Shown here: positions 1-23,102 of the stretch, one piece after another | How positions within the stretch are numbered: position 1 is the stretch's first letter | Layout: each line of letters starts with the position of its first letter | Notes under the pieces: model-generated | What the model saw: the letters and a program-made list of their open reading frames with translations, nothing else | The model's database searches: none | What the model was told of the DNA's origin: nothing | Position numbers and translations under genes: made by a program | IMG/VR virus record: IMGVR_UViG_3300047444_001104 | Span: 1-23,102 of that record | Direction: 5' to 3' (one strand) | Source of the DNA: a virus | Length of the DNA stretch: 23,102 nt

Positions 1-1473
1 GAGCTTGTCGGCCTTCTCCTGCTGGGCGTCGAACTCGTCATCATCGATGCGCTCGAAGCCGAGCTTTTCCCGAAGCGTGTTCTCGTCGGTGCAGCGCCAC
101 ACCGTGATGCACTTCGCCGTGCGCATCGCGGCCAGCGCCGTGGCCAATAAGTCGGGCTGAAGCTTCGCCTGCTTCAGGCCAATGGTGAGTTTCGGGTATG
201 CCGCCTGCTCGCCGAAATCCCACCGCACCAGCTTTGGAATGGTGCCCTGGTAGCGCCTGTCTCCGACGCCGTTGAAGGCACCCTCGAGCGTGGCCGCGAC
301 CCCTAAGACAAAGTTGTCGCTCGACGTGTCGTGCGTCTGGCCCACCGCGCGCGAGCCAGTGTTGTGCACGCCGAGGCCGAGCTGCTGCGCCTGCACCTGC
401 TGGAGGATGACGAGCCCGAGGTTGTTGTAGGCGTCGACGACGTGGCCCTTGTTGGCGCCCGGCGAGTACACCCACTTCAGGTCCCAGGCCGCCGGCATCA
501 CGACGCTGGCGTTTTCATGGAACACGAGGTTGGCGAGCAGCGTCTCGGTGTCCTTGCGTTGCTCCGGTGAAAGCTCCTTGTTCGGGTCCGTCGTCACCGC
601 GACGGGCACGCCGGCACCCTCGCGCGTCAGAGTGATGCCGACGAGCTTCGCGAGCTGCTCGCGGATTTTGCAGAGGTACCAGACAGAGCGGAACGCGCTG
701 TGTCCCAGGTAGTTGTTGCCCGTGCGGTTCCAGCTGATGAGCTGCAGCACGTCGGCCGGCAGCTCGGGCGTCTGCCACTTCGAGGCGCCGCTGTTGTCGT
801 AGCCCTGCTGGCGGACGCGGTCGAGGTCCCCGTCCTTCTCGAGCCAGCCTAACGGGTGAATCGACACCGGCAGGCGCTCGGACATCTTTGCGAGCCGATA
901 GCCCGTGCCGTTCTGTAGCAACGGATGCTTCACCTGCTTCGCGACGAGCTCGTGCAGGCAGAAGCCGGCAGAGAGCGTGCCGCGCACGCACTGCTGGATG
1001 AGGTCGCTCCATCCGGGCTCGAGCGCCTCGAAGAGGTTCCACCGGACAAAGTCGGCCTGGCGCTGGGCCAGGTCCTGGTCCGGCATGAACTCTTCGTCGG
1101 CCGGCTCGACCTGCACCAGCGCGTCGCGCAGTTGGGCCACGACGAATTCCACACCCATGTGCACGGCGGGGTCCGTCATGAGAATCTTTTCCCACTCGCC
1201 CCAGGTGCGCGCGCCGGGCGCGCCGAAGGCCTGCTCGTGAATCAGCTTGGCGTTCGACTCGGTGAGCAGGTCGCCGTAGAAGTTGGCGGTGCCCGTGATG
1301 CCCTTCTCGGAGGTCGACGGCGCCAGCAGCGTCATCGGCGCCGACGGCGGGAGCTTGTTGCTGTCGATGGCCGCCCTCAGCTGCGTCAGCTCGGGTGAGT
1401 CGCCGGCGGGCAGCGCTGGCGGAGTCGGGGCAGGCCTCGTGCCGAACCGCCAGAACCAGTCGAGAGCGCCCAC
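1..1473 (-). CDS. Phage portal protein (Mu gp29/DUF935-like), 3' end outside window
   Basis: Portal proteins form the dodecameric ring at the capsid vertex through which DNA is packaged. I translated the minus strand directly. The frame starts at GTG 1473-1471 just after an in-frame TAG, with N-terminus MGALDWFWRFGTR, and stays open to base 1 (about 491 codons). Recognisable portal features are a segment GEWEKILMTDPAVHMGVEF, then WNRTGNNYLGHSAFRS followed by VWYLCKIREQLAKL, which matches the 'G.S.LR..w..~~K' region of portals. After that comes a stretch rich in Q and G (LQQVQAQQLGLG), then a C-terminal part reading LREKLGFERIDDDEFDAQQ at the edge. I infer the DUF935/Mu gp29 subfamily from the overall pattern. 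The SD is weak (GTAGGG directly before the GTG). Leftward orientation means head genes should continue beyond the left edge. Oddly, the terminase is 11 kb away. Confidence 0.8.
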   Translation of the reverse strand, partial: MGALDWFWRFGTRPAPTPPALPAGDSPELTQLRAAIDSNKLPPSAPMTLLAPSTSEKGITGTANFYGDLLTESNAKLIHEQAFGAPGARTWGEWEKILMTDPAVHMGVEFVVAQLRDALVQVEPADEEFMPDQDLAQRQADFVRWNLFEALEPGWSDLIQQCVRGTLSAGFCLHELVAKQVKHPLLQNGTGYRLAKMSERLPVSIHPLGWLEKDGDLDRVRQQGYDNSGASKWQTPELPADVLQLISWNRTGNNYLGHSAFRSVWYLCKIREQLAKLVGITLTREGAGVPVAVTTDPNKELSPEQRKDTETLLANLVFHENASVVMPAAWDLKWVYSPGANKGHVVDAYNNLGLVILQQVQAQQLGLGVHNTGSRAVGQTHDTSSDNFVLGVAATLEGAFNGVGDRRYQGTIPKLVRWDFGEQAAYPKLTIGLKQAKLQPDLLATALAAMRTAKCITVWRCTDENTLREKLGFERIDDDEFDAQQEKADKL

Positions 1474-1496
1474 GCCCTACAGGGTGAGAGGCAGCA

Positions 1497-1515
1497 CGGC
1501 GAAGCATCAACACTC
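1497..1515. repeat. 19-bp direct repeat, copy 1 (upstream of portal)
   Basis: The sequence CGGCGAAGCATCAACACTC occurs here and again, identically and in the same orientation, at 12732-12750. This copy lies 24 bp upstream of the portal start. It is also immediately before a possible ATG (1517) of the rightward membrane-protein gene. Bases on either side of the two copies differ. Confidence 0.9.
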
Positions 1516-1558
1516 GATGAATAGACGGCGCCGGGGTGCGTCGGTACGGTGTGTCGCC

Positions 1559-1795
1559 ATGAATGTGGCCAATCCCTTCGTAGTCTCGATATTCGTCGCG
1601 TTCGGCGTCGTCGTTCTCTTCCTGGTGCTCCGCGAGGTGTGGTGCTGGTACTGGAAGATCAACGAGGCTCTTTCCCTGTTGAAGGACATACAGGCAGTCC
1701 TTCGCAACATCGACAAGCACGTGGCCGCTGACTTCGCCGAGAAGCAGAGGCTGCCAGACCAGAGGCTGCCAGACCATTTCTTGGAGCCAAGGTGA
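1559..1795 (+). CDS. Small single-span membrane protein with C-terminal amphipathic helix
   Basis: This 78-residue protein has a hydrophobic segment at about residues 6-24 (VVSIFVAFGVVVLFLVL), followed by WCWYWKINEALSLLKDIQ and a predicted helix. Short bacterial membrane peptides with a 'WYWKIN' helix after one TM segment are common, but I cannot name a function. An in-frame upstream ATG at 1517 would add the basic stretch MNRRRRGASVRCVA and also fits the positive-inside rule, so the start is uncertain. The next gene begins inside its stop (GTGA), so the two form a unit. This unit is opposite to all its neighbours and sits between the portal start and the tail genes. Candidate roles are an i-spanin-like or holin-like lysis protein, or a prophage-expressed cargo ('moron') protein. 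Confidence 0.7.
   Translation: MNVANPFVVSIFVAFGVVVLFLVLREVWCWYWKINEALSLLKDIQAVLRNIDKHVAADFAEKQRLPDQRLPDHFLEPR
1746..1775 (+). repeat. Exact 15-bp tandem duplication (2 copies)
   Basis: AGAGGCTGCCAGACC is repeated exactly at 1746-1760 and 1761-1775. It is in frame in the small membrane-protein gene, where it encodes a doubled RLPDQ/RLPDH motif near the C-terminus. It is probably a recent slippage duplication. Confidence 0.9.
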
Positions 1796-2151
1796 GGGCC
1801 AGTTTCTTGCTGGCCTTTGCGGCGTGTGGGCCCGCCTTCGCGCCGGTGGTGGTGCACGCGCCGCCCGGGCACATGCTCTCTATGGCCGCGAATGAGCGCA
1901 TCGGCACCGAGGCCGATGGCGGCGGCTTGTTCGCGGGCGGACTTCCAGATGGCGGCGCCCTGTGGGTAGCGGGTGATGGGCACGAGCAGAACGTGCGCAT
2001 TGGGGCGATCGTGAGTTGGTTGGATGCCTGCGCGCCGGTGAGCCCTGACCCATTCAACTGCTCAGCGACGACGGCGATGGGCCAGACGACCGTGCCGGAG
2101 CATGGCATCACCGTGCGCGTCTTTCCCGATGGCCGCTACGAGTATGAGTAG
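1792..2151 (+). CDS. Putative exported lipoprotein, 119 aa
   Basis: The start is GTG 1792, overlapping the previous stop as GTGA and preceded by GGAG five bases upstream. The N-terminus MRASFLLAFAAC-G resembles a lipoprotein signal peptide: short basic n-region, hydrophobic core, then FAAC with Cys12 as the candidate lipidated residue. The box is not fully canonical because it has F rather than L at -3. The mature part is Gly/Ala/Pro rich, has two further Cys residues (around WLDAC and PFNC) and ends in GRYEYE. No family was recognised. A TM protein translationally coupled to a small lipoprotein is the arrangement of two-component spanins, but this resemblance is architectural only. The 3' end overlaps the convergent leftward tail gene by 16 bp, so each stop codon lies inside the other gene. 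Confidence 0.65.
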   Translation: MRASFLLAFAACGPAFAPVVVHAPPGHMLSMAANERIGTEADGGGLFAGGLPDGGALWVAGDGHEQNVRIGAIVSWLDACAPVSPDPFNCSATTAMGQTTVPEHGITVRVFPDGRYEYE

Positions 2152-2660
2152 ATGCCGCAGCTGAATTCATAGTCGGTGAGCACAAAGTCTCCGGCCTGCA
2201 GGTCGTAGCACTTGATGACGACGCCATTCGATGCGCCCACCACGGTCGCGCCGTACGACTGACAGAAGCGCTTCACCGTATTGGTGGTCTGCACGGGCTT
2301 CGGGTCGGCGAAGAAGAGCGTCAGCCGGTTGTCGAGCGCGATGACCCACGTTCCGGTCGAAACCTGAGAAACGCTTTTCACCACCCCGCCGAATCCCTCG
2401 AAGGCAGAATTCGCGGCGAAGCCGCCCACCGACGTCGGCTGCACGCGCACCATCGCACGGGGAATCTTCGGCGTGTTGTGGGTGCCGAAGGCGGTGTACG
2501 GATTGCCTGTCGAGAGTGGAGATCCGACTGCAGGCTGCGTGCTGCCGTGCTCGACGAGCCAGCCCGCCTTCACGTAATCGAGGTTCGCGGCTGCGACGTT
2601 CGCCGAGAGGATGCCCATCCCGTAGTCCTTGCAGACCTTCCAGATTTTTAGGAAGGCCAC
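2136..2660 (-). CDS. Putative virion tail appendage protein, 174 aa
   Basis: This is the last gene of the long leftward unit. A GTG start follows the previous stop by three bases (TGA-GCG-GTG); an internal ATG (MGILSANVAAAN) is an alternative start. The sequence is rich in G, S, T, V and aromatic residues, as is usual for beta-rich tail surface proteins. A motif GTHNTPKIPRAMVRV at about residues 58-72 resembles GEHNTMNVPRVCREI in the gene before it, suggesting a shared or duplicated domain. It contains three Cys residues late in the chain (FCQSYG, IKCYD, FSCGIY). Position after the tail hub suggests a receptor-binding or tip-decorating component, but no family was recognised. Its 3' end overlaps the convergent lipoprotein gene. 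Confidence 0.7.
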   Translation of the reverse strand: MAFLKIWKVCKDYGMGILSANVAAANLDYVKAGWLVEHGSTQPAVGSPLSTGNPYTAFGTHNTPKIPRAMVRVQPTSVGGFAANSAFEGFGGVVKSVSQVSTGTWVIALDNRLTLFFADPKPVQTTNTVKRFCQSYGATVVGASNGVVIKCYDLQAGDFVLTDYEFSCGIYSYS

Positions 2661-2663
2661 CGC

Positions 2664-3632
2664 TCAGCCCCCGTGCACAGCAATGAAGAAGTCGGCATCG
2701 GCAAGGCTCCACGTCTTCGCTCCGGTGTCGTACTTGTAGATGTAGACGGTCGACTGCGTCGAAGACGTCTGCGCCGCCTGTACGACGTACAGAGCCGGGT
2801 CGCCCGCCAGCGTGCGCTGATAGTCCGGACACGGGAACGCCTGCGTCGGCGTCGTCATCGCGCTGTACGTCACGACGCAGATGCCGGTGCCCGTACGCGA
2901 GACGCTCGAAACGTTGCTGCTGTGGCCGGCACCGCTCGCCAACGCGTAGGCGCCGCCGGTGTCCTGCACGCTGGCATAGGCCTTCGCTGCCTCGCGCACG
3001 GCGTGCGTGCCGTTGGCTGTCGAGTGCCCGCTGCCGAAGGCCGAGTACATGTCGATTTGGGCCTGGGCCATCGCGTTCCAGTCGGTCGCGGCGTTGGTCA
3101 GCGTGTCGCCGCGCTGGTGGAGCGGAGGCGTCGCGCTCCAAGTGCCGATGTCGAGCGGGTCGGAGTGAATCGCGAGGTCAAAGGAGCCGTCCGTCGCCGC
3201 CCAGCTATTGCCAGCACCGAGGGCGCTAGAGAGCTGCGCCAGGTAGATGGTGAGCGAAGTGGCCGAAGTGACGTTCCACCCGACCATCCACGGCTTCGTC
3301 GCCACGCCCGTGCCCTTGAAGTTGATCTGTGGCCGCATGCTCGTCGAGAAGCGGCCGCTCGCGAGCGTCAGCGTGACGGTGCCCACCGCGGGGTTGCTGA
3401 TGCTGCTGATGTCGCTCGCGCTCGGACTGGCGCTGTACGCGCTGCCGCTCCAGTTGATTTCGCGGCAGACGCGCGGCACGTTCATCGTGTTGTGCTCGCC
3501 AGACACCATGTGCTCGCGCTGCTGAAATGCGCGCTGGTAGACGAGGTTCTGCGTGAGGTTCGTGAGAAAGCCGGGCCCGAGCGGGTCCTTTCGGTTCTTC
3601 GTCGCCAGAATGAAGTAGGGGTAGATGTCCAT
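2664..3632 (-). CDS. Putative tail fibre/appendage protein, 322 aa
   Basis: The ATG start lies four bases past the previous stop region (GGGTGAACCATGG). The N-terminus MDIYPYFILATKNRKDPLG is followed by a motif GEHNTMNVPRVCREINWSG shared in part with the downstream 174-aa protein. The middle is a Ser/Thr/Gly/Ala-rich, low-charge region typical of beta-structured virion fibres, with stretches such as VGTVTLTLASG. The C-terminal part contains YVVQAAQTSSTQSTVYIYKYDTG. No catalytic motif is visible. Position between the hub candidate and the end of the structural unit supports a host-contact or tail-tip role by inference. I do not recognise a named family. Confidence 0.7.
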   Translation of the reverse strand: MDIYPYFILATKNRKDPLGPGFLTNLTQNLVYQRAFQQREHMVSGEHNTMNVPRVCREINWSGSAYSASPSASDISSISNPAVGTVTLTLASGRFSTSMRPQINFKGTGVATKPWMVGWNVTSATSLTIYLAQLSSALGAGNSWAATDGSFDLAIHSDPLDIGTWSATPPLHQRGDTLTNAATDWNAMAQAQIDMYSAFGSGHSTANGTHAVREAAKAYASVQDTGGAYALASGAGHSSNVSSVSRTGTGICVVTYSAMTTPTQAFPCPDYQRTLAGDPALYVVQAAQTSSTQSTVYIYKYDTGAKTWSLADADFFIAVHGG

Positions 3633-3635
3633 GGT

Positions 3636-6071
3636 TCACCCGTCGAGCAGTTGGTTGCCAGGGCTCGAGTCGGAAAAGAGACCGCCGGCATCCGTCACCT
3701 TGCCGTACATCGCGCCGCCCTGTGGATAGTTCGTCGGGTCCGAGATGGCGCTCGGGTACGTCGTCGCGCCTTTGTAGATGAGCCAGTGGCCGGCCGCGAT
3801 GGCGACGCCCGATGGAGCGTCGAAGTTCAGGTCCCCGGTTAGGTCGGCGACCACCTGCGCGACGGTGTCCGAGACTATGTTCGCGATGCGGATGGTGCGG
3901 TAGCGCGTGAAGGCGGTGAGCGCGATGGTGGTGTCGAGCATGAGGAGGATGTCGCCCGGCACCACCCCGTTTCCAAGGAAGCCACCAACGCTGAGTATGA
4001 TGTGACTGTCGCCGTCTGTAACAGTGAGCGTGCCGCCGCCAGTGCCGTTCCACCGCACCGTCAGCGACTCGTCGTCGAGCAGGTAAGCGTTGGTGGTCTG
4101 GACGTCGTCGACCCACACGGCCTCGATGTCGACGGCGAGCGTCTCCGGGTCGACGCTGATCTGCTCAATGTGAAACAGCGTGTTTGAGTAGACGGGAGCG
4201 CTGCCACCGCGCGTCCACGAAAGAAGGAAGAAACTTCCCTGGTCGAGCGCGAGGGCCTCGCGGTCCGTGGTGAAGGTGATGAGGTTGCGCTGCTTCGCTT
4301 CGAGGCGCGGGTGGATTTGCCATGGGGTCGTGAGCGCCAGAAAGTCGTCGACGGTCAACTGGAGCAGCCACTTCCCCTGAATGGTTCGGGGAATCTTCAC
4401 GCCCAGCAGCGCAATGGACGCGGCGTTGTCGAATGGCCCCTGGGGCTTGCCGTCCGGTCCTACGACGTAGAGTCGGTTGAAGAATGCCCAGCGCTCGCCC
4501 TGGCTTGGCTTGCGCTCCTTGATGTTGAGGAGGCGCGTCTCGTCGATGGTGGGCTTCGCTGATGTGATGTTGTTGAAGTTGAACCAGCCCGCCGACACCG
4601 AGAAGAGCCCGCCCCAGGTGAAGAAGACGTCGACGCCGATGCTCTGGGCGACCTCGCCGATGGCCTGTCGCAGTTGGCCGGGCGCGATGCTGGCCGCGAT
4701 GGGCGAGAGGTAACGTACGCTGGGGCCCTGATTGGCGAGCTGGAGCGGCTGAATCACGCCCTGCACGAGGCACTGATTCTGAGTGGCCGCCGCGGTGAAC
4801 GCTGCCGAGTCGAGGTCCGACGTTGAGCCGGCCGAGTAGTGGCCGATGAAGTCCTGCAGGACGTCGACCCCCGCTTGGTACTGCGCCGTCTTGTTCGTCA
4901 CTGCGCTGAACGGGAATCCGGTGCATGTGAAATGGTCGATGGCCCGCAATGAATCTGGCGAATAGAAGCCCGGGTTGGCGTTCACGTACGGAATGGAAAG
5001 CGAGGCTGGCGGAATGTTGCTATTCGGCAGCGCAACTCCGCCGACAAAGCCTGCGCCCGGGAGGTTGCGGACGGCCCACTGGGCGTAGCCTTCGATGTTG
5101 AGGGCCAACCATAGAATCCGCCAGGCATGCCCGTCCTTCGATATGGCCGGGCACTTCTGTGCTGCCCAGATGTTGTAGGTGCCGGCCGTGGCCTTCCCGA
5201 GCTTCACCCCTTGGTCATCCGCGGCAACGGTGACGGTTTGTGGAATGGCGAACGACTGGCCGGCCCCAAGGAAAGGGCCGCTGTTGCCGCCGCTGTCGCC
5301 ACAGAGCGCATCGCTGCGAAATGTGGCGCTCAGTGCGCTCACGTCGTCGGCGGTGACGTCATCAACCGAGGTCGTCACGCACACGACGATGGCGTGCGTG
5401 TAGCCGCTGGCCGCGAGCGTGCCTCCATTGTCACCGCCCTGGAGCGACGCGAGCATGCCAGCTGCCGATGGAGCGAAGACGAGCGGCAGCGGCTGGTCCC
5501 AACTCACCAGCGGGTCGAGCTGGTTTGGCGAAGACACGAGCAGGTTGTTGTTGGCGTCTGTGCTGACGTCGGTGCGCCACTCGTTGATGGTGGGGCTTGA
5601 GGCGAACTCGTTGAAGCGCCCCATGCTGTCGTCGGCGAGCTGCAGCGTCACGCTGACGTTGTCGCGCTGGGGCGAGTCCAGCATGCCGAAGGTGCCCATC
5701 ACCTGTACCTGCGCCGAGGGAATGTCCGCGTCGACGCCGACGCTGGAGATGGGCAATGAGTAGAGGCCCAGCGAGAGCCGGAAGCGGTAGGTGAACTCGA
5801 TTGCGCCCTGGCTGACGTCGACTAGCCAGTCCATGTCGAAGGCGGTGTTGTCGAGCACCAGCGACACCGTGCCGACGCTGGGGAAGCCGTCGAGCCCGAA
5901 CGCCTTCGAGAGCTTGCCGAGCTTGACGATGCGCGGGTCGTACCTGTCGCTGTCAACGTGGCAGGCGTGCGTCGCCCAGCGGTGCGCGACGGTGCTGAAG
6001 TTGTCGCTGCTCACCTCGAGCAGCCACACGAAGCCGATGCCGTCCTGGGTGAGTAGATCCGCGAAGGCCAT
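3636..6071 (-). CDS. Large tail tip / baseplate hub-like protein, 811 aa
   Basis: This is the largest gene in the window. Its ATG overlaps the previous stop by one base (TGATG). The N-terminal ~200 residues look like a compact beta-rich domain (WLLEVSSDNFSTVAHRWATH, then GTVSLVLDNTAFDMDWLV). A middle part has FNEFASSPTINEWRTD and a region reading YLSPIAASIAPGQLRQAIGEVAQSIGVDVFFTWGG. A later part has alternating short beta-type segments, for example LLNIKERKPSQGERWAFFNRLYVV and WLLQLTVDDFLALTTP. Size, order after the tape measure and discoidin-like genes, and absence of sheath or wedge genes suggest the central tail-tip/hub protein of a siphovirus. The role is inferred from synteny; I did not identify a conserved hub domain with certainty. 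The C-terminus has Gly/Ser-rich loops that could contact appendage proteins. Confidence 0.75.
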   Translation of the reverse strand: MAFADLLTQDGIGFVWLLEVSSDNFSTVAHRWATHACHVDSDRYDPRIVKLGKLSKAFGLDGFPSVGTVSLVLDNTAFDMDWLVDVSQGAIEFTYRFRLSLGLYSLPISSVGVDADIPSAQVQVMGTFGMLDSPQRDNVSVTLQLADDSMGRFNEFASSPTINEWRTDVSTDANNNLLVSSPNQLDPLVSWDQPLPLVFAPSAAGMLASLQGGDNGGTLAASGYTHAIVVCVTTSVDDVTADDVSALSATFRSDALCGDSGGNSGPFLGAGQSFAIPQTVTVAADDQGVKLGKATAGTYNIWAAQKCPAISKDGHAWRILWLALNIEGYAQWAVRNLPGAGFVGGVALPNSNIPPASLSIPYVNANPGFYSPDSLRAIDHFTCTGFPFSAVTNKTAQYQAGVDVLQDFIGHYSAGSTSDLDSAAFTAAATQNQCLVQGVIQPLQLANQGPSVRYLSPIAASIAPGQLRQAIGEVAQSIGVDVFFTWGGLFSVSAGWFNFNNITSAKPTIDETRLLNIKERKPSQGERWAFFNRLYVVGPDGKPQGPFDNAASIALLGVKIPRTIQGKWLLQLTVDDFLALTTPWQIHPRLEAKQRNLITFTTDREALALDQGSFFLLSWTRGGSAPVYSNTLFHIEQISVDPETLAVDIEAVWVDDVQTTNAYLLDDESLTVRWNGTGGGTLTVTDGDSHIILSVGGFLGNGVVPGDILLMLDTTIALTAFTRYRTIRIANIVSDTVAQVVADLTGDLNFDAPSGVAIAAGHWLIYKGATTYPSAISDPTNYPQGGAMYGKVTDAGGLFSDSSPGNQLLDG

Positions 6072-6919
6072 CAGGCACCCGCCTCACGGCCAAGGCTGCG
6101 CAGGCTCATGCCATCGGGCTGGAACAGCGAGAAGTCGCTCTCTTTCCAGCCGAAGGACGGCTTGGCCAGACGTCCGTAGATGCACTCCTGCTCGGACACC
6201 GCGGCCGCACCGGACTGCGTCTCATAACTCATGACCCAGAGCAGCGGCACCGTGCCGCCGTTCGTGCTGGCGTACATCGCCTGCAACTCGTCGCGCTGGC
6301 TCGAGGTGAGGTCCGCCCAGTCGTAGTTCAACTGGCGAACGGGCCCGGCGAGGTAGGCCGAGCGCGTCTCTCCGTACATCATCTGCAGCGGCGCGGTAAT
6401 CCAGTCCTGCTGCTCACCGCTGCCGTAGACACTGCGTCGCGAGAGCATGTTGATGGCTGAGTACGCGAAGAGCTCGCCGACGTAGATGGCGCCTGAGCTA
6501 CCGCCGCCACTCCATGACCAGGTGAGCCGCCAGTAGCGCTTCGACACCGCAGGGAACTGCAGGACGTGGTCTTTGTTGCGCGGTGACGTCGCTGTGTAGA
6601 GCGTCGAGGCCGCCTTCGCCGTGACGACGTTGACGGTGATACTCGCGTCGTCGGCGCCCTCAATCTTCAGCTGCGGCGTGTGGGCCGACAGCGCGCCCGC
6701 GAAGTTGCTGTTCAGCGCTCCCCAGCCGACGAGCGACGTTGCTGCACCCATGTCGACAACGAGCGTGATGGGTGACGTGTGGGTGCCTGCCAGCGCGCGC
6801 ACATCCATGCGGCCGTCGTTGAGCTTGTCTCTGTCAGTGGTCGAGCCGGTGTTCCACGTGAAGGAGCCGGCGGCGAGGCCGGCAAGCGCGTTGGTGACGA
6901 CGTAGCCATGCTGCCCCAC
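6071..6919 (-). CDS. Tail protein with N-terminal discoidin (F5/8 type C)-like domain, 282 aa
   Basis: The GTG start lies one base after the tape-measure stop (TGA-C-GTG). The first ~150 residues look like a galactose-binding-like jelly roll: LNDGRMDVRALAG, then ITLVVDMGAATSLVGWGALNSN, LKIEGADDASITV, and a closing KRYWRLTWSW plus IYVGELFAY, in the order expected of discoidin domains. The C-terminal ~120 residues (WADLTSSQRDELQAMYA, then GTVPLLWVMSYETQ) look like a separate virion domain. Position directly after the tape measure matches that of distal-tail proteins, which connect the tube to the tip. A carbohydrate-binding fold here could also help cell-surface recognition. The domain call is by eye, and function is inferred from place and fold. 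Confidence 0.75.
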   Translation of the reverse strand: MGQHGYVVTNALAGLAAGSFTWNTGSTTDRDKLNDGRMDVRALAGTHTSPITLVVDMGAATSLVGWGALNSNFAGALSAHTPQLKIEGADDASITVNVVTAKAASTLYTATSPRNKDHVLQFPAVSKRYWRLTWSWSGGGSSGAIYVGELFAYSAINMLSRRSVYGSGEQQDWITAPLQMMYGETRSAYLAGPVRQLNYDWADLTSSQRDELQAMYASTNGGTVPLLWVMSYETQSGAAAVSEQECIYGRLAKPSFGWKESDFSLFQPDGMSLRSLGREAGA

Positions 6920-6920
6920 G

Positions 6921-8747
6921 TCAGCTCCCTCCGAACATCTCGCGCAGCGCGCCCTTGTTGGTCCGCACCGCGTTCAACATGGCGCGGCTGGCGACGCCGC
7001 GAGAGCCGCCGCCGAACACGTCGAGGAGGCTCTGTGCGTCAAACGCATAGACGTTCATCGTCGTGCCGCCTCCGCGCGCCGCCGAGTCGACGGCGTCGCG
7101 GCCGCCCATGCGCGACACTTCGCCCTGGGAGAGCACGCGCTCTCCGGCGAGGCCAATCATCGGGACTTCGCCGACCCAGCCGCCCGTGTGGTAGCGGACC
7201 CAGCCGCCGGCGTGCTGTGTCGGGAAAGGATTCTCCCACTCGCTCGGGTCCGAGGCGCCGTAGTTGGTCGGCGCCACATAGCCCGGAGGCGGCGTTGGCC
7301 CGCTGCCCGCGGTGAAGAAGCCTTTGGCCTGGTTACCCAGTCCTGTCGCGCCGCTGAAGTCGCCGCCGAAGCCCTTCTGGATGAAGCTGACGAGCCCGCC
7401 GAAGAGCGGAATCGCCGCGCCGACGATGCCCATGATGGCGCCAGCGAGCTGGGCGGCGAAGTCGGGGCCGCCGCCCTTGCCGCCCTTGCCCTGAATCATG
7501 CTGATCATTCCTTCGACCAGCACCGTGCCGATGCGCTCGCCCGCGGAGGTCCACATCTTCTCCTGGCTCTTGAGCTGCTCCTGCGCGAGCCGGGCCTGCT
7601 CCTTCATCTCTGAGAGCTCTTGCTCGTCGAGCTTCTTCTGCTGCTCGAGCCAAGCCTTCGCGGCCTCGTCCTTGATTTTGAACTCTTCGTCCTGCGCCTG
7701 CATCAAGGCCTTGTTCCGTTTGTCGTGGTAGTCATCGAAGGCCTTCTCGTCGTCGTCCTCGGCCTTGCGCGCGGCGACCCACTGCTCGTCGAGCCACTTG
7801 TTGTACTTCTCGAGGTACGCCTCCTCGTTCTTCTCGGCCTTGTCGAGCTGCTTCTTGGACGGCGACAGCTCGACCTGGCCGATGTCGAGGTCGACTCCGC
7901 CGTCCTTCGCGAGTGGGTTCTGTCCCTCGACGCCAGGCACGGCCTCTTGTGTTTTTCCCGTGCCGAAGATCGCCTGGCCTACGGCCGCCTGCATTCCTCC
8001 GAAGCCGCCGCGCCAAAAGCCAGACCACACGTCGAGCACGTGTGACTTCGTCTCGAGCATCGCTAAGAACTCGCCGAACGACTTCTTCGCCTCGTCGACG
8101 GCGATGCTCGCCGCACGCATCTGGCCACTGAGTCCCTCGGCCTCAGTCGCCGCGGCACCGCCGAACTTCTTATTGAGCGCCTCAATGGCGGCGGCGAAGT
8201 CCTTGGACTTATCGCCGGTCTCTTCAAACTTCACCCCCATGCGGCCCAAGCTGCCGTGTCCGCTCTCGACGCCGCGGATCAGCATCATCATCGCGCTGTT
8301 CGCGTCCTGCCCCGTCGCGGTCGCGAAGTTCTGCACGGCCACGATGGCGTTGCCGATGACCTCGGGTGCCGCACCGTATCGGAGCAGCATCGTCTGCATG
8401 TGCTCGACGTCTTCGGCCTTCACCGCGAGATTGCGGCCGATGACCTCAGCCTGCTCCGTGAACTCCTTGGTGAGATCTCCGGCAGCAAACGCCAGTTGTC
8501 GCTGGGCTGCCTCGGCTTTGGCGTACTCCTGCACCGACTCGCTGACGAAGTCCTTCGCGAACTCGACGGCCTTCTCGAAGGCGTTGGCCGCAAGAGCGCC
8601 AGCGGTGAAGCTCTCCTTGAGCTCGTCGGCCTTCTCTTTCAGTTCGTGGAAGCTGTCGTGCGCCTCGTGGGCGGCGCTGCCGGCGTCGTGCAACGCTGCG
8701 CTCGCCTCGCCCGAGTCGCCGCCGATGTGCAGCTCCAGGTCAGCCAT
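6921..8747 (-). CDS. Tail tape measure protein, 608 aa
   Basis: The tape measure sets tail length and is ejected with DNA. It has a strong SD (AAGGAG, 7 nt before ATG), and the start overlaps the frameshifted chaperone gene by 8 bp. Features in order: an Ala/Glu-rich helical N-terminus (HELKEKADELKESFTAGAL); a segment typical of minor tail/tape proteins (TGQDANSAMMMLIRGVES, LGRMGVKFEETGDKSKDF, GLSGQMRAA); a long charged coiled coil (about residues 295-405, with many E/K/Q repeats); a hydrophobic stretch (AGAIMGIVGAAIPLFGGLVS, about 430-455); and a C-terminus HTGGWVGEVPMIGLAGERV then LSQGEVSRMGG. This closing motif is common in tape measure proteins. At about 1.5 angstrom per residue it would suggest a tail near 90 nm. 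Position right after G/GT chaperones is diagnostic. Confidence 0.93.
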   Translation of the reverse strand: MADLELHIGGDSGEASAALHDAGSAAHEAHDSFHELKEKADELKESFTAGALAANAFEKAVEFAKDFVSESVQEYAKAEAAQRQLAFAAGDLTKEFTEQAEVIGRNLAVKAEDVEHMQTMLLRYGAAPEVIGNAIVAVQNFATATGQDANSAMMMLIRGVESGHGSLGRMGVKFEETGDKSKDFAAAIEALNKKFGGAAATEAEGLSGQMRAASIAVDEAKKSFGEFLAMLETKSHVLDVWSGFWRGGFGGMQAAVGQAIFGTGKTQEAVPGVEGQNPLAKDGGVDLDIGQVELSPSKKQLDKAEKNEEAYLEKYNKWLDEQWVAARKAEDDDEKAFDDYHDKRNKALMQAQDEEFKIKDEAAKAWLEQQKKLDEQELSEMKEQARLAQEQLKSQEKMWTSAGERIGTVLVEGMISMIQGKGGKGGGPDFAAQLAGAIMGIVGAAIPLFGGLVSFIQKGFGGDFSGATGLGNQAKGFFTAGSGPTPPPGYVAPTNYGASDPSEWENPFPTQHAGGWVRYHTGGWVGEVPMIGLAGERVLSQGEVSRMGGRDAVDSAARGGGTTMNVYAFDAQSLLDVFGGGSRGVASRAMLNAVRTNKGALREMFGGS

Positions 8748-9545
8748 CGGCCCGCTCCTTCCACCGCTTGAAGTCGTCGATGGCCATTTCTTCCGAGCGG
8801 CACACCGCCAGGCCGTCGACCATCACCGCGGGCCAGGCGTCGAGGACGCCACCCGAGTAGGCCGGCGCCTCATGCATGCGCGCGCTCCCCCAGCGCTCGA
8901 GCACCGCGGCGACCTGCCAGTGGGCGAGGGCCTCGTCGATGTCCACCGCGCGCTCGGTCCATCGTGGCTGCTCCGTCTGCCCCTTCTTCTTCGGCGGCAC
9001 CCACCCGAGGATGCCGAGCTGCTGGTCCGACTCCCACTTCAGCGGGCGGCCGTCTGGCTTCTGCCGCTCGCGCCGTTCGGCCGCGTCGTAGAAGTGAATC
9101 CACCAGAGAGCCGCCCTGAGAAAAAACTGGCGCGCGAGTCCAGCGTGTTGACCTCGACGAGCGCCCGCCCGGGCTCGAGGAAGGCGGCCAGCCCCGTCAG
9201 CTTCGACGTCGCGAAGTCGAAGTAGCCCGCCAGCGTCGTCACGGGCTGGCCGCCCACCGTGAGCGGCTCGGCGCCGAAGCGCACGTAGGGCTCGAGCGCC
9301 TTCGCGTACCGAGTCACGGCCTCCGCGCGGGACGCCTCGTTGCGCGCGGCCACGGCCTCGGGCGGCGCGTCGTCAGACAGCTCCGACGCAGGCCCCGGCG
9401 TCGTCAGCGCGACCTCCGTCGCCTTCATCTGTTCCTTCGACATCGAGCCGTTGAGCTCGAAGTAGAAGGGGCGCTCGAGTGCGCGGTTGCCGAGCAAATC
9501 AGGCACGTACTGCACCCATCGGACGGTGTCGGTGAGGTTGGCCAT
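8740..9545 (-). CDS. GT-type tail assembly chaperone, made by -1 ribosomal frameshift (~268 aa)
   Basis: In many long-tailed phages the two ORFs before the tape measure are joined by programmed frameshifting to make the G and GT tail chaperones. Here the zero-frame ORF starts at ATG 9545 (GAGG, 8 nt upstream). The slip site T-TTT-TTC lies at 9126-9120. In the -1 frame translation continues without a stop to 8740: LRAALWWIHFYDAAERRER, then KWESDQQLGILGWVPPKKK, then the part that alone would start at 9000 (PPKKKGQTEQPRW) to DDFKRWKERADG. The -1 continuation upstream of 9000 has normal protein-like composition and no start codon of its own near the slip site, which supports fusion. Expected product: 142 plus 126 residues. 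The alternative is an independent start at 9000 (86 aa), which I consider less likely. Confidence 0.8.
9039..9545 (-). CDS. G-type tail assembly chaperone, zero-frame product, 168 aa
   Basis: This is the product of normal termination in the zero frame. N-terminus MANLTDTVRWVQYVPDLLGN, a helical Ala/Glu-rich middle (PPEAVAARNEASRAEAVTRY) and a region GYFDFATSKLTGLAAFLEP. After the slip site the tail SGRLSGGFTSTTRPNGASG is low-complexity, as expected for a short zero-frame extension. In the lambda-type model, G and GT coat the tape measure and recruit tube subunits in the cytoplasm and are absent from mature virions. The gene lies two bases after the preceding small gene and upstream of the tape measure, matching conserved order. 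Confidence 0.8.
   Translation of the reverse strand: MANLTDTVRWVQYVPDLLGNRALERPFYFELNGSMSKEQMKATEVALTTPGPASELSDDAPPEAVAARNEASRAEAVTRYAKALEPYVRFGAEPLTVGGQPVTTLAGYFDFATSKLTGLAAFLEPGRALVEVNTLDSRASFFSGRLSGGFTSTTRPNGASGRSQTAAR
9120..9126 (-). other. Programmed -1 frameshift slippery heptamer T TTT TTC
   Basis: Read on the minus strand, the zero-frame codons are AGT TTT TTC TCA. A -1 slip on T-TTT-TTC (X-XXY-YYZ type) leads into the open -1 frame, which continues to 8740. Six consecutive T residues on the coding strand make this the most slippery site in the gene. No downstream pseudoknot was worked out. Confidence 0.75.
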
Positions 9546-9547
9546 GG

Positions 9548-9850
9548 TCAGTGCCTCGAAGCGATGACGGGGCTGTCGACGAGCTGCAGCTTGCTGCCGC
9601 CTGGCGTCACCGGCTTCACGCCCTTCACCTTCGCCTTCAGCATCGCGCGGCGGCTGTCGAGCAGACGGCCGTGCCGCTCCTCCTGTACCTTCTGCACCGC
9701 CACCTCCTGGCGCGAGCGCAGCACGGTGATGATGTTCTCGATGCCCAGCGCGACCATGTCCTCGTCGAGGGCCTCGTGCTCGAGCTCCTCCACCAGGGCA
9801 TGCGCCTTCGCGTCGGTGTCGAACGGCGTGTTCTCGTGCAGCCGCGGCAT
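9548..9850 (-). CDS. Small tail-module protein of unknown function, 100 aa
   Basis: It lies between the tail tube and the G-type chaperone. It starts MPRLHENTPFDTDAKAHALV and is rich in charged residues: a helical N-terminal half (EELEHEALDEDMVALGIENI) and a basic second half (RAMLKAKVKGVKPVTPGG). No signal peptide, TM segment or metal motif is present. Small unnamed proteins are frequent at this place in siphovirus tail modules and may be accessory assembly factors. The function is not recognised. It ends two bases before the chaperone ATG. Confidence 0.75.
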   Translation of the reverse strand: MPRLHENTPFDTDAKAHALVEELEHEALDEDMVALGIENIITVLRSRQEVAVQKVQEERHGRLLDSRRAMLKAKVKGVKPVTPGGSKLQLVDSPVIASRH

Positions 9851-9866
9851 GTGTCCTCCGGGACTT

Positions 9867-11099
9867 TCAGGTGAGGGTGAGCGTCATCAAGTCGTTGCCG
9901 CTGGTGCTGTCGCGGGTGCGCAGCGTCAGCGACTGGTAGGCGACGTCGTTGCCGTTGTCGGGCACCTTGTAGGCGTCCACCTCGCACTGCGGCAGCGAGA
10001 AGGTGGCGATGCTGCCCGTGCCGGTGCCGCAGGCGATGGAGAGCGCCAGCGGCGTGGCCTGCACGCTGGCCTTGCCGAGCAGCGCCAGGTCCTCACGCCG
10101 CATCAGGCCCTTGAGCGTCACCTTGGCGCTGCAGCGCTTCACGATGGGCGTCTGGATGTACTTGCTGCCCGTCTCGCCCGGCCCGAGCTCGATGCCCGAC
10201 GTGAATTCGACAGTGAAGCTCTGGAAGCGGATGGTCTGCGAGTCCAGCGTCACCGAGCAGTTGACTTCGGAGATGGGCGAGCCTGTGTAGGCCGACAGCG
10301 TCGGCAGGTACGGGACGAGCGGCTTGGCCGCGTGCGCCGCGCCGGAGCTGGCGAGCTGCGCCCGCGCGACGGTGCCGGTGGTGGCGCCAGCCGTAGGAGT
10401 GACGGTGATTTTGACGATTTCGCTCTCAATCTGATACCAACCGATGCCTTGCGCGAAGCGGTACGCCTCCTCGGCGCTGCCGAAGGTGATGGTGGTGGCT
10501 GAGCCGTCCGCGAAGGTGATGCTCAGCGAGTAGGCGAGCGTGTACTTGCCGATGGCGTCGCCGCTGGCCTTGAGCGTCAGTTCCTTGTCTCCGCCGCTCC
10601 AGCTCAGCGTCTTGGCGATGCAGCCACGCATCTGCTCGGCGAGGTAGCGCGACGTCGTGGCGCCCGAGCCGACGCCGAGGCACCGGTAGAGGCTCATCGA
10701 CTGCAAGCTGTTGCCGCCGCCCGTGTCGAATCCGTCATTGAGCGGGTTCGGCGCGATGGAGTACGTGACGTTGGAGCTGCCGTTGACCGTCTCGCTGAGT
10801 CCGGCAGCGCGGTAGAGCACGGCCTCATGCGGCACCGTGTCGACGGTGGCGCGCGATTTCACCGACGTCTCGAGGCTCCACGGCATCTGGGCGACGCGGC
10901 CGATGACGTAGCCGTCCGTCATGCCACGGCCGACGTTCCTGTCTTTCTTCGGCCGCACCGCGCCGAGCTCGGCATTGCCGGTGTCGATGCTGATGAACTC
11001 GATGGCCTGGTTGGCGGCGGGGTTGGGCACGGTGCCGAAGGTGGCCTCGCTCGCAGCGAGGACTCGGGCATCCCAGGCATCTACCGGTTCTGCGGCCAT
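9867..11099 (-). CDS. Major tail tube protein, 410 aa
   Basis: It has a strong SD (AAGGAG, 7 nt before ATG). N-terminus MAAEPVDAWDARVLAASEAT then FGTVPNPAANQAIEFISID, a typical opening of phage tail tube proteins. The middle has LETSVKSRATVDTVPHEAVL and beta-rich stretches (KTLSWSGGDKELTLKASGDA; VNCSVTLDSQTIRFQSFTVE), and the C-terminus ends YQSLTLRTRDSTSGNDLMTL. The length is on the large side, suggesting an extra domain (perhaps Ig-like or an insertion around residues 190-270). Its place upstream of the chaperones and tape measure, after neck proteins, fits the tube that hexamerises around the tape measure. No sheath gene follows, which supports a non-contractile tail. Confidence 0.85.
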   Translation of the reverse strand: MAAEPVDAWDARVLAASEATFGTVPNPAANQAIEFISIDTGNAELGAVRPKKDRNVGRGMTDGYVIGRVAQMPWSLETSVKSRATVDTVPHEAVLYRAAGLSETVNGSSNVTYSIAPNPLNDGFDTGGGNSLQSMSLYRCLGVGSGATTSRYLAEQMRGCIAKTLSWSGGDKELTLKASGDAIGKYTLAYSLSITFADGSATTITFGSAEEAYRFAQGIGWYQIESEIVKITVTPTAGATTGTVARAQLASSGAAHAAKPLVPYLPTLSAYTGSPISEVNCSVTLDSQTIRFQSFTVEFTSGIELGPGETGSKYIQTPIVKRCSAKVTLKGLMRREDLALLGKASVQATPLALSIACGTGTGSIATFSLPQCEVDAYKVPDNGNDVAYQSLTLRTRDSTSGNDLMTLTLT

Positions 11100-11100
11100 G

Positions 11101-11205
11101 TCAGTGCTCCTTCAGGTTGCGGAGAAAAAGCGCGGGCGCGGGATTGCCGCCCGCGTCGGCGTCGACGTTTGTGAGCGCGTGCGTCGCCGAAGGGTGGAGG
11201 CTCAT
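11101..11205 (-). CDS. 34-residue peptide between terminator candidate and tail tube
   Basis: ATG 11205 overlaps the previous stop as ATGA, and the stop is followed after one base by the tail tube ATG. The peptide starts MSLHPSATHALTNVDADAGG and ends RNLKEH. Position and tight coupling suggest a real short gene, although its 3' end also carries the strong AAGGAG ribosome site of the tail tube. It could therefore act partly as a translational coupling leader. No function is recognised. Confidence 0.55.
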   Translation of the reverse strand: MSLHPSATHALTNVDADAGGNPAPALFLRNLKEH

Positions 11206-12053
11206 GTAGTGTCGGGCCTCTCGAAGACGCGGATGGCAAGCTGCATGAAGGCCCTGTCGAAGAGCCCATTGGGCGGCGGCGGGCCCTCGGCGCCGCCCCG
11301 GAAACTGAAGGGAACGCCGTCGATGAGGCATGACTTCTCGCCCACCTTGACGATGTCGCCGATGCCCTCGCGGCCGAGCCGGCGGCCCCTGTCGGTGAGC
11401 AACGTCTCGCGCACGCACCGCACCACCGAATGAATGTGCTCACGGCTGCGGTTGACCTGGACGTTGGTCTCGCGGTGAAGGATGCCGAGGTCGACGCTGA
11501 CGAGGTACTCATCGCGGCGGATGTCGGGCTGCACCGGCGTGCTGCTGCGGCGGCCGATAATGATCCAAAAGCCCTGACCCATGTCAGGCAGCACCGGCAG
11601 GCCGTCGGCGACGCCCTTGTAGCCGGGCGCCACCACCGGGGCCGCCACCACCTTCTCGCCGCCGGCGTCGAAGCCCAGCAGTGCGTTGGCGCCTGTCGTG
11701 TCTGGCCCGAGCGCCACCGACTGCGCGGCCGACGTCGGGGCGGTGCCGGTGAGCAGCACGTGACCGTCGCTGTCGGCCGACGCCAGTGCGGGCACGACGG
11801 CGTTGAAGTCCGCGGCGAGCTGCACCGCCGTGCGGCCCGAGCCGGTGGTGAACGGCACCGCACTGAAGCCGGTGTCGACGCCCGTCGACGAGACGCTCGT
11901 CGCCATGCCCGACGTCACGTTGAAGGGCTCGACGTAGGGCGACTTCAGCACCGGCGCGCGCGTAGCGTTGACGGTGGCGACTCGGGCCGGCAGCTGCGCC
12001 AGCAGCCAGTCGCGCAGTGCGGAGACGGCAATCTGCTCGGCGCGCACGGCCAT
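11202..12053 (-). CDS. Neck / tail-terminator candidate, 283 aa
   Basis: The ATG at 12053 overlaps the gpG-like stop by one base (TGATG); a longer in-frame extension upstream has Arg/Ala shadow composition and is rejected. N-terminus MAVRAEQIAVSALRDWLLAQ is helical. The middle is Ala/Val/Thr-rich (TGTAPTSAAQSVALGPDTTG). The C-terminal third has GFWIIIGRRSSTPVQPDIRR, EYLVSVDLGILHRETNVQV and HSVVRCVRETLL, which read like an alternating beta-alpha core. In siphovirus order, the gene between the tail-completion protein and the tube is normally the tail terminator or head-tail stopper; that is the basis for the call. No named domain was recognised. Confidence 0.7.
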   Translation of the reverse strand: MAVRAEQIAVSALRDWLLAQLPARVATVNATRAPVLKSPYVEPFNVTSGMATSVSSTGVDTGFSAVPFTTGSGRTAVQLAADFNAVVPALASADSDGHVLLTGTAPTSAAQSVALGPDTTGANALLGFDAGGEKVVAAPVVAPGYKGVADGLPVLPDMGQGFWIIIGRRSSTPVQPDIRRDEYLVSVDLGILHRETNVQVNRSREHIHSVVRCVRETLLTDRGRRLGREGIGDIVKVGEKSCLIDGVPFSFRGGAEGPPPPNGLFDRAFMQLAIRVFERPDTT

Positions 12054-12604
12054 CAGCTGTCCGCCTCCGCCGGAATGTCGACGTACTTGTCGAGCTCGGC
12101 CGACTGCATCGCCTCGCGGGCGCCCTGGTAGGCGAGCCGCGCGAGCTCGCGCTCGAACTCCGACGCGAAGTCGAAGGGCGGCCGGTCCACCATCCGGCGC
12201 GTGCCGGTCTGGTGGTAGCTGGCGTACTGCAGCCCCTGCGTGCCGAAATTGAACATGCTCGCCGAGTAGTCGCGCGCGGCGTGCGCGCTGCCCGAGCTCG
12301 TCAGCGCTTCCTTGAGCGCTCCGGTGCGCACCAGCACCGGTTGTCCCGGGTAGTGCTGCGACTTCCAGGCCTCGTAGGCCGGCGTCAGCGCCGCCCAACT
12401 ACCGCGGTTGGGCCCGCCGCCCTCCTGGGCGAATTGCGCGCCGAGCGCTGCCTCGAAGGCTGGCCCCAACAGCGGGAAAACATACTTGCCGAAGTCAGCC
12501 AACTCGTCGCCGGCGCGCTCGAAGGCCACCGCCAGCTTCTGGAAGGCGAGCTCGTCCTCCTGGCCGCGGACGAGATACTTCACCTCGAAGCCGGCGACGC
12601 TCAC
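12053..12604 (-). CDS. Virion morphogenesis / tail completion protein (Mu gpG, HK97 gp10-like), 183 aa
   Basis: Proteins of this family act at the neck and complete tails or join them to heads. Visible family features: GPNRGSWAALTPAYEAWKSQ (the 'W..L.P.Y..WK' motif), VLVRTGALKEAL (the 'LvrTG.L..sl' motif), then FGTQGLQYASYHQTG and RRMVDRPPFDF (the 'Y...HQ.G....RPpf' motif), and a helical end ELARLAYQGAREAMQ. Length is normal for the family. The GTG start lies in a GTGA overlap with the 35-residue membrane peptide. Together with the Mu-like portal at the left end it suggests a Mu-related head-neck module. Confidence 0.85.
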   Translation of the reverse strand: MSVAGFEVKYLVRGQEDELAFQKLAVAFERAGDELADFGKYVFPLLGPAFEAALGAQFAQEGGGPNRGSWAALTPAYEAWKSQHYPGQPVLVRTGALKEALTSSGSAHAARDYSASMFNFGTQGLQYASYHQTGTRRMVDRPPFDFASEFERELARLAYQGAREAMQSAELDKYVDIPAEADS

Positions 12605-12708
12605 GGCGTCACCGCCCAGCGCAGCCAGAGCAGGTTAAGCCACGTGCCCAGGGCGCTGAGGCCGAGGGCAGCAAGCACGGTGGCGGCCAGCTTGGCGTGT
12701 GCGCTCAC
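12601..12708 (-). CDS. 35-residue single-span membrane peptide
   Basis: It is too short for ordinary ORF calling. Starting at GTG 12708, the peptide is VSAHAKLAATVLAALGLSAL, then GTWLNLLWLRWAVTP, with the stop overlapping the next start (GTGA). Nearly the whole chain is a hydrophobic helix with a basic residue near the N-terminus and Trp residues at the far end. It is the first gene after the terminase. It could be a small holin-like, sensing or regulatory membrane peptide; the function is not known. The SD is not obvious. Confidence 0.55.
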   Translation of the reverse strand: MSAHAKLAATVLAALGLSALGTWLNLLWLRWAVTP

Positions 12709-12731
12709 GTGGCCAAGACTTCGGCCCCGAG

Positions 12732-12750
12732 CGGCGAAGCATCAACACTC
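12732..12750. repeat. 19-bp direct repeat, copy 2 (at terminase stop)
   Basis: This is an exact copy of 1497-1515. It overlaps the last two bases of the large-terminase stop codon and the first bases of the following 40-bp intergenic gap. The two copies mark the two ends of the tail module. Confidence 0.9.
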
Positions 12751-14095
12751 AGAGCTCAGTTGCGTGCCACGCGCCCAGCCTCGTCGGCTCGGCCGGCTCG
12801 CTACTGACGCGGCCGTTGCCCATTGTCGCCTCGTCGTACGCACCCACCAACGCGTCGACGTCGTCGTCCTCGCCGCCCGTGCCCGTGAAGTTGGTCACCA
12901 CCGCGAGGAATTCATCGAGCCAGGGCGCCGCCTGCGGCACCAGCACGTCGCCGCGGTTCCACGCGGCCGCGCAAGGCAGGGCCCGCGTCAGCTTGTCGGC
13001 CCGGGCCAGCACCGGCACTACCGGCACCGCGTGCGGCGGCTCGTTGAACATCTGCCCGAGGCCCACCTCTGTCGATGACGTGTACCAGCGCCAGCGCGTC
13101 GCTGGCGCGTGGCTGTGAATGGCGTGTAGCTCCAGTCGGAACTGCGGCACCGCCACCTTTCGCCGGAGCACGTCGGCCACGTAGAGTTTGCCGCCGGCGA
13201 CCAGCAGTCGCACGGCGATGCTCCAGTGCGCCGACGACTTCGCGGCGTACGACAAGTCGAGGCCTCCGGCGCTGCGGTACACCTTCGGCAGCTCCGTATA
13301 TGTCGTGGGCGGGCCGAAGACGACGGCGCCACGCGGGCGTGGGCGGCCCTGGTACAGCGATTCCCAGGTGAAGTCACCGACGCGGGAGCGCTTCTCCTCG
13401 AGCGCCTCGCGCGTCCAGCGCTCCGGCCAGAGCGGCAGGCCCGTCTCGTCATCGAGGGCAGCCAGGCGGACAAAGCTCCAGCCGTCGCGCACCAACTCGG
13501 CGATGAGGTCCTCCGGATGCCACCGCGCCATGAAGACGAAGCACGAGCCGTTAGGGGTGAGGCGCGTCTCGACGACGTCGTTCATGAAGTCGCGCACCGT
13601 GCGGCGCGTCGTCGGGCTCTCGGCCTCCGGCCGGTTCTTGTACGGGTCATCGACGATGGCGATGTTGACGCGCTTGCCCGTCAATGCGCCGCGCACCGAC
13701 GTGCCGATGAAACCGCCGCCCTCGCGCGTGTCCCACTGGTCCAACCTGTCGGACTCGAGCGGCATGCCCAGCCTGTCGACGACGATGCGGCGGGCCAGCT
13801 TCGACTTGTCGCGCACGAGCTCGTCGCCATACGTCGCGTAGCCGAAGCGCAGCGCTGGGTCCTGCCAGAGCCCCCATGCGACGCCGTGCGACAGGGTGTC
13901 GGACTTGCCGTGTTGCGGCGGCGCGCAGAAGCACATGCGCAGCGCCTCGCCTCTCACCGCGCGCTCGAAAGGCTCGACGACGGCGCGCAGGTGTTTCGGC
14001 TGGCCGTACGCCGGCGTCGCCCAGGGGACGAAGGCCAGCAGGCTGCGCCGAGCGAGCTCGCGCTCGACGTCAGTGAGTCGTAGGCGCGGCAGCAT
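12749..14095 (-). CDS. Terminase large subunit, 448 aa
   Basis: This is the ATP-driven DNA packaging motor and nuclease. The N-terminal ATPase has Walker A APPQHGKS (residues 58-65), a Walker B-type strand VNIAIVDDP (about 143-151, with DD where DE is common), and a coupling-type motif FMARWHPED (about 188-196). The C-terminal RNase H-like nuclease is suggested by GGLDLSYAAKSSAHWS (about 278-292, first acidic residue in LDL), and by the acidic DDDVDALVGAYDEA near the end. The length is normal. The ATG at 14095 overlaps the small terminase by 26 bp. Its 3' end touches a 19-bp repeat. A portal gene would be expected next but is 11 kb away. Confidence 0.93.
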   Translation of the reverse strand: MLPRLRLTDVERELARRSLLAFVPWATPAYGQPKHLRAVVEPFERAVRGEALRMCFCAPPQHGKSDTLSHGVAWGLWQDPALRFGYATYGDELVRDKSKLARRIVVDRLGMPLESDRLDQWDTREGGGFIGTSVRGALTGKRVNIAIVDDPYKNRPEAESPTTRRTVRDFMNDVVETRLTPNGSCFVFMARWHPEDLIAELVRDGWSFVRLAALDDETGLPLWPERWTREALEEKRSRVGDFTWESLYQGRPRPRGAVVFGPPTTYTELPKVYRSAGGLDLSYAAKSSAHWSIAVRLLVAGGKLYVADVLRRKVAVPQFRLELHAIHSHAPATRWRWYTSSTEVGLGQMFNEPPHAVPVVPVLARADKLTRALPCAAAWNRGDVLVPQAAPWLDEFLAVVTNFTGTGGEDDDVDALVGAYDEATMGNGRVSSEPAEPTRLGAWHATEL

Positions 14096-14423
14096 CTTCG
14101 AGAATCGACCTCAGTTCCTCGAGCTGCTCGACGGAGAGCTTCGAGTAGTCGATTTCGAGGGGCCCGCCGTCCTTGCCGCTCAGCTCAACCAGTTGTCGGG
14201 CCTTGCCGTAGGCGCGGTTGAAGGCCTCCGTGATGGCGCGCACGTCCGGCTTCTTCCGCAACGCGGCGCGGAACAGCGCAGCTACAAGCTCGTCGCCGCG
14301 GCGGCGCAGGGCCTCGATAATTTCCTTCTCTTCCTTGGGTCGACCGCCCGGGTTGCCCGACGTGCCCTTTGGGAACGTCCCGTTCTTGCGGCGCCTGATC
14401 TGAGGTTTCTGTGGGGCCTTCAT
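14070..14423 (-). CDS. Small terminase-like protein with DUF5681-type N-terminus, 117 aa
   Basis: The small subunit recognises the packaging site and loads the motor. The N-terminus has NGTFPKGTSGNPGGRPK, the motif typical of DUF5681 proteins, which are commonly encoded beside large terminases. Then comes a helical section (EEKEIIEALRRRGDELVAAL; AITEAFNRAYGKARQLVEL) and an acidic C-terminus (EQLEELRSILEDAA). The start has GGAGG four nt upstream and an ATGA overlap with the HTH gene. The role is inferred from position and motif. The basic N-terminal segment is consistent with DNA contact. Confidence 0.8.
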   Translation of the reverse strand: MKAPQKPQIRRRKNGTFPKGTSGNPGGRPKEEKEIIEALRRRGDELVAALFRAALRKKPDVRAITEAFNRAYGKARQLVELSGKDGGPLEIDYSKLSVEQLEELRSILEDAAAPTTH

Positions 14424-14686
14424 GCCGCCTCCATGCCCCGGCTCGAGGCGCCGACAGCCGTCGACAGCCAGCCCGACTTAATGCGGCCACTGCGTAGGCC
14501 GAGCACCCGCTGCATCCATCGTACCCGGTCCCTTGACATCGACAGCCGACGGGCCTGCTCCGCTACGTGCACGCGCTCGTACGTGTACGTCAGCACGGCC
14601 TGGAGTTGGCGCAGCACGCACTTCGCCCGCTCGACGCGCCGCAGCTCCCAGTCCTCGGAGCGCTCCCCGTCGACGCCGCGGCTCAA
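14420..14686 (-). CDS. Helix-turn-helix protein, candidate late-gene regulator, 88 aa, TTG start
   Basis: The best start is TTG 14686, which overlaps the previous stop as TTGA and has GGAG seven nt upstream; the only ATG codons are deep inside. The protein has a helical middle (RRVERAKCVLRQLQAVLTYT) and then a likely helix-turn-helix HVAEQARRLSMSRDRVRWMQ with the following RVLGLRSG, similar in style to sigma-region-4 or ArpU/RinA-like late regulators. The gene lies directly upstream of terminase, where many phages keep a late activator. It could also be a second DNA-binding packaging factor. Function is inferred; the HTH call is moderate. Confidence 0.65.
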   Translation of the reverse strand: MSRGVDGERSEDWELRRVERAKCVLRQLQAVLTYTYERVHVAEQARRLSMSRDRVRWMQRVLGLRSGRIKSGWLSTAVGASSRGMEAA

Positions 14687-15021
14687 AGCAGGACTCCAGT
14701 GCAGTCGGCGCACATGCAGCCATAATCGTGGCCGGTGAGGCCTTTCGTGCGCAAGGTGGCCCGCGGCACCACATGCGAGCCGTTCGCGCGTCCTGTGGCA
14801 ACGTCGTGCGTCTGGCGCCACTCCCGGAGCATGTCTGCGACGTCGTTGCCGCTCCAGTCCCGCTCCACGCGCTTGATGATGGGCGGCGCGATGGCGTCCA
14901 GCACCACCGCCAGAATCCGCTCGGCCGTCTCGACGTCCAGGCCCTTTCGGCGGCGCGGAAATCCCTCGAGGGGCTGGTCCGCGGCGCGGCGGATGGCGTC
15001 GAGGAGCTCGGGGCGAGTCAC
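14683..15021 (-). CDS. Unknown protein with C-terminal Cys pair, 112 aa
   Basis: GTG 15021 overlaps the nuclease stop as GTGA. The N-terminal part MTRPELLDAIRRAADQPLEG is followed by a helical centre (ETAERILAVVLDAIAPPIIK, DVADMLREWRQTHDV) and a short C-terminus GHDYGCMCADCTGVLL with C-x-C-x2-C, which may bind a metal. No family was recognised. It is embedded in a tight leftward string between the VRR-NUC nuclease and the HTH protein. Confidence 0.7.
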   Translation of the reverse strand: MTRPELLDAIRRAADQPLEGFPRRRKGLDVETAERILAVVLDAIAPPIIKRVERDWSGNDVADMLREWRQTHDVATGRANGSHVVPRATLRTKGLTGHDYGCMCADCTGVLL

Positions 15022-15335
15022 AGTAGCGCCTCCAGCGCCTCGGCCAGCGTTGTGACGGTGCGCACCCGAATCCCGCGCGAAGCCGCGCGCTCCCGCCATG
15101 CCAGTTGCGACTCGCGCAACTTCCCCTTGCCGACCTTGAGCTCGAGGAACGTCGGCTTCAGGCTCCAGATGCCGGCGCCGAGGAACCGGAATACCTCGAG
15201 GTCTGCCACGCCATCTCCGACTGGGGCCAGGTCGATGACCTCGTGTCCGAGATTGCGCAGGCCGTCGCGAATGGCGACGTGGTTCGCATCGCGCGAGCCG
15301 CGGCGGTACCGCAGGAACGAGCGGGAGCGCTTCAC
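15018..15335 (-). CDS. VRR-NUC family PD-(D/E)XK nuclease, 105 aa
   Basis: VRR-NUC domains are small restriction-fold nucleases used in DNA processing, including Holliday-junction or flap cleavage. Visible motifs are SRDANHVAIRDGLRNLGHEV, then GDGVADLEVFRFLG (catalytic D in ADLEV), PTFLELKVGKGKLRESQLAW (the E-x-K pair in LELK and the Q of SQ), and GIRVRTVTTLAEALEAL as the closing strand-helix. Length is typical for stand-alone phage versions. ATG 15335 is coupled by ATGA to DUF3310. It probably acts in replication or recombination, or in preparing concatemers for packaging. Confidence 0.85.
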   Translation of the reverse strand: MKRSRSFLRYRRGSRDANHVAIRDGLRNLGHEVIDLAPVGDGVADLEVFRFLGAGIWSLKPTFLELKVGKGKLRESQLAWRERAASRGIRVRTVTTLAEALEALL

Positions 15336-15556
15336 GTCTGCACCTGCTCAAGCTGCTTAATGAGCCGGTCGAGGTACCAGCGCGCCTTCTTGAGGTCCTC
15401 AAGCACGTCGCCCTTGCGGCCGGCCCGCGAGATGTACTTCACGGCGTTGCCGAGGTGAAGGCCGAGTCCCCACGCCTCGATGACGTTGATCGCCTCGTAC
15501 GTCCCCGGGTGGTAGTGCGCCGGGTGGTTCACCGCATCGCTCTTGGCCATGGTCAC
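15332..15556 (-). CDS. DUF3310 family protein, 74 aa
   Basis: DUF3310 proteins are short, widespread phage proteins of unsettled function. The whole chain fits: AVNHPAHYHPGTYEAINVIE, then LGLHLGNAVKYISRAGRKG, then DVLEDLKKARWYLDRLIKQL. The conserved 'NHP.HY', 'GNA.KY..R.G.K' and 'DL.KA.WYL.R' motifs are all present. Two starts are possible: GTG 15556 in a GTGA overlap (GGAGG 4 nt away) or ATG 15550 (GGAGG 10 nt away). It follows the helicase loader, in a replication neighbourhood. Confidence 0.9.
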   Translation of the reverse strand: MTMAKSDAVNHPAHYHPGTYEAINVIEAWGLGLHLGNAVKYISRAGRKGDVLEDLKKARWYLDRLIKQLEQVQT

Positions 15557-16260
15557 CCGTCCTCCCCCGGCTCGCGCCCACGCAGCGATTCGTACTGTCC
15601 AAGCTCCGGGATGAATGCGCCGACCTTCATGCGATCGACGACTGGTGCCCCGTAACGGGTCGCGAAGCCGGCGCCGCGAAGGTTGGTGGACAACACCGTC
15701 GCCTTGCGTCCGTCCATTCGCCGCTGCAGCAAATCTGTCAGCGCCGCGATGGCTGGCCTTGACGCCTCATGTCCCGCGTCGTCGATGACAAGCAACCATG
15801 CGCGCGAACACTCCTCGTATTGGCGCTTGCCGTCATTGAACCAGCCTTGCAGCAGCGCGACGTCCTCGGCGTTGAGCCAGACAATCGGCTCCCAGCTTGA
15901 GCCACCGCCAGCGCGGGAATTCCATGGGTACTCGCGCGCGGCGAGGTATGCCGCCCATGCCGCCGCGGTGCTCTTGCCGAGCCCCGTCGGTCCCATCAGC
16001 GCCAGCATCGACCGCTCGCCTCGCATGCCGTCCCACCACGAGGCCGCTGCCTCAGCAGCTCGCGACGGCCTGAGCGTTTTCATCACGAGTGCCCGAACTG
16101 ACTGTAGCAAGCCGACCGGGGCGCCGGCCCGGCGCACCTTCGTCATCGCGGTGCCGGGGTCTACTGTGGGCTCCGGCTTGTATGGGCCGCCCGCCGCCGC
16201 CATCTCGGACTTCTCGGCAATGCGGCGAATCTTCTCAATCAGGTGCGGTGGCAGGCTCAT
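15553..16260 (-). CDS. DnaC/IstB-like helicase loader ATPase, 235 aa
   Basis: Loaders of this AAA+ group deliver the host DnaB helicase to a phage origin. Walker A GPTGLGKST is at residues 90-98, Walker B LLVIDDAG at about 156-163, a sensor-type LSTNL at 190-194, and RYGAPVVDRM (about 202-211) matches the arginine-bearing end motif of DnaC-type ATPases. The first ~60 residues are a helical adaptor region. ATG 16260 has GGAG seven nt upstream and overlaps the replication initiator stop as ATGA, the classic O-P-like pair. The neighbouring initiator with internal repeats suggests it acts there. Confidence 0.88.
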   Translation of the reverse strand: MSLPPHLIEKIRRIAEKSEMAAAGGPYKPEPTVDPGTAMTKVRRAGAPVGLLQSVRALVMKTLRPSRAAEAAASWWDGMRGERSMLALMGPTGLGKSTAAAWAAYLAAREYPWNSRAGGGSSWEPIVWLNAEDVALLQGWFNDGKRQYEECSRAWLLVIDDAGHEASRPAIAALTDLLQRRMDGRKATVLSTNLRGAGFATRYGAPVVDRMKVGAFIPELGQYESLRGREPGEDG

Positions 16261-17093
16261 GGCTTTTCTCCAAAGAGTTCGCGCGCGGTGTCGCCCTCGC
16301 GGTAGTTGCTCCAGTCGGTGTCAGCGGCGGTGGCCGCGCCCCTGGGCGGACCCGTCGATGCCGCGCGTTCGATGGCGAGTTCCGGCCAGACCTGCAGCAG
16401 CTTTAGAAACGTTGCACACTTCGTCTCGAACTGACTGGCGGACAGGCCCTTGCGCCAGCGCCGGTCGATCTCGTCGTCATCGCCCCTTCCGAGCAGCGTT
16501 TTCAGCGCGGCGACGTCTTGGTCCGTCGGGTCGAGCGGCTTGCCTACGAGGTCGTGGTAGCTTTTCTTGAGCCGTCCAATGAGCGGTCCAAGTCGAGGGT
16601 TAACCGCCCGCGGTTTTGGCGCGGGCCCTGTATTTCGCTTGTCGCTAGTCGCTAGTCGCTCGTCGCTAGTCGCTGAAAGCCTGGAGTCGAGCTGGAGAGG
16701 TGCTGGAGAGGTGCTGGAAGGCAGCTGGAGAGATGCCCCAGCATTCGGACCAGCAGGAGCAGCGCGGCCGCGCTTCAGGTTTCCGGCCGCAGCGGCCGCT
16801 TTCCCGCCCCTCTCGCGACCCTCTTGGATGCGCAGATAACGCTGTGCGCCACGCACCCGCCAGACGCTTGAGCCGATGGCCTCAAGGAAGCCGAAGTCGA
16901 CGAGAATGGCTCCGAGCTCGGAGCCGAAGAAGCCGCGCAGGTGGTTGGTGGTGACCTTGTCTGTCTTCTCGCGCCAGCACCACTCCCACATCTGCGTGAG
17001 ACCCCATCCAACGACCGCCTCCTGAATGCCGGCGCTCCGAGCCACCTTCGGCACCAACGGCAGGGCGTCCAACTCAAATGCAATATGGCTCAC
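16257..17093 (-). CDS. Replication initiator-like protein with repeat-rich linker, 278 aa
   Basis: The start is GTG 17093 with a strong GGAGGGGG upstream. The N-terminal ~95 residues resemble a winged-helix DNA-binding domain (LPLVPKVARSAGIQEAVVGW, LGAILVDFGFLEAIGSSVWR, RYLRIQEGRERGG). A Ser/Pro/Thr-rich linker (about residues 100-155) is encoded by two tandem-repeat arrays. The C-terminal ~110 residues (LGPLIGRLKKSYHDLVGKPL; TDQDVAALKTLLGR; FETKCATFLKLLQVWPEL) resemble the C-terminal part of phage replication proteins that recruit a helicase loader. The arrangement (DNA-binding domain, repeat-bearing linker, loader-binding domain, then a DnaC-like gene) parallels lambda O-P. Family assignment is by architecture, not by a firm motif. 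Confidence 0.75.
   Translation of the reverse strand: MSHIAFELDALPLVPKVARSAGIQEAVVGWGLTQMWEWCWREKTDKVTTNHLRGFFGSELGAILVDFGFLEAIGSSVWRVRGAQRYLRIQEGRERGGKAAAAAGNLKRGRAAPAGPNAGASLQLPSSTSPAPLQLDSRLSATSDERLATSDKRNTGPAPKPRAVNPRLGPLIGRLKKSYHDLVGKPLDPTDQDVAALKTLLGRGDDDEIDRRWRKGLSASQFETKCATFLKLLQVWPELAIERAASTGPPRGAATAADTDWSNYREGDTARELFGEKP
16641..16675. repeat. Five tandem 7-bp repeats (GTCGCTA), possible origin iterons
   Basis: Consecutive units on the plus strand are GTCGCTA, GTCGCTA, GTCGCTC, GTCGCTA and GTCGCTG. They lie in the linker-coding part of the replication initiator gene, five bases from the 11-bp array. A short T-rich patch (TATTTCGCTT) is directly on the left. Confidence 0.85.
16681..16735. 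repeat. Five tandem 11-bp repeats (CTGGAGAGGTG consensus), possible origin iterons
   Basis: Units on the plus strand are CTGGAGTCGAG, CTGGAGAGGTG (twice), CTGGAAGGCAG and CTGGAGAGATG. All begin CTGGA and keep an 11-bp period. 11 bp is about one helical turn, so bound proteins would lie on one DNA face, as in phage origins located inside the initiator gene. Confidence 0.85.
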
Positions 17094-17150
17094 GTTCCCC
17101 CTCCGGGGCTCACTGCGCGTTGAACCTCATGACGTCGAGAGTGGTGGAGC

Positions 17151-17456
17151 TCACGGCTGGCGCCTCCAGCTCTTCGCGACGCGCGCGTAGACCGCCCGGT
17201 GACCCGGCAGCATCAACGGGCGGTTCGTCTGTGGGTTGGTGATGCGACGCCGCCGGCGGCTCCGTACGGCGAACAGACCCAGGCCAGGCACGTACACGCG
17301 GCCAGTCGCCCAGGTCGCCTCTGCGAGCTGCGCGAAGAATGTCTCGAGTACCCGCCGAGTCGTGAGTTTCGTCAGCCTGACGTCGATGGCCACCTCGGTG
17401 ATGAGGTTCGTGAATGTGGGCCTGATGGGCGGCAACGGCGGGACGGACTCGGTCAC
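17151..17456 (-). CDS. HU/IHF family DNA-binding protein, 101 aa
   Basis: HU/IHF proteins bend DNA and help initiation, integration or packaging. The family pattern is visible: a helical N-terminus (FTNLITEVAIDVRLTKLTTR, RVLETFFAQLAEATWATG), then RVYVPGLGLFAVRSRRRRR (matching 'G.F.v..r.ar') and NPQTNRPLMLPGHRAVYA (matching 'NP.Tg..i.ip'), and a closing VAKSWRR. The size is normal, slightly extended at the N-terminus (Pro-rich). The GTG start sits in a GTGA overlap with the zinc-ribbon gene. Beside attP and the replication gene, it could serve as a phage-encoded IHF/HU for integration or origin architecture, by inference. Confidence 0.85.
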   Translation of the reverse strand: MTESVPPLPPIRPTFTNLITEVAIDVRLTKLTTRRVLETFFAQLAEATWATGRVYVPGLGLFAVRSRRRRRITNPQTNRPLMLPGHRAVYARVAKSWRRQP

Positions 17457-17665
17457 AGTTCACCCCGCTCGTGCGCTTCCCACGCGAGCTGCGCGGCCGT
17501 GGCCTGCGTCACCTCTGCAAGGGTGCCCACCCAGCCCTTGCCGCACGCCGGACACACAAGCCTGTCACCGTCGTTCGCGCGATGGTTCCAGTCGGCCTTG
17601 GAGCGGGGGAGGCCTGTCGCCGAGCCGCAGTGCGGACACCTCGGGCAGTTGTGCCAGGGTTTCAT
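17453..17665 (-). CDS. Zinc-ribbon protein, 70 aa
   Basis: ATG 17665 overlaps the previous stop as ATGA; a longer upstream frame is rejected because it has shadow composition. The first residues MKPWHNCPRCPHCG carry C7, C10 and C13, and a second pair lies in LVCPACGKGW (C38, C41), forming a likely Cys4 zinc ribbon. A helical C-terminus follows (TQATAAQLAWEAHERGEL). Function unknown; similar small ribbons bind nucleic acid or partner proteins. Confidence 0.75.
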   Translation of the reverse strand: MKPWHNCPRCPHCGSATGLPRSKADWNHRANDGDRLVCPACGKGWVGTLAEVTQATAAQLAWEAHERGEL

Positions 17666-18039
17666 GCCGCCCTCGCCCTGGATCGGCCCGTCTTGTCGAG
17701 CGCGCGCAGAGTCGCCATCCGAAGCGCGTGCTCGGCGCACCGCAGCGCCGCCTTCGCGGTCTCGATGAAGCGCACGACGTCGGGGTTGCGCCCGTAGCGG
17801 ATGTCGGCTTTGCTGCTGGAGCCCATCGCCCGGCGAACGTCGGCGAGCGCAAGCTTCAGCGAGTAGCGACGGGCCGCACGACCCTTCGGCGTGGCGACTC
17901 GGCGTTGACCGCTACTGTCTTCTGACGTCGCTTGCTGTCGCGGCTCTTCCTCGGTAGGGCAAGGGAATCGAACCCTCCCCACCCTTCTCGCGAAGGGTGA
18001 CACGGGTTTTGAAGGCCCGTGCAATGTAACGTCCGTCAT
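17662..18039 (-). CDS. Basic protein whose 5' coding part overlaps the tRNA-Sec attP, 125 aa
   Basis: ATG 18039 has GAGG seven nt upstream and lies only 14 bp from the divergent integrase start. Residues about 7-29 (GPSKPVSPFARRVGRVRFPC) are simply a translation of the tRNA-Sec 3' fragment. The rest is basic and helical (KLALADVRRAMGSSSKADIR, VVRFIETAKAALRCAEHALR). No family was recognised. If the recombination crossover lies in the tRNA segment, integration would separate the start codon from the body. It may therefore be expressed only from the unintegrated form, or a shorter product may be used from an internal ATG (MGSSSKADIR). It heads the long leftward unit. Confidence 0.55.
   Translation of the reverse strand: MTDVTLHGPSKPVSPFARRVGRVRFPCPTEEEPRQQATSEDSSGQRRVATPKGRAARRYSLKLALADVRRAMGSSSKADIRYGRNPDVVRFIETAKAALRCAEHALRMATLRALDKTGRSRARAA
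17953..18021 (-). other. attP candidate: 3' part of a tRNA-Sec (selC) gene
   Basis: On the minus strand the segment reads CACGGG-CCTTCAAAA-CCCGTG (anticodon arm, anticodon TCA at 18012-18010 preceded by T33), then a long variable arm CACCCTTC-GCGA-GAAGGGTG, then a T arm AGGG-TTCGATT-CCCT and an acceptor strand GCCCTACC. UCA anticodon plus a long variable arm defines tRNA-Sec. The matching 5' acceptor strand (GGTAGGGC) and D arm are absent in the preceding 45 bases, so the gene is incomplete. A 3'-tRNA fragment directly upstream of an integrase is the signature of a phage attachment site. The anticodon stem has one C-A mismatch on the 5' side, consistent with the homology ending near the anticodon loop. 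The next downstream genes are phage genes, indicating attP rather than attL or attR. Confidence 0.85.
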
Positions 18040-18053
18040 AGGAGAACCTCGCC

Positions 18054-19115
18054 GTGGAAAGAGCCCGAGTCGACGCCGTGGAGACTGCTAGGCCGCACTG
18101 GTTGGGCGGCTTCATCCGGAAGACGAAGGCGGGGCGACCCGTCTACGTCATTGAGAAACGCATCCGCGGCGCGCTCTTCAAGGTGAGCACGCGATGCCAC
18201 ACCGAAGACGCCGCGATGCGCGAGCTGCGGAAGTTTGAGGCCGACCCCGGAGCCTACGTCCCCGGTGGCGTCGAGCGGCTGAAGATGACCGTGGACCTGA
18301 TTCTCGACTACCGCACTTGGCAACTCGAGGAGCGGGGCAACACGCATGAGTGGGCGCACACATCGGCCAACCTGCTCATGGACTGGCTCGAGTCCTTCGA
18401 GAATCTGGACCTGCGCCGCGTCAACTCCATCACCGTGAAAGACACCCTCGCCCGCTGGACGACGAGCCGGCCCGCGCGCATCACCGCCCTGAAGGGCTTC
18501 TTCACCTGGCTGCGCAAAGAGCGCGGCGTGCTGAAGCATCATGAAGACCCGATGCCTGACGTGCGCATGCCCCAACGGAAGTCCGCAAAGGAGACGAGCG
18601 GACCCCGCGACGTGCCATTCAAGACGGCGCTCGCCGTCTACAAGCACCTCCGCGCGGACGTGGTCGACATACTGCAGCTCTTGGCGGGGACGGGCTGGCA
18701 TTTGTCCGAGGCGATTCGCTTCGCCAGCGGCGGGGAGGTTCGGAGGGACCCCACGCGCAAGCACAAGGTCGTACTCGTCACCTTCCACAAGCGGAAGGAG
18801 TGGGCCGTGTCGGGCCTCAACCGCCCCGAACACATCGCCGCCGCGCGACGCATTCGAGAGCAGGGTTGGATGCTGAGCCGCGGCCGACTCGCACAGCTGA
18901 TGCGACTTGCCAACGACGCTGCGGGCGTGCCTGAGGACGAGCGCCTCCACCTCGGCGACATGCGGCACACCGTCGGCACGTGGGCCATCGAGGACGGGCA
19001 GGACATTCGCGAAGTCGCCCGCGCCTTCAACCACGAGTCCGAGAAGATGCTGCGCAAGCACTACGTCCGGCACAGTGTGCCGCGCGGCACCATCAAGACT
19101 CGTGTGTTGAAGTAG
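18054..19115 (+). CDS. int: Tyrosine recombinase integrase with unusual active site, 353 aa
   Basis: Int recombines attP with the host attB. The GTG start has AGGAG nine nt upstream, shared with the divergent gene's leader. Domains: an N-terminal arm/AP2-like part (about 1-70: WLGGFIRKTKAGRPVYVIEK), a core-binding helical domain (about 76-165: YRTWQLEERGNTHEWAHTS; ITALKGFFTWLRKERG) and a catalytic domain (about 185-353). Catalytic features: box I reads AGTGWHLSEAIRF, with His216 where an Arg is expected; a Lys in TFHKRKEWAV; box II LGDMRHTVGTW, with Gly301 instead of His in HxxR but Arg304 kept; AFNHESEKMLRKHYVRH supplies His327 and the nucleophile Tyr337. The frame is intact and full length. 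The arrangement int-attP-replication genes supports site-specific integration at selC. Confidence 0.9.
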   Translation: MERARVDAVETARPHWLGGFIRKTKAGRPVYVIEKRIRGALFKVSTRCHTEDAAMRELRKFEADPGAYVPGGVERLKMTVDLILDYRTWQLEERGNTHEWAHTSANLLMDWLESFENLDLRRVNSITVKDTLARWTTSRPARITALKGFFTWLRKERGVLKHHEDPMPDVRMPQRKSAKETSGPRDVPFKTALAVYKHLRADVVDILQLLAGTGWHLSEAIRFASGGEVRRDPTRKHKVVLVTFHKRKEWAVSGLNRPEHIAAARRIREQGWMLSRGRLAQLMRLANDAAGVPEDERLHLGDMRHTVGTWAIEDGQDIREVARAFNHESEKMLRKHYVRHSVPRGTIKTRVLK

Positions 19116-19128
19116 CATCATCGTCGGC

Positions 19129-19374
19129 TCACTTCAGGAATGGACTATTCGGCCGCTCCTTGCGCGCCTTGGCCGCCTCGATTAGCAATCGTCCACCGCT
19201 GAATAGTTGCGCCGCCGTGCCGTGAAGCACCTTCACCTGCTCAAGCGGGGCTTCGGCGCGCTCCAGAGCAATATAGGCGTTGCCCAGGCGGTCAATGAGT
19301 GCGGACACAGTATCAATCCGGCCAGAGTTGTACTTTTTGATCTTCCGGAGCTGCGCTTTGTTCTTCGTCGTCAT
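19129..19374 (-). CDS. Small helical protein of unknown function, 81 aa
   Basis: ATG 19374 overlaps the preceding stop as ATGA; the gene ends 13 bp from the convergent integrase stop. The chain begins with a basic segment MTTKNKAQLRKIKKYNSGR, followed by helices (TVSALIDRLGNAYIALERAE; VKVLHGTAAQLFSGGRLLIE) and a basic C-terminus (AAKARKERPNS). No metal motif or TM segment is present. Last gene of the leftward control-type operon. No recognised family; no clear terminator lies between it and int. Confidence 0.7.
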   Translation of the reverse strand: MTTKNKAQLRKIKKYNSGRIDTVSALIDRLGNAYIALERAEAPLEQVKVLHGTAAQLFSGGRLLIEAAKARKERPNSPFLK

Positions 19375-19835
19375 GCGTTCTTCCTTATGAGGCGACCAAG
19401 TTTGAGATGCGCAGCCCTGGCCGCCAACAGGGCTACGGGAACCTCGTCTGAAAGCCGAAGATGCATGGTCTTGGCCACATCGCGCGCCGCCCGCAAGACG
19501 AGCGCACAGGCGTGGCACATCCATTTGTTTGTGCGGTGTGGATTTCCGCCACCACCGCACACCGGGCATGTACGAGACCGCCAGATATAGAAGTTAAGAA
19601 ACTGACCGCGTGGCTTCCGTCGCCGATTATCAAGGCGCCGGAGTCTCATGGCGCGCCGCTCTGAGCCCCAATCGCCCACTAAGAAGGCACTGAAAAACTC
19701 AAGAGTCCGGACGACAATGGCTGAGTCGTTGCCAGGAGAATACGGAAACATAAATTGGAAGCAGCTAAGGCAAAGCCAGTGATCGGGATGTAGCCGACCA
19801 GCATTCCTGCATAGCTCGCAACGAAATGGCTTCAT
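19371..19835 (-). CDS. Protein with two zinc-finger-like Cys clusters, 154 aa
   Basis: ATG 19835 overlaps the previous stop as ATGA. Cluster 1: MKPFRCELCRNAG with HWLCLSCFQF (two CxxC pairs). Cluster 2: RTCPVCGGGGNPHRTNKWMC with HAC (CxxC then CxxC). A basic helical linker (ERRAMRLRRLDNRRRKPRG) separates them, and the C-terminus is helical (VPVALLAARAAHLKLGRLIR). Two zinc ribbons in one small protein suggest DNA, RNA or protein binding. Codon third positions are less GC-rich than in the structural genes. No family was named. Being beside the xis-like gene, it could be part of lysogeny control. Confidence 0.75.
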   Translation of the reverse strand: MKPFRCELCRNAGRLHPDHWLCLSCFQFMFPYSPGNDSAIVVRTLEFFSAFLVGDWGSERRAMRLRRLDNRRRKPRGQFLNFYIWRSRTCPVCGGGGNPHRTNKWMCHACALVLRAARDVAKTMHLRLSDEVPVALLAARAAHLKLGRLIRKNA

Positions 19836-20158
19836 CGCGCTCGGGGCCTCCGCAGTGCCTTGAGCAGCGCCCTGCCCCGCTCGGCCTCTTCGGAGGCGGT
19901 GCGCTCGCGCTGGGCCTTGTTGAGCATCTTCGGAAGCGGCGTCGGGGGCGTGCGCGCGTACCGCTCGAGCTCGGCCCGGGCGATTCCAGACGGGAGCGAG
20001 GCGAGGCGACCGGCCGCAATGAGGCGCTGGAGTTGGCGCACCGAGACCTTGAGTTGCTTCGCCGCCACCTCGCGCGTGACGATGAGGTCGGCCGACGTCG
20101 TGATGGCGTCGAGCCGCGCATTGATGCGCCTCAGCTCGGCGAGAATCTCCGCGCTCAC
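19832..20158 (-). CDS. Helix-turn-helix protein, excisionase/MerR-like, 108 aa
   Basis: GTG 20158 overlaps the membrane peptide stop as GTGA; a longer frame upstream translates the membrane-peptide gene in the wrong frame and is rejected. An N-terminal coiled stretch (AEILAELRRINARLDAITTS) precedes the HTH LIVTREVAAKQLKVSVRQLQ with RLIAAGRLASLPSGIARAEL, the pattern of excisionase-type winged helices ('v...eaA..L.vs...v.rli..G.l...'). A charged C-terminus follows (NKAQRERTASEEAERGRALL). Close to int and attP, it is the best candidate for a recombination directionality factor or transcription regulator. Confidence 0.75.
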   Translation of the reverse strand: MSAEILAELRRINARLDAITTSADLIVTREVAAKQLKVSVRQLQRLIAAGRLASLPSGIARAELERYARTPPTPLPKMLNKAQRERTASEEAERGRALLKALRRPRAR

Positions 20159-20256
20159 GTCCGCCCTCCCATCCGCACCAGCACTGCAAGAGCGACGCAG
20201 GTACCGACGAAGCCGACACCGAGCCCGGCGAGAAACACCCACGCAAGCGTCAGCAC
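20155..20256 (-). CDS. 33-residue single-span membrane peptide
   Basis: GTG 20256 has GAGG six nt upstream. The peptide reads VLTLAWVFLAGLGVGFVGTC then VALAVLVRMGGRT: one hydrophobic helix with a basic C-terminal end. The stop overlaps the xis-like gene start (GTGA), so it is translationally coupled. It lies in the stretch downstream of the GTGACAC palindrome. Function unknown; holin-like or regulatory membrane peptides of this size exist in phages. Confidence 0.6.
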   Translation of the reverse strand: MLTLAWVFLAGLGVGFVGTCVALAVLVRMGGRT

Positions 20257-20294
20257 GGGGCACCTCGCGTAACCAAACGCGGGCACAGCACGGC

Positions 20295-20311
20295 GTGACA
20301 CGACGTGTCAC
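20295..20311. promoter_or_regulatory. Perfect inverted repeat GTGACAC-GAC-GTGTCAC, operator candidate
   Basis: 7-bp arms around a 3-bp centre, inside the 82-bp gap between the leftward genes at 20339 and 20256. A TTGACC (-35-like, minus strand, 20321-20316) lies directly upstream, so the palindrome would fall in the spacer of a leftward promoter; however, I see no good -10. A run of seven T residues (minus strand) lies just before it and may end the upstream transcript. Confidence 0.6.
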
Positions 20312-20338
20312 ATAGGGTCAAAAAAAGGAGTGCGGCGG

Positions 20339-20524
20339 TCATCGCTCGCCCCGCTGGGACTTGAGCGCGCCGTCACGAATCGCCTGAAGCCGTCGCTCGG
20401 CCCGACGTTGCAGAACTTCGTCCCACGTCGTGTACGGGAAGTCGCACGGCCCGCGATGCTCAAGACGCCGAAGGCAGCGACAACCACCCGCGTCGAAGCG
20501 CGGGCACCGCTCGGAGTCCATCAT
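20339..20524 (-). CDS. Small Cys/His protein (zinc-knuckle-like), 61 aa
   Basis: ATG 20524 overlaps the previous stop as ATGA; a second ATG follows at once (MMDSER). The motif CPRFDAGGCRCLRRLEHRGP followed by C gives C-x7-C-x-C-x6-H-x3-C, a compact metal-binding pattern seen in many small phage proteins. The remainder is helical and charged (TTWDEVLQRRAERRLQAIRD). Function unknown. A T-rich tract follows the stop on the minus strand. Confidence 0.65.
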   Translation of the reverse strand: MMDSERCPRFDAGGCRCLRRLEHRGPCDFPYTTWDEVLQRRAERRLQAIRDGALKSQRGER

Positions 20525-20751
20525 GAGCCACTCCGTGGAAAGCGCCTCAGCGCTTCTTCTTGCGCCGTCGAGTCGACACCACCGGCTGGCAGTGCGCCCG
20601 CCAGGGCCACGCAATTCCCATGGCCACCTGCTGGTCCCAAACCATGGCCACCATAATTTGGGTTGCTACCAAGTATCCATCCGCCGCCCGAGGACCCATC
20701 TTGGTGCTCTTTTTCATTGTGCGTTACCGAGTCGTAACCTGTCGATTGCAT
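20521..20751 (-). CDS. Gly-rich small protein, 76 aa (uncertain)
   Basis: The ORF starts at ATG 20751 and its stop overlaps the next start as ATGA. It is Gly/His/Pro rich (NPNYGGHGLGPAGGHGNC), with an acidic-basic end (AQEEALRRFPRSGS). Codon third positions are much less GC-rich than in neighbouring genes and the SD is weak, so it may be recently acquired or not a gene. The tight coupling is the main support. No family was recognised. Confidence 0.45.
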   Translation of the reverse strand: MQSTGYDSVTHNEKEHQDGSSGGGWILGSNPNYGGHGLGPAGGHGNCVALAGALPAGGVDSTAQEEALRRFPRSGS

Positions 20752-20809
20752 ACACGTCCAGAATTCACCGGTTTCGGCGACTTAAGACGAAGTTGAAGGA
20801 AACCCCTCC

Positions 20810-21220
20810 CTACTTCCGCTTGCGCTGATCGTCCGTGATGCCCGAGGCCACGCGCTCCGCGTACTGACGCTCCGCCAACTCGTCGCCCCTTGGAGGGAGC
20901 GGGCCAAACCTGGCGATGAATGCGACGCGGAAGTTCTGCGCAACCATGAGCCAGAGCCGATTGGCGCTCATGCCTCGCCTGTACTTCAGGAAGTCCTTAA
21001 GGGCCCTCGCCTGAAGTTCGGCGATTCTCTCCATTGCCTCCTTGAGTGGGATGGGACCACGCAGCCGAATGTCGTCCGGCGCGGTCTTCTCCTCTTCCGC
21101 CTCAAGCTCTCGCTGCAGGTCGAGCATTTCAGCAGGGTAGCTGGGGAGTAGATGGCCGCGCACGTCCATACCATCTTGTGTACCTCTAAATCGGTACCTT
21201 TTCAAGTGCTCCCTTGACAC
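20810..21220 (-). CDS. Charged helical protein of unknown function, up to 136 aa
   Basis: First gene of the leftward control-type operon. Two starts are possible: GTG 21220, which would place coding sequence across GGTACC at 21193-21198, or ATG 21169 (MDVRGHLLPSYPAEM, 119 aa), which leaves the operator region free. I prefer the second. The chain has an acidic coiled section (DLQRELEAEEEKTAPDD), helices (PLKEAMERIAELQARALKDF), a hydrophobic patch (ANRLWLMVAQNFRVAFIARF) and a basic tail (DDQRKRK). No clear HTH. Divergent from the rightward early operon, so it may be a regulator, but this is only positional. Confidence 0.65.
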   Translation of the reverse strand: MSREHLKRYRFRGTQDGMDVRGHLLPSYPAEMLDLQRELEAEEEKTAPDDIRLRGPIPLKEAMERIAELQARALKDFLKYRRGMSANRLWLMVAQNFRVAFIARFGPLPPRGDELAERQYAERVASGITDDQRKRK

Positions 21221-21239
21221 GGACCATAAATGGTACCAT
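21193..21239. promoter_or_regulatory. Pair of GGTACC-centred operator candidates between divergent operons
   Basis: ATGGTACCAT (21230-21239) is a perfect 10-bp palindrome; a second GGTACC core lies at 21193-21198 (TCGGTACCTT). The cores are 39 bp apart. The right one overlaps the spacer and first bases of the rightward -10; the left one sits upstream of the leftward gene's likely ATG. This is the expected arrangement for a phage repressor region. Confidence 0.5.
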
Positions 21240-21242
21240 ATT
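21214..21242 (+). promoter_or_regulatory. Sigma-70-like rightward promoter candidate
   Basis: TTGACA at 21214-21219 (perfect -35) is followed after 17 bp by CATATT (21237-21242, four of six matches). It would drive the operon starting at ATG 21347, with a leader of roughly 95 nt. This stretch is clearly AT-richer than the surrounding genes. Confidence 0.6.
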
Positions 21243-21346
21243 ACGAGTCAGCAACACGGCGGAGGCGGCAGGGCCGGTTCAGGGCGGGTCTAGCGGTGCG
21301 CAGTCGGAGGCACCCCGTCGAAACACGCAGCACAGCGGAGGCAGAC

Positions 21347-21562
21347 ATGGCGACGAGACTTCCTAAGGGCTTCAGAGAGGGACACAGCGGCGACTTGGCG
21401 TGTCCGCACCGAGACGTGTCGTGCTGCGCAGTTTGCGCCGCCGCACATCCGGAAATTGTAGAGGTCTACGGCCAGCACTTCTGGGTGCCGAGCGCCGCCG
21501 AGCGGACATCCATTGCCGTCGACATGGCCACGGCAAAGGTTCTCGCAGGGGGCGCGCGATGA
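21347..21562 (+). CDS. Small Cys/His-rich protein, first gene of rightward operon, 71 aa
   Basis: ATG 21347 has GGAGG five nt upstream, which decides against a longer frame starting in the operator at 21230. Sequence: MATRLPKGFREGHSGDLACP, then HRDVSCCAVCAAAHPEIVEV with Cys and His residues in a possible metal cluster (C-P-H, CCAVC, H), then YGQHFWVPSAAERTSIAVDM. No family was recognised. Coupled by ATGA to the next gene. Confidence 0.75.
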   Translation: MATRLPKGFREGHSGDLACPHRDVSCCAVCAAAHPEIVEVYGQHFWVPSAAERTSIAVDMATAKVLAGGAR

Positions 21563-21909
21563 CCTACGGCTCTTTCGACTCCGTCCCCGGTGGCCACAAC
21601 CCCGAGCGCGAGCCCGACGACGTGAATGCCGAGCGACGCCGCGACGACGCCCGCGACGTGGTGCGCGCCGCCCGTCGCACGGGGTGGTTCCCCGACCTCG
21701 GCACTGAAGACCTGCCCGGCGACGCGGAGGCCCTGGACGGCGAGTTGATGCGCGACATCGCCCACAAGCTCAACGCGCACGCCTTCGGGGAGCAGGGTCG
21801 GATTTGGCAGTCCCGGCCGGCAGCGCTGCTTCGGGCGTGGGACGCGCTGCTGGTGCTCGATGCCGAAGCGCGGGTGGCTAACGAGGAGGGCGCGCGATGC
21901 CAGTTCTGA
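21559..21909 (+). CDS. Acidic protein of unknown function, 116 aa
   Basis: ATG 21559 overlaps the previous stop as ATGA. N-terminus MTYGSFDSVPGGHNPEREPD, a charged Arg/Asp-rich section (DVNAERRRDDARDVVRAARR) and a helical C-terminus (GELMRDIAHKLNAHAFGEQG, PAALLRAWDALLVLDAEARV). Overlaps the next gene by 13 bp. No motif that I can name; position suggests an early accessory protein. Confidence 0.75.
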   Translation: MTYGSFDSVPGGHNPEREPDDVNAERRRDDARDVVRAARRTGWFPDLGTEDLPGDAEALDGELMRDIAHKLNAHAFGEQGRIWQSRPAALLRAWDALLVLDAEARVANEEGARCQF

Positions 21910-22109
21910 GCCCCCTCTGTCCCTGCTGTGGTGACGACACCGAGACCCTCCACGACGACGGTGAACCGGGCATCTGTGACGACTGCCGAGCCTACCCGTG
22001 CGACGAGCACGACGAAGGCAAGCTGTGCCCGCGCACCGGCCGCAAGCACCCGTGCGTTGTGCGCGTCGACCCGCCCTACACGTGGGCCGAGAAGCGGGGC
22101 GAGCGATGA
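21897..22109 (+). CDS. Zinc-binding small protein, 70 aa
   Basis: MPVLSPLCPCCGDDTETLHD has C-x-C-C; GICDDCRAYPCDEHDEGKLC and CPRTGRKHPC-type residues follow, giving a Cys/His-rich chain consistent with two zinc sites. It is one of several short Cys-rich proteins in this phage. It starts inside the 3' end of the previous gene and is coupled by ATGA to the next. Function unknown. Confidence 0.7.
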   Translation: MPVLSPLCPCCGDDTETLHDDGEPGICDDCRAYPCDEHDEGKLCPRTGRKHPCVVRVDPPYTWAEKRGER

Positions 22110-22189
22110 ACCTCTACCCCGTCAGCCTCCGCGCCCTCGCGTGGATGCTCGTGCAGATGGTGGTTTGGAAGCTCCGAGGTGGCAAGTGA
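22106..22189 (+). CDS. 27-residue amphipathic/membrane peptide
   Basis: ATG 22106 overlaps the previous stop (ATGA), and its stop overlaps the next start (GTGA at 22186). The peptide MNLYPVSLRALAWMLVQMVV followed by WKLRGGK is a short hydrophobic helix with a basic end. Double coupling supports translation. Function unknown. Confidence 0.5.
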   Translation: MNLYPVSLRALAWMLVQMVVWKLRGGK

Positions 22190-22383
22190 GCGCCGCGGAG
22201 GATGTGAAGGACATCGAGCAGTGGTGTCGCATCGCGCTCGAAGAGCCGCTGTCGCTCGTACAGAAGTGCGCGCTCAATAACCTCATGGCGATGGCGCTCA
22301 AGCGCTGCCTCGAGGTGGAGGCGATGAAGGAGCAGCTCAGGACGCGGCGAGGGCTCACGCTGGTCGCTGGAGGGACGCCGTAA
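22186..22383 (+). CDS. Small helical protein of unknown function, 65 aa
   Basis: The GTG 22186 start overlaps the previous stop. A longer frame from 21928 is a shadow of the genes before it. The chain is helical: AEDVKDIEQWCRIALEEPLS, then LVQKCALNNLMAMALKRCLE, ending in a basic segment (RTRRGLTLVAGGTP). TAA stop is directly followed by the next ATG. Confidence 0.65.
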   Translation: MSAAEDVKDIEQWCRIALEEPLSLVQKCALNNLMAMALKRCLEVEAMKEQLRTRRGLTLVAGGTP

Positions 22384-22608
22384 ATGGGACCCTCACTCCG
22401 AACGTGGGAACTTGCCGCGTGGTGTCGCTCGCGCCGCATTGACGCCGCAGACGAGACGATGCTCCGCGTTGTCTTTGAGGAGCGCGACAACCTGCGCCAC
22501 GCGCTCGAAGACCTGCTCACCGATGTTGATGCGGCAGCGGTCTGGACTGGCGCCCGGCCGGAGTCGGCTCGCACCGCACAAACGCGCCTCGAGGAGACCG
22601 CGCCATGA
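22384..22608 (+). CDS. Small helical protein of unknown function, 74 aa
   Basis: ATG 22384 abuts the previous TAA; GGAGGG lies nine nt upstream. MGPSLRTWELAAWCRSRRID is followed by a charged helix (ETMLRVVFEERDNLRHALED) and an Ala/Thr-rich tail. No motif was recognised. Coupled by ATGA to the next gene. Confidence 0.7.
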   Translation: MGPSLRTWELAAWCRSRRIDAADETMLRVVFEERDNLRHALEDLLTDVDAAAVWTGARPESARTAQTRLEETAP

Positions 22609-22832
22609 GCGAGCGCCACCACGGCAACGGGCTCCGCGCCCACAATGCCCGCTACAACATCGACAGCGAGGGACGAAGACGGCTGCGCGCTGCGTTCGCA
22701 ACGCTCGTCGACCTCGGGCCGTCCATCGACAAGGCGCTGGCTGATTCCACTCTCGTCGGCGGCGAACTGCGCCGCGTGCAGCACGCGCTGCGGCTGCTGG
22801 TCGACGGGCCGAACGGGGAGTTTTTCTCATGA
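22605..22832 (+). CDS. Small protein of unknown function, 75 aa
   Basis: ATG 22605 is in an ATGA overlap. MSERHHGNGLRAHNARYNID has several His residues, then a helical section (EGRRRLRAAFATLVDLGPSI, GELRRVQHALRLLVDGPNGE). No named family. The C-terminal half resembles the next protein in general style (helical, Arg-rich), though not enough to call a duplication. Confidence 0.7.
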   Translation: MSERHHGNGLRAHNARYNIDSEGRRRLRAAFATLVDLGPSIDKALADSTLVGGELRRVQHALRLLVDGPNGEFFS

Positions 22833-23014
22833 CGCCCGAGCCCGACCGCCGCCGCCCACAGCGCGCACTTGAGATTCTCCGCGAACTCGTGCGGCTCAAG
22901 CCGCTCGTCGACGAGGTGGCCACCGCCAGCGACTACGAGCAGTGGCGCGCGGCGTGGCGTGATGCGCGGCGACTGCTGGCGGAAGAGGTGCCAGCCACCG
23001 AGGTGCGACCGTGA
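22829..23014 (+). CDS. Small Arg-rich helical protein, 61 aa
   Basis: ATG 22829 is in an ATGA overlap. MTPEPDRRRPQRALEILREL, then VRLKPLVDEVATASDYEQWR with AAWRDARRLLAEE, is predicted fully helical. Function unknown. Coupled by GTGA to the following gene. Confidence 0.7.
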   Translation: MTPEPDRRRPQRALEILRELVRLKPLVDEVATASDYEQWRAAWRDARRLLAEEVPATEVRP

Positions 23015-23102
23015 AGCTCTCCGACGGCATCTACGACCGGCGCCAGGTCCCCCGCGACGAGTACGACCGGATCGCCCGGCTGAACTGGTCCCACACGAAG
23101 CA
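23011..23102 (+). CDS. Start of a gene, possibly a PD-(D/E)XK exonuclease (cut by window edge)
   Basis: GTG 23011 overlaps the previous stop. Only about 30 residues are visible: VKLSDGIYDRRQVPRDEYDR followed by IARLNWSHTK. The '...DEYDRI..LNWS..K' opening is reminiscent of RecE/Cas4-like phage exonucleases that begin with a 'Y..I..LNWSTLK' segment, but there is no catalytic region in view. The call is a suggestion only. Confidence 0.45.
   Translation, partial: MKLSDGIYDRRQVPRDEYDRIARLNWSHTK

What the first reader, a model, noticed from the sequence alone, without database searches (positions are those of the whole stretch)
17953..18021. attP built from the 3' part of a selenocysteine tRNA gene (selC)
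The minus strand shows a UCA-anticodon arm, a long variable arm, T arm and 3' acceptor strand, but no 5' acceptor strand or D arm. A tRNA 3' fragment beside an integrase is a standard attachment site. selC is known as an island target in enterobacteria; a siphovirus-like phage with this attP in a GC-rich, possibly myxobacterial setting would be notable. It implies the host makes selenoproteins.
Basis: partly seen in the sequence, partly recalled or inferred. Interest (0 to 1): 0.8.

Follow-up and report, generated by a model that had tools for sequence, protein, structure and literature searches.

The report
Phage attachment site from selC tRNA
A bacterial virus carries the tail half of the selenocysteine tRNA gene next to its integration enzyme, so that it can insert into that gene without destroying it; this is a known trick at a rarely reported target, but the enzyme belongs to a group that lacks two of the usual catalytic amino acids.

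Summary
On the minus strand, 18014-17952 is the 3' half of a tRNA-Sec gene (anticodon loop to discriminator base); the 5' acceptor strand and D arm are missing. Joined in silico to real selC 5' halves it is called a complete tRNA-Sec (4 of 4 constructs; 0 of 200 with the half shuffled). A near-identical longer record closes to a 41,506-bp circle with one core and phage genes on both sides, so this is attP, not a prophage junction. Two other phages, found by DNA pattern alone, carry the same kind of core beside an integrase 36-41% identical to this one; one has no other DNA match to the window (E up to 1e-5). The attP reading stands. The host was not found: no selC with this 3' end in a one-genome-per-species collection; nothing tested points to myxobacteria. 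Integration into selC is known (Burkholderia phage PhiE067, enterobacterial islands). Less expected is the integrase: it and 13 relatives have His in place of the first catalytic Arg and Gly in place of the His of HxxR, while Lys, second Arg, last His and Tyr are kept (11 of 11 aligned). Relatives sit beside selC, tRNA-Glu, tRNA-Arg(CCT) or tRNA-Leu(TAA) fragments.

The parts
17952..18014 (-). attP core: 3' half of a tRNA-Sec gene, anticodon loop (CTTCAAA) to discriminator G
   Evidence: same kind of core in L087 and L072
18010..18012 (-). UCA anticodon; the strand exchange is inferred to fall in or beside this loop
   Evidence: sequence; C31.A39 mismatch; anticodon-loop att sites are a described class (PMC4383910, passages)
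18015..18019 (-). phage version of the 5' strand of the anticodon stem, ending in the C31 that mismatches A39
18054..19115 (+). tyrosine integrase (353 aa), divergent from the core; start codon may be 18054 or a GTG shortly after
18699..18701 (+). His216 at the place of the first catalytic Arg
18954..18956 (+). Gly301 at the place of the His of HxxR
18717..18719 (+). Arg222, invariant in the 11-member alignment; candidate stand-in for the missing Arg (inference)
18849..18851 (+). Arg266, invariant in the 11-member alignment; second candidate stand-in (inference)
17662..18039 (-). open frame of 125 aa that starts beside the integrase, reads through the core and ends in an ATGA overlap with the next frame; coding across the core is uncertain
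15553..17740 (-). leftward genes after the core: zinc-ribbon protein (sub-threshold Pfam match), a protein with a phrog_8130 match, DnaC-like helicase loader

Best explanation
This is the attP of a temperate phage. The divergent tyrosine integrase recombines it with selC of an unidentified host, by strand exchange in or next to the anticodon loop. After integration the host's 5' half of selC is joined to the phage's 3' half, so selC stays intact, and the displaced host 3' half lies at the integrase end of the prophage. Shown: the half gene, the circular genome with a single internal core, the integrase beside it, and the same core-integrase pair in two other phages. Inferred: the crossover position, the host, the layout of the prophage and that the enzyme is active. 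The enzyme belongs to a group of 14 with a changed active site (His-Lys-Gly-Arg-His plus Tyr instead of Arg-Lys-His-Arg-His plus Tyr); my guess is that another conserved arginine (222 or 266) does the work of the missing one.
For: tRNA-Sec match; chimeras with real selC 5' halves are called tRNA-SeC, 4 of 4. G001 matches the window over all 23,102 bases with 2 mismatches, has an exact 127-bp terminal repeat and a single core, with phage genes on both sides of it. Core pattern in viral contigs: 3 contigs; the profile of those three integrases: the same 3 contigs (its peptide patterns are narrow, and later scans found more distant relatives with other cores). G302 has one DNA match to the window at E up to 1e-5: 86 columns at window 17939-18020. 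C31.A39 in 3 of 3 of these phages; the 7 genome loci with A39 (two from one strain) all have T31. Other selC half sites: 23 of 26 contigs carry PF00589; in the 15 whose frame could be read in the held DNA (window phage and L087 included) it lies within 300 nt of the core. Two relatives, L148 and L160, have tandem repeats on both sides of their cores.
Against: No host selC with this 3' end was found; the selC genes that the looser pattern found (Gemmata, Solirubrobacter) match the core poorly and are not its source. No integrase relative in 294 sampled Planctomycetota or 396 sampled Actinobacteriota genomes, no T-arm/acceptor match in 296 Actinobacteriota genomes. No integrated copy was seen. 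Clear arm-type repeats were not resolved around the window's own core. In 8 of the 23 half-site contigs with PF00589 the frame could not be read, and in 6 of these the match lies near the other end of the contig from the core. The altered catalytic residues could mean an inactive enzyme.
Confidence: 0.93

Rival explanations
1. The core is an attP but the neighbouring protein is no longer a recombinase: a tyrosine-recombinase fold turned regulator (as in SPbeta MrpR/YopR), and another enzyme recombines the site.
For: Two catalytic residues are replaced. The regulators MrpR, YopR and SroF appear among structural matches.
Against: Lys246, Arg304, His327 and Tyr337 are invariant in 11 of 11. The gene sits beside a tRNA-type core in all three selC phages, and relatives sit beside fragments of three other tRNA genes. 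PF00589 finds one match in each of G001, G302 and G303, that of G302 below the cut-off.
Confidence: 0.08
2. The half gene is a captured or decaying tRNA gene, without an att role.
For: Some phage contigs carry whole tRNA-Sec genes in tRNA arrays.
Against: The same 3' half from the anticodon loop, divergent from and next to a homologous integrase, in three phages whose DNA is otherwise largely unlike; the half is structurally sound.
Confidence: 0.03
3. The window shows a prophage end with host DNA to the left of 17953, not attP.
For: The window alone has no 5' half of selC.
Against: Left of the core lie a DnaC-like loader, terminase and a minor tail match, and the longer record is a closed circle.
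Confidence: 0.02
4. attP also lies inside the start of the first leftward gene, so integration cuts that gene off from its own start signals: an integration-dependent switch (compatible with the best explanation).
For: In the four divergent members (window, L087, L072, L160) an ATG with a GAGG-, AGGAGG- or AAGG-type site opens a frame that runs through the core and ends in an ATGA. Among the 23 other selC half sites 3 show ATG plus such a site. In the window no start codon lies in frame between residues 20 and 72.
Against: Third-position GC is not coding-like for the first 50 codons in all four, and in L072 nowhere in its 67 codons. Downstream parts are of different kinds. GTG starts after the core are possible in L087 (78) and L160 (35). 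The comparison was made after seeing the pattern.
Confidence: 0.3

Closest known systems
Burkholderia phage PhiE067 (PMC7266877, passages read)
   Same: temperate phage in the 3' end of selC, integrase gene adjacent; the paper calls selC only rarely identified as a phage integration site
   Different: 19-bp attP against a 63-base tRNA half here; myovirus, other host; its integrase was not compared
Enterobacterial selC elements (phage phiR73 recalled; islands as mentioned in PMC7266877)
   Same: selC as integration target
   Different: no sequence comparison made; known hosts are enterobacteria
tDNA islands with anticodon-centred attP, class A of Islander (PMC4383910, passages read)
   Same: 3' tRNA fragment beside a tyrosine integrase; 2083 islands of this class are counted there
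   Different: circular phage form seen here, integrated form not seen; tRNA-Sec
IntCTnDOT and IntDes integrase subgroups (PMC8138268, passages read)
   Same: first catalytic Arg absent or shifted; in CTnDOT integrase another Arg takes over (Kim et al. 2010, as cited there, not read); IntDes also lacks the first His
   Different: here the Arg is His and the first His is Gly, in 14 of 14; IntDes has Tyr there; their sequences were not compared with ours
Myxococcus phage Mx8 (NC_003085; PMC6070905, passages read)
   Same: temperate phage with a tyrosine integrase
   Different: attP lies inside int; Mx8 Int is not recognised by the family profile

Membership tests
tRNA-gene attP, anticodon-loop class | fragment of a tRNA gene from the anticodon loop to the 3' end | tested here: met
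tRNA-gene attP, anticodon-loop class | integrase gene next to it | tested here: met
   18054-19115
tRNA-gene attP, anticodon-loop class | matching complete tRNA gene in a host, rebuilt on integration | tested here: inconclusive
   no host selC with this 3' end; rebuilding shown only with other bacteria's 5' halves in silico
tRNA-gene attP, anticodon-loop class | phage genes on both sides in the circular form | tested here: met
Tyrosine recombinases | fold and PF00589 match | tested here: met
Tyrosine recombinases | Tyr nucleophile, second Arg, last His, Lys | tested here: met
   Y337, R304, H327, K246 invariant in 11 of 11
Canonical RKHRH tyrosine integrases | first catalytic Arg | tested here: not met
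   His in 14 of 14; aligns with the Arg of XerD
Canonical RKHRH tyrosine integrases | His of HxxR | tested here: not met
   Gly in 14 of 14
IntCTnDOT subgroup | alternative Arg replacing the first Arg in the active site | tested here: inconclusive
   R222 and R266 are invariant in 11 of 11; no coordinates or assay to place them
IntDes subgroup | Tyr in place of the first His | tested here: not met
   Gly at that place; IntDes sequences themselves were not compared
Mx8-type integrases | attP within the int coding sequence | tested here: not met
   39 bases lie between the core and the int start codon at 18054; profile against Mx8 Int: -1.7 bits

The most novel reading that the evidence does not exclude
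A group of phage integrases, 14 seen here, works without the first catalytic arginine and without the His of HxxR (His and Gly instead, in 14 of 14), and has spread over four kinds of tRNA target including selC. It would be a further rewiring of the tyrosine-recombinase active site, with Arg222 or Arg266 as the relocated arginine or His216 itself in the role.
Probability: 0.6. Interest if true: 0.6.

Novelty: new variant of a known kind. Interest (0 to 1): 0.48.

Why it matters
It adds a clear phage attP at selC, a target reported for few phages, and suggests that the host of this uncultured phage has a selC gene. The integrase group makes a question testable: how can a tyrosine recombinase cut DNA without the arginine that nearly all others keep? 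And the homologous core-integrase pair in phages that are otherwise very different suggests a module, integrase plus its tRNA half, that moves as a unit.

Tried and rejected
Rejected: tRNA-Ser or tRNA-Leu origin. tRNA-Sec is the tRNA model kept (overlapping matches of one clan are reduced to the best, so weaker tRNA matches would not show), and the anticodon is UCA. Rejected: prophage junction (circular genome). Rejected: kinship with Mx8 integrase. Found nothing: integrases in the phage and plasmid collections (one search gave one weak local hit, 18% of the query, to a Bordetella phage integrase); core in phages (best E 0.7, at most 33% of the query covered); host selC with this 3' end; samples of Actinobacteriota and Planctomycetota (the tool warns that an empty answer without a known positive shows nothing). 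Promoter and terminator scans around the core gave 0 and 0. Arm repeats of the window were not resolved (one search gave 7 weak matches against a shuffled mean of 0.4, which I did not pursue; L087 gave 12 and L072 0 by the same script). A tblastx listed many short weak pieces between G001 and G302 or G303; the output was cut and I did not analyse it. Literature: 2 papers, one opened; no paper; 1 paper, passages; listings only; listings; passages of PMC6070905, PMC4383910 and PMC8138268 opened. I did not find this integrase group described in these searches; the library lacks most subscription journals.

Caveats on counts. The 26 half sites were picked by me from the printout: matches at contig ends and non-tRNA matches were dropped; L022, L023 and L036 were kept although ARAGORN calls a tRNA-SeC there; loci L095-L133 were not run through ARAGORN. 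Of one search's 16 loci, L172 and L173 (25 and 22% identity) have canonical residues and were not counted in the group; 11 were contigs already known. One of its two peptide patterns contains the Gly, and one pattern contains the His, so those scans favour them; the patterns contain neither. L171's integrase frame is broken; its motifs were read in two frames and it has His, not Arg, at place 222. tRNA-Arg(CCT), tRNA-Glu(TTC) and tRNA-Leu(TAA) are my reading of printed sequence; the Rfam tRNA model matched 4 of 8 of L144-L151's records, none over the cut-off, and ARAGORN none of 13.

Full report
Observation. The minus strand from 18014 to 17952 reads as the 3' half of a tRNA-Sec gene: anticodon loop CTTCAAA, 3' anticodon strand, a 7-bp variable arm, a 5-bp T stem, the 8-base 3' acceptor strand and a discriminator G, without CCA. 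Rfam's tRNA-Sec model gives 36.8 bits, E 7.2e-6 against all families and 9.7e-8 for that family over the window, below the gathering score of 47. ARAGORN and the gathering scan find nothing. Placed behind the 5' halves of real selC genes from Gemmata and Solirubrobacter, with their own or a matched acceptor strand, the phage half is called tRNA-SeC in 4 of 4 constructs, against 0 of 200 with the half shuffled.

Why attP. A longer record, G001 (IMGVR_UViG_3300036401_000599), matches all 23,102 bases of the window with 2 mismatches. Its ends repeat 127 bases exactly, so it closes to 41,506 bp. It holds the core once. Left of the core in the window are a weak zinc-ribbon match, a DnaC-like loader, terminase and a minor tail match; to the other side, beyond the integrase, G001 carries a Mu-like protease and a major head protein. 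The core is therefore inside phage DNA.

Support from other phages. Only afterwards did tblastn show that both carry an integrase 41 and 36% identical to the window's, divergent from and next to the core. A stricter core pattern finds three contigs in the collection, and the profile of the three integrases, with narrow peptide patterns, finds the same three. L087's record G302 has one DNA match to the window at E up to 1e-5, the core region (77.9% over 86 columns), and no match at E up to 1e-3 for nine other window proteins; G303 shares terminase (41%), a DnaC-like protein (31%) and a terminase-region DNA match. A tblastx also listed many short weak pieces, not analysed. G303 is closed by a 127-bp repeat too and has one core.

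Crossover. All three phages have C31 opposite A39. The seven genome loci with A39 (two from one strain) have T31; over the survey the pair is intact in 65 of 66 full genes but in 19 of 26 half sites. The mismatch is harmless if position 31 comes from the host after integration, which places the exchange at or 3' of the anticodon loop (inference). This is the anticodon-centred class of the Islander database (PMC4383910, passages).

Wider survey. Of 26 contigs that I chose as selC half sites, 23 have a PF00589 match, 21 of 26 over the cut-off. In the 15 whose integrase frame could be read in the held DNA it lies within 300 nt of the core; in the other 8 with a match the frame was not held, and in 6 of these the match is near the opposite end of the contig, close only if the contig is circular. 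The hosts of these contigs are unknown to me. A proven phage case outside enterobacteria is PhiE067 of Burkholderia (PMC7266877, passages).

The integrase. Aligned with XerD, His216 takes the place of the first catalytic Arg and Gly301 that of the His of HxxR. Scans extended the family to 14 contigs. His and Gly are present in 14 of 14 (11; L160 and L170; L171, a broken gene), while Lys246, Arg304, His327 and Tyr337 are invariant in the 11 aligned. Among 13 other selC half-site contigs with a readable frame, 10 print a TGxR- or SGxR-type box with Arg and 10 the usual HxxR; L023, L051 and the fragment L100 print no such Arg box. The model from 11 sequences (pLDDT 81) has an N-terminal three-strand and helix domain, as in arm-binding domains. 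The earlier 3-sequence model (pLDDT 68) matches tyrosine recombinases by Foldseek (best E 2.9e-5, TM about 0.3) and lambda integrase and XerA at Z 10.6-10.9 over 185-221 residues with rmsd 6.6-11.1 A, 3.5 A over 136 residues of the lambda catalytic core. Precedents for a missing first Arg are the IntCTnDOT and IntDes subgroups (PMC8138268, passages).

Targets of relatives. By my reading of the sequence beside the integrase, L146, L147, L148 and L171 have a tRNA-Arg(CCT) 3' half, L145 a tRNA-Arg(CCT) 5' half, L160 a tRNA-Glu(TTC) 3' half divergent as in the window, and L170 a tRNA-Leu(TAA) 3' half. The loci of L144 and L149-L151 begin at the integrase and show none. L148 and L160 have tandem repeats on both sides of the core, as arm sites would.

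A frame across the core. In the window, L087, L072 and L160 an ATG with a plausible ribosome site opens a frame through the core that ends in ATGA; 3 of the other 23 half sites show ATG plus such a site. Third-position GC is not coding-like until about codon 50, and in L072 not at all. I keep this as a possibility, not a result.

What is not known. The host was not found, and the selC genes of Gemmata and Solirubrobacter found with a looser pattern are poor matches to the core. No integrated copy was seen. Myxobacterial origin is neither supported nor excluded. Integrase activity is inferred from conservation and context.

Noticed in passing
L160:439-1407 (minus): The frame that crosses the tRNA-Glu core continues into an HNH_3 endonuclease domain (E 2.1e-14).
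   Followed up: partly
L135:1637-2398 (minus), contig of L087: The frame that crosses the selC core holds a weak nucleoside 2-deoxyribosyltransferase-like match (E 0.015, below cut-off).
   Followed up: partly
L048: 9.8-kb contig with a full selC at one end and a matching selC 3' half at the other: looks like a small integrated element bounded by its two junctions.
   Followed up: no
L171:1414-2494: Integrase of the same group with its reading frame broken; motifs lie in two frames.
   Followed up: partly
L025, L035, L053, L060, L067, L076: Phage contigs carry whole tRNA-Sec genes among 13-24 tRNA and tmRNA genes: cargo rather than att sites.
   Followed up: no
L145, about 2848-2899: A tRNA-Arg(CCT) 5' half, not 3' half, lies before the integrase.
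   Followed up: no
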